A stretch of 64,000 nt of DNA, from NCBI RefSeq assembly GCF_030686865.1, contig NZ_JAQYUS010000008.1, positions 62,001 to 126,000 of the forward strand, in the 5' to 3' direction. Below the pieces are notes generated by a model, which was given only the letters and a program-made list of their open reading frames with translations, searched no databases and was not told the DNA's origin. The translations under genes and the position numbers were made by a program. This document shows positions 1 through 64,000 of this stretch, piece after piece. Each line of letters starts with the position of its first letter. Within the stretch, counting starts at the first letter, position 1. Source of the stretch: Kaistella sp. SH40-3. Its GTDB lineage: Bacteria > Bacteroidota > Bacteroidia > Flavobacteriales > Weeksellaceae.

Positions 1-94
1 TTTTCTAATCTCCAAATACTATATCAACTTAATTAATAATTTTTCTGTTCAACAATTTTAATTAAATTTGAAATCTATATCTATTCCCTATAAA

Positions 95-1480
95 ATGAAT
101 AAATTCAAACTCATACTCGCCTTTTCTTTTTGGATTCTTTTAACGACAATCAGCTGCAACAGAGACGATATCAACTTTGAAAGCCCAACCCAAATGTTGC
201 GTTTTTCACACGACACTCTATTCCTCGACACGGTTTATAATCAGGTTCGCTCCGAAACTTATGCTGTAAAAATTTACAACACAGAAGATAAAGATGTCAT
301 GATTCCAAAAATTAACCTGGAAAAAGGCACTGGTTCCTTATATCGAATTAATGTTGATGGAAAAGCAGGAACCGATTTTACTGATATTCCTTTAAGAAAA
401 AACGACAGTCTTTACATTTTCGTAGAAATAGCACCGATTGCCAATGCTCCAGAAGCAATTGCTGAAGATCGGATTAACTTTCAAACTCCGGCCGGAAGTC
501 AGCATGTGACCTTATTTTCTGTGGTTCAGGATGCTGAATTTTATATTCAAAGTAAAACGAATCCAAATGTTCTGACTGCAAATACGACATGGACGAATAA
601 TAAAGCGAAAATAATTTTCGGTGATTTAACACTTGATTCAGGAAAAACACTCGATATTCAAAAAGGAACTAAAATTTATTTCCATAAAAACAGTGGATTG
701 AAAATTTCTAAAAATGCCAATCTTAACATTAATGGAACTTTAGGAGAAGAAGTTATTTTCCGTGGAGATCGAAATGATACGCGATACGATACGATTCCTA
801 AAAACTGGCAGGGAATTATGATGGATGCCAACTCTAATTTAACAATGAATTATGCAAAAGTTTTTGGCGGAACTGTTGGCTTAGAAATGAATCAAACGAA
901 TGCAACCATTGCTAACTCTATTTTCCACACGCATCAGGAATTTGGGATCATGGCAATTAATTCTGTAGTGACGGCTAAAAACTTAGTCATGAATAATTGC
1001 GGGAACGCAGATTTTGCTATTTTCAAAGGTGGAACTTATAATATCATACACTCTACTTTGGCGAATTACTGGAATTTGAATTCTGCACTTCCAGGATTGG
1101 GATTGTACGCAGCCAATGAATATGATAATGGCACTTCAATTGAGCAAGGTTCTTTAACTTTAAATATAAAAAACTCGATTATTTATACCGATAATGATAA
1201 TGCAGTTCTTTTTAAACCAACTGCTGGACAAACTTTTAATTACAGTTTCCAAAACTCATTAGTAAAATACGGTGGCAGTGCAAATTATACTTTAGACACA
1301 GGTTCGATTAAAAATCAAGATCCAAAATTCCAGAATTACTTTACCCAAAAAATGAACTTGAGATTAAAAAACGATTCGTCCGCAAAAGGAAAAGGAAACA
1401 TAGGAACTGCAGGAACAGTTCCGCAGGATATTATAGGAGTTACCAGAACGGTTAGTCCAAGTATGGGAGCCTACCAGTAA
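95..1480 (+). CDS. Beta-helix surface lipoprotein, function unknown
   Basis: Predicted lipoprotein of 461 residues. The start at 95 gives a short basic N-terminus, a hydrophobic stretch (residues 6-19) and Cys21 in a TISC lipobox; an in-frame TTG at 68 would add nine residues ahead of the signal and is less likely. After the signal comes a beta-sandwich-like region (about 30-150). From about residue 180 to 400 there are short repeated strand-turn units rich in N, G, I and T, of the kind found in right-handed parallel beta-helices (pectin-lyase fold). No polysaccharide-lyase catalytic motif is recognisable. It probably sits in the outer membrane. The call rests on the signal and strand pattern; the ligand or substrate is unknown. 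Confidence 0.7.
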   Translation: MNKFKLILAFSFWILLTTISCNRDDINFESPTQMLRFSHDTLFLDTVYNQVRSETYAVKIYNTEDKDVMIPKINLEKGTGSLYRINVDGKAGTDFTDIPLRKNDSLYIFVEIAPIANAPEAIAEDRINFQTPAGSQHVTLFSVVQDAEFYIQSKTNPNVLTANTTWTNNKAKIIFGDLTLDSGKTLDIQKGTKIYFHKNSGLKISKNANLNINGTLGEEVIFRGDRNDTRYDTIPKNWQGIMMDANSNLTMNYAKVFGGTVGLEMNQTNATIANSIFHTHQEFGIMAINSVVTAKNLVMNNCGNADFAIFKGGTYNIIHSTLANYWNLNSALPGLGLYAANEYDNGTSIEQGSLTLNIKNSIIYTDNDNAVLFKPTAGQTFNYSFQNSLVKYGGSANYTLDTGSIKNQDPKFQNYFTQKMNLRLKNDSSAKGKGNIGTAGTVPQDIIGVTRTVSPSMGAYQ

Positions 1481-1528
1481 CACAACTGTTACTTTTAAAA
1501 TCCCCTAATTTCTAAATTAGCGAACCTT

Positions 1529-1609
1529 GCAGCCCGACTTGAACGAAGCTCTTTTTGCGACGAGGAACGAGGAACAAAAAAGCGGGAGTGGAAGGCGGAA
1601 ATGTCTGCC
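1529..1609 (-). repeat. Dispersed intergenic repeat, copy A
   Basis: About 81 bp. One end reads GCAGCCCGACTT and the other GGCGGAAATGTCTGCC, with a hairpin-prone core (CTTTTTGC ... AACAAAAAAGC). It matches copies at 6655, 24866 and 44044 in end sequence and architecture. It lies directly upstream of the MazG-like gene and artificially extends that reading frame upstream to 1555. Confidence 0.75.
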
Positions 1610-1626
1610 ATAAAAAAACAAGATAT

Positions 1627-1953
1627 ATGGAAATCACAAAACTTCAACAGGAGGTTGATGAATGGATAAAAAAAATAGGTGTTCGGTATTTTAATGAACT
1701 CACCAATATGGCGATGCTAACTGAAGAAGTTGGTGAAGTTGCCCGAATAATTGCCCGACGATATGGCGAACAAAGCGAAAAAGAATCTGACAAATCAAAA
1801 GATCTGGGCGAAGAATTAGCCGATGTTTTATTTGTTATTTTATGTTTGGCAAACCAAACAGGAACGAACTTGCAGGAAGCATTTGACCGCAAAATGAAAG
1901 TAAAAACAGACCGCGATAAAGATCGTCATCAAAATAACGAGAAACTAAAATAA
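1627..1953 (+). CDS. MazG-like nucleotide pyrophosphohydrolase
   Basis: All-alpha NTP pyrophosphohydrolase of 108 residues. Family members hydrolyse (d)NTPs to NMP and pyrophosphate and clean the nucleotide pool. The metal-binding signature is visible: EEVGEVAR (about residues 30-37), then a charged linker and GEELADVLFVILCLAN. The single short domain is the small MazG-like form, not the two-domain MazG. The ATG at 1627 is chosen because the 24 residues before it are encoded by a dispersed repeat and the family begins at this helix. The gene runs 38 bases ahead of aroA and may be cotranscribed with it. Confidence 0.85.
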   Translation: MEITKLQQEVDEWIKKIGVRYFNELTNMAMLTEEVGEVARIIARRYGEQSEKESDKSKDLGEELADVLFVILCLANQTGTNLQEAFDRKMKVKTDRDKDRHQNNEKLK

Positions 1954-1991
1954 GAACTCGTCATTCTTAATTTTAAAGATAAAAAATAAAA

Positions 1992-3224
1992 ATGAGGCTT
2001 GAAAAATCAGAATTAAAAGACAATGAAACCATAGAAATTAGCGGTTCGAAAAGTATTTCGAATCGTCTTTTGATTTTGAGTCATCTGTTTGAAAATATCA
2101 TCATCGAAAACCTTTCGAATTCCCAAGACACCCAACTTTTACAAAAAGCATTGGAAAGCGATTCTGAAACCATCGACATTCACCACGCCGGAACTGCCAT
2201 GCGTTTTCTGACTTCTTACCTTTCAATTCAAGAAGGAAGAACCACGATTTTAACTGGTTCTGACCGAATGACACAAAGACCAATTCAATTTCTGGTCGAT
2301 GCTTTAAGGGATTTAGGAGCGGATATTTCTTATGTCGAAAAAGAAGGTTTTCCACCTTTGAAAATAGTTGGAAAAAAGATCGTTAAAAGCAAAGTCATGA
2401 TTCCGGCTGACATTTCGAGTCAGTTTATCTCTTCATTAATGTTGATTGGGGCGGAGCTGGAAAACGGTTTACAAATCAATTTGATCGGGAAAATTACGTC
2501 ACGCCCTTATTTAGAAATGACTTTAAGAATTCTAAGAAGAATAGGGGTTTCCACGCAATGGGAAGGTCAGGTCATTAAAATATTTCCGAATATTCAAACA
2601 GATAAAAGTTCGCAAATCACCAAATGCATTGCAGAAAGCGACTGGAGTTCGGCCTCCTATTTTTATTCTTTGGCTGCTATTGGCAGAAAATCGATTAACC
2701 TCAAAAGTTTCCGTCCGCACTCGCTTCAAGGCGATTCTGCGATTAAAGAAATCTATTGGAACTTCTTTGGCGTGAATACGATTTCCCAAGGTTCAGAAAG
2801 TAAAATTTCATTAATGCCGGAAAGCACTTTTGTCTTCCCAGAAGAGATTTCGCTGGACATGAATGATTGTCCGGACATCGCACAAACGCTTTGTGTAACA
2901 GCGACGGCTTTACAAATACCTTTTAAAATCACTGGCTTATCAACTTTAAAAGTAAAAGAAACGGATCGTTTGGTGGCCTTAAAAAACGAACTTTTTAAAA
3001 TCGGCTGTATTACTGAAATAACGGAAAACTCGATTCATTCGACCAAATTCTTTGAGCCGAATGAAGATCCTTCAATTGCAACATACGATGATCACAGAAT
3101 GGCGATGAGTTTCGCGCCGTTTTGCTTAATTAAACCATTGACGATTGAAAATAAAAACGTCGTTGAAAAATCCTATCCACAGTTTTGGGAAGATTTTCAA
3201 ACCGTTACAGAACCTATTCTTTAA
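1992..3224 (+). CDS. aroA: 3-phosphoshikimate 1-carboxyvinyltransferase (EPSP synthase)
   Basis: Cytosolic enzyme of the shikimate pathway. It joins phosphoenolpyruvate and shikimate-3-phosphate to give EPSP, the step before chorismate synthase. The 410-residue length fits the family. Visible landmarks are GSKSISNR near the N-terminus (substrate-binding Lys and Ser), HAGTAMRF (usually N-A-G-T), TGSDRMTQRP, SSQFISSLML, DMNDCPDIAQTL, KETDRL and DDHRMAMSF. The start follows an A-rich leader typical of Bacteroidota. No other aro gene lies nearby; the following gene starts 37 bases on but is metabolically unrelated. Confidence 0.95.
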   Translation: MRLEKSELKDNETIEISGSKSISNRLLILSHLFENIIIENLSNSQDTQLLQKALESDSETIDIHHAGTAMRFLTSYLSIQEGRTTILTGSDRMTQRPIQFLVDALRDLGADISYVEKEGFPPLKIVGKKIVKSKVMIPADISSQFISSLMLIGAELENGLQINLIGKITSRPYLEMTLRILRRIGVSTQWEGQVIKIFPNIQTDKSSQITKCIAESDWSSASYFYSLAAIGRKSINLKSFRPHSLQGDSAIKEIYWNFFGVNTISQGSESKISLMPESTFVFPEEISLDMNDCPDIAQTLCVTATALQIPFKITGLSTLKVKETDRLVALKNELFKIGCITEITENSIHSTKFFEPNEDPSIATYDDHRMAMSFAPFCLIKPLTIENKNVVEKSYPQFWEDFQTVTEPIL

Positions 3225-3261
3225 ACCACATCCAAATTAATTTTGAATAATATAATAAAAA

Positions 3262-4092
3262 ATGAAGACTTTTAAACTTACCGCACTCTCATTTTTAATG
3301 GTCGTTTTGACTTCTTGTAAAATCTCAGTCAAAACTTTACCCGAGAAAACTACAGTAAATTCGGCGCAGGAACTTCATAATATTTCATTGAACGGAAAAG
3401 TATTCTCTGCGGTTTGGCAACAGAATGCGGGTGAATTTCGAGCTTTGTGCTATCAAGCGTATAATCTTGCGCAGATTAGAATTGATGAAAACTTGAAAAT
3501 AGCATCAACAAAACCTTTAGCCATTATTACCGATATTGATGAAACTTTTCTAGACAATTCACCTTATGCCGTAACAGAAGCCGAACTTGGTAAAGATTAC
3601 GACGCAAAAACTTGGATGAACTGGACTGCAAAGGGAGAAGCAAAAGCATATCCCGGCTCGTTGAATTTCTTTAATTATGCTGCTTCAAAAAAGGTGCCGG
3701 TTTTTTACATTTCGAACCGTGATGAAAATGATCGAATTGGAACTCTTAAAAATTTAAAAGATTTAGGATTTCCTAATGCAGACAATGAACACCTGCTTTT
3801 GAAAAGCACCACTTCTGATAAAGAAGCCCGCCGTTCAGAAGTTCTAAAAAATTATAATGTCATTATTTATATGGGCGATAATTTAGCAGATTTCTCGAAA
3901 ATGTTTAATAAAAAATCACAAGCAGAACGCAATGAGTTGGTTGATGAAAACTATAGTGAGTTTGGGAAACGTTTTATCATGCTGCCAAACTCGGGTTATG
4001 GAGATTGGGAATCGGCTTTAAATGGATATAATCATCAATTAACACCTGCAGAAAAAGATCAAGTTTTCTTGAAAAATTTGCGAGGATATTAA
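3262..4092 (+). CDS. Class C acid phosphatase / 5'-nucleotidase e(P4)-type lipoprotein
   Basis: A 276-residue HAD-superfamily phosphatase, predicted to be lipid-anchored: hydrophobic signal followed by LTSC with Cys19. The catalytic Asp motif is DIDETFLDN (residues 91-99). A later acidic motif, YMGDNLADF, supplies metal ligands. Family members dephosphorylate nucleotides and other monophosphates outside the cytoplasm to recover phosphate and nucleosides. The FYISNRDENDR segment matches HAD motif II (the S of ISNR). The exact substrate cannot be told from sequence. Confidence 0.88.
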   Translation: MKTFKLTALSFLMVVLTSCKISVKTLPEKTTVNSAQELHNISLNGKVFSAVWQQNAGEFRALCYQAYNLAQIRIDENLKIASTKPLAIITDIDETFLDNSPYAVTEAELGKDYDAKTWMNWTAKGEAKAYPGSLNFFNYAASKKVPVFYISNRDENDRIGTLKNLKDLGFPNADNEHLLLKSTTSDKEARRSEVLKNYNVIIYMGDNLADFSKMFNKKSQAERNELVDENYSEFGKRFIMLPNSGYGDWESALNGYNHQLTPAEKDQVFLKNLRGY

Positions 4093-4129
4093 TTCAATTT
4101 CAGAAAGAAAACTTTTTACATTAAAAAAA

Positions 4130-4918
4130 ATGACAATACTCATCACCGGAACTTCTGCCGGAATTGGATTTACACTGGCTGAATATCTCGGTAAAAAAGG
4201 ACATACCGTTTTCGGATTGAGCCGTAAAAACGTGGAATCCGAATATTTTAAAACGATTCCAACCGACATCACCGATCATGACCAGGTTCAAAATGCAATT
4301 GTTGAAGTTTTAAAGACTGAAACCAAAATTGATGTACTCATCAATAATGCTGGAATGGGAATGGTTGGCGCAGTTGAAGATTCTACACAAGAGGAAATCC
4401 TGAAATTATTCAACCTCAATCTGGTTGGTTCGGTACAAATGATGACCGCCGTTTTACCAAAAATGCGCAAACAGAAACTAGGAAAAATCATTAATATTTC
4501 AAGTATTGGAAGCGAAATGGGATTGCCGTTTCGTGGATTTTATTCGGCCTCAAAATCGGCTTTGGATAAAGTAACAGAAGCAATTCGTTATGAAGTTTCT
4601 CCCTGGAATATTCAAGTTTGTGCTTTGCATTTGGGTGACATAAAAACGAATATCGCTGAAAACAGAGTAAAAACAAAAGTTTCTGAACCGTATCAAAATA
4701 CCTTTAACAAAGTGTATGGATTGATGAATTCCCACGTTGACGAAGGAACAGAACCGATTAAAGTTGCGGAATACATAGAAAAATTACTGGAGAAGAAATC
4801 CTGGAAAGCCCATTTTTATTTCGGAAAATTTGGACAGCGAATCGGAGTTCCCTTAAAATGGCTTCTCCCTCAAAATTTTTACGAAAATTTAATGCGGAAA
4901 TATAACAAATTAGATTAA
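4130..4918 (+). CDS. Short-chain dehydrogenase/reductase (SDR)
   Basis: Classical SDR of 262 residues. The Rossmann nucleotide-binding motif TGTSAGIG is at residues 6-13, NNAG follows at about 67, and the active-site set is complete: INISS (Ser) and YSASK (Tyr, Lys). It should oxidise or reduce an alcohol or ketone with NAD(P)(H). The C-terminus ends in a basic, partly hydrophobic helix (KWLLPQNFYENLMRKY), which could associate with a membrane. The substrate is not predictable. It follows the acid phosphatase by 37 bases on the same strand. Confidence 0.88.
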   Translation: MTILITGTSAGIGFTLAEYLGKKGHTVFGLSRKNVESEYFKTIPTDITDHDQVQNAIVEVLKTETKIDVLINNAGMGMVGAVEDSTQEEILKLFNLNLVGSVQMMTAVLPKMRKQKLGKIINISSIGSEMGLPFRGFYSASKSALDKVTEAIRYEVSPWNIQVCALHLGDIKTNIAENRVKTKVSEPYQNTFNKVYGLMNSHVDEGTEPIKVAEYIEKLLEKKSWKAHFYFGKFGQRIGVPLKWLLPQNFYENLMRKYNKLD

Positions 4919-4966
4919 TTGCTATCTAAAATAAAAGTATATTTATCAGACTTTAAATAGCATAAT

Positions 4967-5632
4967 ATGAAACCATTCATCACTTTATTACTCGTTGTTT
5001 CTGGAATAATTTCCATGAATGCGCAATCAAGTAACATTAACGAAGCGTATCGATTCAATAAGTTCATGGAGAAAATAAGTACTCCGAAAGGTCAATTAAC
5101 TTATGCAGACATTCGGGGAAATGCTTATTACAATGCAGTTTTCATGTCAGCAAAAGTTCAAAACGCAACGACTTTAATGAATGTTCGCTACAACAAATAC
5201 ACGGATGCTATTGAGATTTTAAACGATGGAAATATTTATGTTTTGCCAAAAAGCGAAAAATATTCCAGAATCGCTTATGCAAATTCACCAGCCGTTTTTG
5301 TTTACTTAGATTCTGGTGAAATGCAAGGATATTTCTATGAAGTTGTTCCTGGAAAAACAAGATTACTTAAAAAACTGAAAACGGAGTTTAGACCAGAAGT
5401 TCCTGCAGTTAATACATTTACCTCAGCAATTCCACCAAAATTTGAAAACGTAAAACCGGTTTATTATTTCGAAACCAATAACCAGTTTATAAAAATTCCT
5501 AAAAACACCGACGATCTCATCAAGCAATTCACAGAAAACAGATCTGAGATCGCAGCATTCATTAAATCTAACAAACTGAAAATCAGTAAAGAAGAAGATT
5601 TAATTCGTTTGGCTCAATTTTTAAATAAGTAA
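4967..5632 (+). CDS. Secreted protein of unknown function
   Basis: A 221-residue protein with a cleavable signal peptide (hydrophobic core then MNAQ, the common flavobacterial cleavage context). I recognise no enzyme motif. The mature part is a mixed alpha/beta protein with a C-terminal helical region (NKLKISKEEDLIRLAQFL). It ends only four bases from the convergent metF stop codon and no terminator hairpin is seen between them, so the two transcripts probably overlap at their 3' ends. Confidence 0.6.
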   Translation: MKPFITLLLVVSGIISMNAQSSNINEAYRFNKFMEKISTPKGQLTYADIRGNAYYNAVFMSAKVQNATTLMNVRYNKYTDAIEILNDGNIYVLPKSEKYSRIAYANSPAVFVYLDSGEMQGYFYEVVPGKTRLLKKLKTEFRPEVPAVNTFTSAIPPKFENVKPVYYFETNNQFIKIPKNTDDLIKQFTENRSEIAAFIKSNKLKISKEEDLIRLAQFLNK

Positions 5633-5636
5633 GTTT

Positions 5637-6593
5637 CTAAAATAATTCCTGCGCAATTTTTTTAATATTATCACTTTTCCCCATGGAGTAAAAATGGAGA
5701 ACCGGAACTCCAAAATCAAACAATTCACGACATTGATTCACGGCCCATTCAATCCCGATTTGTTTTACAGCGGCATTATCTTTTGCATTTTCTACGGCAG
5801 AAATTAAATCTTCTGGTAAATCGATTTTGAAAACCTGTGGCAAAAGTTGCAATTGCTTCTTGGTGGCGATCGGTTTAATCCCAGGAATAATCGGAACTGT
5901 AATTCCCATTTCTCGTGCACTTTTTACAAACTCGATGAATTTTTTATTGTCAAAAAACATCTGCGTTACGACGTAATCGGCACCAGCATCAACTTTTTCT
6001 TTCAGCCATTTCAAATCATAATTCATAGAAGGCGCTTCAATGTGTTTCTCTGGATAACCCGCAACACCAACACAAAATTTATTATTCTCTTCACAGATCT
6101 TTTCATCATGCAAATATTTTCCACGTCCTAAATCATTCATTTGTTGAACCAAATCAGTCGCGTATTTATGACCGCCAAGAGTTGGTTCAAAATACTGCTG
6201 CCCTTTCATCGCATCACCGCGTAACGCCATCACATTTTCAATTCCGAGATACATACAATCTACCAAAAGATACTCGGTTTCTTCTTTCGTAAAACCGCCA
6301 CATAAAACATGCGGAACGGTATCTACATTATATTTATGCTGAATTGCTGCACAAATCCCCAAAGTTCCCGGACGCATTCTGGTGATTTTTCTTTCCATCA
6401 AACCATTTCCTTTATCCAGATAAATATATTCTTCTCGAGATGTTGTCACGTCGATAAATGGCGGTTTAAATTCCATGAGCGGATCGATATTTTTATATAA
6501 ATCTTCGATTCCCGTTCCTTTCGTTGGCGGAATAATTTCTATAGAGAACAACGTTTTTCCGTTCGCGTTTTTTATGTGATCTGTAATTTTCAT
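5637..6593 (-). CDS. metF: 5,10-methylenetetrahydrofolate reductase
   Basis: FAD enzyme of 318 residues that reduces methylene-THF to 5-methyl-THF, the methyl donor used by the MetH proteins encoded just upstream. The TIM-barrel landmarks are FSIEIIPP (start of strand 1), FIDVTTSREE, ALRGD, DAGADYVVTQMFFD and PIIPGIKP. It is probably the last gene of the methionine operon, but a 358-base gap holding a dispersed repeat, a heptamer tract and three palindromes separates it from the large metH gene, so it may have its own promoter. Confidence 0.95.
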   Translation of the reverse strand: MKITDHIKNANGKTLFSIEIIPPTKGTGIEDLYKNIDPLMEFKPPFIDVTTSREEYIYLDKGNGLMERKITRMRPGTLGICAAIQHKYNVDTVPHVLCGGFTKEETEYLLVDCMYLGIENVMALRGDAMKGQQYFEPTLGGHKYATDLVQQMNDLGRGKYLHDEKICEENNKFCVGVAGYPEKHIEAPSMNYDLKWLKEKVDAGADYVVTQMFFDNKKFIEFVKSAREMGITVPIIPGIKPIATKKQLQLLPQVFKIDLPEDLISAVENAKDNAAVKQIGIEWAVNQCRELFDFGVPVLHFYSMGKSDNIKKIAQELF

Positions 6594-6654
6594 TTTTTAT
6601 TTGTCAATGAGAAACTAGCGAACTAATCTCTCTTTAATTTTTTAATGTTTTTTT

Positions 6655-6763
6655 GGGCAGACAATTCCGCCTTCCGTTCCCGTTTTTTTCTTAAAATTTT
6701 TCCACCACCATTTCCCCTGCAAAAATTTCAAGAAAAAAGAGCTCCACTCAAGTCGGGCTGCAG
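6655..6763 (+). repeat. Dispersed intergenic repeat, copy B
   Basis: About 109 bp, beginning GGGCAGACAATTCCGCC and ending ACTCAAGTCGGGCTGCAG, with a pyrimidine-rich left half (runs of T) and purine-rich right half (AAGAAAAAAGAGCTC). It shares both ends with copies A and C. It occupies the gap between metF and the large metH gene. Confidence 0.75.
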
Positions 6764-6810
6764 ATTCGGTTTTTTTAATAAATCTTGTATCAATTTAGAC
6801 GATTTCGGTT

Positions 6811-6835
6811 TTGATAATTGATAATTGATAATTGA
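6811..6835. repeat. Heptamer tandem repeat (TTGATAA, about 3.6 units)
   Basis: Perfect TTGATAA units at 6811, 6818 and 6825 followed by TTGA. It is a short microsatellite between the dispersed repeat and the palindrome array in the metF-metH gap. Confidence 0.85.
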
Positions 6836-6839
6836 ATAC

Positions 6840-6947
6840 GCCCTTTCAGGGCTTCGCAACGAATTTCTGATTTTTTCAATTCATCCATTTTGATGATTTC
6901 TTTTCAATGGGCTTCACCCATTGCTGTTGATTGCGCCACTTCGTGGC
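6840..6947 (+). repeat. REP-like palindrome array, distal (3 hairpins)
   Basis: Three perfect palindromes: GCCCT-TTC-AGGGC (6840-6852), CAATGGG-CTTCA-CCCATTG (6905-6923) and GCCAC-TTC-GTGGC (6935-6947). The last ends five bases before the metH stop codon. They belong to the same two alternating types that flank the transposase at 9803-10255, here in the TTC-on-plus orientation. Confidence 0.85.
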
Positions 6948-6951
6948 TTTT

Positions 6952-9612
6952 TTAATCTGCCAAATTTGGACTCAGCCATTTTCTCGCAAATTCCAAATCA
7001 ACACCTTTTCTGTCAGCGTAATCTTTCAACTGATCTTCAGAGATTTTTCCAACACCGAAGTATTTCGATTTCGGGTTTCCAAAGTAATATCCAGAAACTG
7101 CGGCAGTCGGAAACATTGCTAAACTTTCTGTCAGTTCTAAACCGATATTTTCTTTCACTTTAAGCAAATTCAAAATCGTGGTTTTTTCCAAATGATCTGG
7201 ACAAGCAGGATAACCTGGAGCGGGACGAATTCCTAAATATTTTTCGGCAATCAAATCTTCATTTTCTAACTTTTCATCTTCGGCATAACCCCAGAATTCT
7301 GTTCGAACTTTATGATGCAGAAATTCCGCAAATGCTTCTGCTAAACGGTCGGCTAATGCTTTAACAATAATTGCATTGTAATCATCACCATCATCGTAAT
7401 ATATTTTTGCTAATTCCTCCGTTCCAAATCCTGTTGTTACGGCGAACGCTCCGACATAATCTTGTTTTCCTGAAGTTTTTGGAGCGATGAAATCACTTAA
7501 AGCATGATATTCTTTTCCGGCAGATTTCTTAAGTTGTTGTCTTAAAGTATGGAATTTTGCCAGTTCATTTTTCTGTTCGTCGTAAACCAAAATATCATCT
7601 TGATTATTTGAGTTTGCAGGGAAAATTCCAAAAATTCCTTTTGCGGTAAATAGTTTTTCATCAAGGATTTTATCTAACATTACCTTGGCTTCTTTAAATA
7701 ATTCAGTCGCCTGTTCACCAACAACCTCATCGGTTAAAATCTGCGGGAATTTCCCATGAAGTTCCCAACTTCTGAAGAAAGGAGTCCAGTCCATAAAGTC
7801 AAGCAATTCTCGCAAATCTTGATTTTCGATGATATGAATTCCTAGATTTTTAGGTTTCGAAATGTTTTCATTTTCCCAATCGATGGTGAAATTTTGTTTT
7901 CTCGCTTCTTCGATTGTTACATACTCTTTGTCTATCTGTCGGTTCAAAAACTTCTCACGGAAATCTTCGTAATCGATTTTTAAATCTGCTTTATATTGTA
8001 CATTATTATGATCCAACAATTGAGAAACCACGCCAACTGCTCTGGACGCATCATTCACATGAACGACGGTATGTCCATATTTTGGAAATATTTTTACGGC
8101 GGTATGCGCTTTTGAAGTTGTGGCGCCACCTATCAATAATGGAAAGTTTAAATTTTTTCTTTGCAATTCATCGGCAACGTGAACCATTTCATCTAAACTT
8201 GGCGTAATCAATCCGCTCAATCCAATCACATCAACCTGATGGTCAATCGCAGCCTGAATGATTTTTTCCGCCGGAACCATCACGCCTAAATCGATGATTT
8301 CATAATTATTACAACCCAAAACAACACTCACAATATTTTTTCCAATATCGTGGACATCGCCTTTTACGGTTGCCATTAATATTTTCCCATTGGGTTTTTG
8401 TTTCTCATCTTTTTCTGCTTCAATGAAAGGTTGCAAATAAGCGACGGCTTTTTTCATTACGCGCGCAGACTTTACAACTTGAGGCAAAAACATTTTCCCA
8501 CTGCCGAATAAATCGCCGACAACGCTCATTCCAGTCATTAAATTAATTTCAATAACATCCAAAGGTCTTTTGGAAACAGTTCGTGCTTCCTCAACATCTT
8601 CAATAATGAAACGGTCAATTCCTTTGAGCAAAGCGTGGGTAATTCTATCTTGCAATGGTTCTTTCCGCCATTCTAATTCTTCAACGAATTCTTTTTTGGT
8701 CGATTTTACTCTTTCGGAATAATCAAGTAATCTTTCTGTTGCGTCATCTCTTCTGTCGAGCATTACGTCTTCCACCAATTCCAATAATTCTTTCGGGATT
8801 TCGTCATAAACCTCCAACATCGATGGATTCACGATTCCCATGTTCATTCCGGCTTTAATGGCGTGATAAAGAAAAACGGAATGCATTGCTTCCCGCACAT
8901 TATCATTTCCTCTAAACGAAAACGAAACATTAGAAACTCCACCGCTCACGGAAACATTTGGTAGATTTCCACGAACCCATTTTGTAGCGTCGATAAAATC
9001 CAAAGCATTTCTTCGGTGCTCTTCCATTCCAGTTGCAACAGGGAAAATATTCAAATCGAAAATAATATCTTCGGACGCAAAACCAACTTGGTTCACCAAA
9101 ATATCATAAGATCTTTTACAGATTTCGATTCTTCTGTCGTAATTATCGGCTTGTCCGTTTTCATCGAAAGCCATTACAATGACTGCTGCTCCGTATCTTT
9201 TAATGGTTTTCGCATGATGGATGAATTCCGCTTCACCTTCTTTTAAACTTATGGAGTTCACCACGCATTTCCCCTGAACGACTTGCAATCCTGCTTCCAG
9301 AATTTCCCATTTCGAAGAATCAATCATTATTGGAATCCGGGAAATATCGGGTTCTGATGCAATTAAATTAAGAAATTTAACCATGGCATATTTTCCGTCG
9401 AGTAATCCATCATCAAAATTAACATCCAGGATTTGAGCACCGCCATCAACTTGGTCACGGGCAACATCGAGTGCTTCAGAATATTTTTCTTCTTTTATCA
9501 ATCGAAGAAATTTCTTAGAACCGGCAACATTTGTTCGTTCACCAACATTAATAAAATTGGATTCAGGTGTTATAATTAAAGGTTCGAGACCTGAAAGTTT
9601 TAGATATTTCAT
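6952..9612 (-). CDS. metH: Methionine synthase, pterin/B12/activation domains (MetH C-terminal part)
   Basis: An 886-residue protein that lacks the homocysteine domain and carries the rest of cobalamin-dependent methionine synthase. Domains in order: methyl-THF-binding barrel ([14 protein letters not shown] near residue 22), the helical B12 cap, the B12-binding Rossmann domain with the cobalt-ligand motif [15 protein letters not shown] and GGATTS, and the C-terminal SAM-dependent reactivation domain with [12 protein letters not shown]. The homocysteine half is encoded separately at 10526-11536. The clean ATG at 9612 and complete domains argue that this is a working split protein, not a broken gene. 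A Y1 transposase gene and palindrome arrays lie between the halves. Confidence 0.95.
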
Positions 9613-9633
9613 TTTTTCTTATTCTTTTTAATA

Positions 9634-9781
9634 GCCACGAAGTGGCGCAATCATCATCATCATTGGGTGTAGTCCAATGAAACAGCACATTTTCATATAC
9701 AAGCCACGAAGTGGCGACATCAATAGCATTGGGTGCAACCCAATGAAAAACACAGGATACGAATCAAAGCCCTGAAAGGGC
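9634..9781 (-). repeat. REP-like palindrome array, downstream of transposase (5 hairpins)
   Basis: Five palindromes in strict alternation: GCCAC-GAA-GTGGC (9634-9646), CATTGG-GTGTAGT-CCAATG (9661-9679), GCCAC-GAA-GTGGC (9703-9715), CATTGGGTGCAACCCAATG (9727-9745) and GCCCT-GAA-AGGGC (9769-9781). On the plus strand the short ones have a GAA loop, the opposite orientation to the array on the other side of the transposase. The array starts 22 bases beyond the metH start codon. Confidence 0.9.
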
Positions 9782-9802
9782 GAAATCAATTTTAAACATT
9801 TA

Positions 9803-10255
9803 TCAATCCCAGATATATCTTTCATCATATTCAACATCATATTTCTTTAAAAATGCTAAAAATTCTTCCTGAAATGATTTCTTTTGATGATGTTCTTCCT
9901 GATTAATAATATATTTTTTCACCACTTCAATTTCAGTCGGATTTACCGAAAATGCTCCATATCCATTTTGCCAATAGAAATTTTCGAATTCCTTACCTTT
10001 TGTTTTGATCCATTTTGATGAATGTGACTTCACCTCTTCCAGCAGTTTCATTAAGGCAATCTTCTTTGATAATAAACATAAGATATGAACGTGATCTTTA
10101 TGTCCACCAATTTGAATTGGATCACATTCCAAATTTTTACAAATACCGCCTAAATAATTAAACAATTCTTCTTGTATTTCTTCTGTTATTAGAGGATTTC
10201 TGTGTTTGGTACTGAAAACTAAATGCACATAGATTTTGTTTAAAGATTGTCCCAT
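9803..10255 (-). CDS. IS200-like Y1 transposase, REP-associated (RAYT-like)
   Basis: A single-domain HUH/Y1 DNA nickase-ligase of 150 residues. The HUH pair is in GGHKDHVHIL (His55, His57) and the likely catalytic Tyr is Tyr115 in KKYIINQEEHHQ, followed by a conserved C-terminal tail ending YDERYIWD. No TnpB partner is present. The gene is intact and lies in the methionine operon between the two metH genes, flanked on both sides by small palindromes in inverted orientation. That is the layout of REP-associated tyrosine transposases, in which the enzyme acts on single-stranded hairpins. Whether it is an active IS200-type element or a domesticated RAYT cannot be decided here; the alternating hairpins favour the latter. 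Confidence 0.88.
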   Translation of the reverse strand: MGQSLNKIYVHLVFSTKHRNPLITEEIQEELFNYLGGICKNLECDPIQIGGHKDHVHILCLLSKKIALMKLLEEVKSHSSKWIKTKGKEFENFYWQNGYGAFSVNPTEIEVVKKYIINQEEHHQKKSFQEEFLAFLKKYDVEYDERYIWD

Positions 10256-10299
10256 TTTCGTTGTGTTTATTGAAATTATAATAATTCAATTTTTGATTT

Positions 10300-10432
10300 C
10301 ATAGGGCTGCACTTCGTTTACCCTATGCTTTTGATTTCGGTCTTTCAGACCTTTTGATTTCTGGTTATTTTCATTAGCATCATTGGGCCGCGCTTCGCTT
10401 ACCCAATGCTATTGATTTTGCCACTTCGTGGC
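10300..10432 (+). repeat. REP-like palindrome array, upstream of transposase (4 hairpins)
   Basis: Four palindromes alternating long-short-long-short: CATAGGG...CCCTATG (10300-10327, 14-base loop), GGTCT-TTC-AGACC (10339-10351), CATTGGG...CCCAATG (10381-10408, 14-base loop) and GCCAC-TTC-GTGGC (10420-10432). The two 14-base loops share a CTTCG core followed by TTA. The short stems differ in sequence but keep the TTC loop. The array fills most of the 270-base gap upstream of the transposase. Confidence 0.9.
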
Positions 10433-10525
10433 TTTACGGTGATATTCAACAATTTATCAACGTAACATTTTACCACTGTCTTTTGATAATTCATTCATGT
10501 TCAATTGCTATCGGTTTATACAGTT

Positions 10526-11536
10526 TTAGATTTTGACGCTAATTTTTCGAGGTTCATAATCATTCACCAAATCAGCAATCGCTTTAATGTGTGGTGGCGT
10601 AGTTCCGCAGCAACCACCAATAATATTGATGAGACCTTTTTCTGCATATTCACGAATTTGTTCTGCCATGAATTCAGGCGATTCATCATATTGTCCGAAA
10701 GCATTCGGTAAACCAGCATTTGGATAAGCCGAAATAAAGAAGTCAGAATTCTTGGATAAAGTTTCCAAATAAGGTGTTAATTGTTTCGCTCCTAAAGCAC
10801 AGTTTAATCCGACGCTCAGTAAATTCAAATGAGATATAGAAATCAAAAATGCTTCGGCGGTTTGTCCGCTCAAAGTTCGTCCGGAAGCATCGGTAATTGT
10901 TCCCGAAACCATAACTGGGATTTTAATATTCCTTTCTTCCTGAATTTCGTCAATCGCAAAAAGGGCGGCTTTCGCATTTAGAGTATCAAAGATTGTTTCA
11001 ACCAAAAAAATATCTGAACCGCCGTCTAAAAGCGCTTTCGCCTGTTGTTTGTACGCAATTCGCAGTTCATCAAAAGTGATCGCTCGAAAACCCGGATCAT
11101 TAACATCCGGACTTAAACTTGCCGTTTTATTGGTTGGTCCCATCGAACCAGCCACAAATCTTGGTTTGTCTGGATTTTGACTAGTAAATTCATCACAAAC
11201 TTTTCGTGCAATTTTCGCTGATTCATAATTAAGTTCGTAAACCAATTCTTCCATGTGGTAATCTGCCATGGCGATGGTCGTTCCTGAAAAAGTATTGGTT
11301 TCGATAATATCAGCGTCGGCTTCTAAGTACTTTCTATGAACTTCTTCGATGGCGTGTGGTTGAGTGAGTGAAAGTAAATCGTTGTTTCCTTTTAAAGAAT
11401 ATTCCCAATCTTTGAATCGTTCGCCCCGGTAATCTTCTTCCGAAAATTTATAGCGCTGAAGCATCGTGCCCATCGCTCCATCGAGGATGAGGATTCTTTC
11501 GTTTAAGGCTTTATAAAGTGCTGCTGTATTTTTCAT
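10526..11536 (-). CDS. metH: Homocysteine S-methyltransferase domain protein (MetH N-terminal part)
   Basis: A 336-residue protein equivalent to the first module of cobalamin-dependent methionine synthase. It binds and activates homocysteine through zinc. Landmarks are [11 protein letters not shown] at the N-terminus, ETNTFS, and the zinc cysteines in GLNCALGAK and [11 protein letters not shown]. It must work with the separate pterin/B12 protein encoded at 6952-9612, with methyl-B12 shuttling between the two. It starts 27 bases after the homoserine dehydrogenase stop codon and so is clearly in the methionine operon. It ends just after the zinc cysteines, at a natural domain boundary. Confidence 0.93.
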
Positions 11537-11563
11537 TTTTTTTAAATAAAATTAAAATGACCG

Positions 11564-13102
11564 TTATTTATTTTCAGACAATCTCAGAATATCTCCGAAC
11601 ACTCCCCTGGCAGTAACTTTTGCGCCGGCGCCGGCACCCATAATTACAATTGGATTTTCACCATAACTTTCGGTGTAAATTTCAAATATGGAATCTGAAC
11701 CTTTTAATTGTCCGAGAGCAGAATTGGCGGGAACAGAAATTAACTGAACATCGAGTTCTCCTTTTTCCTGCTGCAAATCGCCATGTAAATCTCCGACCAA
11801 ACGCAGGACGTGATTTTCTTTTTGGTTCTTTTTCACTTCATCAAAATGAACATCTAAAAGATCTAAACTCTTTAGGAAATCATTTTTATCAAGATTTACT
11901 AAACTTGCAGGAATTAAACTTTGGATATTGATATCGCTAAATTCGTTGCTTAAATCAAGTTCTCTGGCTAAGATTAAAAGTTTTCTGGCAACATCATTTC
12001 CTGATAAATCTTCACGCGGATCGGGTTCTGTAAATCCTTGATCCATTGCTTCTTTTAAAACAGTTGAAAATTTCTCGTCTCTCACTGAAAAATTATTAAA
12101 AATATAACTGAGTGAACCGGAAAAAACGCCTTTAATTCGAGTGATATTTTCACCGGATAAATGCAGTAATTTAATGGTATCAATTAAGGGTAAACCTGCT
12201 CCAACATTAGTTTCATAGAGATATTTTTTATTTTTCTTATTCAAAACATGACGGAAATTGCGGTATTCAGAAATTGGTAAAGTATTAAAAATCTTATTTG
12301 AAGAAACCAGATCGAAACCGTTTTCGGCCAAACGCGTATAATTTTTCACAAAATCTACACTCGCCGTATTATCGACTACAATTAAGTTTTCTAATTGGTT
12401 AACCTGTGAGAATTTAATTAAAGAATCCATTGTAGATTCTTCTTCTGCAACCAAAATATCATCTGCCCAACTTTTATTAAAGCCACTTTTATTAAAGGCA
12501 ATCTTTCGGGAATTTGCTACCGCAACGATTTTTAAATCAAGTTTTTTTCGATTGCGGATTACTTCTGAATTTTCTAATACCTGATTAATCAAGGTCGATC
12601 CAACTTTACCGTGACCAATCATCGCTAAATGAACGGTTTTGGGTTTTGAAAAGATTTCTGCCTCGATGATATTTTTCGCTTTCTCATCTTGTGAAGAAGT
12701 AACGACCAAATTAATTCTATTCTCTGCCAGGACTTGATTTAAAATTAAAGGGAAAATATTATTTCTGGCTAATTCTGACATAATTTTATTAAAATCCTGC
12801 GCTACAAATCCCAAGACAGAAACATTATTAATGCTAAAAATCTGACTTACTTTTCCTGACTTTCGTTCTTTTTCAAATTCCTCAATCAAACAGTTTACGG
12901 CTTTTTCGGAATCACTTTCGTTAACCAAAACTGAAATCCCATTTTCTACGGCTTGCTGAGAAATAACGCCCACGCTGATTCTTGCGTAAGTCAATGCTTT
13001 AAAGATTCTGCCATCAATTCCGACTTCTCCCAAGAAATCTTTTCCTTCGAACTTGATGATTGATTTGTTTTTTAAGATCTTTATTTCGTTCCTATTTTTC
13101 AT
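11564..13102 (-). CDS. ACT-homoserine dehydrogenase (ThrA-like without kinase domain)
   Basis: A 512-residue protein. Residues about 15-160 look like the paired ACT regulatory domains of a lysine/threonine-type aspartokinase (SVGVISQQAVENGISVLV, FAQDF-type segments). From about 170 it is a complete homoserine dehydrogenase: nucleotide motif IGHGKVGSTL, then GVFSGSLSYIFN and EPDPREDLSGNDVARK with the catalytic acidic and Lys residues. The aspartokinase catalytic domain that precedes this arrangement in ThrA or MetL is absent, so it should only reduce aspartate semialdehyde to homoserine, the substrate of MetX. It overlaps metX by 11 bases. The ACT domains may sense threonine or methionine; this is inference. 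Confidence 0.87.
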   Translation of the reverse strand: MKNRNEIKILKNKSIIKFEGKDFLGEVGIDGRIFKALTYARISVGVISQQAVENGISVLVNESDSEKAVNCLIEEFEKERKSGKVSQIFSINNVSVLGFVAQDFNKIMSELARNNIFPLILNQVLAENRINLVVTSSQDEKAKNIIEAEIFSKPKTVHLAMIGHGKVGSTLINQVLENSEVIRNRKKLDLKIVAVANSRKIAFNKSGFNKSWADDILVAEEESTMDSLIKFSQVNQLENLIVVDNTASVDFVKNYTRLAENGFDLVSSNKIFNTLPISEYRNFRHVLNKKNKKYLYETNVGAGLPLIDTIKLLHLSGENITRIKGVFSGSLSYIFNNFSVRDEKFSTVLKEAMDQGFTEPDPREDLSGNDVARKLLILARELDLSNEFSDINIQSLIPASLVNLDKNDFLKSLDLLDVHFDEVKKNQKENHVLRLVGDLHGDLQQEKGELDVQLISVPANSALGQLKGSDSIFEIYTESYGENPIVIMGAGAGAKVTARGVFGDILRLSENK

Positions 13103-14042
13103 GAATGATTGTATTTAAAATTTGATTAAGTTGGCCGTATTCCATTAAAAATGCATCGTGACCGTGAATGGATTTTATTTCGTGGTAGAAAATATTTGAT
13201 TTTTTTTGCTTTAAAAATTCTTGACATTTCCGCATTTCAAAAGCAGGGAAAAACAAATCAGAATCAACACCAATGAAATGAATGTTTGCTTTAATATTTT
13301 CCAGTTTTTTCTCATCAGTATTAATAGTCATCAACAAATGATTCATGAGCCGATAAGCATCCAAACTAAATCGCTCGTTCAATTTTTCTCCATGGAATTT
13401 GAGCCAGTCGTGGGAATTTAAAATCTTCTTTTCAGGATGAATTTCATTTTTAAATCTTTCATTTAAAGATGCCGGCGTTCGGTAACACAACATCGCATGC
13501 ACTCTGGCTTTTTGCAAAGGTTGAATTGGATGATCCAATAAAAACTGCTGAACCAAACATTGAGCATGCAACCAATCTGAAGTTTTATAATCGCAAGCAA
13601 CCGGAATGAAGTTTTCTGCCAAATCAGTATTAATTGCTAACATTTCCCAACCAATTGCGCCGCCCAAGGAACCACCAATTAAAGTATGAAGTTTAGAAAT
13701 ATTTAAAAATGATAAACCTTGCAGGAAAATAGTCGCAATATCTTTCGGTGTGAAATCCTGATATTTCTTAATTAAACTCCCATCAAAACCATTTCCTGGA
13801 ATATTAAAACAAATGACAGAGAAAGTATTGGTATCAATGATTTTATTTTCGCCGATTATAGAATTCCACCAACCATTTTCTCCGGTAACATTTGAATTTC
13901 CAGTAAAGGCATGATTCACCAAAACGATTGGCACAGAATGCAATTCCGGACCAAATAGTTGATACGACAAATCGATATCAAGGATTTTTCCTGATACTAA
14001 CTGATGTTTTTTGAGCGTGATATGTTGTAGCGAAGTTTTCAA
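13092..14042 (-). CDS. metX: Homoserine O-acetyltransferase (MetX-like)
   Basis: Alpha/beta-hydrolase-fold acyltransferase of 316 residues that acetylates homoserine, the first committed methionine step. The nucleophile elbow is GGSLGGAIGWEML; the acid and His are in GVDSDLFFP and IHGHDAFLME. It is shorter than many MetX proteins (about 350-380 residues), with a reduced lid region. The start appears to be TTG at 14042: an in-frame stop lies two codons upstream and no ATG is near. It is the first gene after the SAM-I riboswitch. Acetyl rather than succinyl specificity is assumed from the family. Confidence 0.87.
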   Translation of the reverse strand: MKTSLQHITLKKHQLVSGKILDIDLSYQLFGPELHSVPIVLVNHAFTGNSNVTGENGWWNSIIGENKIIDTNTFSVICFNIPGNGFDGSLIKKYQDFTPKDIATIFLQGLSFLNISKLHTLIGGSLGGAIGWEMLAINTDLAENFIPVACDYKTSDWLHAQCLVQQFLLDHPIQPLQKARVHAMLCYRTPASLNERFKNEIHPEKKILNSHDWLKFHGEKLNERFSLDAYRLMNHLLMTINTDEKKLENIKANIHFIGVDSDLFFPAFEMRKCQEFLKQKKSNIFYHEIKSIHGHDAFLMEYGQLNQILNTIIHEK

Positions 14043-14096
14043 TTTTTCTTAAAATTAAAATTGAAAATGCTACCTGAGAAAGGTAAAAATAGTTTC

Positions 14097-14198
14097 TGTT
14101 ATCTCTTCCCAAATAGGGATAGAATGTAGCACCTTCTCCGTTTCCGAAGGGTTGCCAAGGTTTCATTGAGTCTAATCTCTCCACCTTTCTTAATAACA
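14097..14198 (-). promoter_or_regulatory. SAM-I (S-box) riboswitch of the methionine operon
   Basis: On the minus strand the segment has the conserved S-box core: AAGAAAGGTGGAGAG, then ATGAAACCTTGGCAACC, a P3 region ending AAGGTGCTA, and GAAGAGATAACAG. P1 is closed by UGUUAU (14198-14193) and AUAACA (14102-14097). It lies 55 bases upstream of the metX TTG. Downstream, ACCUUUCU (14084-14077) is perfectly complementary to AGAAAGGU at the aptamer 5' side (14190-14183) and is also part of a local UACC/GGUA hairpin (14085-14071), so it can act as a switching strand. No U-tract terminator is visible, which suggests translational control or an unusual platform. Confidence 0.93.
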
Positions 14199-14202
14199 TT
14201 TT

Positions 14203-14234
14203 CAAATATGTAAATGAACTTATTTCGTTGCAAA
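14203..14234 (-). promoter_or_regulatory. Probable promoter of the methionine operon
   Basis: Reading the minus strand, TTTG (14234-14231) is followed after 20 bases by CATATTTG (14210-14203), one mismatch from the Bacteroidota -7 consensus TAnnTTTG. Initiation would fall at the 5' edge of the SAM-I aptamer. Confidence 0.5.
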
Positions 14235-14310
14235 GGAAAGCATTAAATTATACCCTGACAAATTTTCGGAAATTTTTTATTTCTTAATTTCGCACCAGAA
14301 ATTTTTATAA

Positions 14311-16935
14311 ATGACGACGGAGAAAGAAAGAATGCTCGATGAAAACTGGAAAACCTGGGGACCTTACGTAAGTAACAGACAATGGGGAACGGTTCGTGAG
14401 GATTACAGCAGTAACGGAAATGCCTGGGGACACACCACTTACAATGACGCAATAAGCAGAGCGTATCGATGGAGCGAAGATGGAATTGCCGGAATTTGCG
14501 ACGCAAAACAGCGACTGTGCTTTGCTTTTTCATTTTGGAATCGCAAAGATAAAATGATCAAAGAACGATTTTTTGGTCTCAGTAATTATGAAGGAAATCA
14601 TGGTGAAGACGTAAAAGAAATCTACTATTATCTTGATAATACGCCAACTCATTCTTACATGAAAATGGTGTATAAATATCCAATTAATGAATTTCCTTAT
14701 GACGATTTAATTGCAGAAAACGGAAGAAGATCAAAACATGATCCTGAGTATGAAATAATTGACACGGGCATTTTTAATGATGATAATTATTTTGATATTT
14801 TCATTGAATATGCTAAAATTAATCATGATGATTATTTAATTCGTGTCACTGTAAAAAACAGAAGCGGACAAAAAGCACCCTTGGTTATTCTTCCAACGAT
14901 TTGGTTTAGAAACAACTGGAGTTGGGGTCACGGAGAATATGAACCTCAACTAAAATCTTCGGCGAGTGGCGACATTGAAATTCATCATGAATCTTTGCCG
15001 GTTATAAAACTGTATTCAAGAGATCAAAATACAGAAGCACTTTTTTGTAATAATGAAAGTAATCCCGCAATCATTTCCGGTGCAAGCAGCGAACCAAGAT
15101 ACTATAAAGACGGTATCAATAATTTCTTAGTTCATAACGACAAAGATGCAATGAACCCTGACAAAACGGGAACGAAAGCCTGTTTCGTAATCAATACAGA
15201 AATCGACGCTGGCGGAAGTCAATCTTTCGATTTCCGATTGAGTCCACATGATATGGAAAATGCTTTCTTTGACTTTGACGACGTCTTTAGTTTAAGAATT
15301 AAAGAGGCCAATGATTTTTATGACGGGATTCAAGAAGACATTCACGATGAAGAAGAAAAATTAATTCAAAGACAAGCTTTTGCCGGCTTACTGTGGAATA
15401 AACAATTTTATCATTACAATGTTTCAAAATGGTTGAAAGGAGATCCTAAATTTGATGCACCGAGAAACCTGGACCATCACGTGCGAAATTTGGAATGGGA
15501 ACATATGCAGAATAAGGATATTATTTCGATGCCCGACAAATGGGAATATCCGTGGTTTGCAACTTGGGACTTGGCTTTCCACTGTGTTCCGTATGCAATT
15601 TTAGATTCAGGTTTTGCCAAGCATCAATTAAAATTATTGACGAAGGAATGGTACATCCATCCGAACGGACAATTGCCGGCATACGAATGGGATTTCAATG
15701 ATGTCAATCCTCCTGTTCATGCATGGTCAACATTCAGAGTTTTTAAAATTGATCAAATGATTAATGGAAAACCCGACGTTCCTTTTCTGGAAAGTGTTTT
15801 TCAAAAATTATTATTGAATTTTACGTGGTGGGTGAACCGGAAAGATAAAAATGGAAATAATGTTTTTGGCGGCGGATTCTTAGGTCTGGATAATATCGGT
15901 GCTTTTGACCGAAATATGGAATTCAAAAATGGAGACCATTTAGAGCAAGCCGACGGCACAAGTTGGATGGCGATGTACGCTTTGAATATGATGCGGATTT
16001 CAATGGAACTGTCTCTATATAATCCGATTTATGAAGATATGGCGATTAAGTTTTTCGAACATTACTTATATATTGCCGAAGCCATGGATAATCTGGGAGA
16101 AACTAAAAATGGTCTGTGGAACGAAGAAGATGGCTTTTTTTACGACCTTCTGCAATTGACTAACGGTGATTCTGTTTCTCTAAAACTGCGAAGCATTGTG
16201 GGCCTTATACCAATGTTTGCGGTGGAAGTTGTAGAACATACTTTACTTGAAAAACTCCCTAATTTCCGCAAGAGAATGGATTGGATTCTGAAGAACAAGC
16301 CGGAACTCGCTAATTTAGTTTCCCACTGGGAAGTGGAGGGTAAAGGTGGAAAACACTTAATGAGCGTATTAAGGAAAACCAGGTTGACCCGAATTCTGCA
16401 GCGAATGGCTGACGAAAAGGAATTTCTCTCTCCCTACGGAATTAGATCGATGTCCAAAGTTTATGAAGATAATCCTTACACCTTTTCAGTCGATGGAAAA
16501 GATTTCAAAGTGAAATATACTCCCGCTGAAAGTGACAGCAGCATGTTCGGCGGAAACAGCAACTGGCGCGGTCCGATTTGGTTCCCAATTAACTTCCTGA
16601 TTGTAGAAAGTTTACAGCGTTTCCATTATTATTATGGTGACAGTTTGCAAATCGAATATCCAACCAACAGTGGAGAAAGTCGCAATCTAGATTTTGTGGC
16701 GACGGATTTAAGCAAACGGCTTTACTCTATTTTCAGTAAAGATGAACATGGAAACCGACCTTTCAATGGTGGAAATGATTTATTAAATCACAATGAATTC
16801 TTTAAAAATTACATTATGTTTCACGAGTATTTCAATGGCGATACCGGCGAAGGAATTGGTGCCTCTCACCAAACCGGCTGGACAGCGACGATTGCGAAAT
16901 TGATTCAGCCGAGAATGGGCTCGAGGTCGAGATAG
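14311..16935 (+). CDS. GH63-like glucosidase (MGH1-like glycoside hydrolase)
   Basis: An 874-residue (alpha/alpha)6-barrel glycoside hydrolase. It lacks a signal peptide and is probably cytosolic. The N-terminal part is a beta-sandwich (about 1-330). The barrel follows, with YPWFATWDLAFHC, GGFLGLDNIGAFDRN, EQADGTSWMAMYALNMMRI and, near the end, NSNWRGPIWFPINFLI and ASHQTGWTA, which match the GH63/mannosidase-like family. It probably cleaves an alpha-glucoside or a glycosylated compatible solute; specificity is not predictable. It is divergent from the methionine operon and is followed by a terminator. Confidence 0.82.
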   Translation: MTTEKERMLDENWKTWGPYVSNRQWGTVREDYSSNGNAWGHTTYNDAISRAYRWSEDGIAGICDAKQRLCFAFSFWNRKDKMIKERFFGLSNYEGNHGEDVKEIYYYLDNTPTHSYMKMVYKYPINEFPYDDLIAENGRRSKHDPEYEIIDTGIFNDDNYFDIFIEYAKINHDDYLIRVTVKNRSGQKAPLVILPTIWFRNNWSWGHGEYEPQLKSSASGDIEIHHESLPVIKLYSRDQNTEALFCNNESNPAIISGASSEPRYYKDGINNFLVHNDKDAMNPDKTGTKACFVINTEIDAGGSQSFDFRLSPHDMENAFFDFDDVFSLRIKEANDFYDGIQEDIHDEEEKLIQRQAFAGLLWNKQFYHYNVSKWLKGDPKFDAPRNLDHHVRNLEWEHMQNKDIISMPDKWEYPWFATWDLAFHCVPYAILDSGFAKHQLKLLTKEWYIHPNGQLPAYEWDFNDVNPPVHAWSTFRVFKIDQMINGKPDVPFLESVFQKLLLNFTWWVNRKDKNGNNVFGGGFLGLDNIGAFDRNMEFKNGDHLEQADGTSWMAMYALNMMRISMELSLYNPIYEDMAIKFFEHYLYIAEAMDNLGETKNGLWNEEDGFFYDLLQLTNGDSVSLKLRSIVGLIPMFAVEVVEHTLLEKLPNFRKRMDWILKNKPELANLVSHWEVEGKGGKHLMSVLRKTRLTRILQRMADEKEFLSPYGIRSMSKVYEDNPYTFSVDGKDFKVKYTPAESDSSMFGGNSNWRGPIWFPINFLIVESLQRFHYYYGDSLQIEYPTNSGESRNLDFVATDLSKRLYSIFSKDEHGNRPFNGGNDLLNHNEFFKNYIMFHEYFNGDTGEGIGASHQTGWTATIAKLIQPRMGSRSR

Positions 16936-16946
16936 ATTATAAGTTA

Positions 16947-16974
16947 AAAGCAGCATTTTGAAATGCTGCTTTTT
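16947..16974 (+). terminator. Rho-independent terminator after the glucosidase gene
   Basis: AAAAGCAGCATTT and AAATGCTGCTTTT form a strong stem with a two-base loop, followed by TTTATTTAT. The opposite strand ends in a weaker T-run, so it may work both ways. Confidence 0.85.
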
Positions 16975-16997
16975 ATTTATAGAATTGATTTTATTAC

Positions 16998-17252
16998 TTA
17001 AATCTTTTCAATGGAATTCAATTCCTTTAAGGATTTTGTCATGATGAACTTCTGAAATATAAATTTCGTCAAACCAAAGTAAATTACAACTTGCAAGATC
17101 ATTCCTGTAACCAATCCGATCTTATACGGTAAAGATTCGGATGCATCGTTAATAATCCCGTTACTTTTAATTTGTACTACATCTAGAAATGCTCCGCATC
17201 CTTTTATGAATAGGAAAACGCACGCCACATAATAAAATAATTTATTGTTCAT
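16998..17252 (-). CDS. Small membrane protein, unknown
   Basis: An 84-residue protein with two predicted membrane helices: LFYYVACVFLFIKGCGAFL near the N-terminus and GLVTGMILQVVIYFGLTKFIF in the middle, then a charged C-terminal tail. No family is recognised. Its start is 21 bases after the OsmC stop codon, on the same strand, and an A/T-rich leader precedes the ATG. Confidence 0.6.
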   Translation of the reverse strand: MNNKLFYYVACVFLFIKGCGAFLDVVQIKSNGIINDASESLPYKIGLVTGMILQVVIYFGLTKFIFQKFIMTKSLKELNSIEKI

Positions 17253-17273
17253 TTTTTTCTTTTATTAATTTAA

Positions 17274-17702
17274 CTAAATACCAACTTTATCCCCATTCAC
17301 AAAAACCTCATAATTTACCGTTACATTCGGTTCCATAGTTTTTGAAACAGAACAGTATTTCTCAAATGAAAGAGCGGCGGCACGTTCTGCTTTTTTCGGA
17401 TCAACATTTCCTTCAAGATGAAAAGAAACCGTAATTGTTTTAAACGGTTTTGCTTCGTCAACCTGAATTCTTTCACCCACAACTTCGGCAGAAAACTTGG
17501 TGATTTCCTGTCTTTGCTTTTTTAGGATTGAAACCATATCGATTCCGCTACAACCGGCAACAGCCATTAAAATCGTTTCCATCGGAGAAATTCCTTTTGT
17601 TCCTTCTGATTGAGAGGTGTTGTCTAAAAGTATTTTATTGCCCAAAGAATTGGTGCATTCAAATAAATAATCGTCGTTGATTCTATTTAGGGTAATTTTC
17701 AT
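17274..17702 (-). CDS. OsmC/Ohr family peroxiredoxin-like protein
   Basis: A 142-residue OsmC-type protein. The two redox cysteines are in AGCSGIDM (about residue 51) and EKYCSVSKTM (about 115), the spacing typical for thiol peroxidases acting on organic hydroperoxides. The motif GISPMETILMAVAGC is characteristic. It resembles the YhfA-like branch more than Ohr, so detoxification is likely but the substrate is uncertain. It appears cotranscribed with the small membrane protein downstream. Confidence 0.87.
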   Translation of the reverse strand: MKITLNRINDDYLFECTNSLGNKILLDNTSQSEGTKGISPMETILMAVAGCSGIDMVSILKKQRQEITKFSAEVVGERIQVDEAKPFKTITVSFHLEGNVDPKKAERAAALSFEKYCSVSKTMEPNVTVNYEVFVNGDKVGI

Positions 17703-17746
17703 AAAGTTTAATTTTTAAATTTAAAAAGTAAAAATAGCGAATTTAA

Positions 17747-19069
17747 TTAAAGAATTCCTCTCGCTTTTATTTCCAGATATTTATTAATGACTTCAATATT
17801 CAAATTTTCGGGCAAAGTATAAACCGTGTAAATTCCATATTTTCGAAGTTCCTGAATAATTAATTTCTTTTCGTACTCAAACTTCTCCGCGATAATTTCA
17901 TCATACACTTCCTGAATATTTTCAGGATTGGTATTGATTAAACTTTGAAGTTCAGCGTTTTTAAAGAAAATAATTACGAGCAAATGGTTTTTTGCAATTC
18001 CACGCAAGTATTTCATCTGTCGGTTTACGGCATCCAAAGTTTCAAAATTGGTAAAAAGCAAAATCAAACTTCGTTGTCCGATAGTATATTTTACATCCTG
18101 ATACAATCTGCTGAAATCACTTTCGTACGAATTAGTTTGAATATTATAAAGTGCTTCAGAAATCTTTCTCAACTGTCCCGATTTATTATCTGCCGCAACT
18201 TTATGTTCTGTTTTTTTGGAGAAGGTCATCATTCCGGCGCGGTCATTTTTTTTAAGAATAATGTGACTTAAAGCCATGGTTGCATTAATCGAATAATCGA
18301 GTAAACTCAAACCATTAAAAGGCATTTGCATCGTTCTTCCATTATCAATCAGCATAAAAATCCGTTGTGATTTCTCATCCTGAAACTGATTGACCATCAA
18401 CTGATTTCGTTTCGAAGTTGCTTTCCAGTTGATCGTTCGCACATCATCGCCGGGAACATATTCTTTAATCTGCTCAAACTCCATCGTATGACCGAGTTTA
18501 CGGATCTTTTTAATTCCACCCAATAGAAACTCGTTTTGAAGCGCCATCAATTCATATTTTCTTAAATGAATAAAAGACGGATAACTCGGCAACATCGCTT
18601 CTTTTTGAAAAGTAAATCTCTTAGAAACCAATCCTAAAGGCGATTCCGCAAAAACATTGAGGTTTGCAAAACTATATTCACCGCGTTCTTTCGGTTCGAG
18701 TAGATATTCAAAAAGGATGTTTTTATTTTTATCAATGGTTCTTTCAATATTAAAATCACGCTTCTGAAATTGAAACGGAATTTCATCAATCACTTTGGTT
18801 TTAATGGTAAATGGATAATTATTTTTAATATCTATTTTTATTGAGTTCTGATCGCCGTTTGATAACTTCTCCGGTAAAATCCTCTGTGCCTGAACTGCAT
18901 TTTTTTGATTAAAAAGAAGCATGTAATCCACAATGAAAGCGATCACCACCAAAGTCAATAAACCATGCGCAACCAACATCAACACCGGAAAGAAAAAAGC
19001 CAGAATATAAGTAAATCCCACGCCAAAAAGCGTGAAGAAAAAACGGTTATTGATGTACAAATTCCTCAT
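17747..19069 (-). CDS. DUF58 domain protein (MoxR-associated)
   Basis: A 440-residue protein. Two hydrophobic helices occupy residues about 10-50. The DUF58 core is centred on GDDVRTINWKATSKRNQLMVNQFQ, and a von Willebrand A-like region follows with the MIDAS-like start MLIDNGRTMQM. DUF58 proteins are habitually encoded beside MoxR AAA+ ATPases, as here (58 bases downstream of the moxR stop). The pair is thought to assemble or activate a cell-envelope complex; the client is unknown. Confidence 0.9.
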   Translation of the reverse strand: MRNLYINNRFFFTLFGVGFTYILAFFFPVLMLVAHGLLTLVVIAFIVDYMLLFNQKNAVQAQRILPEKLSNGDQNSIKIDIKNNYPFTIKTKVIDEIPFQFQKRDFNIERTIDKNKNILFEYLLEPKERGEYSFANLNVFAESPLGLVSKRFTFQKEAMLPSYPSFIHLRKYELMALQNEFLLGGIKKIRKLGHTMEFEQIKEYVPGDDVRTINWKATSKRNQLMVNQFQDEKSQRIFMLIDNGRTMQMPFNGLSLLDYSINATMALSHIILKKNDRAGMMTFSKKTEHKVAADNKSGQLRKISEALYNIQTNSYESDFSRLYQDVKYTIGQRSLILLFTNFETLDAVNRQMKYLRGIAKNHLLVIIFFKNAELQSLINTNPENIQEVYDEIIAEKFEYEKKLIIQELRKYGIYTVYTLPENLNIEVINKYLEIKARGIL

Positions 19070-19127
19070 TTTAAAAGTTGACCTTTTTCAAATTACTCAT
19101 TACCAATTACTTATTGCTCATTAAAAC

Positions 19128-20135
19128 CTATCTCGGAATTTCAATCGCCTCCAAAATCTGGCGAATAATTTCATCCGCAGTTAATCCTTCCATTTCGCGT
19201 TCTGGGGAAACCATGACTCGGTGGCGAAGAACGGCGTAACTTGCTTCTTTGATATCTTCCGGCGTTACGAAATCTCGTCCACGAACTGCAGCAAATGATT
19301 TAGAAGCCGTCAATAAAGCCAAACTCGCTCTCGGAGACGCACCCAAATAAAGGAATTGATTTTCTCTCGTGTTCACAATAATTTTCGCAATATATTCTAA
19401 CAACTGAGTTTCTACAACAACGTCTTTTACCAAATTCTGATACGTTTTCAACTGTGCTCCGGAAATCACTTTCTGCACGGCATCAGATTTATCTTCTAAT
19501 TTATTTTCGTGTTGGTTTTTAATGATCTGTACTTCTTGCGTAAGATTCGGATAACCAACATTTATTTTAAAAAGAAAACGGTCGAGTTGCGCTTCCGGAA
19601 GTCGATAAGTTCCTTCATGTTCGATTGGATTTTGAGTGGCGACAACGAGGAAAGGTTCCTGCATTTCGTACTGTTTCCCATCCATGGTGATTTGGCGTTC
19701 TTCCATGACTTCAAATAAAGCGGCTTGCGTTTTAGCGGGTGAACGGTTGATTTCATCGATTAAAATAAAACTGGAAAAAATGGGTCCTTTTTTAAATTCA
19801 AACTCAGAATTTTTAACATTGAAAATAGAAGTTCCCAAAATATCAGACGGCATCAAATCGGGCGTAAACTGAATTCTGCTGAACCCGACATCAACTGTTT
19901 TCGCCAATAATTTTGCCGTAATCGTTTTCGCCACGCCCGGAACACCTTCGATCAAAACATGACCATTCGATAAAAGTGCGACCAATAAATGTTCAATCAT
20001 CGATTCTTGACCGATAATCACTTTGCCGATTTCTGCTTTTACCTGTTCCAAACTTTTCTGAAGTTCGGTCATATCCAATCGGGAATGAAATTCTGTATTC
20101 GTATTTTCTTGATTTTGCTTTTCAAAATTTTCCAT
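19128..20135 (-). CDS. MoxR-family AAA+ ATPase
   Basis: A 335-residue AAA+ ATPase with Walker A GVPGVAKT, Walker B FILIDEINR, sensor 1 VATQNP, and the arginine-rich sensor 2 region (GASPRASLALL). MoxR ATPases act as chaperones that insert cofactors or assemble complexes together with vWA-type partners. It is flanked by DUF58 and DUF4350 genes on the same strand. In Walker A the usual Gly-Lys is Ala-Lys (GVAKT), which is normal for this family. Confidence 0.93.
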   Translation of the reverse strand: MENFEKQNQENTNTEFHSRLDMTELQKSLEQVKAEIGKVIIGQESMIEHLLVALLSNGHVLIEGVPGVAKTITAKLLAKTVDVGFSRIQFTPDLMPSDILGTSIFNVKNSEFEFKKGPIFSSFILIDEINRSPAKTQAALFEVMEERQITMDGKQYEMQEPFLVVATQNPIEHEGTYRLPEAQLDRFLFKINVGYPNLTQEVQIIKNQHENKLEDKSDAVQKVISGAQLKTYQNLVKDVVVETQLLEYIAKIIVNTRENQFLYLGASPRASLALLTASKSFAAVRGRDFVTPEDIKEASYAVLRHRVMVSPEREMEGLTADEIIRQILEAIEIPR

Positions 20136-20185
20136 AATTATATTGGGTTCAATGGGATTCTATTTTAATTAAAATTGCTGTGATT

Positions 20186-21343
20186 TTAAAGTAAAATCTC
20201 GTCTAACAATTTATTCATTTTTATTAAATCTGACTGCATCACGCTTGCATAAGGATCCTGTCCTTTTTTAATTAGTTCGGTCGCTTCCCTAATTTTTTCT
20301 ACACTTTTACCAGTTTTCAAATGAAGAAGGTGAATGAACTTTTCATCTAAATCTTTGGTATCAATCAACAAATCCATTCGGACGCGATTGAGGAAATATT
20401 GTGCTTTCTTGGCCATCATATCGTGGAAATCACCTTCCTGTAAATAGAGATTCCCGATGCTTTTTACAAATTCTACGGATTTATTTTTCTTCGGTTCGAT
20501 GATCGGAACAATTCTCTGTTTGCGTTTTGCATTAAAAATGATGAACAGTAAAAGTCCGGCTAATAATAACCACCAAGCATAACGCAAACCAGGATTTGCC
20601 AAAATAAATCGCAAGGGTGAACGGGATTCGGCTACATTTTTATTATCACCTGAAAACCAAACAGTTTCACGATCAGGAAGATAAGAAAATACATCCTGAA
20701 CATATTTTTCATTGCCGGGTTTTAGCAAATAATAGTTGGTTAAAATCAACGGTTCTGAATGCAAATAAAAATGACCTTTTCCATGATTGACTTTAATGAA
20801 ATTAGCCATTTTGCTATCACTTTCTTCCTTTCCTAAAATTTCGTGATCTTTTGAAATCAATTCAAATCCTTTTCCGGAGGGCAATTTATCTAACTTTAAA
20901 GAATCAGCCGCAAATTTATTATCGGTCAGTAATAACAAATTAAAATCTTCATAACTGATCGTCGACAACGAGAAACCTAAAGAATCTGAAATACTCTGAT
21001 GCAAGAAATCTGAAATAACCATCACATCCGACCCTTTTTCTACGTTCTCCAAAATTTTATTCCAGGATTCCGAATCCAGTTTAGATTCGATAATTAAAAT
21101 ATTATGAGGTTTTAATTTTTGAGTTTTGTAGAAATCGTAAGGTGAAAGATCGGTTCGTTTTACTTTATCATTCAAAAGATGATTCACTTCTTTACTGAAG
21201 ATAAAAAGTCCAAAAGGTGATTTTTCATTAACATCGAAATTCTTACGCCAGTCGGTCACATCGGATTTACTGAGTTCCAGCAACGCCAAAACTACCATCA
21301 CGACGATGAAAATTAAACCATATAACTTGAACGTTTTATTCAT
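20186..21343 (-). CDS. DUF4350 domain membrane protein
   Basis: A 385-residue protein with an N-terminal membrane helix (LYGLIFIVVMVVLALLEL), an extracytoplasmic domain that looks like DUF4350 (GATase/ThuA-like; FDVNEKSPFGLFIFSKEV, VMVISDFL), a second helix (YAWWLLLAGLLLFIIFNA at about 255) and a cytoplasmic helical tail. It is one of the membrane components of the MoxR/DUF58 block. Its molecular role is unknown. Confidence 0.75.
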   Translation of the reverse strand: MNKTFKLYGLIFIVVMVVLALLELSKSDVTDWRKNFDVNEKSPFGLFIFSKEVNHLLNDKVKRTDLSPYDFYKTQKLKPHNILIIESKLDSESWNKILENVEKGSDVMVISDFLHQSISDSLGFSLSTISYEDFNLLLLTDNKFAADSLKLDKLPSGKGFELISKDHEILGKEESDSKMANFIKVNHGKGHFYLHSEPLILTNYYLLKPGNEKYVQDVFSYLPDRETVWFSGDNKNVAESRSPLRFILANPGLRYAWWLLLAGLLLFIIFNAKRKQRIVPIIEPKKNKSVEFVKSIGNLYLQEGDFHDMMAKKAQYFLNRVRMDLLIDTKDLDEKFIHLLHLKTGKSVEKIREATELIKKGQDPYASVMQSDLIKMNKLLDEILL

Positions 21344-21370
21344 ATTTAACTATTATCCAGAAAGGATTTT

Positions 21371-22159
21371 CTATATCTTAAAATTTAAAAACTTTTGTTT
21401 GAATTGGGTATAATTCTCTTCGTTAACTTCAAATTCGCCATACCAAACGTAATCGAAAATATAAGCCAGTTCTTTGAAATTGGATTTTAAATGATCTGTT
21501 TTTAGTTCTGATAAATAATCTTTATTTGTTTTTTCCGGATTCCAATTGATGAGTTTTTTATCCGCCAATTTCTTTAAAACCAACAAAAATTGATAACGAA
21601 CCGCGGATCGATAATCTTTCTGTCTTTCGAATTTTTCAATGCTTTCATTGAAATTAATTTCGTGGATATTTTCCTGAAGATCCTGATTCTCGATATTAAT
21701 TTTATTATTCTTCTTGCTAAAAAAGAAATTGCCGTCTTTGCCCAGTAAAAATTTAATTAAAAAGTAAAGTACAAAACCGATAATAATGACTGCGAAAATC
21801 CGCATGATATTTTCCGCATAAGAAGCCGTTTTGTTAGGATCTACTTTACCAAAAATGGATTCCAAAATTTTCTTTATTCTTTTCTGAATCTTTTGCCAAA
21901 TCGATTCTCGGGGTTTTATCGTCGTGTAATCGTAATCTGCACCTTTATATTTGGACTGAAATTTCTCTTCAAAACTTTTAGGGAAAACAATATTATCGGT
22001 GGTCGGATTTTTGAGTAAAAGAGAATCGGTGTAAAACTGCTCATTCTTGCGAATTTGAATAGAATCTTTAAAACTGGAAATAGACGGTGGCGGAAGTTCC
22101 TGAGAATTTCCACCTATAAATTGTAATAGAAAAAAGAAGAAGAATATCCTAAATTTCAT
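21371..22159 (-). CDS. DUF4129 domain membrane protein
   Basis: A 262-residue protein with a signal peptide, a proline-rich and charged periplasmic segment, one membrane helix (IMRIFAVIIIGFVLYFLIKFLLG) and a cytoplasmic domain containing the DUF4129-like motif YRSAVRYQFLLVLKKLADKKLINW and AYIFDYVWYGEFEV. The ATG at 22159 is preferred; it overlaps the stop codon of the upstream gene by 11 bases, a sign of translational coupling. It is part of the MoxR block, with unknown function. Confidence 0.78.
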   Translation of the reverse strand: MKFRIFFFFFLLQFIGGNSQELPPPSISSFKDSIQIRKNEQFYTDSLLLKNPTTDNIVFPKSFEEKFQSKYKGADYDYTTIKPRESIWQKIQKRIKKILESIFGKVDPNKTASYAENIMRIFAVIIIGFVLYFLIKFLLGKDGNFFFSKKNNKINIENQDLQENIHEINFNESIEKFERQKDYRSAVRYQFLLVLKKLADKKLINWNPEKTNKDYLSELKTDHLKSNFKELAYIFDYVWYGEFEVNEENYTQFKQKFLNFKI

Positions 22160-23117
22160 TGGTACCAATCGTGTCGATTTCTGATAAGTCTAAATTACGG
22201 TGAAGGTCGGTTCTGCTGTCATAATACTGCAATCCTGAGTTTACAAAAATCACGTTAATCATTAAAAATGAAAATAAAAGCGACACGCCATAAAACAGGA
22301 AAAACACAATTCCCATCGGACCTTCAAATGGATTTTGCTGCAATTCACCAGATTCTGGAATGGTCATCATTCCACCAAATATAAACATCATCGGAATCAT
22401 GGTGAAAATCGATGTAACTACTTGAATAATAAAATACATCACGATCGTTGAACCCCAATATTTCCAAAAAGGAGATTTCTCCCTTCCGTTTTTATAGGAA
22501 AATTGCGCCCTCACGGCATAACTCAAAGATTCAAAAAAACCTTTCTTCGTATTGAAATAATCGAACATTAAAAAATTTACGACATTCATTAAAGCAGGTC
22601 CCAATAATATCAGTAAAAAGAACCCGATAAGAATAAACATTAAAACCACCGTTAAGCCGAAAACGATCATTGCTAAAGGAGTTACGATGAAAAATAATCC
22701 CAGAAACAGAATTAGAAACCGTCCGATATTATTTTTTAAATCACTTAAAATATCGTCGGCTTTAATATTCTTATTTCCCGTTTCTGTCAATCTTTTCAGA
22801 TAGAGAATCGGATAAGAATAGGAAACCATCGTCACCGCCAAAAACAGTATAAACACGATTGTCGATACCAAAATCAAGATCGCTGAATTTTCTTGAAAGT
22901 AGGCTTCAAAATAATGGTTTTGCCCGCTCGTATTGGAACCCATAATTTGCGAGAACAATTCCCGATAACCAAAAACGAAAATGATAACCATCAGAATTAA
23001 TAAAATCCCGTTGATCAAAAGATAATTTTTGAAATAGTTTTTTCCGTGCTCTTTAAAAAAAGCAAAGGTGTCGCTAATGAATTGGCCGAAGTCCCGTTTC
23101 TGATAAAATTGCATCAT
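22149..23117 (-). CDS. Multi-pass membrane protein of the MoxR/DUF58 block
   Basis: A 322-residue integral membrane protein with about six hydrophobic segments (for example YLLINGILLILMVIIFVFGY, ILILVSTIVFILFLAV, LAMIVFGLTVVLMFILIG). No catalytic motif is visible. It overlaps the SpoIIM-like gene by 44 bases upstream and the DUF4129 gene by 11 bases downstream, so the three are one translational unit. Its position suggests a membrane scaffold or transport function, but this is only context. Confidence 0.7.
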   Translation of the reverse strand: MMQFYQKRDFGQFISDTFAFFKEHGKNYFKNYLLINGILLILMVIIFVFGYRELFSQIMGSNTSGQNHYFEAYFQENSAILILVSTIVFILFLAVTMVSYSYPILYLKRLTETGNKNIKADDILSDLKNNIGRFLILFLGLFFIVTPLAMIVFGLTVVLMFILIGFFLLILLGPALMNVVNFLMFDYFNTKKGFFESLSYAVRAQFSYKNGREKSPFWKYWGSTIVMYFIIQVVTSIFTMIPMMFIFGGMMTIPESGELQQNPFEGPMGIVFFLFYGVSLLFSFLMINVIFVNSGLQYYDSRTDLHRNLDLSEIDTIGTNEI

Positions 23118-24078
23118 GTATTTTTGATTTTTTTGCTACTAAATAAGGATAGATAAAATAATAATAACCGATCAAAGAAAGCGTTCCGAAAATAAGAAGT
23201 CCATTAATAATTCCCGGCATTACCAAAGCATATCTGGTGACATAACCCTCAATAATTCCCGCGACAATCGTAAATGGAACGGTACTTAAAAATATTTTAA
23301 AGGCATCTTTAAAACCTAATTTAAAGGAATTAAAACGAGAATACGTTCTGGGAAATAAAATCGAAGCGCCTAAAATTAATCCTGCCATCGCCTCTACGAC
23401 CATGCTGAAAATTTCGAAAACACCGTGAAGCCAAATTCCACTCGCACTTTCTTTCAACGCACCATGTTCGTGAAAAAAGTATTGAAATGAACCGAGCATA
23501 ATACTGTTTTGCAACAACGCATACAAAGTTCCTACTCCACCGAAAACACCATAAATAAAAAGAACAGCGCCGACTTTTAGATTATTAAAAATAATAGAAA
23601 TCGCACTTCCCCAATTTGAACCTTGCTGATAAACACCGACCGCATTTCCTTTTTCGATATTCTCAATCGTTTTGTTGACATACTCGTCACCCAAAATAAT
23701 TCTGACAAAATCTTTATCGTAATACGCTGAAACAAAACCAATTAAAGTAAATAGAATAAAGAATCCAAAGGCATAAAATAAGTACCTTCGATAGTGATGT
23801 ACCAAAAGCGGAACTTCAGTTTTAAAGAACTCAAACAATCGATTTTGCTCTGTTCTTTTGGTTTTATAAATTCTTTGGAAAATAAGTGAAGAAAGATTGT
23901 TCAGGTAAACCGTGGTCTTACTTTTCGGGTAATAAGTTTGTGCAAACGATAAGTCATTCACCAGATTAATGTACAGCGAAGAAAGATCATCGGGATTTTT
24001 TTTAACTTTTCCTGCGATAACCTGCTCGATTCCCAACCATTTTTCTTTATTTTGTTTGATAAACGCAACCTCTCTCAT
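23074..24078 (-). CDS. SpoIIM family (stage II sporulation protein M-like) membrane protein
   Basis: A 334-residue protein. Residues 1-100 are soluble and helical (FIKQNKEKWLGIEQ); after that come several membrane helices with the SpoIIM-type glycine-rich features VGAVLFIYGVFGGVGTLYALLQN and LHGVFEIFSMVVEAMAGLILG. In non-sporulating Bacteroidota this domain is found beside RDD, MoxR and DUF58 genes. It is the first gene of the minus-strand block; its start codon is only 22 bases from the divergent RDD gene. Confidence 0.85.
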   Translation of the reverse strand: MREVAFIKQNKEKWLGIEQVIAGKVKKNPDDLSSLYINLVNDLSFAQTYYPKSKTTVYLNNLSSLIFQRIYKTKRTEQNRLFEFFKTEVPLLVHHYRRYLFYAFGFFILFTLIGFVSAYYDKDFVRIILGDEYVNKTIENIEKGNAVGVYQQGSNWGSAISIIFNNLKVGAVLFIYGVFGGVGTLYALLQNSIMLGSFQYFFHEHGALKESASGIWLHGVFEIFSMVVEAMAGLILGASILFPRTYSRFNSFKLGFKDAFKIFLSTVPFTIVAGIIEGYVTRYALVMPGIINGLLIFGTLSLIGYYYFIYPYLVAKKSKIHDAILSETGLRPIH

Positions 24079-24100
24079 CTGATGCTAAAATAATAAAAAT

Positions 24101-24853
24101 ATGTCGCTGATCGCTATAAATACTTCACAAAATGTAAATATTAATTTCAATACAGCAAGTATTGGCGAGCGAATTTTGGCATTTGTCATTGACATCCTCA
24201 TCAAAGGGGCGTACGTATTTACGCTTTTCTGGTTCCTGCTCCGAGTATTTAATTTCGGTTCTTATATGGACGGACTCGATAATTGGTCGCAAATGGCAGT
24301 TTACATTATCCTTACAATACCAATTCATATTTATACTTTGGTCAGCGAAAGTTTGATGGAAGGACAGACTTTTGGAAAGAAACTGGTCAAAATTAAAGTG
24401 GTAAAAATCGATGGATTTCAGGCAAGTTTTGGTGACTATTTGATGCGCTGGTTTTTCCGGCTGATCGATGTTTATTCCAACTCCGGCGTGGTCGGATTAA
24501 TCAGTATGATCGTTTCAAAAAACAATCAAAGGTTGGGCGATATGGCTTCCGGGACGGCCGTTATTTCCTTAAAAAATCGAGTCAATATTTCGCATACCAT
24601 TCTAGAAAACCTGAAAGAAGATTACGTTCCACTTTTCCCGCAAGTGATAGCATTGACCGATAACGACGTGAGAATCATCAAGGAAAATTATCAAAAAGCC
24701 CTGAAAATTGATGACCGACAAGTGGTTTCAAAACTCTCCACAAAAATCAAAGAAATCCTGAAATTAGAAATCGATCCCACCAAAATGACAGAACGGCAAT
24801 TCATCAGCGTCGTCATCAAAGACTACAATTTCTACACGGGAAAAGATCTGTAA
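24101..24853 (+). CDS. RDD family membrane protein
   Basis: A 250-residue protein. Residues about 15-165 form an RDD domain: ASIGERILAFVIDI (the Arg and Asp signature), three membrane helices, GKKLVKIKVVKIDG and MRWFFRLIDV. A charged cytoplasmic tail of about 85 residues follows. RDD proteins are small transporters or membrane scaffolds. It is divergent from the SpoIIM-like gene and is probably a functional member of that block. Confidence 0.88.
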   Translation: MSLIAINTSQNVNINFNTASIGERILAFVIDILIKGAYVFTLFWFLLRVFNFGSYMDGLDNWSQMAVYIILTIPIHIYTLVSESLMEGQTFGKKLVKIKVVKIDGFQASFGDYLMRWFFRLIDVYSNSGVVGLISMIVSKNNQRLGDMASGTAVISLKNRVNISHTILENLKEDYVPLFPQVIALTDNDVRIIKENYQKALKIDDRQVVSKLSTKIKEILKLEIDPTKMTERQFISVVIKDYNFYTGKDL

Positions 24854-24865
24854 ATTATTTTATTT

Positions 24866-24958
24866 GGGCAGACATTTCCGCCTTCCGTTCCCAATCTTTT
24901 TTTGCCATTTCTAACCTCCTCTGCAAAAAAAAGGATTTCCACTCAAGTTGGGCTGCAG
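24866..24958 (+). repeat. Dispersed intergenic repeat, copy C
   Basis: About 93 bp, beginning GGGCAGACATTTCCGCC and ending CACTCAAGTTGGGCTGCAG, with complementary inner arms AATCTTTTTTT and AAAAAAAAGGATT. It starts 13 bases after the RDD stop codon and could serve as its terminator. Confidence 0.78.
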
Positions 24959-25045
24959 CGTTTGCATTTTAACAAAATCAGTTAAGAGTAGATAAATCTT
25001 GTTTCCATTTATTTTCCTTAATTTTAAGGAACTAAATCGATTAAA

Positions 25046-25336
25046 ATGAAATACGAAAATAACAGATCAGGAAATGGCGGTGTTTTAACTTTGAATAAAG
25101 AAGACGAAGAAGTGGGCAGATTAACCTACACCATTTTCCCGGATGAAAATAAATTTGTAATCTCTTATGTCTTGGTTCATTCAAAATTTGAAGGAAAAGG
25201 AATGGGAAAATATTTGGTCGAAGAAGGCATCAAATTCGCCCGGGAAAACAATTGGAAAGTATATCCGCATTGTTCTTATGCGCGTTCCGTCATGCACAGA
25301 ATGAAAGATGTTGACGATATATTATTAGAACGTTAA
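25046..25336 (+). CDS. Small GNAT-like N-acetyltransferase (YjdJ type)
   Basis: A 96-residue minimal acetyltransferase fold. The acetyl-CoA pyrophosphate-binding segment is visible as FEGKGMGKYLVEEGIKFARENNWKVYPHCSY, equivalent to the Q/RxxGxG/A loop. Members of this short family are cytosolic and their acceptors are unknown. It is followed by a strong terminator shared with the convergent agmatinase gene. Confidence 0.85.
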   Translation: MKYENNRSGNGGVLTLNKEDEEVGRLTYTIFPDENKFVISYVLVHSKFEGKGMGKYLVEEGIKFARENNWKVYPHCSYARSVMHRMKDVDDILLER

Positions 25337-25341
25337 AACAC

Positions 25342-25368
25342 AAAACCCATAGAAATTCTATGGGTTTT
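25342..25368. terminator. Bidirectional terminator between acetyltransferase and agmatinase genes
   Basis: AAAACCCATAGAA and TTCTATGGGTTTT pair perfectly around a one-base loop, with T-runs on both strands (GATTTTTTTAGG on plus; GTGTTTTAACG on minus). It sits between convergent genes. Confidence 0.85.
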
Positions 25369-25389
25369 GATTTTTTTAGGTATTGTTTC

Positions 25390-26244
25390 TTAATTCTTAT
25401 TGATGTGATAATACGCCAACATTTTGTAATACAGTTTAGCCGCTAAGAAAGCAGTTGGTTTCGGCATCGGAGAATCCATTAATTCTACAATATCAAAAGC
25501 AACCACATTGCATTTTTCAAATACTTTTCTCAACAGTTCCAAAGTTGGATACCATTGCAAACCGCCCGGTTCCGGAGTTCCCGTTGACGGAGCAATTGAA
25601 GGATCAAATGCATCTAAATCAATCGTAATATAAACGTTTCCGGAAACTTTTTCCAAAACGTCATTAATCCAGTTTTCGTTGTTTGCGATTTGGTGCGCCC
25701 AGAAACACTGTTCTTTATTTACATACTGCATTTCCTCGAGGTCGCAAGAACGAATTCCGACCTGAACCAAATTATGTTTTTGGCTCGCTTCATAAACTGC
25801 ACAAGCATGATTAGAAGTTGAACCGTGAAAGTCCGGACGTAAATCGGTATGCGCATCTAACTGCAAAACCGTTAAGTTTTCATATTTCTCGCCAACCGCA
25901 CGAATCGATCCAATAGAAACAGAATGTTCACCACCAAAAAGGGTAAATAATTTTCCCTCGTTTGCAAGGAGTTCTTTCGTTTTTTGATAAACCGCTTCGG
26001 TCATCGCTTCAGGAGAAGATTTCTCGGAGATTTCACCAGCCAGATAAACACCTTCCAAATAAGGCTCAGTTCCAGTTTCAATATCGTACAATTCCATGTT
26101 TTCGGAAGCGTCTAAAAAAAGTTCCGGTCCTTTATCAGCACCTTTTCCCCAAGTGGAAGTTCCATCATAAGGAACGGTTACCAGCACTACTTTTGAGGTT
26201 TCCAGTTGAGCATTTTCTTCCGGAATATCTGCGTATGTTTTCAT
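25390..26244 (-). CDS. speB: Agmatinase
   Basis: A 284-residue ureohydrolase that hydrolyses agmatine to putrescine and urea. The binuclear manganese ligands are in GGEHSVS, DAHTDLR and TIDLDAFDPSIAPSTGTPEPGG. The internal ATG at 26244 is preferred because the upstream 31 codons encode an unrelated hydrophobic stretch and family members begin near KTYADIPEE. With the arginine decarboxylase at 29004-30395 it gives the arginine-to-putrescine route, although the two genes are separated by three plus-strand genes. Confidence 0.9.
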   Translation of the reverse strand: MKTYADIPEENAQLETSKVVLVTVPYDGTSTWGKGADKGPELFLDASENMELYDIETGTEPYLEGVYLAGEISEKSSPEAMTEAVYQKTKELLANEGKLFTLFGGEHSVSIGSIRAVGEKYENLTVLQLDAHTDLRPDFHGSTSNHACAVYEASQKHNLVQVGIRSCDLEEMQYVNKEQCFWAHQIANNENWINDVLEKVSGNVYITIDLDAFDPSIAPSTGTPEPGGLQWYPTLELLRKVFEKCNVVAFDIVELMDSPMPKPTAFLAAKLYYKMLAYYHINKN

Positions 26245-26434
26245 ATAATCTTTGATGTTAGTTTTGTAATAATTGAGGTTCAAAGATAAATATTTCAAAA
26301 TAATTATTACTCTTTCCCCAAATTGTAAAAACAACAATAATACATTTTCTAAATTTTCAAGTTAGATAATTAAATTAATCGCTAATTTTATAGTAAACTT
26401 TAAATAGCGAATATTAAATCAAAAATGTAAATTG

Positions 26435-27787
26435 ATGAAAACTAAATATTTAATAGGACTACTTTTATTGACTTTCCAAATATTTCTCTCCCAAAACATT
26501 ACGGGTTCCTGGTACGGAAATCTAGATGTTCAGGGACAAAAACTCCCTTTGGTATTTCATATCGAACAAGAAGGAAATGATTTAAAATCAACTTTTGACA
26601 GTCCAACTCAAGGCGCCAAAGGAATTCCGATTCAGAAAACTTTATTTGAAAATAACGAACTGACTTTGAATGCTTCTAACTTAGGAATTACGTTCAAAGG
26701 GAAATTAAATAATAAAAAAATCGAAGGAATTTTTTCCCAAAGCGGAATGAACTTTCCATTGATTCTTACCAGAAACGCAGAAACCACAGTTGTCAATCGG
26801 CCACAGACACCGAAACCTCCTTTTAATTACAACAGCGATGACGTCACTTTTAAAAATGACACGGAAGGAAATACACTTGCGGGAACAATTGTTACTCCCA
26901 AAAACTTCAAGAAAAGCCAACCCATTTTGGTAATGATTACCGGAAGTGGTGCACAGGATCGAAATGAAGAAATGTTCGAGCATAAACCATTTTTAGTCAT
27001 TGCAGATGATTTGGCTAAAAAAAGAATTGCCACTTTACGTTTGGACGACCGCGGAATTGGCGGATCAGAAAAAGGAAAAGAAGGTGCCACCTCCGAAGAT
27101 TTTGCGACAGATATAAATTCAGCCGTGAACTATCTCGTAAAAAACGGTTACAAAAACATTGGATTAATCGGTCATTCGGAAGGTGGAATGATTGCGCCGA
27201 TGGTTGCAGATCTGAATAAAAATGTAAAATTTTTAGTTCTTCTCGCCGCTCCCGGAATTCCAATTCTTGACTTGGTTTTGGATCAGAACAAAAAACTGGC
27301 AGAAGGTGCCAATTTACCTCAAGACGCGATTGATGAAGTATTGGCGATAAAATCGAAAACATTTACGTACGCAAAAAACTATAAAGGAAAAGATTTCAAA
27401 ACCGACTTTACTAAATATTTGGAAGAAAATTTCCCAAAAATGACAGCGCAGGAAAGAGAGGCTTATATTGCACAAATGTCTTCGGCGTGGTTTCAGTATT
27501 TCATCAAGTTTAATCCGGACGATTATTTATCCAAAGTTAAGATCCCAGTTTTGGCAGTAGACGGAAGTTTGGATATGCAGGTTTCGGCGAAAGAAAATTT
27601 AGCCGGAATTAAAAAATCTTTAACTAAAGCGGGAAATAATAAGTTTGAAACCATAGAATTTGAAGGTTTAAATCATCTTTTTCAAACGGCAAAAACAGGA
27701 AACCCTTCTGAATACGGACAAATTGAAGAAACCTTTTCCCCTAAAGTCTTGGACAAGATCAGTTCCTGGATTTTAGCATTGCAATGA
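26435..27787 (+). CDS. Secreted alpha/beta hydrolase with N-terminal beta domain
   Basis: A 450-residue protein with a signal peptide (LLLLTFQIFLSQ). Residues about 20-115 form a lipocalin-like or beta-rich domain (ITGSWYGNLDVQGQKLPLVFHI). A serine hydrolase of the S9/S33 type follows: oxyanion segment MITGSGAQDRNE, nucleophile elbow LIGHSEGGM, acid in AVDGSLDMQV and His in EGLNHLFQ. It probably acts in the periplasm on an ester or peptide. The ATG at 26435 is used rather than the TTG one codon earlier. Confidence 0.85.
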   Translation: MKTKYLIGLLLLTFQIFLSQNITGSWYGNLDVQGQKLPLVFHIEQEGNDLKSTFDSPTQGAKGIPIQKTLFENNELTLNASNLGITFKGKLNNKKIEGIFSQSGMNFPLILTRNAETTVVNRPQTPKPPFNYNSDDVTFKNDTEGNTLAGTIVTPKNFKKSQPILVMITGSGAQDRNEEMFEHKPFLVIADDLAKKRIATLRLDDRGIGGSEKGKEGATSEDFATDINSAVNYLVKNGYKNIGLIGHSEGGMIAPMVADLNKNVKFLVLLAAPGIPILDLVLDQNKKLAEGANLPQDAIDEVLAIKSKTFTYAKNYKGKDFKTDFTKYLEENFPKMTAQEREAYIAQMSSAWFQYFIKFNPDDYLSKVKIPVLAVDGSLDMQVSAKENLAGIKKSLTKAGNNKFETIEFEGLNHLFQTAKTGNPSEYGQIEETFSPKVLDKISSWILALQ

Positions 27788-27814
27788 TTCTAAAAGATTT
27801 GTTTAATACAAAAT

Positions 27815-28054
27815 ATGCCAACATTTATGAAACCTAACAGTAATACAGAAAACGTTAACAATCCAGATCACTGGATTTTAGGGATTCTTTATTTCAACAA
27901 AAATGATCAGCGCTTATTTCCACCGAAAAGATTTAAATATTTTGGCTGGACGATCAATTTTGCAAATCCTTATTCTATTTTTGCATATTTAATTTTAATC
28001 GGTGCGGTGCTAGGAATCCTTTATGTACTCCGAAACTTATCCACCTTTAACTAA
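27815..28054 (+). CDS. DUF5808 domain small membrane protein
   Basis: A 79-residue protein. The motif NPDHWILGILYFNKNDQRLFPPKRFKYFGWTINFANP is split by charged and aromatic residues in the way of DUF5808, and a single membrane helix follows (FAYLILIGAVLGILYVL). Function unknown. It lies between the hydrolase gene and an HAD phosphatase gene (six bases away) and may be translated in one operon with them. Confidence 0.75.
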   Translation: MPTFMKPNSNTENVNNPDHWILGILYFNKNDQRLFPPKRFKYFGWTINFANPYSIFAYLILIGAVLGILYVLRNLSTFN

Positions 28055-28060
28055 ATATTT

Positions 28061-28720
28061 ATGCCATTAAAAGCAGTTTTATTCGATATGGATGGTGTCA
28101 TCGTTGACACGGAACCACTACACCGTAAAGCCTATTTCAAAATGTTTGATGATTTGGGAATTGAAGTTTCCGAAGAATTGTACACTACATTTACAGGTGC
28201 AGCAACAAAAAAAGTCTGTGAAACGCTGGTTGAAAAATATCAGTTAAAACAATCACCGGAGGAGTTAGCAATTATCAAAAGAAAGTATTTTAAACATTAT
28301 TTTTATAATGATCCAGATTTCAATTTAATTGCAGGGGTTAAAGGTTTGATTGAGAATTATTTTGAAAATAACATCAAACTGGTTTTGGCGTCTTCTGCGA
28401 GTATGACGACGATTAAAATGGTTTTTGAAAAATTTGATTTAGAGAGATATTTTATCGGTAAAGTAAGCGGCGATGACCTGAAAGAATCAAAACCGAATCC
28501 AGAGATATTTTTAATCGCCGCTAAAATTGCCGCCGAACCAAAAGAAAACTGCATGATCATCGAAGATTCTACAAACGGAATTATCGCCGCACATTCTGCC
28601 GGAATTTTCTGTACGGCTTATAAAAGTGAGCATTCCATCAATCAACATTACGAGAAAGCGAATCTGGTCATTTCAGATTTTTCAGAGATTGAAGTTGAGA
28701 AGATCTCTAAATACTTTTGA
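28061..28720 (+). CDS. HAD-superfamily hydrolase, beta-phosphoglucomutase-like
   Basis: A 219-residue HAD phosphatase with a helical cap. Motif I is FDMDGVIVDTEP (residues 8-19), motif II is LASSAS, motif III Lys is in ESKPNPEIF and motif IV is MIIEDSTNGI. The layout matches the beta-phosphoglucomutase/sugar-phosphatase group. A specific substrate cannot be assigned. Its start is six bases after the DUF5808 stop codon. Confidence 0.88.
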   Translation: MPLKAVLFDMDGVIVDTEPLHRKAYFKMFDDLGIEVSEELYTTFTGAATKKVCETLVEKYQLKQSPEELAIIKRKYFKHYFYNDPDFNLIAGVKGLIENYFENNIKLVLASSASMTTIKMVFEKFDLERYFIGKVSGDDLKESKPNPEIFLIAAKIAAEPKENCMIIEDSTNGIIAAHSAGIFCTAYKSEHSINQHYEKANLVISDFSEIEVEKISKYF

Positions 28721-28888
28721 TCTTTTTGAGAAGCAAAAAAAACTTTTATCACATTAGTGCACAGAAGTTACCTTAGTTTTTCATTGAAATACGAAGTGTA
28801 CATTAGTTTACATATTGTAATTCCTGAGGGAGATTTAAAAAAATATTTCTTATGAAACTCCTTTGAAAAGAATCCTGAACATTATTCT

Positions 28889-28960
28889 AGCCCCGATGGA
28901 AACGGCATCCTTTTTCTTTTCACGAAAGTGAAAGGAAAAGATAGAGTGGACAGCGGGACC
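28889..28960 (+). repeat. Dispersed intergenic repeat, variant class (copy E)
   Basis: About 72 bp, from TAGCCCCGATGG to GGACAGCGGGACC. The core is a strong hairpin, CTTTTTCTTTTCAC-GAAA-GTGAAAGGAAAAG. The outline (AGCCC-GA end, T-rich/A-rich arms, GGA..GCGGGA-type end) resembles copies A-D, but the sequence is a separate class. Confidence 0.75.
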
Positions 28961-28970
28961 GCAAATAAAT

Positions 28971-28996
28971 AAGGAGCAACGTTTTTGTTGCTCCTT
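28971..28996 (-). terminator. Terminator of the arginine decarboxylase gene
   Basis: AAGGAGCAAC and GTTGCTCCTT form a 10-bp stem with a six-base loop. On the minus strand it is followed by ATTTATTTG, shortly after the speA stop codon. Confidence 0.8.
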
Positions 28997-29003
28997 ATTC
29001 AGT

Positions 29004-30395
29004 TTAATATCCTAATAATTTCAAGACATCTTCCGGTTGCTGTTCGTCCCGAAACATGGTGTAGACAAAATTACCTTCTTCATCTTTATCAATCAAAATA
29101 TGCTTTGGCTGTGGCATCAAACAGTGATGAACTCCGCCGTAACCGCCAATGGTTTCTTGGTAAGCACCAGTATTAAAAAAACCAATATATAAGGGTTTCG
29201 TGTCACTAAAAGTTGGCAAATAAATCGCATTCGTATGTTGTTCAGAATTGTAGTAATCATCTGAATCACAGGTTAATCCACCCAGAAAAACACGTTCATA
29301 AGTATCATCCCAACGGTTGAGGGGAAGCATAATAAACTTGCGCGAAATCGCCCAGGTATCCGGTAAAGTCGTCATGAAAGAGGAATCGATCATATTCCAT
29401 TTTTCACGGTCATTCTGACGTTTCTGAGAAATGATTTTATACAAATGGCCACCACTTTCGCCAACTGTAAAACTACCGAATTCGGTATAGATGTTTGGTT
29501 CTTCTACTCCTTCTTCTTCACAGAATTTTTTGATTTGAGAAACGATTTCATTCACCATATATTGGTAATCATAATCGAAATTCAAAGAAGTTTTAATTGG
29601 AAAACCACCACCGATATTAAGGGAATCAACTTCCGGAGCAATTTTTTTCAAACGCGCGTACACGCGTAAACATTTGTATAATTCATTCCAATAATAAGCA
29701 GTATCCTTAATTCCAGTATTGATGAAAAAGTGCAGCATTTTTAATCTCGCATTCGGATGATCTGCAATTTTTTGGCTATAATAGGGAATAATATCTTTGT
29801 ACCCGATTCCTAATCTGGAGGTATAAAATTCAAATTTCGGTTCTTCTTCCGCCGCAATTCTAATTCCGATGTTAAAATTACAATCGATGCTTTCTGTCAA
29901 TTTATCTAACTCTCGGTAATTATCTAAAATGGGAGTGATGTTCTCAAACCCATTATTGATCAACTCAGAAATTTTTGCTAAATAATCATCGGTTTTAAAA
30001 CCGTTGCAAATCACTTCAACAGTTTTATCGAATTTCCCTTTTTCATAAAGAGATTTTACAATGTCGATATCGTATGCAGAAGAGGTTTCCAAAGAAATAT
30101 CGTTTTTCAACGCTTCCTCTAAAACGAAAGCAAAGTGACTGGATTTTGTGCAATAACAGTAACGGTAACTTTTCTTATAATCATTGACTTCAAAAGCCTC
30201 TTTGAACCACGCTTTTGCACGCTGAATATTCATAGAAATCTTGGGAAGATAATTAAATTTCAAAGGCGTACCAAATTGCTCTATCACTTCCATTAAAGGG
30301 ATATCATGAAATTGAAGGCTATTTTCCGTGACATTAAATTCTTCGGTTGGAAAATATAAAGTTTGGTCGATAAGTTCTGAATATTTAATCTTCAT
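29004..30395 (-). CDS. speA: Arginine decarboxylase (PLP-dependent, alanine-racemase fold)
   Basis: A 463-residue enzyme converting arginine to agmatine. The PLP Lys is in YCYCTKSSHFAFV (about residue 84), followed by the phosphate-binding glycines in SLNIGGGFP and a C-terminal Cys-Asp catalytic segment (GGLTCDSDDY). It is shorter than the E. coli-type biosynthetic SpeA (about 630 residues), as expected of the flavobacterial form. With the nearby agmatinase it makes putrescine. Assignment over diaminopimelate decarboxylase rests on the CDSDD context and general sequence character. Confidence 0.87.
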   Translation of the reverse strand: MKIKYSELIDQTLYFPTEEFNVTENSLQFHDIPLMEVIEQFGTPLKFNYLPKISMNIQRAKAWFKEAFEVNDYKKSYRYCYCTKSSHFAFVLEEALKNDISLETSSAYDIDIVKSLYEKGKFDKTVEVICNGFKTDDYLAKISELINNGFENITPILDNYRELDKLTESIDCNFNIGIRIAAEEEPKFEFYTSRLGIGYKDIIPYYSQKIADHPNARLKMLHFFINTGIKDTAYYWNELYKCLRVYARLKKIAPEVDSLNIGGGFPIKTSLNFDYDYQYMVNEIVSQIKKFCEEEGVEEPNIYTEFGSFTVGESGGHLYKIISQKRQNDREKWNMIDSSFMTTLPDTWAISRKFIMLPLNRWDDTYERVFLGGLTCDSDDYYNSEQHTNAIYLPTFSDTKPLYIGFFNTGAYQETIGGYGGVHHCLMPQPKHILIDKDEEGNFVYTMFRDEQQPEDVLKLLGY

Positions 30396-30474
30396 TTTTA
30401 TAGAAAAGTTTACTGTATTTAATTTGCAAAGTTGGTAAAAAATATTGGGTTTCTATTTTAAAATTCCGTTAAAA

Positions 30475-31107
30475 TTAATGTTGACTTTTATTTCCGACAA
30501 AGACCACTAGATTCCCTCCTTCAAATTCGATGGTTACCTCATCTTCCGCAGCAAAATTTCTGGTTCCTATTCTATGGGTAATATCTAAATTTTCTTTATT
30601 TAAAGGCCAATTCAAACCAATCGTAGTCACTGTTTCAGTTGTCGGAAATGGATATAAAGAAATCAATCGGTTTTTAACTTTTTCTAAGACTAATTTTTTC
30701 GGTGCAAAGAAATAGGTCGAGCATTCATCAAAAAAAGTAATCTTCAAATCGTTTTTAAATAGAAATGCCACGGTGAGGTTTCCTAAAAAATGATCCATTT
30801 CTCCACCACTTGCGCCGTAAACTTCAACGGTTTTAAAACCTCTTTCTTTAATAATTTCTAATGATTTCTCGAAATCAGTTTTATTCTGATCTGGGGTATA
30901 AATGAATTTCTCCTGATAAACACTTTCATCATTTCCCGAATGAGAATCGAAATCTCCGGAAATAAAATCGAGTTTTTCTAACGGAAAATCTTTCTCCTTT
31001 AAATAATGAAAAGCACCATCTGAACAGGCAATCAAAGAGTAGTCAACAATATTAGGAAGAACTTTGGGCGGAACACCATTAATGAAAAGTAGCGCTTTAT
31101 CGGTCAT
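30475..31107 (-). CDS. thiN: Thiamine pyrophosphokinase
   Basis: A 210-residue enzyme that transfers pyrophosphate from ATP to thiamine to give TPP. Landmarks are ACSDGAFHYL, ISGDFDSH (Asp metal ligands), TPDQNKTDFEKSLE and YGASGGEMDHFLGNL. The ATG at 31107 is chosen: it overlaps the stop codon of the adenosyltransferase gene by 11 bases, whereas a start at 31134 would put 27 bases of overlap and an unrelated leader. No TPP riboswitch is visible upstream. Confidence 0.92.
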   Translation of the reverse strand: MTDKALLFINGVPPKVLPNIVDYSLIACSDGAFHYLKEKDFPLEKLDFISGDFDSHSGNDESVYQEKFIYTPDQNKTDFEKSLEIIKERGFKTVEVYGASGGEMDHFLGNLTVAFLFKNDLKITFFDECSTYFFAPKKLVLEKVKNRLISLYPFPTTETVTTIGLNWPLNKENLDITHRIGTRNFAAEDEVTIEFEGGNLVVFVGNKSQH

Positions 31108-31666
31108 TTGGATTCCAGTATTCTTCAGATTCATTATTCAGTTTTGAAACATAACGGGCCAAAACAAATAGATAATCAGAAAGTCGGTTCAGGTATTTAA
31201 TGAGTTCTGGACGTACCTCTTCAGATTCATTAAGGAAAACTAAACTGCGTTCTGCACGTCGACAAACGGTTCTACAAACATGCAGTGATGTCGCAGATCT
31301 TCCACCGCCTGGAAGAATAAAGTATTGCAATGGTGCTAATTCTTTTTCAAAATCGTCCATCCAATGTTCGAGTTCTTCGATTTCAGTATCTGTAATCATT
31401 AAAGCCAAACGGGATTTTCCGTTTGCTAAATTTAATTTATCCGTTGGTGTTGCCGATTCTGAACCTAATGTAAATAAATCAAACTGAATTTTCTTCAGTT
31501 GGTTTAAAACCTTTTCGTCTTTAACTTCACTTTTGGCTACGCCGATAAATGAATTGAGTTCATCTATTGTTCCGTAGGATTCCACTCTGGCAGATGCTTT
31601 GGAAACTCGCGTTCCACCGTATAAAGCAGTCTCTCCTTTGTCGCCGGTTTTGGTATATATTTTCAT
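31097..31666 (-). CDS. Cob(I)alamin adenosyltransferase, PduO type
   Basis: A 189-residue all-helical enzyme that adenosylates cob(I)alamin from ATP. The N-terminal ATP-binding motif YTKTGDKGETALYGG is intact, and RAERSLV...LNRLSDYLFVLARY at the C-terminal side matches the family. It fits a cobalamin-using organism that also encodes MetH, although MetH itself uses methylcobalamin. It overlaps thiN by 11 bases. Confidence 0.93.
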   Translation of the reverse strand: MKIYTKTGDKGETALYGGTRVSKASARVESYGTIDELNSFIGVAKSEVKDEKVLNQLKKIQFDLFTLGSESATPTDKLNLANGKSRLALMITDTEIEELEHWMDDFEKELAPLQYFILPGGGRSATSLHVCRTVCRRAERSLVFLNESEEVRPELIKYLNRLSDYLFVLARYVSKLNNESEEYWNPNDR

Positions 31667-31730
31667 CTTTCTAAAATTTTATCATTGCAGTAAATTTAGG
31701 GATTTTCTACTTACTGCTTTTCGAGATTAT

Positions 31731-32570
31731 CTACAGTTGGTCTAAGACAATTTTCCAAAGTGTTTGATTATAACTTCTAAAAAAATTGACATGTCCGATT
31801 TCATTCTTTTCAGATTCAGAAACTTTAACTTCTCTGTAAGTAGTTTTTAAATTAGGATATACGTTTTTCAATAAATTCCGCATTCCTTTTTGCGTGACCC
31901 ATGTGTCATCTTCGGCATGAATAATAAAGGTTTTCTGAGTTAATTCTTTTGAAATATTTTCGCCTATTTTTTCATAAAGTCGACTTGTAGATTTTTTATT
32001 TAAAATTAAAGTCTGCCAATCGAAAGCAACGCCCTTTGGTAAAGATTCTCCTAAACCAAAACGGTGCGCCGGGAAGTAGCTGAAAAAATGAGTCATGACC
32101 GGAAGTGCAATCCCGAAACCGAGTAAAGCGGTGACTGCAACGCTGAAAGTTAGATTCCCAATATAGGCATCTTGTGTTCCTACGAAAATAAATTTCTCGA
32201 AATTTTTTGAATATTCATTCATTCCCAGAATTAAAGCACCAACCGAATGTCCCAAACAAAACTTGGTATATTCGGGATAATCCTTCTGAATAAAATCGGT
32301 TAAAGTTTTAAAGTCAACGGTTCCCCAAATTCGCATCGATGAGTCAAAACCTTTCATTTTAACTGGTTTTGATTCACCAATTCCGCGATAATCATAGGTG
32401 ATGACTACAAATCCATGTGCTGCTAAATATTTGGCAAATGAAAAATAAATCTGTTGCTTTACTCCTGTTGCAGAATTAATAAGGACTAATTTTTTATTGG
32501 AAGTTGCAGGTTCAAAAACTTTAACAGAAAGTGGAATTTGTTCGGAAGTATTTAGAATGAGTTCTTTCAT
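31731..32570 (-). CDS. Alpha/beta hydrolase (serine aminopeptidase S33-like)
   Basis: A 279-residue cytosolic alpha/beta hydrolase. Visible motifs are LINSATGVKQQIYF near the N-terminus, TYDYRGIGES, the nucleophile elbow LGHSVGALI, the acid in IHAEDDTWV and the His in GHVNFF. The cap is hydrophobic (FSVAVTALLGFGIALPVMTHFFSYFP), suggesting a lipid-like or hydrophobic substrate. It lies 64 bases before the adenosyltransferase gene on the same strand. Confidence 0.82.
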   Translation of the reverse strand: MKELILNTSEQIPLSVKVFEPATSNKKLVLINSATGVKQQIYFSFAKYLAAHGFVVITYDYRGIGESKPVKMKGFDSSMRIWGTVDFKTLTDFIQKDYPEYTKFCLGHSVGALILGMNEYSKNFEKFIFVGTQDAYIGNLTFSVAVTALLGFGIALPVMTHFFSYFPAHRFGLGESLPKGVAFDWQTLILNKKSTSRLYEKIGENISKELTQKTFIIHAEDDTWVTQKGMRNLLKNVYPNLKTTYREVKVSESEKNEIGHVNFFRSYNQTLWKIVLDQL

Positions 32571-32670
32571 TGTAATGAAAATTCCACTTGTAAATAAGTG
32601 GAATTAATTTTTAAAAATATAAATTTTAAAGGAAATAAAAAAGCAAAACCGATATGCTCAATATAGCAAT

Positions 32671-33564
32671 CTATCCTTCAATAATATCTTTCAGATAAGG
32701 AAGTCCACTTTGGGAACCTCTATTTTTAGTTACTTTCAAAGAAACATCATTCCCAAATCTCACACAATCATCAATGCTGTTTCCATGACATAATGCGACT
32801 GCGAAACCTGCTGTAAAAGCATCTCCCATTCCCATTTTATGTAAAACTGAATCGTGATCGTTTCGGTAATATTTCATTTCTGTACCATTGAAATAAGTTG
32901 TAGAATTTGTATCGTCGCGAACAAATACTTTATTCGGATACTTTCTTAAAATTTGCTCTCTCGGTTCATCACCAAAAATAATCGACAACTCATTGCTTTT
33001 CGCAACGATGAAGGAGGCATTTTCAATTATTTCCGCAGAAAGAGGTTTCGCAGGTGAGGCATAAATTCCCATTCTGTTGCCATTTTCTTTTACCAGTTTT
33101 GCGGTATATTCAACAACATCCATTGGGATCTCCAGTTGAATTAGAACCAAATCCGCTGTGGAAAAAAATTTTTCTGCTTCTGCAACGTGTTTGGGTTTTA
33201 AACAATAATTAGAGGCAGGCACTACGACAATTGAATTAACTCCTTTGGCTGCGACAACATAGGCGGTACCAGTTGGGGCTTCTTCGGTTTCTATAACATA
33301 ACCGACATTAACGCCCTCCTCAACTAAATTTCTTAAGATCTGCTGACCAAACGGATCCATACCTACAGCACCAATAAAATAAACACTTGCTCCCAATCTG
33401 GAAGTAGCGACCGCTTGGTTGGCTCCTTTCCCGCCAAAAAAACTTTCTGATTTCTCTGCCATCACCGTCTCATTAGGCAATGGAGGACGCTCAGTGTTTA
33501 AAACTAAATCGATAGAAGAACTGCCAATTACAATAATTTTTGGTTGTTCGGTAGTGATTTTCAT
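32671..33564 (-). CDS. PfkB-family carbohydrate kinase (ribokinase-like)
   Basis: A 297-residue ribokinase-fold kinase. The N-terminal sugar-binding part is GSSSIDLVL and ESFFGGKGANQAVATSRLG, very ribokinase-like. The C-terminal catalytic signature, usually DTTGAGD, reads HKMGMGDAFTAG: the catalytic Asp is kept, but the usual DT is HK and the anion-hole Ala is Met. Ribose is the most likely substrate by resemblance, but the altered signature leaves this open. No ribose transporter is nearby. Confidence 0.8.
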   Translation of the reverse strand: MKITTEQPKIIVIGSSSIDLVLNTERPPLPNETVMAEKSESFFGGKGANQAVATSRLGASVYFIGAVGMDPFGQQILRNLVEEGVNVGYVIETEEAPTGTAYVVAAKGVNSIVVVPASNYCLKPKHVAEAEKFFSTADLVLIQLEIPMDVVEYTAKLVKENGNRMGIYASPAKPLSAEIIENASFIVAKSNELSIIFGDEPREQILRKYPNKVFVRDDTNSTTYFNGTEMKYYRNDHDSVLHKMGMGDAFTAGFAVALCHGNSIDDCVRFGNDVSLKVTKNRGSQSGLPYLKDIIEG

Positions 33565-33625
33565 TATGCTTAAAACTTATCTTTCAAATGTACTTAAATA
33601 TGATACGATTAGAAACTATTTTATC

Positions 33626-34261
33626 TTAATTAATTTCTACAAGTTCACAAACTACTTTTACCGGAATATTGTTTTTATCAAATCCGATATAAGTTGCGTA
33701 AAACCCTTCGCCGTAACCTGTTTCAAAAGCAAACAAATTTCCTGGTTTTTCATCGTGGGGTTTTAAAAAAGCATACTGATTCACAGCGCCTTCTTCATGA
33801 AAAAAATGTTCGTGGAAAAACTCCTCATAAATTCCCATGAAATCCTCACCTTTTCTTTTGAATAAATGCTGTTCTAACAGAATCAGATTTTGTTGGGTTT
33901 CGAAATCCATTAAACAGCCCATTCCGCTTTCTACAGGGAAACCGTAGATTTCTCCTTCTGCTAGATCTGAAATATTCTGACCTTCAGAAACTGCAAGTTT
34001 CCAAGTCGATACTTCTGAATTATTGAAAACGATTTCTACGTAAGCTACGCAATTACTTTCAATCTCTTTATGCACCAAAACCGGAAATTCGCCTGTAGGA
34101 AAATCGGTAGTGAAAGCAGGCATTTCGCTGGTAATCAACGGATCGCTTGCAACCAATTTCCCCGAAGTCAAAATAATATTTCCAGCCTCGAATGTTTCAA
34201 TTAAAGGACTTTCTACAAAATTTTTGTCGAAATGTTTTTTGATATTTTCGATGTGGTTCAT
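33626..34261 (-). CDS. DUF4241 domain protein
   Basis: A 211-residue soluble protein, matched to DUF4241 by ASDPLI, FPTGEFPVLVH, YVEIVFN, YGFPVESGMGCLMD and GYGEGFYATYIGFD. Members are often found with immunity-like or antitoxin-like roles in polymorphic toxin contexts, but there is no toxin gene here. Its ATG overlaps the valS stop codon (ATGA), so it is translationally coupled to valS. Function unknown. Confidence 0.8.
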   Translation of the reverse strand: MNHIENIKKHFDKNFVESPLIETFEAGNIILTSGKLVASDPLITSEMPAFTTDFPTGEFPVLVHKEIESNCVAYVEIVFNNSEVSTWKLAVSEGQNISDLAEGEIYGFPVESGMGCLMDFETQQNLILLEQHLFKRKGEDFMGIYEEFFHEHFFHEEGAVNQYAFLKPHDEKPGNLFAFETGYGEGFYATYIGFDKNNIPVKVVCELVEIN

Positions 34262-36879
34262 GATAAGGTTTTCAATTTTTCTTCGAGCAAGATTAATTTA
34301 TCCTGCGCGTCTTTTTTCTTTTTCAATTCATTATCAACCACTTGTTGTGGTGCTCCTGCCATGAATTTCTCGTTGGATAATTTTTTATCTACTGACATCA
34401 TGAAACCTTTTAAATATTTGATTTCTTCTTCAGTTTTTGTTTTCTCTTCTCCTAAATCTAAATTTTCACTTAAAGGAATTGAAACTTCTGTTCCACCAAT
34501 TAAGAAAGAGAACGTGGGTTTATCTGCTTTTTCAGCGAAATGAATTTGTTCAATGTTCGCTAATTTTTTGACTAAATTTTCATTATCAAATGATGTTGCA
34601 TTGGTGAAAACCTCCACACTTTCACGTGGTGAAATCCCTTTGCTCTGACGGTAATTACGAACACCAGAAATCAAATCTTTAGAAACTTCAAACTTTTTGA
34701 TTAAGTCTTTATTATAATCCTGAACTTTTCTTTGTTGTGCAATAACCAAAGCATTTTCTACGGTTCTTTCAGAAATATTCTGCCATAATTCCTCAGATAA
34801 AAATGGCATAAATGGATGCAACAATTTCATCAATTCCTCAAAATACTGAATGGTTTGATTGTAAACTTCTGTAGAAATCGCTTCACCATAGTTTGGTTTA
34901 ATCGCCTCTAAATACCAAGAACAGAAATCGTCCCAAATCAATTTATACAGCAAATGCAAAGCATCAGAAATACGGAATTTTTCAAACTGATCAGCAATTT
35001 CAACAATCGTTTTATCCATTTGATTTCCGAACCAGGAAATTGCCTGTTGATTTGCCTCATTGGCTTTTATAGAATCATCTTTTTTCCAACCTTGAATTAA
35101 TTTATTGGAGTTCCAGATTTTCGTCGCGAAATTTCTTCCCTGCAACATTAATTCTTCATCAAAAAGCAAATCGTTTCCTGCTGCCGAACTCAATAGAATC
35201 CCGACTCGAACGCCATCTGCTCCATATTTCTCAATCAACTCAATTGGGTCCGGAGAATTCCCCAGTGATTTCGACATTTTGCGTCTTTGTTTATCCCGAA
35301 CAATTCCAGTAAAATAAACACTCTTAAAGGGAACTTCTTTTCTATACTCGATTCCCGCCATAATCATTCGGGCGACCCAGAAGAAAATAATATCTGGACC
35401 CGTCACCAAATCTGAGGTTGGGTAATAGTAATTAATATCTTTATTTTCTGGATCTAAAAGGCCGTCGAAAACCGACATTGGCCACAACCAAGAAGAAAAC
35501 CAGGTATCCAGTGCGTCTTCATCCTGACGAAGATCCGAGATTTCAAGATTTGAGATTTGAGACTTTTCTCTCGCAAGAATTAAGGCTTCTTCAATCGTTT
35601 CTGCTACCACAAAATCATCCTGACCATCACCATAGAAGAAAGCCGGAATTTGCTGACCCCACCAAAGCTGACGAGAAATATTCCAGTCGCGGATGTTTTC
35701 CATCCAGTGTTTATAAGTGTTCTTGAATTTTTCTGGGTGAAATTTCACCTCATCATTCATCACCACATCCAAGGCAGGTTTGGCAATTTCAGACATTTTC
35801 AAAAACCATTGAACAGAAACTTTAGGTTCGATGATCGCACCTGTTCTTTCAGATGTTCCTACTTTATTTACATAATCTTCTGCTTTTAACAAAAGATCAT
35901 TTTGCTCTAATTCTTTTACAATTTCCTTACGAACGACAAATCTATTTTTACCGGCGTAATGCAAACCGTGTTCATTCAAATTAGCATCATCATCTAAAGA
36001 ATCAATCATCTGCAGATTATGACGTTTCCCGATTTCATAATCATTGGTGTCGTGAGCCGGCGTAATTTTCAACGCTCCAGTTCCAAACTCAATATCAACA
36101 TAATCATCTTCGATAATTGGAATTACACGATTTACAATAGGAACAATAACGTTCTTACCTTTTAAATGAGCATATCGCTCATCGTCAGGATTGATACAAA
36201 CCGCAGTATCTCCGAAAATGGTTTCTGGACGGGTTGTTGCAACGGATAGAAACTCTTCAGTTCCTTCAATTTTATATTTTAAATAATACAGTTTTCCGTT
36301 TTGTTCTTTGAAAATAACTTCTTCATCAGAAATATTGGTCTTCGCTTCGGGATCCCAGTTTACCATTCGGTAACCTCTGTAAACCAAACCTTTGTTATAC
36401 AAATCAACAAAAGATTTAATAACCTGTTGAGAAAGTTTTGGTTCTAACGTAAAGCGAGTTCGTTCCCAATCGCAAGAACAACCTAACTTTTTCAATTGCT
36501 CCAGAATTGTTCCACCATATTTGTCAGTCCAATCCCAGGCGTGTTTTAGAAATTCTTCACGGGTAATATCTGCTTTATTAATGCCTTCTTCTTTCAATTT
36601 CGCCACCACTTTTGCTTCAGTTGCGATGGAAGCGTGATCAGTTCCCGGAACCCAGCAAGCATTGAAACCTTGCATTCTGGCCCTACGAACTAAAATATCC
36701 TGAATCGTATTGTTCAGCATATGACCCATGTGTAAAATTCCAGTTACATTTGGCGGAGGAATTACAATCGTATACGGAGGTTTTTCGTTAGGTTCGGAAT
36801 GAAAATAATTATGTTTCAGCCAGTAATCATACCATTTCTGTTCGGTTTCCTGTGGCGTATATTTCTCTGAAATCTGCAT
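34258..36879 (-). CDS. valS: Valyl-tRNA synthetase
   Basis: An 873-residue class I aminoacyl-tRNA synthetase. The HIGH motif is PPPNVTGILHMGHMLNN and the KMSKS motif is RRKMSKSLGNSPDP. The CP1 editing domain (TTRPETIFGDTAV) removes mischarged threonine. The C-terminal coiled-coil arm that contacts tRNA-Val is present (EEKTKTEEEIKYLKGFM). Upstream, TATTTTTG at 36913-36906 (minus strand) fits the Bacteroidota -7 box. Confidence 0.96.
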   Translation of the reverse strand: MQISEKYTPQETEQKWYDYWLKHNYFHSEPNEKPPYTIVIPPPNVTGILHMGHMLNNTIQDILVRRARMQGFNACWVPGTDHASIATEAKVVAKLKEEGINKADITREEFLKHAWDWTDKYGGTILEQLKKLGCSCDWERTRFTLEPKLSQQVIKSFVDLYNKGLVYRGYRMVNWDPEAKTNISDEEVIFKEQNGKLYYLKYKIEGTEEFLSVATTRPETIFGDTAVCINPDDERYAHLKGKNVIVPIVNRVIPIIEDDYVDIEFGTGALKITPAHDTNDYEIGKRHNLQMIDSLDDDANLNEHGLHYAGKNRFVVRKEIVKELEQNDLLLKAEDYVNKVGTSERTGAIIEPKVSVQWFLKMSEIAKPALDVVMNDEVKFHPEKFKNTYKHWMENIRDWNISRQLWWGQQIPAFFYGDGQDDFVVAETIEEALILAREKSQISNLEISDLRQDEDALDTWFSSWLWPMSVFDGLLDPENKDINYYYPTSDLVTGPDIIFFWVARMIMAGIEYRKEVPFKSVYFTGIVRDKQRRKMSKSLGNSPDPIELIEKYGADGVRVGILLSSAAGNDLLFDEELMLQGRNFATKIWNSNKLIQGWKKDDSIKANEANQQAISWFGNQMDKTIVEIADQFEKFRISDALHLLYKLIWDDFCSWYLEAIKPNYGEAISTEVYNQTIQYFEELMKLLHPFMPFLSEELWQNISERTVENALVIAQQRKVQDYNKDLIKKFEVSKDLISGVRNYRQSKGISPRESVEVFTNATSFDNENLVKKLANIEQIHFAEKADKPTFSFLIGGTEVSIPLSENLDLGEEKTKTEEEIKYLKGFMMSVDKKLSNEKFMAGAPQQVVDNELKKKKDAQDKLILLEEKLKTLS

Positions 36880-37005
36880 TTGTTATATCTTTGACTTAAT
36901 AGATGCAAAAATAGGGAAATAAAAAAAAGTGACCTTACTATTAAAAAAATATTTAACTTTGTTTGTTACATTCAATCAAATAACCAATTATTAAAAAATA
37001 AAAAA

Positions 37006-37497
37006 ATGAAAAAAATCTTCGCAGGCCTATTTTTGGCTGGATCTTTTGCACTTGCTTCAGCACAAACTATTTCATTCGATAAAACAGTTTTCGATTACGG
37101 AACCGTAAAGGTTGGCGCAGACGGTCATAGAGTTTTCACTGTAAAAAATACTGGAGACAAGCCTCTTATTATTTCAAAAGTTCAGGCATCATGTGGTTGT
37201 ACAACACCAGAATGGAGTCAGGATCCAATAATGCCAGGAAAAACTGCTCAAATAAAAGTAGGATACAACACCACTCTTGTTGGACCGTTTACAAAAATTA
37301 TTGAAGTATATTCAAATGACGCTGAAACAAGCAGATCAACGATTACGATTAAAGGTAATGTAATGGAAAATCCTCAAACTGCAATGGTTGCGCAACCAGC
37401 GGCTAGAGTTGAAACTGCAGTAGTAAAATCTGCGGTTGCAGAAAAAGTTGCTCCCGCTACAGCTAAGCAAGCAAAAAAATTAAATGCAAAAAACTGA
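37006..37497 (+). CDS. DUF1573 secreted protein
   Basis: A 163-residue exported protein with a signal peptide ending at ALASAQ. The DUF1573 beta-sandwich is marked by FDYGTVKVGADGHRVFTVKNTGDKPLIISKVQASCGCTTPEW, including the paired Cys. The last 40 residues are Ala/Val/Lys-rich and probably disordered. These proteins are abundant in Bacteroidota; role unknown. TAACTTTG at 36954-36961 is a plausible -7 box, with a 40-base leader. Confidence 0.88.
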   Translation: MKKIFAGLFLAGSFALASAQTISFDKTVFDYGTVKVGADGHRVFTVKNTGDKPLIISKVQASCGCTTPEWSQDPIMPGKTAQIKVGYNTTLVGPFTKIIEVYSNDAETSRSTITIKGNVMENPQTAMVAQPAARVETAVVKSAVAEKVAPATAKQAKKLNAKN

Positions 37498-37532
37498 TAT
37501 TCAATCTAATTTGTAATAACAGATAAACTTTA

Positions 37533-37560
37533 AAATCATTTCATAATTGAAATGATTTTT
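37533..37560 (+). terminator. Terminator after the DUF1573 gene
   Basis: AAATCATTTCA and TGAAATGATTT form a stem around a short loop, followed by TTTTTATTTTAG. Confidence 0.8.
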
Positions 37561-37585
37561 TTATTTTAGTACAAATATTAAAACT

Positions 37586-38455
37586 ATGGATTTAGATTTT
37601 AGTGATAATTTCATTGTGAAAAGTAAATTTTCTATCGATGATTTCCCAACTGAATACGAAGGGAAACTGACCAAGAAAGGGGGGAAAGAAATGCTCGCTG
37701 CAGAGAAAGGAAAACTTCACGAACTGCAAGAGCGATTGTACAGCGATGGAAGCAAATCTATTCTGGTTGTATTACAGGCAATGGATGCGGCAGGAAAAGA
37801 CTCATTAATCAAACATGTTTTTGGAGGTGTTAATCCGCAAGGCTGTTCTGTTACAAGTTTCAAAACACCAAATGATAAAGAATATGCTCATGACTTTTTG
37901 TGGCGGCATTATATGGCTTTACCTGAAAAAGGAAAGATCGGTATTTTTAACAGAAGTCATTATGAAAGTGTTTTGGTGTGTAAAGTTCATCCCGAATATA
38001 ATTTAAATGAAAAAGTCTGGAAGTCAGTTAATGATTTTGATGAAAAGTTCTGGAAGAAACGATATGAAAGCATTAGAAATTTTGAAAAGACGCTTGCTGA
38101 AAACGGAACAACCATTATTAAAATATTTTTGAATGTTTCTCAAAAAGAACAGAAAAAAAGATTCCTGGAACGAATTGACGATCCTACCAAAAACTGGAAA
38201 TTCTCTGCAGGTGATTTACCCGAACGAGAGTTGTGGAGTAAATATATGACTGCCTACGAAGAAGCCATTAATGAAACCTCCAAAGATTACGCGCCATGGT
38301 ATGTGATTCCCGCTGATCATAAATGGTTTACCAGAGTTGCGGCAATTCAGGTCATCATTGATGCAATGGAAAAAATGGATTTACAATATCCCGTAGTTTC
38401 GGAAGAAGGCAAGAAAGCATTACTCGATACAAAAAAAGAACTGGAAAAAGAATAA
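37586..38455 (+). CDS. Polyphosphate kinase 2 family protein
   Basis: A 289-residue P-loop kinase that transfers phosphate between polyphosphate and nucleotides. Walker A is QAMDAAGKDSLI, the Walker B-like segment is IGIFNRSHYE, and the lid module includes ERIDDPTKNWKFSAGDL. The single-domain length fits PPK2. Class (AMP-, ADP- or GDP-directed) cannot be fixed by eye. It is followed by a terminator shared with rnpB on the opposite strand. Confidence 0.92.
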   Translation: MDLDFSDNFIVKSKFSIDDFPTEYEGKLTKKGGKEMLAAEKGKLHELQERLYSDGSKSILVVLQAMDAAGKDSLIKHVFGGVNPQGCSVTSFKTPNDKEYAHDFLWRHYMALPEKGKIGIFNRSHYESVLVCKVHPEYNLNEKVWKSVNDFDEKFWKKRYESIRNFEKTLAENGTTIIKIFLNVSQKEQKKRFLERIDDPTKNWKFSAGDLPERELWSKYMTAYEEAINETSKDYAPWYVIPADHKWFTRVAAIQVIIDAMEKMDLQYPVVSEEGKKALLDTKKELEKE

Positions 38456-38460
38456 AAAAA

Positions 38461-38489
38461 AAGCAGAAATAAAAATTTCTGCTTTTTTT
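38461..38489. terminator. Shared terminator of the PPK2 gene and rnpB
   Basis: AAGCAGAAAT and ATTTCTGCTT pair around AAAA, with TTTTTTT on the plus side and a long T-run on the minus side. It lies at the 3' end of both convergent transcripts. Confidence 0.85.
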
Positions 38490-38495
38490 ATAAAA

Positions 38496-38832
38496 ACCCA
38501 CAAGAGAAACTATAAGCCGGATTCTGTTTTTTGACCGAAATCAAAACGCCTGTTATTTATCTACGCTTTACATTGCTGCAAAACTTTAGCTGCTTACCCC
38601 TCGGTTTTTGGAGCGAGCCACTTCCTATCTCGACGAATCGAGAAATCCGATATACTTAACATTGCACCGCAAAGAGTTTACCTGGTTTCACTATAAATTA
38701 ATATACATACTTTCTGTTGCACTGGTCCTGATCTCGCGACCGACGGATGTTATCCGCTTTGCTGCCCTATGGTGTCCGGACTTTCCTACCTCCGCCGAAG
38801 CGGAAATCAACAAGCCGTTTTTCTTGTGGGTG
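38496..38832 (-). ncRNA. rnpB: RNase P RNA, bacterial class A
   Basis: About 337 nt. On the minus strand the 5' part contains AGGAAAGTCCGGAC followed by ACCATAGGGCAGCAAAGCG, the universally conserved P4/J3-4 region, and the 3' part contains ACAGAATCCGGCTTAT, the other P4 strand. The ends pair as P1: CCCACAAGA (38830-38822) with TCTTGTGGG (38506-38498). The RNA processes pre-tRNA 5' ends with the RnpA protein. Exact termini are estimated from P1. Confidence 0.96.
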
Positions 38833-38833
38833 A

Positions 38834-38861
38834 CAAAGATAGGAATTTTCTACTTTCACAA
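38834..38861 (-). promoter_or_regulatory. Promoter of rnpB
   Basis: On the minus strand, TTG (38861-38859) is followed after 17 bases by TATCTTTG (38841-38834), matching the Bacteroidota consensus TTG-N17-23-TAnnTTTG. Initiation would fall at the start of P1. Confidence 0.75.
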
Positions 38862-38965
38862 TCATTATTTTTAACTAGTAGGTACGACTTACCAACTGTT
38901 CCACTTAATTTTTTGGAAAGAAATTTGCTAGTGAAGAATTTATTAAATTTTGATACTTTTGAATT

Positions 38966-39799
38966 ATGAATTATTTTGAAATTGTTTACGCCGTCCTGAA
39001 ACGTTGGTACAGTAGTCTTGCAGAAGCGACACCTAAATTGGCAGTCGGAATATTGGTTTTTTTCATCTTTTTAACGATGAGTTCTTACCTCAGTAAAATA
39101 TCGGTAAAGATTTTTCATAAGTTTTTTCCCAAAAGCAAGAATAACTCAATTGTTACTTTAATCAAAGTTTTTAAGTTTCTTATCATCCTTTCTGGAGCAT
39201 TTATTTCCTTTGAAATAATGGGCTTGGGCGGTTTTGTTTTAAAGTTTATAGGTAGTTTAGGAGTTGCCGGTGTGGTAGCTGGTGTCGCTTTGAAAGATTT
39301 GGTTTCATCGATGTTTTCGGGCGCTCTGGTTGGGATCGATAAATCATTTGCAGATGGCGATTATGTTTCTATTAAAGATGTGACTGGCGTTGTAGAAAAA
39401 ATCGGATTTTTGACCACAAAAATTATTACTGATGATGGAAAAAAAGTTTTTGTACCAAACCAATTGATTTTCAGCGCACCTTTTACGAACTTTTCTTCCT
39501 CTGGACAAAGAAAAGTATTTCTGGATTTACAAATTGCCAGCAGTCAGGATTTAGAGAAAACCACGCAGGTTATTTTAGAAGAGATTAACAGTTTTGATTT
39601 CACTGATCATATTGAGGAAACCCAAGTAATTATACTGAAACAATCATTTGGAATTTTCTATTTGCAAGCACGCTTCTTTATGAAAAGTGGTAAAAATATT
39701 ATGAAAGTGAAGAGCGATGCTTTAATTGCCTTAAAAAAAAGGTTAGAAGAATCGGGAATCGAATTAGCGACTCAGATTCAGATTGACAACAATGTTTAA
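38966..39799 (+). CDS. Mechanosensitive channel, MscS family
   Basis: A 277-residue small-conductance mechanosensitive channel. Three membrane helices (residues about 20-40, 65-90, 95-125) end in the pore helix GSLGVAGVVAGVALKDLVSSMFSGALVG, rich in Gly/Ala as in TM3 of MscS. The cytoplasmic beta and alpha/beta domains follow (VFVPNQLIFSAPFTNFSSSG). It relieves osmotic downshock. TACTTTTG (38954-38961) is a perfect -7 box only four bases before the ATG, so the mRNA may be nearly leaderless. Confidence 0.9.
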   Translation: MNYFEIVYAVLKRWYSSLAEATPKLAVGILVFFIFLTMSSYLSKISVKIFHKFFPKSKNNSIVTLIKVFKFLIILSGAFISFEIMGLGGFVLKFIGSLGVAGVVAGVALKDLVSSMFSGALVGIDKSFADGDYVSIKDVTGVVEKIGFLTTKIITDDGKKVFVPNQLIFSAPFTNFSSSGQRKVFLDLQIASSQDLEKTTQVILEEINSFDFTDHIEETQVIILKQSFGIFYLQARFFMKSGKNIMKVKSDALIALKKRLEESGIELATQIQIDNNV

Positions 39800-39860
39800 A
39801 CACTGATATTTTATAAACTATTACCATTTTAACTGTATGAAGCATATTGCACGCAAAAAA

Positions 39861-39886
39861 AAAGGATGCTAAAATTAGCATCCTTT
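39861..39886. terminator. Bidirectional terminator between MscS and metalloprotease genes
   Basis: AAAGGATGCTAA and TTAGCATCCTTT form a 12-bp stem with a two-base loop between convergent genes. T-runs occur on both sides. Confidence 0.88.
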
Positions 39887-39906
39887 TCATTTTAACTGAA
39901 ATGTAA

Positions 39907-42090
39907 TTATTTTTTAATCATTAATTTCTCGGTTACTTTTTCACCATTCTTTAATAGAATTGATAAAACGTAATTTCCGTTCGCTATTTTCTCAACGTTA
40001 ATTTTTCCATTAGCGGACACAGTTCCTGAATTTACCAATCTTCCAGATGCATCATAAATCATGAATTTCGCACCTTCTGATTTGGCCATTGAAATATTCA
40101 CTTCATTTTTCGCTGGGTTTGGATAAATAGAAGCAGTTTTCAACTTACCATCGACTGTGGCTAAATATTTTTTAATTTTGAAGTTAGACTTATTCACGGC
40201 AAAATACACGTTATTAACTGCTTTTACCATAATTCTCGCTGAAGCAATATCTTCATTAGGAAGATTTACAATAGCAGTACCATTATTAGGAACGCTTTCC
40301 GAAAGGACCACATCGAAGTTAGCACCACTATCTTTAGATAAAAGGATGCTCACACTTGAGGTACTCACTTCTCCAGCATCTGTTCCGGCAACATCCCAAG
40401 TTACCGCAATTGGGTTTTGAGCACTGTACTCAACGTTCGTCGTTTGAGACGTAACAACAAAAGGTCCAGAATCTGCAACAGTTATTTCCACTAGGGCTCT
40501 TGCTGATTGGTTTCCTGTTGGTTTGTTATCATTTACTATAAGAGAGAAGTTTAATGCGCGGGCAACACTTGGTGTAACTTCCCATTTTGGAATAAGGTTA
40601 TTTTGGACTACAGAACTCAACATTGGGAAATATCTCTTAGGAGAAGTTGACGGCAAAAACGACCTGTAGATAGGTCCTCCTGTAGCTGTAGCAACTGGTG
40701 GCTGGGTACTGGCCTGATTATCCAATTGCTCCCATAGATAAGTTAATGGGTCATTATCTGCATCGGTACCAACACCTGTTAAAACAAATGCAGTTCCTTT
40801 AGGAATTGTATAACTATCTCCTGCGTCAGCAGTAGGAATCGCATTATTGTTATCTGTTTTTACGGAACAATCAGTTACTCTGGATATAATTTTATAAATC
40901 TCATTCACACTTGCAGAATGGAAGTATGGATCACTATTATTTTGAACATTGTTTGCACTGCCGCAAATCCCGGCATACGCCATAATTGTTGACCCACTAC
41001 CTGGTTCAAAAGCAGTTGTATTATTCTTATTTCCACCACCACAATTTCCTGTCGTAGCATTAAAAGTATGGTTCGCTCCAAACTGGTGACCCATTTCGTG
41101 AGCAACAAAATCAATATAAAACGCATCATTAACTGGAGAAGGTAAACCTGTAACTCCCCGCGCTTTATTACTGCCACAGATACCACCTAAAGAAGCGACA
41201 CCTCCACCTCCTGTAGAAAACACGTGTCCAACATCATAACCATTAATACCGATAACATTATTAAGATTGGTTTTATTTTCGCCTAACATGACCGCGCCAT
41301 CATTATTGGTGTAAGGATCAGTAGTTGCATCGGTGTAAATTACAAGATCTGTATTCGCTACCAATACCATTGTTAATGAAAACGTTTTTTCATAAATTCC
41401 ATTTACTCTGGTCATAGCAACAACCATTGCTGCAAGTGCTTTTGGAACTGTTCCACCATGAAAAGCAGTGTATTCACCGGTAGCGGCTAAAGCAAGACGG
41501 TACGTTCTAAATTTTCCATCAGCTACTAAGGGCGCTTTATTTCCAACTCCCGCTTCTTGTTCCACATTTTCTCCTTCTACTTTACATTCAAACAAATGAT
41601 TGTTTACAGGCATATCTGCTCTTTTGTAAACTATGTAATTAGAGTTGTCTTTGGTATAACTATCAAGATAACTCACTTCCCAACCATCAAAATACATGGC
41701 ACTTATTCCTTGATCCGGAGTAATACTGAAGCGAATTGAATTGTGAGCATTTCCTTTTTCATATCCAACATAAGATCTAAGTTCCGGATATTTTGCCTGC
41801 AAAGGTGCTTCCATTACAGACGCTTCCTCAACAAGATAGGATCTAAATTTACCATTGGCATCTGGAAAAGTAATTAATCGACCTTCTTTAGTTGAAAATC
41901 TTGCAGGTGCAGCGGCCAAATCATTTTTAATTTTTTCTACATCTACTTTATAAACCGAAAATTCTTTTGGTTTAGAATCTCTTGCGGTTAAACCGGTTTT
42001 GGGTAATGTATTTACCTTTGACCAGTAATTCTGTCCAAAGCCAAACGCTGCGAACATCAAGCAGGAAAGGGTAAAGATTTTTGTTTTCAT
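39907..42090 (-). CDS. Secreted reprolysin-like metalloprotease with T9SS sorting domain
   Basis: A 727-residue exported zinc protease. The signal peptide ends near FGFGQ. The metzincin zinc site is HEMGHQFGANH (residues 331-341). A C-terminal type A sorting domain (IYPNPAKNEVNISM ... GNYVLSILLKNGEKVTEKLMIKK) targets it to the type IX secretion system, which would cleave the domain and release or anchor the enzyme at the surface. Residues about 420-640 are Ig-like or fibronectin-like repeats. It lies 13 bases after a lipoprotein gene that is probably in the same operon. Confidence 0.93.
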   Translation of the reverse strand: MKTKIFTLSCLMFAAFGFGQNYWSKVNTLPKTGLTARDSKPKEFSVYKVDVEKIKNDLAAAPARFSTKEGRLITFPDANGKFRSYLVEEASVMEAPLQAKYPELRSYVGYEKGNAHNSIRFSITPDQGISAMYFDGWEVSYLDSYTKDNSNYIVYKRADMPVNNHLFECKVEGENVEQEAGVGNKAPLVADGKFRTYRLALAATGEYTAFHGGTVPKALAAMVVAMTRVNGIYEKTFSLTMVLVANTDLVIYTDATTDPYTNNDGAVMLGENKTNLNNVIGINGYDVGHVFSTGGGGVASLGGICGSNKARGVTGLPSPVNDAFYIDFVAHEMGHQFGANHTFNATTGNCGGGNKNNTTAFEPGSGSTIMAYAGICGSANNVQNNSDPYFHSASVNEIYKIISRVTDCSVKTDNNNAIPTADAGDSYTIPKGTAFVLTGVGTDADNDPLTYLWEQLDNQASTQPPVATATGGPIYRSFLPSTSPKRYFPMLSSVVQNNLIPKWEVTPSVARALNFSLIVNDNKPTGNQSARALVEITVADSGPFVVTSQTTNVEYSAQNPIAVTWDVAGTDAGEVSTSSVSILLSKDSGANFDVVLSESVPNNGTAIVNLPNEDIASARIMVKAVNNVYFAVNKSNFKIKKYLATVDGKLKTASIYPNPAKNEVNISMAKSEGAKFMIYDASGRLVNSGTVSANGKINVEKIANGNYVLSILLKNGEKVTEKLMIKK

Positions 42091-42103
42091 AATACGTTTT
42101 TTA

Positions 42104-42553
42104 CTATTTTAATTTTTGATAGTTGAATACTATTTTTTTGGGGTTCACTTTCTTTAATAATTTTACGAGAACATAGGGCGAAATCCTGCTCGATTTTTGA
42201 ACGTCGGGATTATGGAACTCCCCAACATCTACATAAATGGTATTGCCTTTTCGCGAAATTTCTTTTATTTCAACATCATTGGAGTTTTTCACAAGAGGTT
42301 TGAAAATAATATAAGATTCATTGTCCGAAAGCGACGGTATTGGTGCTAATCGATTTCCTGGTGATTTTGAATGGATGACTTTGTAAACAGAATCGATTTT
42401 TTCCTGCGTATTTAAAACCAAATATTGCTCAGAGATCAAAGGATAAAAGAAATGGCTAACTTCTTCAAAATTAATTTTATCCGCTGCAGCATTTGCCGAT
42501 TGAGAATCACAACTGAAAAATAAAACAACAAGAAACATGTAAAGATAATTCAT
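42104..42553 (-). CDS. Small lipoprotein upstream of the metalloprotease
   Basis: A 149-residue predicted lipoprotein: hydrophobic N-terminus and SC at residues 14-15 (VVLFFSCDSQ). The mature part is mixed and charged; no family is recognised. It is directly upstream of the T9SS metalloprotease gene with a 13-base gap, suggesting joint expression. It could be an inhibitor, chaperone or unrelated surface protein; nothing in the sequence distinguishes these. Confidence 0.62.
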   Translation of the reverse strand: MNYLYMFLVVLFFSCDSQSANAAADKINFEEVSHFFYPLISEQYLVLNTQEKIDSVYKVIHSKSPGNRLAPIPSLSDNESYIIFKPLVKNSNDVEIKEISRKGNTIYVDVGEFHNPDVQKSSRISPYVLVKLLKKVNPKKIVFNYQKLK

Positions 42554-42708
42554 AATTGAAAAGCAAGAATAATACTTATTTAAAGCAAATATACCAATTT
42601 ATACAACAAACCAACCTTGTCATTAAAAATAATTCATCAACTTTATTAATTCATTTCGTTTTTAATTTTATTAAAAAAAGAAATAAAAACACATCAACGT
42701 AGAAATAA

Positions 42709-42745
42709 AAAACCGTCTCACCAAATAATGACGAGACGGTTTTAA
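42709..42745 (-). terminator. Terminator of sucC
   Basis: AAAACCGTCTC and GAGACGGTTTT form an 11-bp stem around a 13-base loop. On the minus strand it is followed by a T-run (TTTTTTATTTC), 19 bases after the sucC stop codon. Confidence 0.85.
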
Positions 42746-42763
42746 ATAGTTATCTAAAAAATC

Positions 42764-43957
42764 TTAGTGACCTAAAACTTCTTTTACTTTATTAGCAGCT
42801 TCTTCCAAAGTAATTACAGAATGAACTGGCAAACCAGAATCATCAATTAATTGTTTTGCTTCTACTGCATTGGTTCCCTGTAATCTCACGATCAATGGAA
42901 CAGGAAGACTTCCCATCGCTTTGTAAGCATCTACGATCCCTTGAGCAACACGGTCGCAACGTACGATTCCTCCGAAGATGTTAATCAAAATTGCTTTTAC
43001 ATTTGGATCTTTCAAGATAATTCCGAAAGCTTTCTGAACTCTTTCCGCATCAGCCGTACCACCAACATCTAAGAAATTCGCTGGGTTACCACCAGATAAT
43101 TTAATGATATCCATAGTTGCCATCGCAAGACCAGCTCCGTTTACCATACAGGCAACGTCACCATCCAACTTCACGAAGTTCAAACCAGCATTACCAGCTT
43201 CAACATCAGTAGGATCTTCTTCTCTTGTATCTCTCAGTTCAGCCAAATCTTTGTGACGGAACAATGCGTTGTCATCTAAAGAAACTTTAGCATCAACAGC
43301 GATAATTTTATTGTCAGAAGTTTTTAAAACCGGATTAATTTCAAAAAGTGAAGCATCAATTCCAACATAAGCGTTGTAAAGGTTTGCAATAAATTTTACG
43401 AAATCTTTGTGAGCAGCACCTTCTAAACCTAAGTTGAAAGCAATTTTTCTAGCCTGGAAACCTTGCAATCCCACAGATGGATCTACAACTTCATTATGAA
43501 TTAAATGAGGAGTTACTTCTGCAACGTGCTCAATATCCATTCCACCTTCCGTAGAATAAACGATCATATTTTTCCCTTGCGCTCTGTCTAAAAGGATAGA
43601 AACATAAAACTCTTTGGTTTCAGTTTCCCCTGGATAATAAACATCTTCAGCAACCAAAACGAAATTTACTTTTTTCCCTTCCGCAGAAGTTTGTGGAGTA
43701 ACCAACTGCATTCCGATGATGTTTCCAGCATTTTCTTTCAGTTTTTCCATGTTCGGAGAAAACTTAACGCCGCCGCCTTTACCACGTCCACCAGCGTGAA
43801 CCTGTGCTTTAACGACCCAGCCTTCGTTTCCGTTCATTTCAGTCAGTTTTTTCGCTGCTGCTTCTGCTTCTTCCACAGTGTTTGCGATAAAACCTCGTTG
43901 GATGTTAACTCCGTATTTTGCCAAAATCTCTTTGGATTGGTACTCGTGAAGATTCAT
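42764..43957 (-). CDS. sucC: Succinyl-CoA synthetase (ADP-forming) beta subunit
   Basis: A 397-residue ATP-grasp subunit of the TCA-cycle enzyme that makes ATP from succinyl-CoA. Features include MNLHEYQSKEIL at the N-terminus, VKAQVHAGGRGKGGGV, EINPV, and the C-terminal CoA-ligase-like glycine motif NIFGGIVRCD. The partner sucD is not adjacent, as is common in Bacteroidota. A possible -7 box TAAATTTG lies on the minus strand at 44001-43994. Confidence 0.96.
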   Translation of the reverse strand: MNLHEYQSKEILAKYGVNIQRGFIANTVEEAEAAAKKLTEMNGNEGWVVKAQVHAGGRGKGGGVKFSPNMEKLKENAGNIIGMQLVTPQTSAEGKKVNFVLVAEDVYYPGETETKEFYVSILLDRAQGKNMIVYSTEGGMDIEHVAEVTPHLIHNEVVDPSVGLQGFQARKIAFNLGLEGAAHKDFVKFIANLYNAYVGIDASLFEINPVLKTSDNKIIAVDAKVSLDDNALFRHKDLAELRDTREEDPTDVEAGNAGLNFVKLDGDVACMVNGAGLAMATMDIIKLSGGNPANFLDVGGTADAERVQKAFGIILKDPNVKAILINIFGGIVRCDRVAQGIVDAYKAMGSLPVPLIVRLQGTNAVEAKQLIDDSGLPVHSVITLEEAANKVKEVLGH

Positions 43958-44043
43958 AATATTTTAATTAGATATTTATTTTTTAAAGATTGACAAATTT
44001 AAGAAAATTTGATAAGATAGGAAGCATATCCATTTAAATTTTT

Positions 44044-44159
44044 GGGCGCACAACTCCGGCTTTCACTACTCGCTTTTTTTTGCAAGTAATTGTTGCACTG
44101 AATTAAAAAGTGGATCAGCAAAAAAAGAGCTCAAACAAACCGTTCAATCCGGGGCGCGA
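44044..44159 (+). repeat. Dispersed intergenic repeat, copy D (diverged)
   Basis: About 116 bp. It starts GGGCGCACAACTCCGGC and ends TTCAATCCGGGGCGCGA, with the inner CGCTTTTTTTTGC and GCAAAAAAAGAGCTC arms. It aligns with copies A-C at the ends but is more diverged and longer. It fills the gap between sucC and the decarboxylase gene, leaving room for a promoter. Confidence 0.6.
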
Positions 44160-44245
44160 TTTGTTTATCATTAGTAGACTCGTCTATTTTACTTCATTTG
44201 CCTGTCAATCTAATTTGATTAATTGGTCTCTATGCTCGAGAACCT

Positions 44246-44274
44246 TTTGTTTACCGAAAATAACTTTAAATTTG
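44246..44274 (+). promoter_or_regulatory. Promoter of the phosphatidylserine decarboxylase gene
   Basis: TTTG (44246-44249) and TAAATTTG (44267-44274) are 17 bases apart, matching the Bacteroidota promoter consensus, 31 bases before the start codon. Confidence 0.72.
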
Positions 44275-44305
44275 AACAAAATTGATCTACAAGTAATTTA
44301 ATACA

Positions 44306-45280
44306 ATGAAATTTAAAAAACCAAATAAGAAATGGACGATCATCTGGTTTATTTCAGCCCTTATTTTCGTGCTCGCTGTTTTTCCGGTTCCAGCCCAAAA
44401 ACCGATCAAATATGTTGACAGAGAAACCGGACAGGTTCTAATTGAAAATGTTTACGGCGAAAAATGGCTGGATTGGTTGTATCACAATCCCGTCGGGGAA
44501 GCAACTTTATGGACCATTGCAAAACGAAAACTCATCACTTCCCTTTACGGTGATGAAATGGAAAAGCCGGCCTCTGCAGATAAGATAGTGCCGTTTGTAA
44601 AAGAATACGGCGTTGATCTCAGTATTGCACAAAAACAAAACTTCACCAGTTTTAATGATTTTTTTATTCGCAAACTCAAACCGGAAGCCAGACCAATCGT
44701 TGCAGATTCCCTCGCAGTAGCCTCGCCAGCAGATGGTAAAATTTTAGCCTATGAAAATATTAAAAACGCTGATTTTTACATCAAAGGTTTTCGGTTTAAT
44801 GTGAACACCTTTTTAAACAATCCAGACTTAGCAAAAAAATACGAAGACGGTACAATGATCGTTTTCCGACTCGCACCGCCGGATTATCACCGGTATCATT
44901 TCCCAATAAGTGGAACTACAGGAAGTTCAAATATTAAAATTAATGGAGATTACTACTCCGTAAATCCATTGGCACTTCGTAAAAAAGCCGAAATTTTCTG
45001 GTTGAATAAAAGAGAATACGGCGTCATGAAAAGTCCGTTATTTGGCGATGTAGTAATGGTAGAAGTTGGTGCAACAATGGTCGGAAGCATGATTCAAACG
45101 TACACTGGTACAACAGTTAAAAAAGGCGAAGAAAAAGGATATTTTAAATTTGGAGGTTCTACCGTGGTTTTGTTGTTTGAGAAAGATAAAATTAAAATTG
45201 ATAATGACTTATTAATGAACACTTCAAAAGGCTTGGAAACGACCATAAAAATGGGTGAACGAATTGCAATCCAAAAATAA
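44306..45280 (+). CDS. psd: Phosphatidylserine decarboxylase
   Basis: A 324-residue inner-membrane enzyme that makes phosphatidylethanolamine from phosphatidylserine. An N-terminal membrane helix is at residues 12-30 (IIWFISALIFVLAVFPV). Catalytic motifs are DGKIL, DYHRYHFP and the self-cleavage site FKFGGSTVVLLF: cleavage before the Ser gives the pyruvoyl prosthetic group. It is the longer form with an N-terminal extension. No pssA gene is adjacent. Confidence 0.93.
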   Translation: MKFKKPNKKWTIIWFISALIFVLAVFPVPAQKPIKYVDRETGQVLIENVYGEKWLDWLYHNPVGEATLWTIAKRKLITSLYGDEMEKPASADKIVPFVKEYGVDLSIAQKQNFTSFNDFFIRKLKPEARPIVADSLAVASPADGKILAYENIKNADFYIKGFRFNVNTFLNNPDLAKKYEDGTMIVFRLAPPDYHRYHFPISGTTGSSNIKINGDYYSVNPLALRKKAEIFWLNKREYGVMKSPLFGDVVMVEVGATMVGSMIQTYTGTTVKKGEEKGYFKFGGSTVVLLFEKDKIKIDNDLLMNTSKGLETTIKMGERIAIQK

Positions 45281-45300
45281 AAACCGACTATTTTCTACGA

Positions 45301-46170
45301 CTAAGAATTAATTTCCACTGTTTTCTTTTCATAAAAGGTGGTTGCGATTCCTGCTAAGATAATAACGCTTCCAACCATTTGAATCACCGTGATTTTTTCA
45401 TTTAAAATAACTGCTGCTAAAATTGATGCAAATATCGCCTGACTTAACAAACTCAGCGATACTCGAGTTGCACGCATATTTTGAGTGGAATAACTAATGA
45501 GCAACCATGCAATTAACTGACAAACAATTCCCTGAGTTAAAAGTGAAATCCAGGCTTCGTTTGAAAAGCCGAAAAAATGTTCACCGAAATACATATTAAT
45601 AAAGAACAGAAAAACCGTACTGAAAATCATACTATAAGTGATGAAAGTAATGACTTCTAATCTCGCCAATAATTTCTTACTTGTCAATATATAAAGCGCG
45701 TACAATACTCCAGAAAGAATTCCGAGGAAGAACGCACTGTCTAATTTCAATTCTAAAATTGTATCAATTCCGACAAAAGTCAGCATTCCGATCAAGGCAA
45801 TTAAAGTTCCCAGCCAAAAACTTTTCCGTGGGCGATAACTCAAAAAAATAAAAGAAAAAACACCGACCCAAATTGGCGACAGATTAGTCAATAAAGTCGC
45901 TTGAGTTGCTGACGAATGCTGAATAGAAATATTCCAGACGGCAATATCTGATGCGAACAAAATACCACAAACTGCGATTGGCAGAAGTGTTTTGAAATCT
46001 TCTAAATACAGTTTTTTCTTATAAATTGCAAAAGGCAAAATAATCGCCGTTGCAATTGCCATTCTATAAAACGCAGAAATTAATCCGGATGTAAGATTCA
46101 TCCGAACGATTACCGGAAAAATGGAGATGCATAAAATCCCAAGGAATAATGCAATTCTAGGCTTTGTCAT
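45301..46170 (-). CDS. DMT-superfamily transporter (EamA)
   Basis: A 289-residue membrane protein with ten predicted helices in two EamA repeats, each starting with a segment such as IALFLGILCISIFPVIVRM. The second repeat has SLLSQAIFASILAAVILNEKITVIQMVGSVIILAGI, a strong family signature. It probably exports a metabolite or drug; the substrate is unknown. It is 20 bases from the convergent decarboxylase gene and three bases after the small protein gene upstream. Confidence 0.88.
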   Translation of the reverse strand: MTKPRIALFLGILCISIFPVIVRMNLTSGLISAFYRMAIATAIILPFAIYKKKLYLEDFKTLLPIAVCGILFASDIAVWNISIQHSSATQATLLTNLSPIWVGVFSFIFLSYRPRKSFWLGTLIALIGMLTFVGIDTILELKLDSAFFLGILSGVLYALYILTSKKLLARLEVITFITYSMIFSTVFLFFINMYFGEHFFGFSNEAWISLLTQGIVCQLIAWLLISYSTQNMRATRVSLSLLSQAIFASILAAVILNEKITVIQMVGSVIILAGIATTFYEKKTVEINS

Positions 46171-46173
46171 TTT

Positions 46174-46431
46174 TTAATACTTTCTACCGACTTCTTTGCA
46201 GATTTCTAAATATTCATCGGGCATTTTCGAAAACATTCCCTGTTCAAAATACTGATCGGAATGCGGAATGTAAATGCTGTACTTCTTACCAAGTGGAATT
46301 AAGGGAATGAAAAACAGTTCAAAATAATTTTTATAAACGGTAATAATCGCATTGACTTCAAAACCGTTTTTCATGATTTTGAGTTGCTCTTTACCGACCG
46401 GTTTTTTATTGATTCCAAAGATGAAGAACAT
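46174..46431 (-). CDS. Small hydrophobic-core protein, unknown
   Basis: An 85-residue protein. The segment NYFELFFIPLIPLGKKYSIYIP is hydrophobic and could be membrane-associated; the rest is charged. The pattern MFFIFGI...FFIPLxxxxKKY recalls short zinc-ribbon proteins of Bacteroidota, but here the cysteines that would bind zinc are missing (a single Cys remains near the C-terminus). It is on the same strand as and only three bases from the EamA gene. Confidence 0.55.
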   Translation of the reverse strand: MFFIFGINKKPVGKEQLKIMKNGFEVNAIITVYKNYFELFFIPLIPLGKKYSIYIPHSDQYFEQGMFSKMPDEYLEICKEVGRKY

Positions 46432-46444
46432 TTAACAACTAAAT

Positions 46445-46990
46445 TTATTTTATTTCTTTGAAGGATTTGGCAATTTTTCTAAACTCCTCCAGATTCTTGT
46501 TCTTATCTTTCAGAGCACACCAGGAAATAATTTGATAGTAATGCTTAGCAGTTTCTACAATGGTAACATGGTAAAACAACTGGGTAGAAAGTTCAGACTC
46601 ATCTTCGAAAAAAGATCCTTCAATACTTGTTTCCACCGCATTTTGATCATTAATCATTAGTGCTTTTGGCGTAGTATACTTCAGGGATTTATCATCCTGC
46701 AAACCATCTGTAATCGCTTTAGAATAATGTTCACCTGCTTCTACCAAATTAGAAAATGCGATTTGGAAAAAGGTTAGATTATCTTTTTCAGTCTGAATAA
46801 CAATTGAATATTTTTCGTTGATAGGACTTGAAAACTGTGCAGAAGCAACATCATTCAAATCATAACTTTTAACGTAGCCTATCGGATAAGAAATCGTGAA
46901 CGGCGCACCAAATTGATAATCATTCATTTGTTGTGCAGAAAAGATTCCGCTTAAAAGAACAGCGATAAAAAGTACAATTTTTATTCTCAT
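46445..46990 (-). CDS. Secreted protein, unknown
   Basis: A 181-residue protein with a signal peptide (LFIAVLLSGIFSAQ). The mature part is an alpha/beta fold without a recognisable active site. It resembles small exported proteins of the PsbP/DUF1795 shape (a beta-sheet backed by a long helix), but that is a weak impression. Its ATG shares one base with the DUF423 stop codon (TAATG), so it is translationally coupled. Confidence 0.55.
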   Translation of the reverse strand: MRIKIVLFIAVLLSGIFSAQQMNDYQFGAPFTISYPIGYVKSYDLNDVASAQFSSPINEKYSIVIQTEKDNLTFFQIAFSNLVEAGEHYSKAITDGLQDDKSLKYTTPKALMINDQNAVETSIEGSFFEDESELSTQLFYHVTIVETAKHYYQIISWCALKDKNKNLEEFRKIAKSFKEIK

Positions 46991-47379
46991 TATTGCACTT
47001 GGTTTTTAATAAAATAATAAATCAACATCGCCCAGGAAATAATCATCAATAAACCACCAAATGGGGTAATTGGCCCTATTAATTTTGATGGAATGGAGGC
47101 AACCTCACTGAATGCCAATAAATAAATACTTACCGAAAAAAGAAAAGTTCCCGCAATCATTAAAATAGAAATCCATTTTTCTGAGGGAGATTCAAATTTT
47201 AAAATATAACCCACGATCAATAAAAAAAGTGCGGAATACATCTGATATTTCACACCGGTTTCGAAACTCGCAAGTTTATCAATTGATAAAACCTTCTTTA
47301 AAGCGTGCGCTCCAAACGCTCCTAAAATCACAGACACCAATCCGTAAACGGCACCGATTATTAATGTTATACTTTTCAT
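46990..47379 (-). CDS. DUF423 family membrane protein
   Basis: A 129-residue protein with four hydrophobic helices and the family signature LGAFGAHALKK at residues 19-29, plus GVKYQMYSALFLL. The family is widespread; its function is not known. It lies downstream of the HMG-CoA reductase and the 56-residue protein genes on the same strand. Confidence 0.88.
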   Translation of the reverse strand: MKSITLIIGAVYGLVSVILGAFGAHALKKVLSIDKLASFETGVKYQMYSALFLLIVGYILKFESPSEKWISILMIAGTFLFSVSIYLLAFSEVASIPSKLIGPITPFGGLLMIISWAMLIYYFIKNQVQ

Positions 47380-47467
47380 AAATAGTTATTTATTTTTTTT
47401 AAGGAATTATAGAATCGCCAACCTTCATCAGTATTTGTTCACAAAGGTCGTTAGTGGCAATTCCGTA

Positions 47468-47638
47468 TTATAATTTTCCTGTTTGATAAGTGAGGACTAG
47501 TTTTCCGATAATTGATAAAATCCCGATGGCAATAAACATCCACGAGAATTTCTTTGATTTTTCAAAGCCGGGATCTTTGGTGACTTTAAGAAAAATCCCA
47601 AAAATTAAAATTAAAAGACCTAGAAAGATTTGAAACAT
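47468..47638 (-). CDS. 56-residue two-helix membrane protein
   Basis: Starts one base after the HMG-CoA reductase stop codon (TAA-T-ATG). It encodes 56 residues with two hydrophobic helices, FQIFLGLLILIFGIFLKV and FSWMFIAIGILSIIGKLVL, separated by a charged hairpin (KDPGFEKSKK). The tight junction and clean amphiphilic layout suggest it is a real gene, translated by coupling with the reductase gene. No family is recognised. Confidence 0.6.
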   Translation of the reverse strand: MFQIFLGLLILIFGIFLKVTKDPGFEKSKKFSWMFIAIGILSIIGKLVLTYQTGKL

Positions 47639-47639
47639 A

Positions 47640-48968
47640 TTATTTATTTCTCAATTTATTAAACTCGCTGATCACTTCATGGTGCGTCACCGTTTTGTCT
47701 TTAAAGTAAGTTACAAAATGATTTTTCTCTTCTTCGGTTGCTCCTAATTGATTGAGAATATTGAACAAGTGCATTTTCATATGGCCTTTTTGAATTCCAG
47801 TCGTCACCAAAGAACGCAATGCTCCAAAATTCTGAGCCAAACCAGAAACAGCCAAAATACTCATGAGTTCCTGCGCAGAAGGTTTCCCCAACAAAGCCAA
47901 AGAAAATTTAACAAGCGGATGAAGATTAGTCAAACCACCAACAACGCCTACAGAAATTGGCAAGTCAATCCAGAATCTAAAAATTCCGTTGTCAATTGTA
48001 CAATGCGTTAAACTCGAATATTTTCCATCTTTTGCAGCGTAAGCGTGTGCGCATGCTTCGGTCGCACGGAAATCATTTCCTGTTGCAATCACCACTGCAT
48101 CTACTCCATTCATAATTCCTTTGTTATGAGTCGTTGCACGATACGGTTCGATTTCAGCGATCGTTACAGCACGTTTGAATTTGGTTGCAAACTCTTCGTT
48201 AGAAATTCCACTATCGTCTTTTAAATCCTCGATCTTGCAAGAAACCTCAGCTCTTACAATACAATCCGGGGTAAAGTTGGATAAAATATTCATCACGATT
48301 TGTAAAGAATCTTTCTCTTCCTGAGTGAAAGTGTCTTCTTTTTCAACTTCCTCCTTTAATGTTTTTCCAAACTGCTCCAAACAAGAATTAATAAAGTTGG
48401 CACCCATAGAATCTACCGTGTCGAAACTCGCTTTCAATTGAAAATAATTTTCTAACTCAGCAGATTTATCGATGAGATGGATATTGAGAATTCCACCACC
48501 GCGATTTCGCATATTTTTAGTAATCTCTTCGGTCGCTTCAAACAATCTTTTCTTTAATTTAAAGTTAAAGAAATGCAAGATTTTATGCGGCTCAACATCT
48601 AAAATAAAATGCGTGTGACCTAATTTTTTGGTATTGATGATGGTTGTTTTAAAACCACCTTTATCAATCCAGAATTTTGCTGCTTTTGAAGCTGCTGCAA
48701 CTACCGAACTTTCTTCTACTGCCATTGGCAGCGCCAATAATTTCCCATCGATGAGGAAGTTTGGTGCAATTCCGTAAGGCATATAAAAATTAGAAATAGT
48801 GTTTTCAGAAAACTCTTCGTGTAATTTTTGCAGCGTGTGATCGCCGTTCCAATATTGCTGAAGCACCTGTTCGTAACTGCGGTCTTCATTCAGATATTCT
48901 TTGATGAGCCAATCTATTTTTCTTTGTTTTGAGAGTTTAGAAAATCCTTCAACCGGTTGGTGATTCAT
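47640..48968 (-). CDS. Hydroxymethylglutaryl-CoA reductase, class II
   Basis: A 442-residue enzyme of the mevalonate pathway to isoprenoids. Visible catalytic parts are the Glu in LPMAVEESSVVAAAS, Lys in THNKGIMNG, Asp in ATGNDFRATEACAHAYAAKDG and a C-terminal flap with His (GHMKMHL). It is the bacterial class II type, sometimes called degradative by annotation; in flavobacteria it is expected to be biosynthetic. The next gene encodes a tiny membrane protein. Confidence 0.92.
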   Translation of the reverse strand: MNHQPVEGFSKLSKQRKIDWLIKEYLNEDRSYEQVLQQYWNGDHTLQKLHEEFSENTISNFYMPYGIAPNFLIDGKLLALPMAVEESSVVAAASKAAKFWIDKGGFKTTIINTKKLGHTHFILDVEPHKILHFFNFKLKKRLFEATEEITKNMRNRGGGILNIHLIDKSAELENYFQLKASFDTVDSMGANFINSCLEQFGKTLKEEVEKEDTFTQEEKDSLQIVMNILSNFTPDCIVRAEVSCKIEDLKDDSGISNEEFATKFKRAVTIAEIEPYRATTHNKGIMNGVDAVVIATGNDFRATEACAHAYAAKDGKYSSLTHCTIDNGIFRFWIDLPISVGVVGGLTNLHPLVKFSLALLGKPSAQELMSILAVSGLAQNFGALRSLVTTGIQKGHMKMHLFNILNQLGATEEEKNHFVTYFKDKTVTHHEVISEFNKLRNK

Positions 48969-49041
48969 AGAAATAATTTTTGAAATTCAAAGATAGGAAT
49001 TTAGGTTGGAAGTTTATGGTAAGAGTTGCAACGTTAAAAAA

Positions 49042-49072
49042 ACCGCATCAAGATTAAATCTTAATGCGGTTA
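49042..49072 (-). terminator. Terminator of the ABC-F gene
   Basis: AACCGCAT..AAGAT pairs with ATCTT..ATGCGGTT (one mismatch). On the minus strand a TTTTTTT run follows, 24 bases after the ABC-F stop codon. Confidence 0.82.
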
Positions 49073-49096
49073 AATTATTTGAAATTAAATTTTCAG

Positions 49097-51022
49097 TTAC
49101 GCTTCTAACTGCGTTCCCAAATATTCCCATTCCTGAAGAGCCAAATCTAATTCCTCTTTTTTAGAATTATAAACTTCTAATGTTTCTTCAGATGGATTCT
49201 CAGTCGTAAAAGTTTTTTCCATTTCTTCGATTTTCAATTCGAGTTCAGAAATTTTCTCTTCGACTTTCTTTATTTTATTTTGAATGTTTTTTTGATCTTT
49301 ACTAACGATAACCTGTTTCTTTTCAACTGGTTTTTCAACCACTTTTATTGGTTCTGGCTCATTTCGTAATTCCTGCAATTTCGATTTCTCGGCAGAAATT
49401 TCACGGATGCTTTCTTTCTGTCGGAATTCTAAGTAATCATTAACATCGCCCAAAAATTCTTTCATTCTTCCATCACGGAATTCAAAAATCTTATCGCTCA
49501 AACCTTGCAAAAATTCACGGTCGTGAGAAATAACAATCAGCGTTCCTTCAAATTTCTGCAAAGCCAGTTTGATGATTTCTTTCGACTGAATATCCAAGTG
49601 ATTCGTCGGCTCATCCATAATCAATGTATTGAATGGACGCAGTAATAATTTACACAAAGCCAAACGGTTACGTTCCCCTCCGGAAAGCACTTTTGTTTTC
49701 TTGGTAACATCATCACCTTGAAAAAGGAAACTTCCCAACAAGTCACGTACTCTAGGACGGGTTTCTTCTGTCGCAGCATCTTCGGCTTCCTCTAAAACAG
49801 TTTTATTCGGTGTTAAAACCTCTTCCTGATTTTGTGCAAAATAACCAATATTTACATTATGTCCCAGATTCCATTCGCCTGTGTAATCGGTAATTTCTCC
49901 GGACAATATTTTTGCTAATGTTGTTTTACCTTGACCATTTTGACCTAATAAAGCGATTCGCTGTCCACGCTCAATAAAGAAATCAACCTCATCGAAAATT
50001 TGTTTTTTACCGTAAGCTTTTCCTAAATTTTTGGCTTCGAAAATTATTTTTCCTGGAGTTACAGCTGGTTGAAATCGAATATTAAATTTTGAAACATCAT
50101 CAGTATCAACTTCAATTCTTTCAAGTTTATCTAATTTTTTAATCAATGATTGCGCGAAAGAAGATTTAGTTGCAGAGGCACGGAAACGGTTGATGTTATC
50201 TTCCATCTGCTTAATTTCTACATCCTGATTCTTCTTGGCTTGAATTTGCTTTTCTTTTCGCTCTTTACTTAACTCTAAATATTTGGTATAGTTGGCTTTA
50301 TAATCGTCAACCTTTTTATTATTAATATCAAAAGTTCTGTTACAAACCGAGGTCATAAATTGCTTATCGTGACTTACCAAAACGATTGCGCCTGGATAAT
50401 CTTTCAAAAAACTTTCGAGCCAAATAATGGATTCCATATCCAAGTGATTGGTTGGTTCATCCAGCAACATCAAATCATTTTTCTGCAAAAGCAATTTCGC
50501 TAATTCAATTCTCATTCGCCAACCGCCAGAAAACTCGTCGGTGATTTTATGAAAATCATCTGCCTTAAAGCCCAGTCCCAATAACACTTTCTCAACATCA
50601 CCTTCTAAATTGTACGCATCGTGATGCATTAAAAGATCATTTAATTCAGTCATTCTATGAATTAAATTTTCATAGTAAGTACTTTCATAATCTGTTCTGG
50701 TAACCATTTGATGATTCACGTCTTCAAGTTCATTCTTCATAGCATTGATGGCTTCAAAAGCTTGAAGTGTTTCATTCCACACCGTACGACCTTTCACAAA
50801 ATCTAAATCTTGTTTTAGGAAACCTATGGTCACGGTGCCTTCCTGAACGATGCTTCCTTCGTAGAAATTAATTTCGCCCGTAAGCATTTTTAGCAACGTA
50901 GATTTTCCCGCTCCATTTTTACCGACCAAACCGATTTTATCATCTTTTTTGATGGTGAAATTTACGTTTTGAAACAGGTAATTTCCAGAGTGATGAAGAC
51001 CTAAACTTTGAACAGAAATCAT
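49097..51022 (-). CDS. ABC-F family ATPase
   Basis: A 641-residue soluble protein with two ABC domains and no membrane domain. Domain 1: GKNGAGKST, SGGWRMR, LLDEPTNHLD. Domain 2: GQNGQGKTT, SGGERNR, MDEPTNHLD. Between them is the P-site interaction linker, and the last 100 residues form a coiled coil (EEKISELELKIEEMEK). ABC-F proteins bind the ribosomal E site and modulate translation or confer resistance. The start at 51022 (MISVQSL) is used; upstream codons do not belong to the family. Confidence 0.93.
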   Translation of the reverse strand: MISVQSLGLHHSGNYLFQNVNFTIKKDDKIGLVGKNGAGKSTLLKMLTGEINFYEGSIVQEGTVTIGFLKQDLDFVKGRTVWNETLQAFEAINAMKNELEDVNHQMVTRTDYESTYYENLIHRMTELNDLLMHHDAYNLEGDVEKVLLGLGFKADDFHKITDEFSGGWRMRIELAKLLLQKNDLMLLDEPTNHLDMESIIWLESFLKDYPGAIVLVSHDKQFMTSVCNRTFDINNKKVDDYKANYTKYLELSKERKEKQIQAKKNQDVEIKQMEDNINRFRASATKSSFAQSLIKKLDKLERIEVDTDDVSKFNIRFQPAVTPGKIIFEAKNLGKAYGKKQIFDEVDFFIERGQRIALLGQNGQGKTTLAKILSGEITDYTGEWNLGHNVNIGYFAQNQEEVLTPNKTVLEEAEDAATEETRPRVRDLLGSFLFQGDDVTKKTKVLSGGERNRLALCKLLLRPFNTLIMDEPTNHLDIQSKEIIKLALQKFEGTLIVISHDREFLQGLSDKIFEFRDGRMKEFLGDVNDYLEFRQKESIREISAEKSKLQELRNEPEPIKVVEKPVEKKQVIVSKDQKNIQNKIKKVEEKISELELKIEEMEKTFTTENPSEETLEVYNSKKEELDLALQEWEYLGTQLEA

Positions 51023-51161
51023 ATGATATAATACTAATTGATGAGTGATTTTTCGAGGTGCAAAAGTAGTGAAACTAATTGAATTACAGACTAACTTGCT
51101 GAGACAGTTCTTCATTTTTAAAAGATTAATTTTTATCTTTACGGATATTTAAAATTTAAAA

Positions 51162-51989
51162 ATGAAAAAATTAATCGGTCTTCTTACTTTCTTTTTCTTT
51201 ATTTGCGCTTACGGACAATCCCTAAAAGTGATGTCCTTTAATATTCGGCTATCATTAGAATCCGACAAAGAAAACTCTTGGGAAAACCGCAAAACCGAAG
51301 CATTACAATTAATGGATTATTACCATCCTGATTTTTTTGGGGTTCAGGAAGCGGTTCCACAACAAATGCTTGACATTAAAAACAATCTAAAAAATTACGA
51401 TTTCGTGGGAGTTGGTCGCGACGACGGAAAAAACAAAGGCGAATATTCTGCTCTATTTTACGACACAGAAAAACTACAGGTTTTAGAATCCGGAACTTTC
51501 TGGCTAAGCGAAACGCCAAACATTCTATCAAAAGGTTGGGATGCTGCCTATAATAGAGTTTGCACTTATGCTTTATTTAAAATGAAAAAAGGAGGTAAAA
51601 AATTCTGGGCCTTTAATACGCATTTCGATCATATCGGAAATGTTGCAAGAGAAAAATCAGCAACTTTGATTTTAGAAAAAATAAAAGGACTCAATGTCAA
51701 AAATCTTCCCGTGGTTTTAACAGGTGATTTTAATTTAACAGAGGACACGGATCCACTGAAAATCATTTCCGCAGAAATGCTAAACACCTATCATCATTCA
51801 GCGAAAAAACCATATGGACCGAAAGGGACATTTACCAATTTTGATGTCAATACCATTCCAACAGAGCGCATTGATTATATCTTTGTGAAAGATTTTGAGA
51901 CTGAAAGTTTTAGAACCATTAATGACAGAAGAGAAAATTTACTGTATCCATCTGACCATTTCCCGATTATGGCAGAACTCTCTTTTTAA
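51162..51989 (+). CDS. Secreted endonuclease/exonuclease/phosphatase family protein
   Basis: A 275-residue exported EEP-fold phosphodiesterase. A signal peptide ends near YGQS. Catalytic motifs are MSFNIRL (Asn), FGVQEA (Glu), GVGRDDG, NTHFDH, TGDFNLT (Asp, Asn) and SDHFP (Asp, His). It may cleave nucleic acid, sugar-phosphate or lipid phosphodiesters outside the cytoplasm. It ends three bases from the convergent response-regulator gene without a visible terminator. Confidence 0.9.
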   Translation: MKKLIGLLTFFFFICAYGQSLKVMSFNIRLSLESDKENSWENRKTEALQLMDYYHPDFFGVQEAVPQQMLDIKNNLKNYDFVGVGRDDGKNKGEYSALFYDTEKLQVLESGTFWLSETPNILSKGWDAAYNRVCTYALFKMKKGGKKFWAFNTHFDHIGNVAREKSATLILEKIKGLNVKNLPVVLTGDFNLTEDTDPLKIISAEMLNTYHHSAKKPYGPKGTFTNFDVNTIPTERIDYIFVKDFETESFRTINDRRENLLYPSDHFPIMAELSF

Positions 51990-51992
51990 AGT

Positions 51993-52685
51993 CTATCTTT
52001 TTTCTGTGGGAAAATCGATTTCAAATCCGACTCCTCTAATTGATTGAATTTTTATCTGCTCATCATAGCGGAAATATTTTCGAATTCTACTTATAAAAAC
52101 ATCCAGACTTCTGCCAGTAAAGTAATCATTGGCTTCCCAGAGAGTATCTAAAATATCGTCGCGTTTTATAGTTTTCTTATTATGCTTTAAAAGATAAAGC
52201 AAAAGGTCTTTTTCCCGAATGGTTAAACGTACTTTTTCTTCTGAATGAGACAGCAAAAGCTTTTCTGAGTCTAAAGAATATTCTCCTATTCTGAACTGCG
52301 TTTTTACAGTTGCGGGTAAAACTCTTTTAAGAATATTTTTTATGCGAAGAATGAGTTCTTCTGGTTCACACGGTTTAGCGATATAATCGTCGGCTCCGAT
52401 TTTCAAGCCGGTTAATCGGTCTATTTTCTGATTTTTGGCAGATAGAAAAAGAAATGGAAAATGAGGATATTCTTTCAAAATTATTTTAGCCAAAGAAAAA
52501 CCGTCGATATTCGGCATCATAATATCTAAAACCCCAATATTAAAAGAGAAATCAGAATTTAAAATCCCCACAACATCTGCAGGATTTTGAAACCAAACGA
52601 CATCAAAATCACTTAATTCTAAATATTGTTTTAGAATAAGTCCAAAATCTGCATCGTCTTCTACTAAAAGAATTTTAGTTTTCAT
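51993..52685 (-). CDS. OmpR-family response regulator
   Basis: A 230-residue response regulator. The receiver domain has the acidic pair EDD (residues 9-11), phospho-acceptor Asp54 in GVLDIMMP and Lys in KPCEPEE. The winged-helix DNA-binding domain follows (RRDDILDTLWEANDYFTGRSLDVFISRIRK). It overlaps the sensor kinase gene by 11 bases. Its likely targets are the three TTAACC repeats at 54034-54061. Confidence 0.93.
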   Translation of the reverse strand: MKTKILLVEDDADFGLILKQYLELSDFDVVWFQNPADVVGILNSDFSFNIGVLDIMMPNIDGFSLAKIILKEYPHFPFLFLSAKNQKIDRLTGLKIGADDYIAKPCEPEELILRIKNILKRVLPATVKTQFRIGEYSLDSEKLLLSHSEEKVRLTIREKDLLLYLLKHNKKTIKRDDILDTLWEANDYFTGRSLDVFISRIRKYFRYDEQIKIQSIRGVGFEIDFPTEKR

Positions 52686-53994
52686 ATGGCAGATTTATTT
52701 TAAAAGTTGTTCCTTCTTTTGGCTGGCTTGAAACGGTAATTGTACCATTATATTTTTTAATAATTTTCTGAACAAAATAAAGTCCCAATCCAAGACCTTT
52801 GGTATCATGGATATTATTGGATTGTATTCTGTAAAATTTTTCAAAAATATTTTTAAACTCTTTCTTTTCAATCCCTTTTCCATTGTCGGAGACCTCAATG
52901 TCTAAAGTAAACGCTGACTGAATAATATTAATTTTAACAATTGAAGCACCATATTTCACACTATTTTCGCAAAGGTTTTTCAAAACGGTTTCCATTAAAT
53001 TTTTATCAAAAGGAAATTCCTGCGAAGTATTATTATTTAGAACAAACTGAACATCGGGATAAATAAACACCAAATCCTGAATAACAAAACCCCAGTCTTC
53101 TGGTTTTATTTTGATGGTTTCACCTTCGTTATCATCTTTATATAATTGAAACATCAAACTTTCTAAACGGGTAATTTGCCGATCAATCAAAGGCAGTGTT
53201 TTGGGATTCCAATCTTTTTTTAAAGTTTTGCTCGCAATTTTCAAAGTAGCGATTGGCGTTTTGAATTCATGTGAAATATTATCAACTGCCGAATGTAAAA
53301 TTTCTACCAATTTCTGTTGTTTAATTAAATTTTTGATCGTAAAAATATACAACAGCAAAACAGCAACTAATAAAGCAAAACAACAAATCATAAGAACAAC
53401 TAATTCTTTAAAAATAATACTCTTAATATTTAGGATTTCGTAGCTTGTTTTACTTTTCACAAGAAAAGTATTGTTTTTAGTGATTTTATCTTTGTCTTTG
53501 GAAGGAGAGGTTGAAGACGTTTCCCAAGTGCCCGTATTTAAAATCTTTGGATTAGAAACTTTATTTTCGGTTTCGTAGAGAACGATTGGTTTATCGATGA
53601 GACTGTGATTGTTCGGTACAAAAACGATAGAAACATACTCAATCTTTGCCGCGACCTTATATCCTTCACTTTTAAATTCCTGATCGATATACTGACTGAA
53701 TTTCTTTTGGTTGCTCTTTCTATTAATTTCAAACAAGTTTAAGAATTCCTGTTTGGTGATTTCTTGATTGTTGTATTGAATAAAAATACTCTGCAACGAA
53801 TCACTCGAGAATTTCTTAATTCCGCCATGATCTTCTAATTGTTCGGTAATATCACTCAATCCTGTATAGATATTCCTATTGATTTCGTTTTCTTTCAACT
53901 GATAGGTTTTAACTAGGAAATAAGCCTGAATCCCTAATAAAAGAAGAAACAATACGGTAAAAGCTGCGACAAGATTTTTGCTTTTGGAAATCAT
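52675..53994 (-). CDS. Sensor histidine kinase
   Basis: A 439-residue membrane kinase. Helix 1 is at residues 9-28, an extracytoplasmic sensor of about 160 residues follows, and helix 2 is at about 197-220. The phospho-acceptor is His242 in NISHEFKTPIATL; N, G1 (SDNGKGIEK), F and G2 (GLGLGLYFV) boxes are present. The sensor domain is not recognisable. TATCTTTG at 54007-54000 (minus) lies five bases before the ATG, so the transcript may be nearly leaderless. It is divergent from an outer-membrane receptor gene. Confidence 0.93.
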   Translation of the reverse strand: MISKSKNLVAAFTVLFLLLLGIQAYFLVKTYQLKENEINRNIYTGLSDITEQLEDHGGIKKFSSDSLQSIFIQYNNQEITKQEFLNLFEINRKSNQKKFSQYIDQEFKSEGYKVAAKIEYVSIVFVPNNHSLIDKPIVLYETENKVSNPKILNTGTWETSSTSPSKDKDKITKNNTFLVKSKTSYEILNIKSIIFKELVVLMICCFALLVAVLLLYIFTIKNLIKQQKLVEILHSAVDNISHEFKTPIATLKIASKTLKKDWNPKTLPLIDRQITRLESLMFQLYKDDNEGETIKIKPEDWGFVIQDLVFIYPDVQFVLNNNTSQEFPFDKNLMETVLKNLCENSVKYGASIVKINIIQSAFTLDIEVSDNGKGIEKKEFKNIFEKFYRIQSNNIHDTKGLGLGLYFVQKIIKKYNGTITVSSQPKEGTTFKINLPYEN

Positions 53995-54033
53995 ATTTAC
54001 AAAGATATAGGTTTAAACTTTTGCCTAGGAGCA

Positions 54034-54061
54034 TTAACCCATCGTTAACCTTCCATTAACC
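54034..54061. promoter_or_regulatory. Three TTAACC direct repeats at 11-bp spacing
   Basis: TTAACC occurs at 54034-54039, 54045-54050 and 54056-54061, exactly 11 bp apart, each preceded by CA or CG. This matches tandem binding of OmpR/PhoB-type regulators. The repeats lie between the divergent kinase and receptor genes, upstream of the receptor -33 box. Confidence 0.7.
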
Positions 54062-54086
54062 GAAATCTTCGGTAGTTTCAAAGACC

Positions 54087-54119
54087 TTTGCTACAGCAAT
54101 TTAACGAATAATACTTTTG
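54087..54119 (+). promoter_or_regulatory. Promoter of the outer-membrane receptor gene
   Basis: TTTG (54087-54090) is followed after 21 bases by TACTTTTG (54112-54119), matching the Bacteroidota consensus. It lies 34 bases before the start codon and 25 bases after the last TTAACC repeat. Confidence 0.72.
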
Positions 54120-54153
54120 CTTTTCCTCTCTTATTTAATCTAAAAAAAAATCA

Positions 54154-56526
54154 ATGTATAAAATCTTACTTTTTTTATTTCTGCCTGTAATGCTATTTTC
54201 TCAAAAACAAAAAATTGAGGGAACGGTGATAAATATTCAAAACGAAAAACTTCCGATGGTCACTGTTGAAGTTTATAATTTTCAAAAGACTTTAATTAAA
54301 AAAGTAGTGACCAATGAAAACGGAGGATTTGTGCTGGAAGGAATTTCTGAAACCAAAGTTAAATTGATTTTTAAAGATTTGGAATATAATGAACTTGAAG
54401 AAAATCTAGATTTAGCAAAACAAGATAAACCGCTTCATATTATTTTGAAAAAAAACATTCAAGAAATTCAGGAAGTGGTGATGACTAAACAAAAACCTGT
54501 GGTAACAAGAAAGATTGACCGCTTGTCATTTAATGTAGAAAACAGTAATATTTCATCGCAAAACGCTTGGGAAATTCTAAAAAAAACGCCGGGAGTTTCT
54601 GTGAAAAATGATGCTTTAACAATAAAAGGAAGTCAAAGTATTTTAGTAACCATTAATGATAAAAAAATAATGTTAACTGGCGACGAACTGAAAAACCTTT
54701 TAGAAAATACGCAAGGAGAAGAGATGAAATCCGTAGAAGTCATTACAAATCCCCCTGCAAAATATGAAGCCTCTGGAAGTGCGGTGCTCAATATCATCAT
54801 GAAGAAAAATACAATTGAAGGTTACCGCGGTATTATTTCTTCAAAATATGTGCAAAGTCAGTATGCAAAAGGAGTAGCAGGAATTTCTCAATATTACAAA
54901 AAAGACAAACTTTCGGCAATGGCGAGTTATTATTTAGGAGGTGGAACTTATTATAGGGAAGGCACAGATTACGTAAATTATATAGAAGATCAAACCAAAT
55001 GGATCAGCACGATGAATCGGAAAGACCAAAACAAAAGTCAAAACACAGTCAACTTTAACATTGAATATGAAGTAGACAGTCTCACCAATTTGAGCCTAAA
55101 CTACTCTGGATTTTTCAGTCCGAAATCTTTTGGCAATTATAATGTTCCTACCTTAATTCTTAACAATCAGAATATGATAGAATCTTATTACACTACAATT
55201 AATGATCACTATTCACGCGATATCAATAATGCTGTAAGTTTTCAGCTTGATCGGAAAATCAATAAAAAAAGTAAAGTTAGTTGGACTAATTATTTCGCAG
55301 GAAACAATGCTCGAAAATATCAGAACATTCTCACTTATTTGGTTTTCGCCAATGAAACTCCGACAGAAAATAATTTTCTAACCAACAACAAAAGTGATGT
55401 TCAACTCTATTCTACCCAAGCAGATTATGATTGGAAAACCGAAAAATGGGAAGTTGAATCGGGCGCAAAATATAGTTTTGTAAAAACCAATAGCGTGCTT
55501 CAATTTTCCGAAAACAAAAACGGAGATCTTCAATATTCACCAGACAAAAGCAATACGTTCGATTATCACGAACACAATTTCGCACTTTATTCTTCCCTAA
55601 CCTATAATCCCGGAAAATGGAATTTTAAAGCAGGTTTGCGTGCAGAAAAAACAAATTTGGCAGGAATAGTTTCAGAACCATACGAGGTAAATAAAGATGA
55701 TTATTGGAAACTGTTTCCAACTTTGTATGCGCAATACACCACTACGAATAATCATCAGTTCGGATTATCCTACGGCAAAAGAATCAGCAGACCTTCTTAC
55801 TCATGGTTAAATCCCGCAAAGTCGTACTATAATTTATTTTCCTATTTTCAAGGTGATCCTAAGTTAATAGCGACGCTGGTGCATAACCTCAACTTTAATT
55901 ACACCTACAAAGACTGGAATCTGGATTTTTATTATCGAAAAGAAATTAATCCTTCCATGGAGATTTCCTTTCAAGAACCAAGTACCAATTCGCTAATCTA
56001 CCATTTCACCAACATAGAAAAAGGTCAAGCCTACGGTTTGAGTTTGTTTAAGAATTTTCAAATCAAACCGTGGTGGAGTTTTAGTTTATCTGAAAACTTA
56101 GAACACAATGAAAATTATTTCGTCGGCGTAGATGCAATTTTATATAAAAATAAAGTTTGGAATTGGTCTTCCGACCTTTCAACCAGTTTCATACTCAATA
56201 AAAATAGCGATTGGAAAATAGAAGTCGGTCATCAATATAACTCTCCGTCGATACAGGGAACATTTACAATTTCTGGTTCATCTTCTACTTATTTGGTGAT
56301 GAATAAAAAGTTTTTCAGCAAAAAATTAGAATCCAGTCTTTTATTTAATGATATTTTTAAAACTTCCCACGAGAAAGTCACTACTAAATACGCAAATCAG
56401 GATAATTATTTTTTGGATTATGGAGATACCCGAAATTTTATAATTTCCATAAAGTTCAACTTTGGAAATCAAGCTGTGAAAAACGCTAAAACAATTGAAA
56501 AAGTCGAAGAGGAAAATAGGATGTAG
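54154..56526 (+). CDS. TonB-dependent receptor-like outer-membrane beta-barrel protein
   Basis: A 790-residue outer-membrane protein. A signal peptide ends near LFSQ. Residues 20-105 form a carboxypeptidase-regulatory-like beta domain (GTVINIQNEKLPMVTVEVYN). The plug domain spans about 110-215 (ILKKTPGVSVKNDALTIKGSQ ... VEVITNPPAKYEASG), and the rest is a beta-barrel with alternating aromatic strands, ending near FNFG. It probably imports a ligand or is a receptor responding to the divergent two-component system. No SusD partner is adjacent. The ligand is unknown. Confidence 0.87.
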   Translation: MYKILLFLFLPVMLFSQKQKIEGTVINIQNEKLPMVTVEVYNFQKTLIKKVVTNENGGFVLEGISETKVKLIFKDLEYNELEENLDLAKQDKPLHIILKKNIQEIQEVVMTKQKPVVTRKIDRLSFNVENSNISSQNAWEILKKTPGVSVKNDALTIKGSQSILVTINDKKIMLTGDELKNLLENTQGEEMKSVEVITNPPAKYEASGSAVLNIIMKKNTIEGYRGIISSKYVQSQYAKGVAGISQYYKKDKLSAMASYYLGGGTYYREGTDYVNYIEDQTKWISTMNRKDQNKSQNTVNFNIEYEVDSLTNLSLNYSGFFSPKSFGNYNVPTLILNNQNMIESYYTTINDHYSRDINNAVSFQLDRKINKKSKVSWTNYFAGNNARKYQNILTYLVFANETPTENNFLTNNKSDVQLYSTQADYDWKTEKWEVESGAKYSFVKTNSVLQFSENKNGDLQYSPDKSNTFDYHEHNFALYSSLTYNPGKWNFKAGLRAEKTNLAGIVSEPYEVNKDDYWKLFPTLYAQYTTTNNHQFGLSYGKRISRPSYSWLNPAKSYYNLFSYFQGDPKLIATLVHNLNFNYTYKDWNLDFYYRKEINPSMEISFQEPSTNSLIYHFTNIEKGQAYGLSLFKNFQIKPWWSFSLSENLEHNENYFVGVDAILYKNKVWNWSSDLSTSFILNKNSDWKIEVGHQYNSPSIQGTFTISGSSSTYLVMNKKFFSKKLESSLLFNDIFKTSHEKVTTKYANQDNYFLDYGDTRNFIISIKFNFGNQAVKNAKTIEKVEEENRM

Positions 56527-56618
56527 AGCTATTTTTAAAAAAACTTTTGGAACAGTAAAATACAATTTTGCTGTTCATTTTATTTAAAACCAAAACGATC
56601 ATTTAGGTTAAAACAAAA

Positions 56619-56677
56619 GAATCCATCATGACTGATGGATTCTAAAAACACAAATGATGAAAAAAAATTTATTCAAC
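56619..56677 (-). repeat. Duplicated terminator-like element, unit 1
   Basis: AGAATCCATCA and TGATGGATTCT form a hairpin, followed on plus by AAAAACACAAATGATG and AAAAAAAATTTATTCAA. The 3' part after the hairpin is nearly identical to unit 2 at 56790. On the minus strand the hairpin is followed by TTTTGTTTT. The remaining gap between the receptor and clpB (56527-56901) contains AT-rich sequence without a gene. Confidence 0.7.
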
Positions 56678-56789
56678 ACTGTTACCAGCAATTGAACTCT
56701 GCAAATATTACCTTTATTTTTCAGATATCAAAATTCTTTCTACTTTATTTTTAAATTTTGATGATAGATGATTTAATTTTAAAAAAAAA

Positions 56790-56850
56790 AGAATCCGCAG
56801 ATTTCTCCACGGATTCTAAAAACACAAATGATGAAAAAAAATTTTTCAAT
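56790..56850 (-). terminator. Terminator of clpB, unit 2 of a duplicated element
   Basis: On the minus strand, AGAATCCG and CGGATTCT form a hairpin followed by ten T residues (56789-56780). The segment just before it (plus strand AAAAACACAAATGATG then eight A) repeats that of unit 1 at 56619. It lies about 85 bases after the clpB stop codon. Confidence 0.75.
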
Positions 56851-56901
56851 AATATAACGGCAAAAACCGTGCAATATTATGTTAATTGAAAGTTAAACTT
56901 T

Positions 56902-59499
56902 TTACAACTCTGTTGGTCGGAAAACCAAACCGCTTTCATCAAAGTAATCCAAAGTGATTCGATCGCCATCACTAACATGACCAGCCAAAATTTCTTTAGA
57001 CAATTTATTCAGAACTTCTTGCTGCAGGACTCTTTTCAAAGGCCGCGCACCAAAACTAGGATCGTATCCTTTGTTGGTAATATACTGAATAGCATCATCG
57101 GTTGCCGTCATTATAATACCACGTTTTTCTAACATTTCATTAAATCCACGCAATTGATAAAGGACGATTTTACCAATCTGTTTTTTATTTAAAGGTTGGA
57201 AAAGAACGGTTTCATCAATACGATTTAAAAACTCAGGTCTTAAAGTTTGTTTCAATAAAGCGAAAACCTCTTCTTTTGATATTGCTACAATTTCATCCAC
57301 ATTATCATCGGTTATTTTATCAAAATTTTCCTGAATGATATGCGACCCAAGGTTTGAAGTCATAATGATAATTGAATTTTTAAAATTCACGACTCTTCCT
57401 TTATTATCAGTCAACCGACCATCATCTAAAACCTGCAGCAATGTATTGAAAACATCTGGATGCGCCTTTTCAATTTCATCTAAAAGCACGACCGAGTAAG
57501 GTCTTCTTCGAACTGCTTCGGTTAACTGTCCTCCTTCATCGTAACCCACATATCCTGGAGGGGCACCCACCAATCGAGACACCGAATGTCTTTCTTGATA
57601 TTCACTCATATCGATTCTGGTCATATTATTTTCGTCATCGAATAAATATTCGGCAAGTGCTTTTGCCAATTCGGTTTTACCAACTCCGGTTGTTCCGAGA
57701 AATAGGAAACTTCCGATAGGTTTTTTCTCGTCATTTAATCCTGCACGATTTCTACGAATTGCGTCTGCGACTGCTTCTATGGCTTCTTCTTGACCTACTA
57801 CTCTTTTGTGCAGTTCATCTTCTAAATGAAGTAATTTTTCGCGTTCTGACTGAACCAATTTAGTTACCGGAATTCCGGTCCATTTTGAAATAACTTCTGA
57901 GATGTTCTCGGCAGTTACTTCCTCCTTAATCAATTCATTTTGATGGTTTTGCATTTCTAATTCAAGTTTCTGCAATTCATCTTCTTTGGCTTTAATCTTA
58001 CCATATTGAATTTCAGCAACTTTCGCATAATCTCCAGTTCTGGAAGCGCGTTCTGCTTCTAACTTCAAGGCTTCAATATCTTTTTTAATGGAAGTTAGAT
58101 CTTCAGATTTTTGTTTTTCTTTCAGCCATTTCGCATTGATTTCATTTCGCTGTTCCGAAAACTTCGCAATATCTTCTTTCAAATGAGAAACTTTAAGATC
58201 ATCACCTTCTCGGGAAATTGCGGCTAATTCAATTTCCATCTGAATTATCTTGCGATCCAAAACATCGAGTTCTTCAGGTTTTGAATTGATTTCCATTCTC
58301 AACTTCGCAGATGCTTCATCAATCAAGTCGATGGCTTTATCTGGTAAAAATCGATCTGAAATATATCGCTGCGACTGTTCAACAGCTGCAATAATCGCTT
58401 CGTCTTTGATTCGAACTTTGTGGTGCGCTTCATATTTATCTTTAATTCCACGCAGAATAGAAATAGCAGATTCAGTATCTGGCTCTTCAACCATCACCTT
58501 CTGAAAACGTCTTTCCAACGCTTTATCTTTTTCAAAATATTTTTGATATTCATTTAAAGTCGTTGCACCTATTGCTCTCAGTTCTCCTCTTGCCAAAGCA
58601 GGTTTCAGAATATTTGCAGCATCCATGGCACCTTCACCACCACCGGCACCAACCAAAGTGTGGATTTCATCGATGAAGAGAATAATCTGCCCATCTGATT
58701 TTATGACTTCATTAATTACTGATTTAAGTCTTTCCTCAAATTCACCTTTGTATTTTGCACCAGCGATTAAGGCACCCATATCTAACGAGTACAATGTTTT
58801 ATCCTGCAAGTTTTCAGGAATATCTCCGGAAATAATTCGGTGTGCAATTCCTTCTGCAATCGCAGTTTTACCAACACCAGGTTCACCGATTAATATCGGA
58901 TTATTCTTGGTTCTTCGGGAAAGAATTTGTAGAACACGACGGATTTCTTCATCGCGCCCAATTACTGGATCGAGTTTTCCTTCCGCCGCAAGTTCATTAA
59001 AATTCTTGGCGTATTTATTTAAACTTTGGTAGGTTTCTTCAGAACTTGCAGAAGTTGCTTTAGATCCTTTTCGCAATTCTTTGATGGCCATTTCTAAACC
59101 ATTTTTGGTAACGCCCATATCTTTGAGCATTTTCGAAACATCAGAATTTACATCTAATAAAGAAAGCCAAAGATGTTCGATGGTTACAAACTCATCATCC
59201 ATTTTCTTGGCAACATTCGGAGCATCGAGCAAAACTTTATTCGCAGACTGTGAAAGATAAATATTTCCTCCTTCTACTTTCGGAAGTTTTTCGATATTCT
59301 CGCGGTTTCTTTCTCTGACCAATGTTAATTCTGCTTCTGATTTCTTTAATAAAAATTCAGAAATATTTTCATCTATCTGGAAAATCCCTTCCAATAAATG
59401 TTGTGGTTCAATACTTTGATTGCCGAACTCCATCGCAATCTGTTGCGCTTTCTGAATGGCTTCTTGTGATTTTACGGTATATTGATTTAAGTTCATCAT
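56902..59499 (-). CDS. clpB: ATP-dependent disaggregase ClpB
   Basis: An 865-residue Hsp100 chaperone that, with DnaK, dissolves protein aggregates. It has an N-domain (1-150), AAA1 with Walker A GEPGVGKTA, a long coiled-coil middle domain (about 400-520), and AAA2 with GTTGVGKTE. The pore-loop segments AKYKGEFEERL and GYVGYDEGG are visible. Two ATG codons are adjacent (59499, 59496); either may be used. No HrcA/CIRCE-type inverted repeat is seen upstream. Confidence 0.96.
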   Translation of the reverse strand: MMNLNQYTVKSQEAIQKAQQIAMEFGNQSIEPQHLLEGIFQIDENISEFLLKKSEAELTLVRERNRENIEKLPKVEGGNIYLSQSANKVLLDAPNVAKKMDDEFVTIEHLWLSLLDVNSDVSKMLKDMGVTKNGLEMAIKELRKGSKATSASSEETYQSLNKYAKNFNELAAEGKLDPVIGRDEEIRRVLQILSRRTKNNPILIGEPGVGKTAIAEGIAHRIISGDIPENLQDKTLYSLDMGALIAGAKYKGEFEERLKSVINEVIKSDGQIILFIDEIHTLVGAGGGEGAMDAANILKPALARGELRAIGATTLNEYQKYFEKDKALERRFQKVMVEEPDTESAISILRGIKDKYEAHHKVRIKDEAIIAAVEQSQRYISDRFLPDKAIDLIDEASAKLRMEINSKPEELDVLDRKIIQMEIELAAISREGDDLKVSHLKEDIAKFSEQRNEINAKWLKEKQKSEDLTSIKKDIEALKLEAERASRTGDYAKVAEIQYGKIKAKEDELQKLELEMQNHQNELIKEEVTAENISEVISKWTGIPVTKLVQSEREKLLHLEDELHKRVVGQEEAIEAVADAIRRNRAGLNDEKKPIGSFLFLGTTGVGKTELAKALAEYLFDDENNMTRIDMSEYQERHSVSRLVGAPPGYVGYDEGGQLTEAVRRRPYSVVLLDEIEKAHPDVFNTLLQVLDDGRLTDNKGRVVNFKNSIIIMTSNLGSHIIQENFDKITDDNVDEIVAISKEEVFALLKQTLRPEFLNRIDETVLFQPLNKKQIGKIVLYQLRGFNEMLEKRGIIMTATDDAIQYITNKGYDPSFGARPLKRVLQQEVLNKLSKEILAGHVSDGDRITLDYFDESGLVFRPTEL

Positions 59500-59843
59500 A
59501 TTAATTTTTAAAATTTTAAGAAACAGTAAGAATCCATATAAAGTTACGAATTCCTACGCCTCTAATCAATTATTTTTCAATTCTTATTTCTATTCCTCAA
59601 AAACCATTCTTTTAAATATAATTAATAAAAAGCGGTCAAAATTTCCGAATTCAATAAATATTACTAGAAATAAATAGTCAAAATTTCCGAAATTGCGGAT
59701 TTTGCAACTTTTAATGAAGACAAATAGGTAAGTTATATTGTAACCTATTGTTATAGAATAGAGCGATGATGGAAATCCTTTTTCTGGCTTTCAAAAAATA
59801 AGTATATTTGTTGAACTCACTTTTATTGAGATTTCAAAATATT
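59500..59843 (+). promoter_or_regulatory. clpB-paaE divergent control region
   Basis: No gene. It holds two direct copies of GTCAAAATTTCCGAA (59635-59649 and 59677-59691, 42 bp apart), an inverted repeat AATAGGT...ACCTATT (59723-59749, 13-base spacer) and a perfect -7 box TATATTTG (59803-59810) ahead of paaE. The inverted repeat is a candidate operator for a TetR-type regulator of phenylacetate genes, and the direct repeats could serve either gene. Confidence 0.55.
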
Positions 59844-60932
59844 ATGCATCATTTTCATCAACTTAAAGCAACTAAAGTATCCAAAGAAACCAACGATTGC
59901 ATTCATATCGCTTTCGAAATTCCGGAAAACTTAAAACACGAATTTTCTTTTAAACAGGGACAATATATTAATGTAAGATTTGTTTTTGGGGAAGAAGATT
60001 TGCGACGAAGTTATTCTATAATCAACGCACCGAGTGAAGACCATTCTGAACTGGAAATTTTGGTGAAACATCTTGACCAAGGTAAAGTTTCAACTTATCT
60101 GAATCAGGAATTGAAAGTGGGCGATGTGGTGGAAGTAATGGCGCCGTCTGGGCATTTCTATACGCATTACCATATTTCAAATCAAAAAACCTATATCGGT
60201 TTAGCAGCAGGAAGTGGGATTTCGCCCGTGTTGTCTAATATCAAAGAAGCGCTTTATCAGGAACCTCAAAGTTCGGCTTACCTCTTTTTTAGCAATAGAA
60301 GTTTCACAGATATTATCTTTAAAAAAGAAATCGATGATTTGGTTGAAAAATTTGAAGGCCGGTTAAAAGTAGTTTTCCTGTTGTCCAGAGAAAAGCATTA
60401 CGAAGATGAACTTTTTGAAGGAAGAATTTCAGCAGAGAAACTCGATCTTTTATTCCAAAGATTTGATGGTATTCCAGTTCAGGATTCCACTTATTTTATT
60501 TGTGGACCGTCGGAAATGATCAAAGGAATTTCTGATTATTTGAAAAAAGAGAAGAAAGTTCCGTCGCTTCAAATTATGTATGAATATTACGCCGCTCCTG
60601 ATGAAGAAGGAAATGCAGAAATGAGTGATGAATTTAAAGCCATTCCGAATTTAGAAAGCATGGTCACTTTAATTATTGATGATGATGAATATTCATTTCA
60701 CCTTAATTCAAAGAAAAACAGCATTTTAGACCAAGCGTTAGCAGAGAAACTTCCGGTTCCGTTTGCCTGCAAAGGTGGCGTTTGCTGTACCTGCAAAGCA
60801 CAGGTTATGGAAGGTGAAGTATTTATGGAAAAGAATTTCGCCTTGACTGATGATGAAGTTGAGCGAGGTTTTGTATTAACCTGTCAATGTCACCCGACAA
60901 CCAATGTGGTGATGTTGAATTACGATGTATAA
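59844..60932 (+). CDS. paaE: Phenylacetyl-CoA epoxidase reductase subunit PaaE-like
   Basis: A 362-residue flavin/ferredoxin reductase that passes electrons from NADPH to the PaaA oxygenase. The FAD motif is RRSYSI, the NAD(P) motif is GLAAGSGISPVLS, and the C-terminal plant-type 2Fe-2S domain has CKGGVCCTCKAQ with the last Cys in LTCQCHP. The ATG at 59844 is preferred to a TTG at 59808, which overlaps the -7 box. It starts a short cluster with paaA but paaB, paaC and paaD are absent. Confidence 0.88.
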   Translation: MHHFHQLKATKVSKETNDCIHIAFEIPENLKHEFSFKQGQYINVRFVFGEEDLRRSYSIINAPSEDHSELEILVKHLDQGKVSTYLNQELKVGDVVEVMAPSGHFYTHYHISNQKTYIGLAAGSGISPVLSNIKEALYQEPQSSAYLFFSNRSFTDIIFKKEIDDLVEKFEGRLKVVFLLSREKHYEDELFEGRISAEKLDLLFQRFDGIPVQDSTYFICGPSEMIKGISDYLKKEKKVPSLQIMYEYYAAPDEEGNAEMSDEFKAIPNLESMVTLIIDDDEYSFHLNSKKNSILDQALAEKLPVPFACKGGVCCTCKAQVMEGEVFMEKNFALTDDEVERGFVLTCQCHPTTNVVMLNYDV

Positions 60933-60959
60933 TCGAGTAATTTTTAAAAACTAACAATT

Positions 60960-61235
60960 ATGAAAAACTGGAAATTTGCCTCTTTAATCGAAGTTGAAAA
61001 AGAATTTAAAGTAGAAGGAATTAATATTTGGAATCATTATTGGCATTGCTCTGACCGTAAGATTGAAGTTATTGGACCGCTCAGCGGAAATCCGTATCTA
61101 TTCAATGAATACGAAATTAGAACTCCGGAAAAAACAATCACTTTCGTAGTGGGAGAATTTTCTGAAGGAAGAATTGGACTTTATCTATTAGAAGAAGACG
61201 CGATTAATGCGCATCAAACTACTAATGCCCTATAA
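60960..61235 (+). CDS. Small protein between paaE and paaA, unknown
   Basis: A 91-residue soluble protein rich in Trp and aromatic residues ([31 protein letters not shown]). It is not PaaB, which has a different pattern. It starts 27 bases after paaE and ends 17 bases before paaA, so it is almost certainly cotranscribed. It may be a small accessory protein of the epoxidase or an unrelated gene; no family is recognised. Confidence 0.6.
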
Positions 61236-61252
61236 TTTTTAGAAGACACCTT

Positions 61253-62197
61253 ATGAATCACGAAAAATTTTTAGAATACGTACAAGCCGAAAATAAAGTA
61301 GAACCAAAAGACGTAATGCCCGATGACTACAGAAAGTTATTGGTAAGACAGATTTCGCAACACGCGCATTCCGAAATTGTAGGGATGTTGCCGGAAGCCA
61401 ACTGGATTTCGCGCGCTCCTACTTTGAGAAGAAAAATGGCACTTTTGGCGAAAATTCAGGATGAGGCGGGACACGGTCTTTATTTATATGCTGCGACAGA
61501 AACTTTAAATAATGGAGAAATCGCTGCAGACCGAGATTCTACTTACAATGATATGCTTTCCGGAAAAGCAAAGTACTCCAGCATTTTTAATTATCCTGCA
61601 CTTTCTTGGGCAGATATTGGAGCAATCGGCTGGCTCGTTGATGGTGCTGCGATTATGAATCAGGTAATGCTGATGGGGAATTCTTACGGTCCATATTCCC
61701 GAGCAATGGTAAGAATTTGTAAAGAAGAATCTTTTCACCAGAGACAAGGTTATGAAATTTTGATGACGCTTTGCCGTGGAACGAAAGAACAGAAAGATTT
61801 AGCACAAGAAGCGCTGAACCGTTTTTGGTGGCCAGCATTAATGATGTTCGGACCAAATGATGCCGATTCTCCTAACTCTCAAAAATCGATGAATTACAGA
61901 GTAAAACGGGAAAGTAACGATTCTCTTCGTCAACGGTTTGTAGATGTAACGGTTTCGCAGGCAGAATTTTTAGGTTTAAAAATTCCGGATGAAAATCTAA
62001 AATGGAACGAAGAAACCCAACATTACGATTTCGGTGAATTGCCTTGGGATGAATTTATGGAAGTTTTAAAAGGAAACGGACCGTGTAATAAGAAACGTTT
62101 GGAGACTAAAAGAAAAGCGCAAAGGGAACATTCTTGGGTGAAGGATGCTGCGATGGCTTTTGCAGCGAATATGAAAAAGGAAATAGTAAATAATTAA
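61253..62197 (+). CDS. paaA: Phenylacetyl-CoA epoxidase oxygenase subunit PaaA
   Basis: A 314-residue ferritin-like diiron oxygenase subunit that forms the epoxide of phenylacetyl-CoA. The diiron ligands are in [13 protein letters not shown] and [32 protein letters not shown] and [10 protein letters not shown] are typical of PaaA. In other organisms PaaA needs PaaC for stability and PaaB, which are usually adjacent. Here the next gene is a formimidoylglutamase, so partners must be elsewhere or lost. Confidence 0.93.
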
Positions 62198-62247
62198 TTG
62201 CCGCTCAAAACTTTTCAACCACAAAAACAAGAAAAGTTTTATTAAAT

Positions 62248-62325
62248 AAGTTATTCAAAAGCTTGCAAAAGGATTATCGGTTTAAGATTTCACTTTTTGT
62301 ACTCTTCTGAATAACTTCTTTTTTT
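62248..62325 (+). terminator. Large-loop hairpin with T-run after paaA
   Basis: AAGTTATTCAAAAG (62248-62261) and CTTCTGAATAACTT (62304-62317) pair with one mismatch around a 42-base loop, followed by CTTTTTTTT. It is probably the terminator of the paa transcript, although the loop is unusually large. Confidence 0.6.
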
Positions 62326-62381
62326 TAATAATCTCTTTCGAGATTTAGAACAACACTACTCAATTAATAAAATCTAAATAT

Positions 62382-63299
62382 ATGATTTGGCAAGGACGCT
62401 TCGATGGTGATGAACCTTTATATCACAGAATTTTTCAACGGGTTTCTCTGGAAGATGATTACGATACCATTTCAACGAACGATTTCGTTTTACACGGTTT
62501 TGCAGTTGATGAAGGCGTGAAACGCAATAAAGGAAGAGTCGGCGCACGAAACGCACCAGATATTATTCGAAAAAATATTTCTAATTTCCCTGTTATCAGT
62601 CCTGGTTTTACTTTAAAAGATTTTGGTAATATTGATTGTGAAAATGAGGATTTAGAAAACGCCCAGAATAAACTTGCAGAAAAGATTAAAATCGTTTTAC
62701 AGAAAGGAGGCAAATCAGTCGTATTCGGTGGCGGACATGAGGTTATGTTTTCTCATTATTCTGGAATAAAAAAAGCATTTCCAGATAAAAAAATAGGTAT
62801 CATTAATATAGATGCCCATTTCGACAATCGCGAAATCGACCCAAGTATAGGTCCAAGTTCAGGAACAGGATTTTGGCAGATTGCTCAGGAAGGCGATATT
62901 CATTCTTTACATATCGGTATTCAAAGAAATTCAAATACATTAAAACTATTTGATACTGCACATGAATATAATATGAAATATATTTTAGCAGACGAACTTT
63001 TCTTTGAGAATCTACCAAACCTTTACGCTAAACTCAATGAATTCATTAATCAATCAGACGTTGTTTATCTAACTGTTTGTATGGACGTTTTCAATGTTTC
63101 AGTTGCACCAGGAGTTTCCGCCTTGGCTTATAATGGAATTTTTGCCGATGCCGCTTTCATGCATTTGTTCAAACTTATTTTAACGTCTGACAAATTAATT
63201 GCGATGGATGTCGCAGAAGTCAATCCCATGTATGACACCAACGAAATCACCGCAAGACTCGCAGCATCTTTTATTAACGAGTGGTTTATGATCAAATGA
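62382..63299 (+). CDS. Formimidoylglutamase-like ureohydrolase
   Basis: A 305-residue arginase-superfamily enzyme, probably hydrolysing N-formimidoyl-glutamate in histidine breakdown. Manganese ligands are in GGGHEVMFSHY and NIDAHFDNRE. The third metal motif, usually DxD, reads TVCMDVFNVSVAPGVSA, with Cys in the first Asp position. The N-terminal region (GRVGARNAPDIIRKNI) fits formimidoylglutamase rather than agmatinase. No other hut gene is adjacent. Start ATG at 62382 follows an A-rich leader. Confidence 0.78.
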   Translation: MIWQGRFDGDEPLYHRIFQRVSLEDDYDTISTNDFVLHGFAVDEGVKRNKGRVGARNAPDIIRKNISNFPVISPGFTLKDFGNIDCENEDLENAQNKLAEKIKIVLQKGGKSVVFGGGHEVMFSHYSGIKKAFPDKKIGIINIDAHFDNREIDPSIGPSSGTGFWQIAQEGDIHSLHIGIQRNSNTLKLFDTAHEYNMKYILADELFFENLPNLYAKLNEFINQSDVVYLTVCMDVFNVSVAPGVSALAYNGIFADAAFMHLFKLILTSDKLIAMDVAEVNPMYDTNEITARLAASFINEWFMIK

Positions 63300-63663
63300 A
63301 AAACACATCATTCGATCTAAGCATTCAAATATAATTATCTTATTTTTGATTATTCCATTAATATAAAGTACTTTTCAATTACCATAATTACAAGAAAAAA
63401 TCCCAATACATTTTTGTATTTATTTTTTCTAAAAGCTGAATTTAATTAAGGTGAAAGTCATTAAATACCCTTTAGATTATAGATTCTTTGATGATCATGT
63501 CAGGAAATGTTCTTAAATTAGCTGCGAAGTTATTGGGAACATGCTAATTAAGTTTTACCAAATTTAATCTTAGATTAATACTTTAATTATTCTTAAAAAA
63601 ACTTCAAATCATAAAGAATTTTATATATTTGCACCAATTAACAATTAATTAAAATAAATTACT
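63300..63663 (+). other. Gene-free region upstream of acpP with a mini-ORF
   Basis: No conventional gene. An 18-codon reading frame runs from 63491 to 63547 and encodes MIMSGNVLKLAAKLLGTC. Within it, ATGTTC (63507-63512), ATTAGC (63517-63522), GAACAT (63537-63542) and GCTAAT (63543-63548) form interleaved complementary pairs. The acpP promoter is at its end. The rest is AT-rich without further structure that I can see. Confidence 0.4.
63624..63631 (+). promoter_or_regulatory. acpP -7 promoter box
   Basis: TATATTTG followed by CACC matches the Bacteroidota TAnnTTTGCnnC pattern of strong genes, 32 bases before the acpP start. No clear -33 TTTG is visible. Confidence 0.6.
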
Positions 63664-63903
63664 ATGTCAGACATTGCATCAAGAGTAAAAGCTATTATCG
63701 CTGATAAACTCGACGTTGAAGAAACAGAAGTAACTCCAGAAGCTAGCTTCACTAATGATTTAGGAGCTGATTCTTTGGATACTGTAGAATTAATCATGGA
63801 ATTCGAAAAAGAATTTAACATTCAAATCCCTGATGACCAAGCAGAGAAAATTACTACGGTAGGACACGCTATTGCTTACATTGAAGAAGTAGTGAACAAA
63901 TAA
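63664..63903 (+). CDS. acpP: Acyl carrier protein
   Basis: A 79-residue acidic four-helix protein that carries fatty acyl chains during synthesis. The phosphopantetheine attachment site is Ser37 in [16 protein letters not shown]. It lies 27 bases upstream of fabF, the usual acpP-fabF order. Length and motif leave little doubt. Confidence 0.97.
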
Positions 63904-63930
63904 TATTCTATCAACAAAGAAAAAAAATTT

Positions 63931-64000
63931 ATGGAATTAAAAAGAGTAGTTGTAACTGGCTTTGGTGCGATTACGCCTGTCGGAAAAAACGCTAAAGAAT
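63931..64000 (+). CDS. fabF: Beta-ketoacyl-ACP synthase II, N-terminus (cut by window end)
   Basis: The first 23 codons are present, reading MELKRVVVTGFGAITPVGKN and onward, the typical N-terminus of FabF. The gene continues past the window. It extends fatty acids on AcpP and follows acpP directly. Confidence 0.9.
   Translation, partial: MELKRVVVTGFGAITPVGKNAKE

Follow-up and report, generated by a model that had tools for sequence, protein, structure and literature searches.

The window (the whole 64,000-nucleotide stretch of DNA that was analysed) contains a tnpA-like gene of the Y1 (HUH) type, which lies between two metH genes and is accompanied by three hairpin arrays with twelve hairpins in total. 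Besides the two metH genes, its neighbours are metF and two genes resembling homoserine dehydrogenase and MetX, both of which score below the cut-offs of their models. The features are as follows (S, short hairpin; L, long hairpin).

6840..6852, + strand: S, array 1, GCCCT-TTC-AGGGC, behind the C-terminal metH gene
6905..6923, + strand: L, array 1, CAATGGG-CTTCA-CCCATTG
6935..6947, + strand: S, array 1, GCCAC-TTC-GTGGC, with the stop codon of the C-terminal metH gene 4 nt away and the TTC strand antisense to metH
6952..9612, - strand: metH C-terminal gene of the host operon, covering MetH positions 343-1230
9634..9646, - strand: S, array 2, GCCAC, TTC read on the - strand
9661..9679, - strand: L, array 2, 6-bp stem
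9703..9715, - strand: S, array 2, GCCAC
9727..9745, - strand: L, array 2, CATTGGG/CCCAATG
9769..9781, - strand: S, array 2, GCCCT, the hairpin closest to the 3' side of tnpA
9803..10255, - strand: tnpA-like Y1 (HUH) gene, 150 aa, subclass 1.2 signature DHVH, WQ, YIINQEEHH, co-oriented with metH
10300..10327, + strand: L, array 3, CATAGGG/CCCTATG, 7-bp stem, 14-nt loop, on the 5' side of tnpA
10339..10351, + strand: S, array 3, GGTCT-TTC-AGACC
10381..10408, + strand: L, array 3, CATTGGG/CCCAATG, 7-bp stem, 14-nt loop
10420..10432, + strand: S, array 3, GCCAC
10526..11536, - strand: metH N-terminal gene of the host operon, covering MetH positions 8-338

The tnpA ORF is intact and matched the Y1_Tnp profile (E=2e-27), and H55, H57 and Y115 did not vary among 14 diverse members that were aligned, the window protein included. 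An intact 150-residue HUH/Y1 protein with these three residues was what the original prediction had described at this position, and the ORF, the profile match and the alignment agree with it.

Seven of the window hairpins are short (5-bp stem, TTC or GAA loop, arms GCCAC, GCCCT or GGTCT) and five are long. All twelve palindromes of the original prediction were found where it had placed them; its coordinates stood, while the sequence at 6905, the stem at 9661 and the stems and loops at 10300 and 10381 needed correction. The strict alternation of short and long hairpins that it had claimed for each array was borne out (S-L-S, S-L-S-L-S and L-S-L-S), as was the opposite orientation of the two arrays beside the transposase. 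On the + strand the array to the left of tnpA reads GAA and that to the right TTC, so the arrays are inverted about the gene. All seven GAA/TTC hairpins with at least three G/C in the stem that occur in the 64-kb window fall inside the three arrays, and first-order Markov shuffles of the window gave a mean of 0.44 hairpins of this type (maximum 3, 100 shuffles). TGAT was present within 12 nt 5' of six of the seven S hairpins, the sole exception being that at 6840. A folding program gave about equal values for both strands of each hairpin (-3.2 to -5.4 kcal/mol); a special stability of the GNA loop was therefore rejected, the program being assumed to carry no bonus for such loops.

Hairpins crowd around tnpA throughout the family, with 332 observed vs 15.7 expected at 88 family loci, including the window. 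Besides Bacteroidota, the arrangement occurs in Planctomycetota, Verrucomicrobiota and Acidobacteriota, a wider range than the Bacteroidota system originally proposed. The hairpin type tracks the TnpA clade and not the genome, even inside a single genome; every TnpA clade comes with a hairpin set of its own. The loops (TTC, TAC and TCC vs their complements) read outward from tnpA in a ratio of 219 to 36, and inverted copies of one stem flank a tnpA on either side at just 19 of the 88 loci (swap control 2.7, maximum 7; direct arrangement 7). In the clade of the window, S and L alternated in 35 of 38 cases among hairpins within 45 nt; in the 80 named loci they did so in 158 of 222 cases. Over all neighbours in the clade of the window the value was 0.64, which was not above every shuffle (maximum 0.66), and alternation by the S/L definition failed in the other family clades (10/66). 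GNA loops were carried by 264 of the 330 hairpins near tnpA, compared with 13 of 52 at more than 700 nt, and by just 59 of 105 distinct arm-loop types.

The original prediction also held that the palindromes had spread beyond metH; its refutation test was run, and nine dispersed hairpin sites away from metH were found in the own genome. GCCACTTCGTGGC occurs in 13 copies genome-wide (3.25 Mb), and its reversed control in none. The exact L pattern CATTGGG N3-18 CCCAATG was found at only three places in this genome because L stems vary. The dispersed cassette consists of L, a spacer that is mostly CTNTTGATNNC, and S (approximately 60–100 bp for a single inserted unit); orthologous operon gaps (trpG-trpD, murG-murC and purC) either contain it or lack it cleanly. 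Filled sites have drifted and give no exact cassette ends or target motif. Cassettes follow stop codons, at a distance of up to 14 nt in 13 of the 37 sites, and at all nine dispersed sites of the own genome the TTC strand, with its T-rich tail, is antisense to the preceding gene. In the other refutation test of the original prediction, which covered 197 family genomes, the hairpin motif occurred in 30 of the 39 genomes that have a close tnpA vs 18 of the 158 that lack one (a Fisher test here ignores relatedness), in line with the predicted association of palindromes and transposase clade. Nine of the 39 genomes with a close tnpA had no motif, and 18 of the 48 motif-bearing genomes had no close tnpA. 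Genome G002 carries the motif 31 times, in part as tandem arrays of 68 bp, and its closest TnpA match reaches 40% identity.

Judged by its sequence, the window protein is a TnpA_Y1 of subclass 1.2 (IS200 branch) and not a RAYT. The signature given for this subclass by Quentin et al. 2018 (PMC6006769) is DH[IV]H, WQ and Y---Q--HH, with about 150 aa and a low copy number; the window protein carries DHVH, WQ and YIINQEEHH and has the core of about 150 aa, and Y...Q..HH was present in 79 of 84 stop-free relatives. In the own genome a single intact copy is accompanied by a broken copy (58%) and a distant paralogue (38%), i.e. a low copy number. The NCBIfam IS200/IS605 model gave 77 bits (cut-off 55), and REP_Tyr_transpos (NF047646) gave 20.5 bits (cut-off 80); four relatives scored 30-32 (two), 36.5 (one) or had no match (one) with the latter model. 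The fold was nearest to ISDra2/IS608 in a PDB comparison that re-ranked 996 chains only, in which absent folds carry no meaning. The GT[AG]G tag was found 0-2 nt 5' of none of the 24 hairpin feet in the window, and gave seven matches at 330 family hairpins on either strand. Membership in RAYT/TnpA_REP (class 2) was rejected on the model score and the absence of the GTAG tag; of the REP/RAYT-like system with a composite two-hairpin unit that had been predicted, the arrangement holds and the RAYT/REP membership does not. A true RAYT is present elsewhere in the own genome, beside other repeats (CAAAGTC type), and one cassette lies approximately 0.4 kb from it.

Subclass 1.2 was scored 'no' for REP in PMC6006769 and was found mostly in Cyanobacteria and Bacteroidetes. 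The absence of REP or IS-end hairpins is a reported property of the subclass, not its sequence definition, and is contradicted at the 88 loci described above. The automatic REP search in that study demanded GT[AG]G and so could not detect hairpins of the present kind. In a collection with few subscription papers, no paper matched the exact motif strings, and among those listed by word searches none described hairpins beside a subclass 1.2 gene. In Chryseobacterium, PMC11194056 reports a gene called 'RayT' close to abeS, and the passages on it give neither its Y1 class nor palindromes; PMC3733652 describes GTAG and CGTC repeats.

Orthologues of tnpA were located at metH in 15 of 16 cases, and those of a sister clade behind trpF in 13 of 13; orthologous tnpA genes keep to one operon position in several genera. 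Co-descent with the neighbours was evident in the trp clade (rank correlation 0.69, 0/2000 permutations) and not clear in the metH clade (0.33, 185/2000). The gene is resident at a fixed address and shows no IS-like hopping.

These results bear on the possibility that the arrays are ends of ordinary IS200/IS605 elements, or MITE-like remnants, that arrived recently. The score above the IS200 cut-off, the fold nearest to ISDra2/IS608 and the TGAT 5' of six S hairpins, which is part of the ISDra2 target TTGAT, would all fit. End hairpins of IS200/IS605 elements normally lie on one strand, whereas the arrays here are inverted. Together with the single intact copy, the shared operon position of orthologues across genera, and a subclass described as without IS properties (PMC6006769), this makes such an origin unlikely. 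It is rather improbable that the hairpins serve the host in regulation (as terminators, attenuators or mRNA stabilisers) and that the transposase is a chance neighbour, since this leaves the crowding at tnpA and the clade specificity unexplained, and cassettes are missing from the same gaps in close relatives. Four of the twelve hairpins nevertheless score as terminator-like in their listed form, as does the one at 9703 when taken as an extended stem; the 4-kb stretch contained seven terminator-like sites vs 3.0 in shuffles, and the position behind stop codons also favours such a role. The TTC strand with the T-rich tail is antisense to the preceding gene at the nine dispersed sites, on which ground intrinsic termination of the operon was rejected as the main function. 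Two of the five terminator-like hairpins (9769 and 9703) lie on the sense strand directly behind tnpA, and these array 2 stems may serve as a terminator for tnpA itself; cassettes may also have been put to regulatory use later. A known RNA family was likewise rejected: in Rfam, searched up to E=1, the only matches were Flavo-1 (27.2 bits vs 42) and IS009 (21 vs 117), both below threshold.

A different route of spread (tandem slippage, recombination or a class-2 RAYT elsewhere), with tnpA merely collecting the hairpins, would account for the 31 copies in G002, which has no close tnpA, and the own genome does contain a true RAYT with its own repeats. We give this explanation little credence, as the hairpin type follows the TnpA clade even within one genome and the RAYT adjoins different repeats, though one cassette is near it.

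The reading that we consider probable is a resident single-strand transposase system, similar to a REPtron, that is run by a subclass 1.2 TnpA_Y1 instead of a RAYT. The enzyme appears to be the partner of paired hairpins placed between other genes, and we infer that the TnpA protein cuts or moves them. In the proposed mechanism, TnpA would bind folded hairpins when the strand is exposed (on the lagging-strand template or during repair), and a conserved TTGAT-like stretch, 5' of the foot of the hairpin, would set the cut site. It would then join cassettes to new sites, mostly right behind stop codons, a position that may reflect target choice or selection, and the arrays beside tnpA might grow through tandem or nested copying. 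The host is proposed to tolerate the cassette because the flanking genes stay intact.

As in a REPtron (TnpA_REP/RAYT with REP/BIME; classes 2.2 and 2.5, i.e. Bertels groups 2 and 3), palindromes flank a resident low-copy HUH-Y1 gene and also lie scattered between genes, and the repeat type is enzyme-specific. Repeats of group 3 RAYTs include short perfect palindromes with a 3-nt interruption (PMC8266576), as found here. Unlike in the REPtron, the enzyme is of class 1 and not class 2, two dissimilar hairpins alternate, and the foot carries a TTGATNNC-like or other clade-specific stretch in place of GT[AG]G. The signature, size, low copy number and occurrence in Bacteroidetes are those of subclass 1.2, which differs as reported in that dense hairpin arrays flank the gene here and relatives occur in more phyla. 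Unlike IS608/ISDra2, there are no IS-like multiple copies, the address is fixed across genera, and left and right ends do not lie on the same strand; no tnpB-like ORF was present beside tnpA in the ORF list of the window.

We regard the system as a real new variant on the REPtron theme, with another branch of the enzyme family in charge. A bolder reading, which we offer only tentatively and consider rather doubtful, is a third kind of Y1 transposase/hairpin system, neither IS200/IS605 nor RAYT/REP, in many phyla. Vertically inherited subclass 1.2 TnpA proteins in metH and trpFB operons would recognise C-GNA-G mini-hairpins by a clade-specific code of loop and foot, and paste two-hairpin cassettes behind stop codons one way, giving heritable regulation by hairpins at mRNA 3' ends.

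Subclass 1.2 has so far had neither a function nor a DNA partner assigned to it. The match of enzyme and hairpin, clade by clade, supplies ready cognate and non-cognate substrates for studies of recognition and cutting. REPtron-like partnerships on both Y1 branches bear on whether REP systems had a single or a repeated origin, and close species whose operon gaps are filled or empty provide natural experiments on the effects of hairpins on mRNA.

The Y1 (HUH) gene tnpA encodes a 150-residue protein with the signature of TnpA_Y1 subclass 1.2 and is located inside the metH operon. A broken second copy is present in the same genome (GCF_030686865.1; 3.25 Mb, 33 contigs).

6952-9612, minus strand: metH_C, 3' flank of the Y1 gene
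9803-10255, minus strand (co-oriented with metH): Y1 gene (tnpA), between metH_C and metH_N
10526-11536, minus strand: metH_N, 5' flank of the Y1 gene
300506-300954 of contig C4 (loci L002, L004): broken second tnpA, 58% identity, between a trpF-like gene and trpB

Two separate genes (6952-11536) make up metH, covering MetH positions 8-338 and 343-1230, and this split was also found in relatives with an empty gap. The closest TnpA among the matches listed from named genomes was that of Kaistella haifensis (87% identity), in a search that may omit the source genome itself and its near kin. Between metF and the first array, a sub-threshold match to the Flavo-1 RNA was seen (6660-6763, minus strand; 27.2 bits, gathering score 42).

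Seven short hairpins (S; 5-bp stem, TTC/GAA loop) and five long ones (L) form three arrays at the metH locus, and S and L alternate strictly in every array. Read on the strand that gives TTC in the S loop, most units consist of L, a spacer of about 11 nt (CTNTTGATNNC) and S, in that order. All seven GAA/TTC hairpins of the window with at least three G/C in the stem lie at the metH region (shuffles, 0.44). In the whole genome the degenerate pattern GCCNNGAANNGGC had 22 matches against 13 in the control, 17 of them perfect palindromes (13 GCCAC and 4 GCCCT), and GCCACTTCGTGGC had 13 copies against 0. Nine dispersed sites lie beyond the metH locus, eight of which have a perfect L next to S, at 25–31 nt start to start in seven and at 43 nt, with S preceding L, at L012; at the ninth (L008) L is A+T-rich and below the cut-off used for L. 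The genome also encodes a true class-2 RAYT, the Y1 protein type paired with REP palindromes (L012:501-1106, contig C3; NF047646, 95.9 bits, cut-off 80), which adjoins CAAAGTC/TGCGCAGC palindromes of its own; some 0.4 kb from it there is one GCCCT cassette.

Orthologous gaps were found both with and without the cassette (L-spacer-S; genomes are coded G000, G001 and so on). At trpG-trpD (30 loci examined out of 31 matches) the unit was present in G000 (77 nt), G017 (103 nt) and G008 (67 nt); among ten relatives whose TrpD is 90% identical or more, the gap was 4 nt in G014, G007, G006, G001, G025, G003 and G004, and G010 had another insert. Seven further sites of the source genome were each traced in up to ten relatives. 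The cassette was present at murG-murC in G000, G006, G001, G007 and G010 (1 nt in the remaining six), at purC in G000, G003 and G006 (27–29 nt in six; two have another insert), at L016 in G000 alone (33–35 nt in the three relatives found), and at L008 in G000 and G006 (21–47 nt in seven). L015 held it in G000, G010, G025 and G004, and other content in G003, G014, G006 and G008; in G007, G001 and G017 this gap is taken up by another tnpA, accompanied by GCTCC-type hairpins of its own. L010 and L009 showed a mixed, less clear pattern.

The metH gap, recovered in 30 of the 36 genus genomes, contained tnpA in 8, was empty (29–87 nt) in 13, and held hairpins without the gene in G025 (162 nt), a decayed gene in G029 and other inserts in two. 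In five it was 426–451 nt long and held an apparent 23S_rRNA_IVP gene, which was checked in one of them. Genes of this family (PF05635; L149:1078-1443 in the metH gap of G001, L239:257-610 in a thiolase-gene gap of G006) sit in operon gaps where tnpA or a cassette is found in other genomes, and these gaps appear to be common landing sites.

At 29 of the 37 distinct sites the TTC strand ran antisense to the gene that lies 3' of it, as counted on mechanical ORFs, some of the sites being orthologous to one another or adjoining tnpA; the same held at all nine dispersed sites of the source genome. At 13 of the 37, no more than 14 nt separate the hairpin from such a gene's stop codon. Four filled/empty pairs are clean (trpG-trpD, murG-murC, purC, L016), and in these the additional sequence starts, by eye, at or a few nt from the stop codon. 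Target choice and selection are inseparable in gaps of 1–4 nt, because these offer no other place.

TnpA matches were found in 29/36 genus genomes (74 rows, of which 69 were used; the five dropped were three short fragments, a weak match of 124 residues and the latter half of a broken copy) and in 126 of 197 family genomes, from which 20 new loci out of the 30 best were added, weaker matches being left out. At 88 of these 89 loci the protein reaches 130 aa or more, in some cases with an internal stop. Within 400 nt of tnpA, hairpins with a three-base loop number 332 over these 88 loci, where dinucleotide shuffles give 15.7; two or more were present at 74 loci, and both sides of the gene were occupied at 57. 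Read outward, the loops were TTC, TAC or TCC in 219 cases and their complements in 36, and thus the arrays on the two sides of tnpA are inverted relative to each other.

Within 600 nt, 283/356 hairpins had a GNA loop (TNC on the opposite strand), closed by a 5' C in 238 of the 283; PMC4686876 describes extraordinary stability for GNA-looped DNA mini-hairpins with G-C pairs. Read along the TNC strand, sequence information was higher over the ten positions before the foot (5') than over the ten after it (3') in 19 of the 21 classes shown, which mix related sequences, and TGAT occurs in the 12 nt 5' of six of the window's seven S hairpins. According to PMC8266576, the IS608/ISDra2 guide is likewise 5' of the palindrome, and the REP GTAG could be its equivalent. 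ISDra2 inserts 3' of TTGAT, a motif that may act as guide or target in the window system.

Hairpin sets, named by stem and loop, differ between TnpA clades: GCCAC/GCCCT/GGTCT-TTC in the window's clade; GCTCC-TAC, GTTCC-TAC, GTCGC-TCC, CGGGC-TTTA and others elsewhere, including the alternating sets ACCGC/ACGCC-TTC and GGTGC/GCGGC-TTC. On a quick tree of the 88 proteins (83 labelled; 30/83 inner branches weak) the loop class changed 11 times, against a mean of 37.05 and a minimum of 32 in 300 label shuffles. The sharper test was pairwise sharing (68 genus loci, 67 with hairpins): a hairpin type was common to 160/178 pairs from different genomes whose TnpAs share 60% identity or more, to 58/1719 such pairs below 50%, and to 3/51 pairs below 50% within one genome. 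Enzyme and hairpin type go together.

GCCACTTCGTGGC was present in 48/197 family genomes and close tnpA (E≤1e-44) in 39, one as a fragment; 30 had both, 9 tnpA only, 18 the motif only and 140 neither (Fisher 2e-15, relatedness ignored). The genus alone gave 10, 1, 4 and 21, and the motif was found in 19/20 family genomes whose TnpA reaches 68% identity or more. GCTCCTACGGAGC occurred in 7/7 genomes with GCTCC or GCTCC-like hairpins beside tnpA and in 8/29 others, relatedness ignored and some copies being the tnpA-flanking ones themselves. Since G002 has 31 GCCACTTCGTGGC copies and no TnpA above 40% identity, arrays can persist or grow without a close partner. A tandem array of 68-bp L-S units was seen in G002 (L124:1360-1851).

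The 16 homologues at least 71% identical span several genus codes; 15 lie between metH_N and metH_C and one beside metH_N only. A sister clade (58–62%), including the broken copy, lies directly behind a trpF-like gene in 13/13 cases, with trpB next in 11; at the one locus checked trpB scored above cut-off, and trpF was the best match yet below it. Relatives carry intact orthologues of the broken copy (58%), and a 38% paralogue of the source genome and its five orthologues share both neighbours (6/6). The trp clade clearly descended together with its neighbours (rank correlation 0.69; 0/2000 permutations; 10 loci); for the metH clade this is unproven (0.33; 185/2000; 14 loci).

Beyond the family, a named-genome scan found at least 585 relatives. 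The titles of the best 80, many of them MAGs whose contigs can be misassigned, named Bacteroidota, Ignavibacteria, Chlorobi, Planctomycetota, Verrucomicrobiota, Acidobacteriota, Sumerlaeota, Armatimonadota, Lentisphaerae and one Deltaproteobacterium; none of these 80 named a cyanobacterium, a phylum within the published range. Around these best 80 there were 420 hairpins against 42.5 shuffled, one frequent pair being GCCCT-TTC-AGGGC (S) and CCAGGGC-GTT-GCCCTGG (L), whose arms are complementary between S and L; neighbours at most 45 nt apart alternated C-rich and G-rich arms in 158/222 cases. GCCCTTTCAGGGC was found in 9 of 12 genomes from the named set (controls total 1), with partly clustered copies (for example Flavipsychrobacter 35, Algoriphagus 19, Pollutibacter 18, Bacteroides xylanisolvens 8), and was absent from the other three searched, Kaistella haifensis, Chryseobacterium oleae and Cesiribacter.

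The arrangement of hairpins and tnpA is real and no artefact. We infer that the enzyme acts on the hairpins. The system is neither a RAYT nor an IS, and in anatomy and evolution it is like a REPtron, the pairing of a RAYT with its REP palindromes.
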